A stretch of DNA of 10,342 bases from a bacterium (GTDB taxonomy: Bacteria; Atribacterota; JS1; SB-45; 34-128): assembly GCA_018903015.1 (NCBI GenBank), contig JAHIPR010000343.1, positions 1-10,342 on the forward strand. Reading direction: 5' to 3'. The notes below the pieces were generated by a model. It saw nothing but the letters and a program-made list of their open reading frames with translations, did no database searches and had not been told where the DNA came from. A program made the position numbers and the translations under genes. This document shows, piece after piece, positions 1 through 10,342 of this stretch (position 1 is its first letter; each line of letters opens with the position of its first letter).

Positions 1-1
1 C

Positions 2-832
2 AGTCAAAATTGTAAAATCAGTGCCCAGGAAGCATTTCAAATTATAAACCGGATTGGAGGGATTTTAATCCCCGCCCATGCATTTACTCCCCATAAAAGT
101 GTTTATGGGAATTGTGTCAGAAGATTACCGGAGATGTTTAGCGGGTCTACTCTAAAAAAGATTCCTGCTATAGAATTAGGATTAAGTGCAGATACAAAAA
201 TTGCTGACCATTTAAGAGAATTAGCCAAATATACTTTTTTAACTAATTCGGATGCACATTCTCTACCCAAGATTGGCCGAGAATATAATATAGTAGAACT
301 GGAGAAGGCAAATTTTAAAGAGATACTTTTAGCCTTACAGAGAAAAGAAGGAAGAAGGATAACTACCAATTACGGCCTTGACCCTAAACTGGGCAGATAT
401 CATCGAACTTTTTGCGAGATTTGTAATTATACAGCAAACAGCAATCCTCCAGTTTATAAATGCGAAAAATGCGGGAGTAACAAAATAGTAAAAGGTGTTT
501 TTGATCGGATTGTGGAAATCGGAAATTACCAACAGTCTATTTCTCCTTCTCATCGTCCACCTTATTATCACCAGGTTCCTTTAGAATTTGTACCCGGTGT
601 AGGTAAAAAAACCCTGAATAAATTGTTTGGTTACTTTGGAACTGAAATGAATATACTACACCAAGCTTCTTATCAGGAAATTAGCCAGGTAGTAGGATTT
701 GAAATTGCTAAGAATATAATTTTAGCCAGAAAGGGACTTTTAAAATTAAGTGCGGGTGGCGGCGGAAAGTATGGAAAGGTCGAAAAGAAAGAAAAAAATT
801 TCAGAGAAGAAAATTTACAGCTAAATTTTTAG
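2..832 (+). CDS. Endonuclease Q family protein (PHP-type deaminated-base DNA repair nuclease), 5'-partial
   Basis: The reading frame is open from base 2, so the N-terminus lies outside the window; 276 residues are visible and an internal ATG at 134 is not the start. Visible PHP-domain metal-site motifs are PAHAF (H26) and NSDAHS (D84, H86). A zinc-ribbon-like set follows, C138-x2-C141-x12-C154-x2-C157. Near residue 197 the motif VPGVGKKT opens a helix-hairpin-helix DNA-binding segment. This order matches the EndoQ family (TIGR00375-like), whose members, by family knowledge, nick DNA 5' of uracil, hypoxanthine, xanthine and abasic sites. About 100-130 residues are probably missing. The tail is lysine/glutamate-rich and ends in LQLNF, possibly a sliding-clamp motif. 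The gene ends before a strong terminator, so it is transcribed separately from dnaG. Family assignment is firm; substrate range is inferred. Confidence 0.9.
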   Translation, partial: SQNCKISAQEAFQIINRIGGILIPAHAFTPHKSVYGNCVRRLPEMFSGSTLKKIPAIELGLSADTKIADHLRELAKYTFLTNSDAHSLPKIGREYNIVELEKANFKEILLALQRKEGRRITTNYGLDPKLGRYHRTFCEICNYTANSNPPVYKCEKCGSNKIVKGVFDRIVEIGNYQQSISPSHRPPYYHQVPLEFVPGVGKKTLNKLFGYFGTEMNILHQASYQEISQVVGFEIAKNIILARKGLLKLSAGGGGKYGKVEKKEKNFREENLQLNF

Positions 833-880
833 GTTTACTTTCTGATTTTCTCCCAAAAAATATAAAGCAAGTTATCTTAG

Positions 881-923
881 ACTAGTTGATTTATATTAAA
901 AATAATCAACTAGTATTTTTTTT
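881..923 (+). terminator. Intrinsic terminator of the endonuclease Q gene
   Basis: A perfect 11-bp inverted repeat (881-891 and 904-914, arm ACTAGTTGATT) with a 12-nt loop is followed by one A and eight T (916-923). The stem is AT-rich, as the genome would predict, but long and perfect. It lies 48 bp after the stop codon and ahead of dnaG, so it separates the two transcription units. Confidence 0.85.
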
Positions 924-1060
924 AAAATATTTTTATAAAAAAAGAGGAAAATTAAAACTTTTGTAGAATATATTAATACGAAGATAAATTTAGGAGTTTT
1001 AAAAAAAGAAAGTGTTTCATTAATTACACATAACGATAATAATATGTAGGTGATTTATAT
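924..1060. other. AT-rich dnaG leader, no convincing promoter
   Basis: No gene is supported here. Candidate promoter pieces are weak: TTGTAG (961-966) spaced 17 bp from ATAAAT (984-989), and a GATAAT at 1035-1040 with no recognisable -35. The dnaG ribosome-binding site AGGTGA (1048-1053) lies 7 nt before the TTG start. A promoter for dnaG-rpoD is expected here because of the terminator just upstream, but I cannot place it. Confidence 0.4.
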
Positions 1061-2836
1061 TTGAAATTTTCATCTGATTTACTGGAAGAAATAAGGAATC
1101 ATTGCGATATTGTAGATATTATTTCAGAGTATGTACACTTAAAGCCAGCAGGAAAGGGATTTAAAGGTTTATGTCCTTTTCATGGAGAGAAGACCCCTTC
1201 TTTTATGGTTAGTCCTGAAAAACAGTTATTTCATTGTTTTGGATGTGGAGAAGGGGGTAATGTTTTTAATTTTCTTATGAAATATGAGAAATTTAGCTTT
1301 TTTGAAGCAGTGGAAATGTTAGCTAAAAAATCAGGCGTATCTCTCCCCGTAGACGAAGAAAAAGAAAATTTACTTTACAGGAAAAAAGAAAGGTTATATA
1401 AATTAAATAATCTGGCTGCAAATTATTACCGAGAATGCCTATTTAGGACTAATCAAGGGAAAAAAATAATAAATTATTTAAAAAAAAGAGGAATTAACGA
1501 TACTAGTGTCGAAAAGTATAGATTAGGTTATGCTCCTCCCGGCTGGGACGCATTAACTAACTTTTTAAAGAAAAAGGGATATTCGTACGAAGAGCTAATC
1601 AAGGCCGGACTAATAAAAAAGAGCAAAATAGAAGGGAAATATATTGACTATTTCAGAGACAGGATAATTTTTCCTATCTTTCACTTATCAGGGAGGGTAA
1701 TAGGTTTTGGAGGCAGGATTTTAGATGATTCTTTGCCCAAGTATATAAATTCTCCGGAAACGTTGGTTTATAACAAAGGGAGTAATTTATACAATTTAAA
1801 CTTTGCCAAGGAAGATATCCGAAAAAAGAATTATATAATTATTGTAGAAGGTTATACCGATGTTTTAATAACTCAACAATACGAATTTAATAATGTAGCA
1901 GCATCTCTGGGAACAGCTTTAACCACTAAACAGATAGACTTAATAAAACGGTTTACCGATACGGTTTTAATCGCTTATGATGCAGATTCTGCCGGTAATA
2001 TGGCGACCTTAAGAAGTTTGGATTTGCTGATAGAAGCTGGTCTTGGAATTAAAGTATTAGCCTTACCTCAGGGTTATGACCCAGCTGATTTTTTAATTAA
2101 AAAAGGAATAAAGCCTTTTCAAAATTTAATTGATAGGTCGCTTTCCTTAATAGATTATAAGTTAAAACTTTTATATTCTAATTATAGTGTTAAAACTATA
2201 GAAGGAAAAGTAAAAGTCATTAAAGGAATTTTACCTACCTTGAGCGTAATAGGTAATGAGGTTGAGCTGAGAGCTCAGACAAAAAAGATATCTGAAGAAT
2301 TAAAATTATCCGAAGAAGCGATCTTAATCGAACTAAAAAAATATAAAAGAGGATTAAAAGATTCCTCCCACAATTTTATTAAATTAAATTCTGAGTCTGG
2401 GAATATTAAAGCGGAAAAAATTCTCATCGGATGTATGCTGGAAAATGAACAAATTGCCCAAGATATTTTAAAAAAGTTGAAAGCAAAAGATTTTTCAGTT
2501 CTGTTACATCATCAAATTGTAACAGCCATTGAAAAAAAATTAAAAGATGATAAAGCGGTAAATTCTCAAAAAGTTATTGACTGCTTGAATGATGATGAGG
2601 CAGCAAAATTAATTTCTAAGATTTTAATGGAAGAAACTATCACTTTTGACGAGAAGATAATCTCCGGATATGTAGATACTATAAATAATTTTAAGTTGAC
2701 TCAAGAGAGAAAAAATCTCGAAAAAAGGGCAAAAATTCTCGATGAAAAGATAAAAAAATCTGAAAAGATAGAAGAAGATGATTTAAAAGAATTACGGGAA
2801 ATTGTTCGGCAACTAAAAAGTCAAAATATTAATTAA
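1061..2836 (+). CDS. dnaG: DNA primase DnaG
   Basis: This primase makes the RNA primers for lagging-strand replication and normally works with the DnaB helicase. The 591-residue length is typical. The N-terminal CHC2 zinc-binding domain has C38-x2-H41-x17-C59-x2-C62. The TOPRIM catalytic core carries the glutamate in VEGYTD (E263) and the D-x-D pair in AYDADSAGN (D307, D309), equivalent to the metal-binding acidic residues of E. coli DnaG. The last 150 or so residues form a helical, lysine/glutamate-rich DnaB-interaction domain. The start is a TTG: it follows AGGTGA by 7 nt, an in-frame stop lies at 1040-1042, and translation from TTG gives the normal N-terminus just ahead of the zinc finger. 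It is followed after 60 bp by rpoD in the same orientation, the conserved macromolecular-synthesis operon order. Confidence 0.98.
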   Translation: MKFSSDLLEEIRNHCDIVDIISEYVHLKPAGKGFKGLCPFHGEKTPSFMVSPEKQLFHCFGCGEGGNVFNFLMKYEKFSFFEAVEMLAKKSGVSLPVDEEKENLLYRKKERLYKLNNLAANYYRECLFRTNQGKKIINYLKKRGINDTSVEKYRLGYAPPGWDALTNFLKKKGYSYEELIKAGLIKKSKIEGKYIDYFRDRIIFPIFHLSGRVIGFGGRILDDSLPKYINSPETLVYNKGSNLYNLNFAKEDIRKKNYIIIVEGYTDVLITQQYEFNNVAASLGTALTTKQIDLIKRFTDTVLIAYDADSAGNMATLRSLDLLIEAGLGIKVLALPQGYDPADFLIKKGIKPFQNLIDRSLSLIDYKLKLLYSNYSVKTIEGKVKVIKGILPTLSVIGNEVELRAQTKKISEELKLSEEAILIELKKYKRGLKDSSHNFIKLNSESGNIKAEKILIGCMLENEQIAQDILKKLKAKDFSVLLHHQIVTAIEKKLKDDKAVNSQKVIDCLNDDEAAKLISKILMEETITFDEKIISGYVDTINNFKLTQERKNLEKRAKILDEKIKKSEKIEEDDLKELREIVRQLKSQNIN

Positions 2837-2837
2837 T

Positions 2838-2870
2838 ATTTTATATTTATAATTTATACAAATATAAAAT
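2838..2870 (+). other. AT-only hairpin between dnaG and rpoD
   Basis: An 11-bp perfect inverted repeat made only of A and T (2838-2848 with 2860-2870, 11-nt loop) begins one base after the dnaG stop codon region. No T-run follows, so it is not a standard terminator. It could be a weak attenuator, an mRNA processing or stability element, or a chance product of high AT content. Confidence 0.35.
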
Positions 2871-2881
2871 TTACTGTTAAG

Positions 2882-2889
2882 AAGGAAGG
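2882..2889 (+). promoter_or_regulatory. Shine-Dalgarno site that sets the rpoD start
   Basis: AAGGAAGG ends 7 nt before the ATG at 2897 but only 1 nt before the in-frame TTG at 2891. The spacing favours the ATG as the true start. Confidence 0.7.
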
Positions 2890-2896
2890 CTTGATA

Positions 2897-4003
2897 ATGG
2901 GGAAAAAGAAAATAATCAAAGAATTAATTAAAGAAGGTAAAGAGCAAGGCTACTTAACTTACAAAGAATTAGAGAAATATTTAGCAGATGATATTTTAGA
3001 TCTGAGTAAAGTAGAAGATTTATATGATATCCTAAGTGAATCTGGAATTAATTTAGTTGAGAGCGAGGAAGAGGGTAATTTGCTAGCCAAGGATAAAAAT
3101 GTTGAAGAGAAAAACAAAAAACTCCACTCCTCTAAAGCTAAATTGAATTTAGAAATAGAATTGGCGAAACAATTAGAATTAGATGATCCCGTAAAAATGT
3201 ACTTAAAGGAAATAGGGCAGATAAGATTATTAACTGGCAAGCAAGAGGTAGAATTGGCTAAAAGAATGCAAAAAGGAGATCACGAAGCCAAGAAAAAATT
3301 AGTAGAGTCAAATTTAAGATTAGTAGTAAGTATTGCCAAAAGATATGTGGGTAGAGGAATGCTATTTTTAGATTTGATCCAGGAAGGTAATATGGGTTTA
3401 ATCAGGGCAGTAGAGAAGTTTGACTACAAAAAGGGATATAAATTTAGTACCTATGCTACTTGGTGGATAAGACAGGCAATTACCAGAGCTATAGCAGATC
3501 AAGCCAGGACTATTCGCGTTCCTGTTCATATGGTGGAGACTATTAACAAATTAATAAGGGTGTCACGCCATCTTTTGCAGGAATTAGGACGAGAACCGAC
3601 CGTTAAGGAAATAGCTGAAAATATGGAAATTACTGAAGATAAAGTAAGGGAGATATTAAAAACTGCCCAGGAGCCCGTTTCCTTAGAAACTCCAATCGGG
3701 AAAGAGGAAGACAGTCACTTAGGAGATTTTATAGAAGATAAAGATTCACCCGCTCCTCCTAAAATTGCTACTTATACTCTTTTGAAAGAGCAATTAGACA
3801 ATGTCTTAGAAACTTTGACTTACCGAGAGAAGAGAGTGTTGGAATTGAGATTTGGAATTGCCACCGGTCATCCTCATACTTTAGAAGAAGTTGGTAAAGA
3901 GTTCGGAGTAACCAGAGAAAGAATTCGTCAAATCGAAGCCAAAGCATTAAGAAAATTAAGACATCCTAGCAGAAGTAAAAAATTAAAAGACTATTTAGAA
4001 TAA
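2897..4003 (+). CDS. rpoD: Primary RNA polymerase sigma factor RpoD/SigA
   Basis: This is the housekeeping sigma-70 factor that directs core RNA polymerase to -35/-10 promoters. From the ATG it is 368 residues, the compact SigA size seen in Firmicutes-like bacteria, without the large insertion of proteobacterial RpoD. Region 1.1 covers about residues 1-62, region 1.2 starts near DDPVKMYL (residue 96), and region 2 includes the -10 recognition segment [17 protein letters not shown] (from residue 186). Region 3 is [15 protein letters not shown], and the region 4.2 helix-turn-helix [18 protein letters not shown] begins at residue 328. All core positions look intact. It probably shares a transcript with dnaG. 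The promoter ahead of the downstream tRNA-Asn is exactly what this sigma would read. A TTG six bases upstream is a less likely start because its spacing from the ribosome-binding site is too short. Confidence 0.98.
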
Positions 4004-4004
4004 A

Positions 4005-4061
4005 AATTAAAGGACTGTTTTCAAAAATCATAAATATAAATTAAAAAATGTCCTTTTAATT
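4005..4061 (+). terminator. Possible weak terminator after rpoD
   Basis: AATTAAAGGAC (4005-4015) is matched by GTCCTTTTAATT (4050-4061), giving a GGAC/GTCC-based stem with one bulged T. The loop is 34 nt and no long T-run follows. It is placed correctly just after the stop codon, but the structure is poor, so termination here is uncertain. Confidence 0.35.
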
Positions 4062-4071
4062 AAATAAAATA

Positions 4072-4100
4072 TTGACTGGACTTGATTTTTTAAGTATAAT
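4072..4100 (+). promoter_or_regulatory. Sigma-70 promoter of tRNA-Asn
   Basis: A -35 TTGACT (4072-4077) and a -10 TATAAT (4095-4100) are separated by exactly 17 bp. Transcription would start near 4107, a few bases before the mature tRNA 5' end at 4114. It is the best promoter in the window. Confidence 0.92.
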
Positions 4101-4113
4101 TACATGGAAATAT

Positions 4114-4185
4114 TCCTCGGTAGCTCAACGGTGGAGCATCCGGCTGTTAACCGGAGGGTTGTAGGTTCGAATCCTACCCGGGGAG
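4114..4185 (+). tRNA. tRNA-Asn (anticodon GTT)
   Basis: The 72-nt gene folds as a full cloverleaf. The acceptor stem is TCCTCGG (4114-4120) with CCGGGGA (4178-4184), including one T-G wobble, and the discriminator is G4185. The D stem is GCTC/GAGC. The anticodon stem TCCGG/CCGGA encloses loop CTGTTAA with anticodon GTT at 4146-4148. The T stem GTAGG/CCTAC encloses loop TTCGAAT. The 3' CCA is not encoded and must be added by a nucleotidyltransferase. It has its own promoter and terminator and marks the boundary between housekeeping and accessory genes. Confidence 0.98.
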
Positions 4186-4197
4186 CTTGACAATTCC

Positions 4198-4229
4198 AGC
4201 CCTTTGGCCTTTTGCTGAAGGGCTTTTTT
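4198..4229 (+). terminator. Intrinsic terminator of tRNA-Asn
   Basis: Stem AGCCCTT (4198-4204) pairs with AAGGGCT (4218-4224) around a 13-nt loop, and a run of six T (4224-4229) follows at once. The GC-rich core and T-tract make a standard rho-independent terminator 12 bp after the tRNA. Confidence 0.92.
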
Positions 4230-4246
4230 CTTTTATAATTATTTTC

Positions 4247-4263
4247 TTAAAAAAGAAGGATTT
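4247..4263 (+). repeat. 17-bp direct repeat, copy 1
   Basis: TTAAAAAAGAAGGATTT occurs exactly at 4247-4263 and at 5880-5896. Each copy precedes a gene for an exported protein, and similarity continues loosely for about 15 more bases. The internal AGAAGGA resembles a ribosome-binding site, but no start codon lies at a suitable distance after either copy. It may be a remnant of a duplicated leader. Confidence 0.5.
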
Positions 4264-4306
4264 TTGAATTATTTCGTCGAAGTATAAATAAGTGAAAATA
4301 TTAAAT

Positions 4307-4310
4307 AGGA
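4307..4310 (+). promoter_or_regulatory. Shine-Dalgarno site that sets the start of the PEGA-domain gene
   Basis: AGGA lies 8 nt before the ATG at 4319. The alternative in-frame starts, GTG 4292 and ATG 4310, have no purine-rich element at a usable distance. A TATAAA at 4283-4288, if it were a -10 element, would start the transcript near 4295, also after the GTG; its -35 is poor. Confidence 0.5.
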
Positions 4311-4318
4311 TGTTTTCA

Positions 4319-5782
4319 ATGAACTTTTTCCAGTTTAAATTGGACATCACGAAAAGAAGATTTAAAATATTCTTTCTTTTTATCTTGCTTTTGATAATTT
4401 TTCTCTTACTTTATACTTTTTCTTACTCCCGAGAAAAATCCTCAGCCGAAATCACCATCACCGAAGGAATACTAACTGATGAACAATTCTTTGGCGAATA
4501 TACCTATCGCTGTTACACAGGTCCTCCCTTTAGAGAGAATGTCTTTCAGATATACAAAGGAGAGGATTTAGTTTACCAATCAGATATAGGCTATGCTTAC
4601 TGGCTGAATAAAGAGAAGGTACTCTTTCAACCAGGGGATGATATCACCGGGGACGGTATTCCCAATCTGGTAGTTATGCATAGCGGTGGAGGTAATTCTT
4701 CCTTTAATCAATCCTGCTATGTCTTTTCTTTAGGTGAGCAATTCCGCCTGATCCAAGGTCTACCACGAGGTGAGTTTGTCGATATCAATCAGGATGGTAA
4801 ATTGGATTGTATTGCTTATCAGTCGGGTTTTACCTTCTGGCATGCCTGTCATGCCGGTTCGCCTCTCCCTAAGATTGTCTATGAATATTGTGATAATGAG
4901 TATCTTTTGGCTCCGGCTCTCATGTATCAACCTTTACCGAATGAAGGGGAAATGAATCGGATGGTCGAAGAGGTAATAAGCTACTGTGCCAGAGCCAAGA
5001 AAGAGAAATGGCAGGATAATAGTTGTTGGCGATACCAGGACGTCTATCTCGATTCCTCGGTCTGGCGCTATATGCTGGATCTGATGTACGCCGGGCATCC
5101 GGATGCGGCCTATGCATTCTTAGACAAAGTCTGGCCGGAAGGGGAAAAGGGTAAATCACATTTTATCTATGATTTTGAGAAACAATTAAACAGATATACC
5201 ATCTGGCCTGCTCTGGCACCCATGTTTGCCCGAATAGCTCAAGTCAAAAAAGAAGACCCATCGGCTTCCTTGGAAGAAGAACTAACTCAAGGAGTCCTCT
5301 ATATCTGGGCTTCTCCGGAAAATACTGAAGTCTATGTCAATAATAAATACCTGGGAGAAGCTCCCCTATCTACAGATTTTCTTGCCCCCGGTGAATATAA
5401 CCTCCGCCTGTCACAGCCGGGTTATTATGATATTGATATAACTGCCGAAGTAGTTCCTCTACATATCCAAAAGGTAGAAGGTAGTTTAAAACAAAAAGTG
5501 GGAAACAGCACCCTCTTCATTTCCTCTACCCCTGAAAAAGCCGAGGCCTTTCTGGATGATACCTATATTGGAGACACCCCTTTAAAAGTAGAAAAGATTC
5601 TTGCCGGAATGCACAGGCTGGTCTTTATGAAGCCCGGATATCACCTGTATGAGAAGCCCTTTGCAATATATCCTGCAGAAGACCATGAAATAATAGCTAC
5701 ATTGGAAGAAGATAAAACTGTCTATGCACAGGAAGTGATTTGGATACCCTTGATGATTATTATTGTTTTATTATTCTTATAG
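4319..5782 (+). CDS. Membrane-anchored protein with calcium-loop-like motifs and two PEGA domains
   Basis: A 487-residue protein of unknown function. A lysine/arginine-rich start (KRRFK) is followed by one hydrophobic helix (residues 17-34), which should anchor the rest outside the cytoplasm. The middle contains two acidic loops, DITGDG (108-113) and DINQDGKLD (155-163), like the calcium sites of FG-GAP/VCBS or dockerin repeats, in a cysteine-containing domain I do not recognise. Two PEGA domains follow: about 325-390 (SPENTEVYVNNKYLGEAPL) and 396-464 (STPEKAEAFLDDTYIGDTP). PEGA domains are small beta-folds found in surface and S-layer-associated proteins. The protein ends abruptly within a second hydrophobic stretch (473-487), and another frame continues in a plausible way, so the C-terminus may be frameshifted. 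An in-frame GTG at 4292 would add nine residues. It lies 89 bp after the tRNA terminator and needs its own promoter. G+C looks intermediate between rpoD and the genes downstream. Confidence 0.85.
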   Translation: MNFFQFKLDITKRRFKIFFLFILLLIIFLLLYTFSYSREKSSAEITITEGILTDEQFFGEYTYRCYTGPPFRENVFQIYKGEDLVYQSDIGYAYWLNKEKVLFQPGDDITGDGIPNLVVMHSGGGNSSFNQSCYVFSLGEQFRLIQGLPRGEFVDINQDGKLDCIAYQSGFTFWHACHAGSPLPKIVYEYCDNEYLLAPALMYQPLPNEGEMNRMVEEVISYCARAKKEKWQDNSCWRYQDVYLDSSVWRYMLDLMYAGHPDAAYAFLDKVWPEGEKGKSHFIYDFEKQLNRYTIWPALAPMFARIAQVKKEDPSASLEEELTQGVLYIWASPENTEVYVNNKYLGEAPLSTDFLAPGEYNLRLSQPGYYDIDITAEVVPLHIQKVEGSLKQKVGNSTLFISSTPEKAEAFLDDTYIGDTPLKVEKILAGMHRLVFMKPGYHLYEKPFAIYPAEDHEIIATLEEDKTVYAQEVIWIPLMIIIVLLFL

Positions 5783-5879
5783 TTTTATTCCCGGATAGAA
5801 TAGAAGTGATAGAGGATTTATTAAGATTACAAGTAATACCTCAAAAACAAGATTTAAGAAGATATAGTGAGTGTTATAT

Positions 5880-5896
5880 TTAAAAAAGAAGGATTT
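5880..5896 (+). repeat. 17-bp direct repeat, copy 2
   Basis: Exact second copy of the element at 4247-4263, here about 126 bp before the start of the 970-residue secreted protein gene. Confidence 0.5.
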
Positions 5897-5918
5897 CTAA
5901 ATATTTTATAGTATTTCT

Positions 5919-5955
5919 TTAGTAGCATGAATTTTTTAATATTAAAGGCTACTAA
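5919..5955. other. Inverted repeat in the leader of the secreted repeat protein gene
   Basis: TTAGTAGC (5919-5926) and GCTACTAA (5948-5955) form a perfect 8-bp inverted repeat with a 21-nt AT-rich spacer. No T-run follows the 3' arm. It could be an operator-like dyad or a weak terminator of the upstream gene. Which one is not decided by the sequence. Confidence 0.4.
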
Positions 5956-5972
5956 TATTAACATCATAATTA

Positions 5973-6021
5973 TATAAAATTAATAAATCAATTAATAATA
6001 ATATTTCAAGGAGGGTCTCCC
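5973..6021 (+). promoter_or_regulatory. Leader and ribosome-binding site shared by the two paralogous genes
   Basis: TATAAAATTAATA at 5973-5985 recurs at 9152-9164. Both copies are followed by an AT-rich stretch, a strong Shine-Dalgarno (AAGGAGGG at 6008-6015; AGGAGGT at 9186-9192) and a GGTCTC spacer just before the ATG. The conservation shows that the duplication included the leader and suggests shared translation control. An upstream CATAAT/TATAAT pair (5965-5970, 9143-9148) might be the -10, but no -35 is evident. Confidence 0.55.
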
Positions 6022-8934
6022 ATGAAAAAATCCATCTTCTTCCTTTTACTCTTTATCTTTATCCTAACTTTCCCTTTCTCTCCTGTCTTAGCCCAGGATA
6101 CCGCCTTTCCCTACCTGAAACCCCCCGACTATCTCTCCACCTCCCAGGTGATCAGGCTGTCCGACGGGGAGCTCATCCGCTCGGCTACCTCCCAGGAGGA
6201 CATGCAGACCCTGGTGGGTTCCCTCTTCGGGGCCGATACCTACTTTGAAGAACTCAACGATGCCGCCTACCGCAAGGAGGTCTACCAGCAGGTCTTGCGG
6301 GAGATCGTCCTCATGAATGTCCTGGAACAGGACAGGAAATGGCTCTCTTATCTGACGGCAACCAGCAAGACAGCCAAACTGTCTCTTGACCTCCTGGATC
6401 CTGAGCTTATGGCCGACTTCTTCTCTCTCTACCGTGCTCTTATCGACAACCGTTACCTCCTGGATACCAATGTACTCACCAAGAGTTTAAACTACTTGAA
6501 ACAGTTCGGCCGGATGGATACCAAAGTAACTCAATCCTGGTGGCAGGCTATCGAGAAACTTAAACTCCATGAAAATACCCTGGATAAGGTAGGTAAGACC
6601 CTCTCCTTTGCCTCCTTCATCTCCTCTATCGGTTCTATCACCTTATCTGCCATAGAGGCCATGAACCAGGAGATCGCCTACCAGCACCTTTCTCTGATCT
6701 CTGAAAGCCTCAAACAGATGGAAGGGCAGGGAGAATACTTTCCTCCTGACTTCAAACAAGCTCTTACCGAATTAACTCAGGAGAACGATGACCTGGTCAA
6801 CAGTTCCTTTATCTCTGACTTTACTGAAAACTTCTACTATGAATGGGAGAAGAATAAGGATAACGTATCCGAAAAAGGCCTCTCCCTCTTTATGGGTACC
6901 GCCGGTAAGAAGATCATCACCACCACCCTGCAGAAAGCCGGTCTGTCCCATGTCGCCCTTCCTGCCTTAGCCTGGAGCCTCTCCATCCAGTATTCCTACC
7001 ATGTCATCCAGAGTGGCCGCAAGGGGATCGATCTCTTTCACCGTTATGTCATCACTACCGATACCCTCTTCTGGTTGAGGAAGATGCGGGACTATGCCTA
7101 TGCCAATCAGGATACTTCCTACCTCTCCCTGAACCTCCTGGATGCTACCTCCCAGCTCTATGCCTATCAGCTCCTGGAAGCCCTCTTGAATACCACCCCC
7201 CTGAAGCTGATGTTCTGGAAGCTGGGTACCCGGAAGCTGGCCTTATCCGAGATTACCTCTACCCAGGAGGAACTGAAGAATCTGTTTCCTGGGATCCCTC
7301 CAAAGATGATTACCTGGGAGAAGACTTTCGGGGGGAGTGAGGATGATTGGGCATACTCCCTTATTCAGACCTCTGATGGGGGTTATGCGGTAACTGGAAA
7401 TACTAAGTCTAAAGATGGGGTAGGAGATTTCTGGCTCCTAAGACTTGACGAGGAAGGGAACAGGAACTGGGATAAAACCTACGGTGGAAATAGTTTGGAT
7501 CGGGCATACTCCCTTATTCAGACCTCTGAAGGAGGTTATGCAATAGCTGGTCTTACCTTTTCCAAAGGTGCTGGAGAATCAGATTTTTGGATCATCAAGC
7601 TGGACAGGGAAGGTAATATGATTTGGGATAAAACCTTCGGGGGGAGTGAGGATGATTGGGCATTTTCCCTTATCCAGACCACCGATGGAGGCTACGCAGT
7701 AGCAGGATATTCCGTGTATGAAGATAAAAGAAATGTAGATGTCTCAGTAATAAAAATGGATCATGAAGGTAATATAGTCTGGGACAAGACCTTTGGGGGG
7801 AGTGATGATGATCGGGCATACTCCCTTATTCAGACCTCTGATGGGGGTTATGCAGTAGCCGGTTTTACCGACTCTAAAGGTGCCGGCAAAGATGATTTCT
7901 GGGTAATAAAACTGGATAGCAAAGGCAATATAGTCTGGGATAAGACCTACGGCGGAAGTAATGATGATTATGCATACTCCCTCATCCAGACCACCGATGG
8001 TTGTTACGTTATAGCGGGGGAATCGAGAGGCGATGCTTGGGTAATAAAGCTGGACAGCCTGGGGGACCTGCTCTGGGACAAGACCTATGATGAAACTGAT
8101 GTGGCATACTCCCTCATCCAGACCTATGACGGGGGTTATACCGTAGCCGGCTGGACCAGATCCAAAGGTGTCGGGGGAAGAGATGCCTGGATAATAAAAC
8201 TGGACAATCAAGGAAATTTACTCTGGGAGAAGATTTATGGTGGAAGTGATGATGATTGGGCATGGTCTATCATCCAGACTAACGACAAGGGTTATGCAGT
8301 AGCCGGTTGGACTAACTCCAAAGGTGCCGGTAGTGATGATGTCTGGGTAATAAAATTGGACGAACAGGGCAATCTAGGTGAAAGTTCAGAAGAAGAGTCT
8401 CAGTTGTTTATTCCAGAAGAAACATCCAAAGAAGATGCAACCTTAAATAAAACTTACGCTCTACGTGACACAGGTCCTGCGGGAGGTTTGATCTTCTACG
8501 ACAAAGGCAGTTATTCCGATGGCTGGCAGTATCTGGAATCCGCACCAGCATCTACTGAATGGATTAGCAAACAATGGGGTAGTAATGGAACTATGATTGG
8601 AGGAACAGAAACAGGTATTGGAACAGGGCAGCGCAATACGACTATTATCGTGACCTGGCTGAACAGTCATTCTGAAACAGACCGTGCGGCACAGCTTTGC
8701 GATGCTCTGGTTTACGGTGGCTATAGTGACTGGTTTTTGCCCTCGACAGATGAATTAAATCTGATGTACGAAAACCTGGAAGTCGATAGTGTTGGTGGTT
8801 TTGCTGATGGGAACTACTGGAGTTCGTCGGAGTACGATGCTGACTTTGCATGGAGCCAGTTTTTCTACGATGGTTGTCAGGGCATCAGCACTAAGAGCAT
8901 CAACACCCGGGTTCGTGCTGTCCGGGCTTTTTAA
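6022..8934 (+). CDS. Secreted protein: helical N-domain, seven propeller-type repeats, C-terminal DUF1566 domain
   Basis: A 970-residue exported protein. Residues 1-24 are a signal peptide (KK, long hydrophobic core, cleavage likely after VLA). Residues 25-430 form a helix-rich domain of no family I recognise, with two hydrophobic glycine/alanine/serine-rich stretches (about 193-211 and 298-322). Residues 432-785 hold seven tandem repeats starting at W432, W483, W535, W587, W639, W685 and W735, with consensus W-D-K-T-[FY]-G-G-S, SLIQT-DGGYAVAG and FWVIKLD-GN. Seven copies suggest one closed seven-bladed beta-propeller. Residues 816-970 are a DUF1566 (Lcl C-terminal-like) domain: GPAGGLIFYD, YGGYSDWFLPSTDELNLMY, NYWSSSE, RVRAVRAF. 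Its final 35 codons have the pattern of a diversity-generating retroelement target. AAGGAGGG 6 nt upstream sets the ATG. G+C is higher than in dnaG/rpoD. A surface-displayed binding protein is the most natural reading, by inference. Confidence 0.92.
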   Translation: MKKSIFFLLLFIFILTFPFSPVLAQDTAFPYLKPPDYLSTSQVIRLSDGELIRSATSQEDMQTLVGSLFGADTYFEELNDAAYRKEVYQQVLREIVLMNVLEQDRKWLSYLTATSKTAKLSLDLLDPELMADFFSLYRALIDNRYLLDTNVLTKSLNYLKQFGRMDTKVTQSWWQAIEKLKLHENTLDKVGKTLSFASFISSIGSITLSAIEAMNQEIAYQHLSLISESLKQMEGQGEYFPPDFKQALTELTQENDDLVNSSFISDFTENFYYEWEKNKDNVSEKGLSLFMGTAGKKIITTTLQKAGLSHVALPALAWSLSIQYSYHVIQSGRKGIDLFHRYVITTDTLFWLRKMRDYAYANQDTSYLSLNLLDATSQLYAYQLLEALLNTTPLKLMFWKLGTRKLALSEITSTQEELKNLFPGIPPKMITWEKTFGGSEDDWAYSLIQTSDGGYAVTGNTKSKDGVGDFWLLRLDEEGNRNWDKTYGGNSLDRAYSLIQTSEGGYAIAGLTFSKGAGESDFWIIKLDREGNMIWDKTFGGSEDDWAFSLIQTTDGGYAVAGYSVYEDKRNVDVSVIKMDHEGNIVWDKTFGGSDDDRAYSLIQTSDGGYAVAGFTDSKGAGKDDFWVIKLDSKGNIVWDKTYGGSNDDYAYSLIQTTDGCYVIAGESRGDAWVIKLDSLGDLLWDKTYDETDVAYSLIQTYDGGYTVAGWTRSKGVGGRDAWIIKLDNQGNLLWEKIYGGSDDDWAWSIIQTNDKGYAVAGWTNSKGAGSDDVWVIKLDEQGNLGESSEEESQLFIPEETSKEDATLNKTYALRDTGPAGGLIFYDKGSYSDGWQYLESAPASTEWISKQWGSNGTMIGGTETGIGTGQRNTTIIVTWLNSHSETDRAAQLCDALVYGGYSDWFLPSTDELNLMYENLEVDSVGGFADGNYWSSSEYDADFAWSQFFYDGCQGISTKSINTRVRAVRAF
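7033..7160 (+). repeat. 128-bp tract identical to the paralogue (copy 1)
   Basis: Bases 7033-7160 are identical, with no mismatch, to 10215-10342 in the downstream paralogue. Immediately upstream the two genes differ every few codons. The sharp change suggests recent gene conversion, or an assembly effect because the second copy runs to the window end. Confidence 0.9.
7315..8376 (+). repeat. Seven in-frame tandem repeats of about 51 codons
   Basis: Units begin at 7315, 7468, 7624, 7780, 7936, 8074 and 8224; unit lengths are 51, 52, 52, 52, 46, 50 and about 51 codons. Unit 5 is shortest, having lost most of its SKGAG loop. DNA identity between units is patchy: 28 bp are identical in units 1 and 3 (7327-7354, 7636-7663) and 40 bp in units 1 and 4 (7349-7388, 7814-7853), which points to recent recombination between non-adjacent units. 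Confidence 0.93.
8830..8934 (+). other. Candidate DGR variable region at the 3' end of the DUF1566 domain
   Basis: Codons 937-962 (8830-8907) include 17 that read as AAC or AAT changed only at A: TAC, GAT, GAC, TTT, AGC, TTT, TAC, GAT, TGT, GGC, ATC, AGC, ACT, AGC, ATC, AAC, ACC. They are interleaved with fixed-looking codons GAG, GCT, GCA, TGG, CAG, TTC, GGT, CAG, AAG. An invariant end, codons 963-970 (RVRAVRAF, 8908-8931), would serve as the initiation-of-mutagenic-homing end. Diversity-generating retroelements rewrite such 3' ends through adenine-specific error in reverse transcription of a template repeat. No template repeat or reverse transcriptase is in the window, so this remains a prediction. 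Confidence 0.6.
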
Positions 8935-8965
8935 CTGTTTATTCATTTAACTATTAAAGAGGAAA

Positions 8966-9116
8966 ATGGGGCCTATAATTGAAAAAGCATTCGGAAACCA
9001 TTATCATCCAGACTACTGATGACGGTTTTGCAGTAACCGGTTTTACCAAATCTAAAGGTGCCGGTGATTATGATTTCTGGATTCTCAAACTAGATGAACA
9101 GGGCAATCTAAAATAA
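8966..9116 (+). pseudogene. Broken single propeller repeat, remnant of a paralogous gene
   Basis: Two frames together spell one repeat unit. From ATG 8966 the sequence reads ...IIEKAFGN, matching the repeat start W-E-K-T-F-G-G. After about base 8996 the match moves to another frame: IIIQTTDDGFAVTGFTKSKG, then FWILKLDEQGNLK and a TAA at 9114-9116. The GS-D-D-W-A segment between them is missing, so an internal deletion of roughly 20-25 bp broke the frame. GAGG precedes the ATG, but the product would stop at once in that frame (TGA at about 9017). A TTG at 8979 could in principle translate the second frame as a 45-residue peptide, for which there is no support. It is most likely debris left by duplication or unequal crossing-over in this gene family. 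Confidence 0.65.
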
Positions 9117-9151
9117 TGAAGGTTTCTATTTCATTTTGAGTGTATAATATT

Positions 9152-9197
9152 TATAAAATTAATAGATTTATTAAGCATATTTAATAGGAGGTCTCAC
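9152..9197 (+). promoter_or_regulatory. Leader and ribosome-binding site of the second paralogue
   Basis: This is the second copy of the shared leader (see 5973-6021), ending in AGGAGGT (9186-9192) 5 nt before the ATG at 9198. A TATAAT lies just upstream at 9143-9148 without a clear -35. The 9117-9151 stretch before it holds nothing else I can support. Confidence 0.5.
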
Positions 9198-10342
9198 ATG
9201 AAAAGATCCATCCTCTTACTTTTACTCTTTCTCTTTATCTTATCTTTATCTTTCTCTTATTCTTCTGTCTTAGCCCAGGATAACACCTTTCCCTATCTGA
9301 AACCTCCCGACTATCTGTCTACCTCATCGGTCATAAGGTTGGCAGACGGGGAACTGATCCGCTCGGCCACCTCCCAGGAGGACATGCAGACCCTGGTCGG
9401 CTCTCTCTTCGGACTAGACACCTACTTTGAAGAGCTCAACGATGCCGCCTACCGCAAGGAGGTCTACCAGCAGGTCCTGCGAGAGATCGTCCTGATGAAT
9501 GTCCTGGAAGAGGATAGGAAATGGCTGGCTTATCTGACCGCTGCCAATAAGACAGGCAAACTGTCTCTTGACCTCCTTGACCCCGAACTGATGGGTGACT
9601 TCTTCTCCCTCTACCGTGCCCTCATCGACAACCGTTATCTACTGGATAACAATATCTTAACCCATACCTTAAACTACCTGAAGCAGTTCGGCCGGATGGA
9701 TACCAAGATCTCCCAATCCTGGTGGCAGGCCATCGACAAGCTGAAGCTTAATGAGAACACCCTGGACAAGGTAGGGAAGGGCCTCTCCCTTGCCTCCTTC
9801 CTCTCCTCAATAGGTTCTATCACCCTATCAGCTATGGAGGCCATGAACCAGGAGATCGCCTCCCAGAACCTTTCTCTCCTTTCGGAAACCCTCTCCGACA
9901 TGGAAGGGCAGGGAGAATACTTTAACCCCGAGTTCAAATCCGCCCTTAGCGAATTAACCAAGGAGAATGATGACCTCATAAACAGCTCCTTCATCTCTGA
10001 CTTTACCGAAAATTTCTACTATGAGTGGGAGAAGAACAAGGATAATGTCACCGAAAAAGGTCTCTCCCTCTTTATGGCTACTGCCGGTAAGAAGGCCATC
10101 ACCGCCACCCTAGAGAAAGCCGGTCTTGCACATGCCGCCCTTCCTGCCCTGGCCTGGAGCCTCTCCATCCAGTATTCCTATCATGTCATCCAGAGTGGCC
10201 TAAAAGGGATTGACCTCTTTCACCGTTATGTCATCACTACCGATACCCTCTTCTGGTTGAGGAAGATGCGGGACTATGCCTATGCCAATCAGGATACTTC
10301 CTACCTCTCCCTGAACCTCCTGGATGCTACCTCCCAGCTCTA
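9198..10342 (+). CDS. Secreted paralogue of the 970-residue repeat protein, 3'-partial
   Basis: An open frame from ATG 9198 runs off the window after 381 complete codons. It begins with a signal peptide (KR, hydrophobic core, cleavage likely after VLA at residue 26) and continues with the same helical N-terminal domain as the upstream gene, offset by two residues. I count about 44 differences in some 320 residues, so about 86% identity, mostly conservative and scattered. The final 128 bp are identical to the upstream gene. Shared landmarks include SATSQEDMQTLVGSLFG, MDTK, SQSWWQAI, MEGQGEYF and FTENFYYEWEKNKDN. The domains beyond residue 381 are unseen; by analogy they could be propeller repeats plus a DUF1566-type end, but this need not hold. 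Purifying selection on the N-domain implies both genes are or were recently functional. Confidence 0.93.
   Translation, partial: MKRSILLLLLFLFILSLSFSYSSVLAQDNTFPYLKPPDYLSTSSVIRLADGELIRSATSQEDMQTLVGSLFGLDTYFEELNDAAYRKEVYQQVLREIVLMNVLEEDRKWLAYLTAANKTGKLSLDLLDPELMGDFFSLYRALIDNRYLLDNNILTHTLNYLKQFGRMDTKISQSWWQAIDKLKLNENTLDKVGKGLSLASFLSSIGSITLSAMEAMNQEIASQNLSLLSETLSDMEGQGEYFNPEFKSALSELTKENDDLINSSFISDFTENFYYEWEKNKDNVTEKGLSLFMATAGKKAITATLEKAGLAHAALPALAWSLSIQYSYHVIQSGLKGIDLFHRYVITTDTLFWLRKMRDYAYANQDTSYLSLNLLDATSQL
10215..10342 (+). repeat. 128-bp tract identical to the upstream paralogue (copy 2)
   Basis: Identical to 7033-7160 and truncated by the window end, so the true identical tract may be longer. 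It encodes the conserved stretch from LFHRYVITTDTLFWLRK to DATSQL in both proteins. Confidence 0.9.

Follow-up and report, generated by a model that had tools for sequence, protein, structure and literature searches.

DUF1566, which has a C-type-lectin fold, is the most common Pfam domain of the target genes of diversity-generating retroelements (DGRs; PMC6642488). In the Bordetella phage BPP-1, the diversified gene is mtd, which determines phage tropism and adjoins the DGR cassette, and efficient retrohoming in this system is described as requiring a structure 3' of the variable region (VR; PMC3240598). For Treponema denticola, remote targets are reported, as well as leftover target genes in isolates that have neither reverse transcriptase (RT) nor template repeat (TR) (PMC4891356). 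Both DUF1566 targets and orphan VRs are already known kinds. The main text of a global DGR survey contains neither "Atribact" nor "DUF1566" (PMC8144416), and no paper joining DGRs with Atribacteria or Atribacterota was found among the main texts of the open-licence literature.

We analyzed 10,342 nucleotides of Atribacterota DNA, hereafter the window, and compared one of its genes with these systems. Judging from nucleotide comparisons, the tail of this gene is very probably the VR of a DGR target. It resembles the BPP-1 DGR (PMC3240598) in having an IMH-like VR end and in adenine mutagenesis. Some relatives of the window also have a hairpin 3' of the VR, which the window lacks. With the T. 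denticola targets it shares an adenine-specific VR located far from a core or without RT and TR (PMC4891356), and it differs from them in phylum, in scaffold, and in that an apparent module insertion and a hairpin reduction are visible. The DUF1566 targets at two cassette loci, L041 (Spirochaetia UBA2205) and L056 (Treponema), are similar to the window in the domain itself, the AAY-rich template pattern, the VRAVRAF 3' end, and the adenine-specific VR. Unlike them, the window has no avd, TR, or RT, has a reduced hairpin, and carries its VR on a delta-60 repeat scaffold in Atribacterota.

The gene in question encodes a secreted-looking protein of 970 residues (positions 6022-8934, forward strand, as for all features below). 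By eye, the protein begins with a signal-peptide-like segment, which is followed by an unknown N-terminal domain (6097-7297), delta-60/SBBP-like repeats with a spacing of mostly 156 nt (7314-8376), and a C-terminal DUF1566 (Lcl_C) domain (8437-8931). The delta-60 and SBBP matches score below the NCBIfam cut-offs, and the repeats possibly form a β-propeller. The N-domain is duplicated in the next ORF (9198-10342, cut by the window end), a tandem paralogue of the scaffold N-domain. The window opens with the truncated gene of a TIGR00375-family protein, followed by the genes of DnaG, RpoD, and a PEGA protein and then by those of the two related secreted-looking proteins. We found 13 proteins homologous to the N-domain, of which nine, including the window protein itself, have a precomputed DUF1566 domain and four do not. 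The N-domain gave no match in a set of 50 Atribacterota genomes, a search run with no positive control. DnaG matched in 48 of these 50 genomes; the window DnaG is 97% identical to that of G035 and 86-93% identical to those of G038, G040, G036, G033, G039, G001, and G037, which assigns the window to Atribacterota. The DnaG of G041, the Atribacterota genome whose template is used below, is only 64% identical, which places the template source in another species.

The preliminary description, made from the window's letters, had read codons 937-962 as a probable VR with 17 variable codons ending in C or T. Its coordinates are correct, with 8830 starting the GAG of codon 937 and 8934 ending the stop codon. 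Twenty of the 26 codons end in C or T, and 17 are left after subtraction of the fixed-looking GCT, TTC, and GGT; the single Asn remaining among the 17 is the AAC of codon 961, and there is one TGT for Cys. These 17 positions had been chosen after inspection of the sequence, and the pattern is weak when taken alone. Specifically, 60.4% of the codons of the whole gene end in C or T (binomial p=0.06 for 20/26), and 102 of the 945 26-codon segments of the gene equal or exceed this count. We therefore rejected the codon statistics as stand-alone proof, and evidence from outside the window was needed.

The observation rises above chance because a template-like sequence in G041 has AAY at 16 of the 17 variable positions and AAA at the 17th. 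At these 16 AAY positions all window codons end in C or T and 15 are changed, while 21 of the other 23 codons keep their residue. The template comparison also extends the VR. The core proposed earlier (8830-8907, codons 937-962) stands, with 21 of 41 template adenines and three of 37 other bases changed, whereas the start does not, since the 5' edge lies further upstream, at about 8791. The VR thus comprises the last 47 codons of the gene (8791-8931), the 3'-terminal location of a DGR target, and is homologous to the L041 template repeat (10897-11037) and to the template-like end in G041 (L189 from 9231).

The template that had been predicted from the window was recovered almost letter for letter in relatives, namely in G041, in L041, and near the start of the reading frame in 11 of 120 listed metagenomic RT relatives. 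The copy in L041 lies beside a DGR-type RT, and that in G041 beside a broken one. We compared the window with the G041 copy over 117 nt; this copy, as the other templates compared, comes from another species and not from the window's own genome, and it sits within a target gene and not as a separate TR. Mismatches fall on 21 of 43 template adenines versus eight of 74 other bases (Fisher p=1.1e-5), and in the reverse direction none of 22 window adenines is mismatched. One of the eight non-adenine differences is the IMH difference described below, and some may reflect AAT/AAC differences in the true template. The upstream scaffold served as control: over 348 aligned nt, the window differs from G041 at 37 of 99 adenines and 75 of 249 other bases (p=0.20), and the differences are commonest at third codon positions (52/116 versus 31 and 29). 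Hence, the differences are not spread over all bases, as would have spoken against a DGR; the VR changes sit mainly on template adenines and the scaffold is unbiased. Comparison with the L041 template gave the same bias in weaker form (22/41 adenines, 15/76 other bases, p=0.0003, 3/22 in reverse). When the VRs of L041 and the window were compared with each other, the bias by one side's base was small (p=0.03) and adenine mismatches occurred on both sides (13/25 and 10/22), as expected from two mutated copies.

We then placed the window within the DUF1566 family. Six other Atribacterota VRs differ from the G041 template at 17-23 of 43 adenines and 4-15 of 74 other bases, with 0-4 mismatches in reverse, and a damaged-looking copy, L203, differs at 27/43 and 14/74; L164 of G002 yielded no VR alignment in this comparison. 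Among the best 80 genome loci, 57 match the G041 template without gaps, with medians of 22/43 adenines and 20/74 other bases; only three of the 57 have eight or fewer non-adenine mismatches (the L041 TR, the L041 VR, and L059). The window is thus closer to this template than most of the family. A DNA search of the 50 genomes with the G041 template returned, beyond the known DUF1566 loci, only matches of E 0.004 or weaker, which we took as chance. At the protein level, 299 DUF1566 homologues were found and 120 listed, from which 75 gapless VRs (73 distinct) were kept and 45 dropped. At the 16 template-Asn columns of the 73 distinct VRs, E, K, Q, M, and W, which no NNY codon encodes, account for only 45 of 1168 residues, versus 14.8% in the same proteins as a whole, and are absent altogether from 47 VRs. 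Eight relatives have the window's scaffold (N-domains 70-82% identical over 198-419 aligned residues) and together six distinct VRs. They agree with the window at 16-20 of 20 fixed VR columns and at only 0-4 of 17 template-Asn columns, so that 13-17 of the 17 differ.

The same pattern might be ascribed to ordinary fast evolution, in which Asn-rich loops are diversified by point mutation and selection with no DGR involved. DUF1566 is not known to be confined to DGR targets; the adhesin Lcl also has this domain, and the codon pattern within the window is compatible with chance. Point mutation and selection would not, however, account for the direction and base specificity of the changes (21/43 adenines, 8/74 other bases, 0/22 in reverse), the low share of non-NNY residues, the near-constant columns between hypervariable ones, or the template/VR/RT cassettes that carry the same domain. 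Such evolution is already contradicted by the template comparison, and we consider it very improbable.

The fold of the DUF1566 domain was predicted with AlphaFold2 from an alignment of 47 rows (mean pLDDT 95.8). In both sequence (E 1.5e-7 against the PDB) and fold (Foldseek E 8.1e-7, rmsd 6.5), the best match is 8q4e, the C-terminal domain of the Legionella collagen-like protein Lcl, which is an adhesin domain (PMC11162425); the main text of that structure paper does not contain "diversity-generating". A Bacteroides fimbrial protein ranks second (9.6e-5). Only 8q4e and 4eps reach E<=0.001 in Foldseek, and the C-type lectins further down the list have E values of 0.06 or weaker. The variable positions of the model occupy alternating sites on the strands and fill the connecting loops. 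The domain is thus predicted to be C-type-lectin-like, and the model, the adenine-biased VR, and the template in relatives together support the preliminary description's reading of the gene as a DGR target.

The best 80 loci of a DUF1566 scan of genome contigs, combined with a six-frame scan for RT motifs, gave two cassettes, L041 and L056. The former is intact: the DUF1566 gene, whose VR has its core repeat from 10223, is followed by avd (10410-10748), TR (about 10897-11037), and RT (11095-12291). The TR and VR of this cassette differ at 17 of 41 template adenines and two of 76 other bases. A screen of the loci for near-repeats gave a clear adenine direction in L041 (6/7) and in the Treponema cassette L056 (seven of eight differences over 60 nt on template adenines), weaker pairs in L053 (7/11 and 7/13 on adenines of one A-rich copy), and VR/VR pairs with no clear direction (e.g. 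L007, L010, and L061). As noted earlier for RT and template, the window has neither RT nor avd in its 10 kb, nor a TR detectable by repeat search; the accessory avd gene beside the target is present in both L041 and L056. In viral contigs, a degenerate form of the template pattern matches at least 120 stretches, many of which have a distant avd. The DUF1566 matches in phages (12 records) and plasmids (2 records) are all distant, at <60% identity.

Cassette remnants occur at two other Atribacterota DUF1566 loci. In G041, ENNANNAWNQNFNNGNQNNNNKNNNKRVRAVRGF and a few further residues close the DUF1566 gene, and a short distance downstream lies an interrupted DGR RT, which ends early and matches residues 1-138 and 156-262 of 399. 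As this gene carries the TR-type 3' end CGGGGTTTT, VR and TR appear to have been fused by deletion. In G001, an avd fragment of 21 residues (the first 21 codons) follows the VR at locus L001; a search next to the remaining Atribacterota VRs turned up no avd. Across the 50 genomes, DUF1566 is present in six (nine matches). The L041 RT frame, a query that includes template residues, has matches at E<=0.001 in 11 genomes, and by similarity plus motif only the broken RT of G041 is DGR-like; the remaining matches are to VRs or to RTs 24-34% identical and with no DGR motif. Specifically, three RTs from the L001 and L005 genomes (L161, L162, and L163) were rejected as DGR RTs in that they lack GxxxSQ, the motif of DGR RTs, and share 24-28% identity with the L041 RT. 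Another nine RTs (L171, L173, L174, L177, L179, and L182-L185) were rejected for their GTPQGG..SP-type motifs, presumably group II intron-like, and L175 gave no motif match.

The 3' end of the VR (8908-8931) contains CGGGCTTTT, whereas the L041, L056, and G041 templates have CGGGGTTTT at this place; the VR and template ends thus differ as IMH and IMH* do, the IMH concept being that of BPP-1 (PMC3240598). The untranslated 3' flank (8932-8959, starting TAACTGTTTATTCATTTAACTATT) looks by eye like the flanks of L041, L192, L191, and L001 and unlike those of L194, L033, and L051. An apparent remnant of a GC hairpin follows at 8966-8978 (GGGGCCTATAA, compared with GGGGGCTTTGCCCCCTATAA in L001), and no stable hairpin is predicted 3' of the window VR (flank MFE -1.7, z +1.26). 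Nine flanks were folded. A GC stem of 7-9 bp is found in four of them (L041, L001, L192, and L056), and its z-score is strong only for L192 (-4.28), the other three ranging from -1.1 to -1.7. The window, L193, L190, L191 (weak stem), and L194 (AT-rich stem) have no strong GC stem. Because the VR of L193 looks as fresh as that of the window (4/74 non-adenine mismatches, 0/26 in reverse) and yet has no hairpin, the hairpin loss is suggestive and not decisive.

The flanks also bear on where the module was mutagenized. It might have been diversified by a DGR in another bacterium, e.g. a spirochaete, and transferred in that state, given that templates and 3' flanks are common to Atribacterota and Spirochaetia and that, despite the difference in phylum, the pieces of the G041 RT share 68-74% identity with the RT of L041. 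Yet Atribacterota genomes have cassette remnants of their own (G041 and G001), and the best match among the genome contigs listed is from Atribacterota (L001, 72%), so that we regard this transfer as unlikely. Somewhat less unlikely, albeit doubtful, is that the window VR is still rewritten by an intact DGR (RT, avd, and TR) elsewhere in the same genome. The VR looks fresh, with none of its 22 adenines mismatched in reverse and an NNY codon retained at each of the 16 template AAY columns; RTs 78-89% identical to that of L041 exist among metagenomic proteins (11 of the 120 listed); and in T. denticola a single RT is known to serve remote targets (PMC4891356). Against continued rewriting stand the reduced hairpin, the finding of a DGR-type RT in only one of 50 Atribacterota genomes, which may be incomplete, and in broken form (G041), and the closest genome, G035, which may also be incomplete and in which neither the L041 RT nor DUF1566 has a match. 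The reduced hairpin and the broken or unfound cassettes in related genomes suggest that the window copy may no longer be written to. Bearing in mind that the genomes may be incomplete, we judge a retired or rarely used target to be likelier than a live one; the window VR is probably a DGR-made, dispersed, and retired variable region.

The scaffold retains a trace of how the module may have arrived. Downstream of the stop codon lies an orphan, out-of-frame delta-60 repeat (8972-9116) ending in LDEQGNLK-stop. This repeat was likely the gene's original 3' terminus before the DUF1566 module separated it. A relative, P0242, has an N-domain 86% identical, no DUF1566, and the same terminal residues as the orphan repeat. 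From the orphan repeat and this module-less relative, we infer that a delta-60 repeat gene received the module close to its 3' end. Two further pairs of relatives suggest that modules and scaffolds are exchanged. P0045 and P0247 have N-domains identical at 250 of 255 residues and different DUF1566 modules (70% identical, 2/17 at the variable columns), and P0103 and P0079 combine N-domains of 81% identity with a common module (94%, identical VRs); these are metagenomic proteins and could be chimeric assemblies.

Taken together, an AAY-rich template was very probably copied by an error-prone RT misreading adenines, and the mutated copy took the place of the previous 3' end in a DUF1566 gene, randomizing 16-17 residues on a C-type-lectin-like tip, as the template comparison supports. 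In this lineage of Atribacterota, a secreted delta-60 repeat protein may then have acquired the lectin module, including the VR and some 30-60 nt of 3' flank. As no cassette adjoins it and its 3' hairpin is reduced, the window copy is most likely maintained as a surface or secreted binder that is fixed or only rarely rewritten.

A DGR target could thus be recognized from one mutated copy, with the predicted template then encountered in relatives. DUF1566 DGR targets and cassette remnants are now placed in Atribacterota, a largely uncultivated subsurface phylum. The locus suggests a fate of hypervariable binders after loss of the mutator, namely fixation, spread, and module exchange. We tentatively propose that the DGR-diversified lectin tips of Atribacterota could be free-standing modules shuffled among secreted scaffolds by recombination, a library of pre-randomized binders that would outlast the decayed RT.

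In the Atribacterota genome G041, a DUF1566 gene and an interrupted DGR reverse transcriptase (RT) occupy positions 8028-10229 of locus L189 (contig C17), with the RT lying close to the 3' side of the gene. The 3' end of this gene is equal to the template sequence, and the arrangement looks like a fusion of variable region (VR) and template repeat through deletion. Upstream of the gene, an ORF at 6849-7541 resembles a transposase/integrase by eye.

At locus L001 of Atribacterota CSMAG_886, a GC hairpin comes after the VR, along with the start of the accessory gene avd (10318-10444). The avd match covers the first 21 codons and none beyond, and this locus is a truncated cassette. In Spirochaetales CSMAG_2727, a DUF1566 VR directly precedes a stretch matching the first 159 residues of the RT from the intact Spirochaetia cassette L041 (L033, 793-1437). 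The spacer between VR and RT match resembles that of G041. A second Atribacteria genome, G002, encodes a long RT protein (L161, 442-3150), by eye a putative fusion of RT with a Cas1-like part.

A single Treponema locus carries several DUF1566 VR copies (L053, 10211-17600). The copy at 14286 is A-rich, and its differences from two other copies fall mainly at its A positions (7 of 11 and 7 of 13, respectively). The 1365-residue protein P0001 has a very high score of 403 bits against the 111-residue query, which suggests that it holds several DUF1566 domains.

On the 3' side of the window's DUF1566 gene, a tandem paralogue of the scaffold starting at 6022 spans 9198-10342 and runs off the window end, the two sharing 85% nucleotide identity across 300 nt. 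Between them, after the stop codon, lies an orphan, out-of-frame delta-60 repeat (8972-9116) ending in LDEQGNLK-stop. This repeat is likely the gene's earlier 3' end, predating the DUF1566 module.
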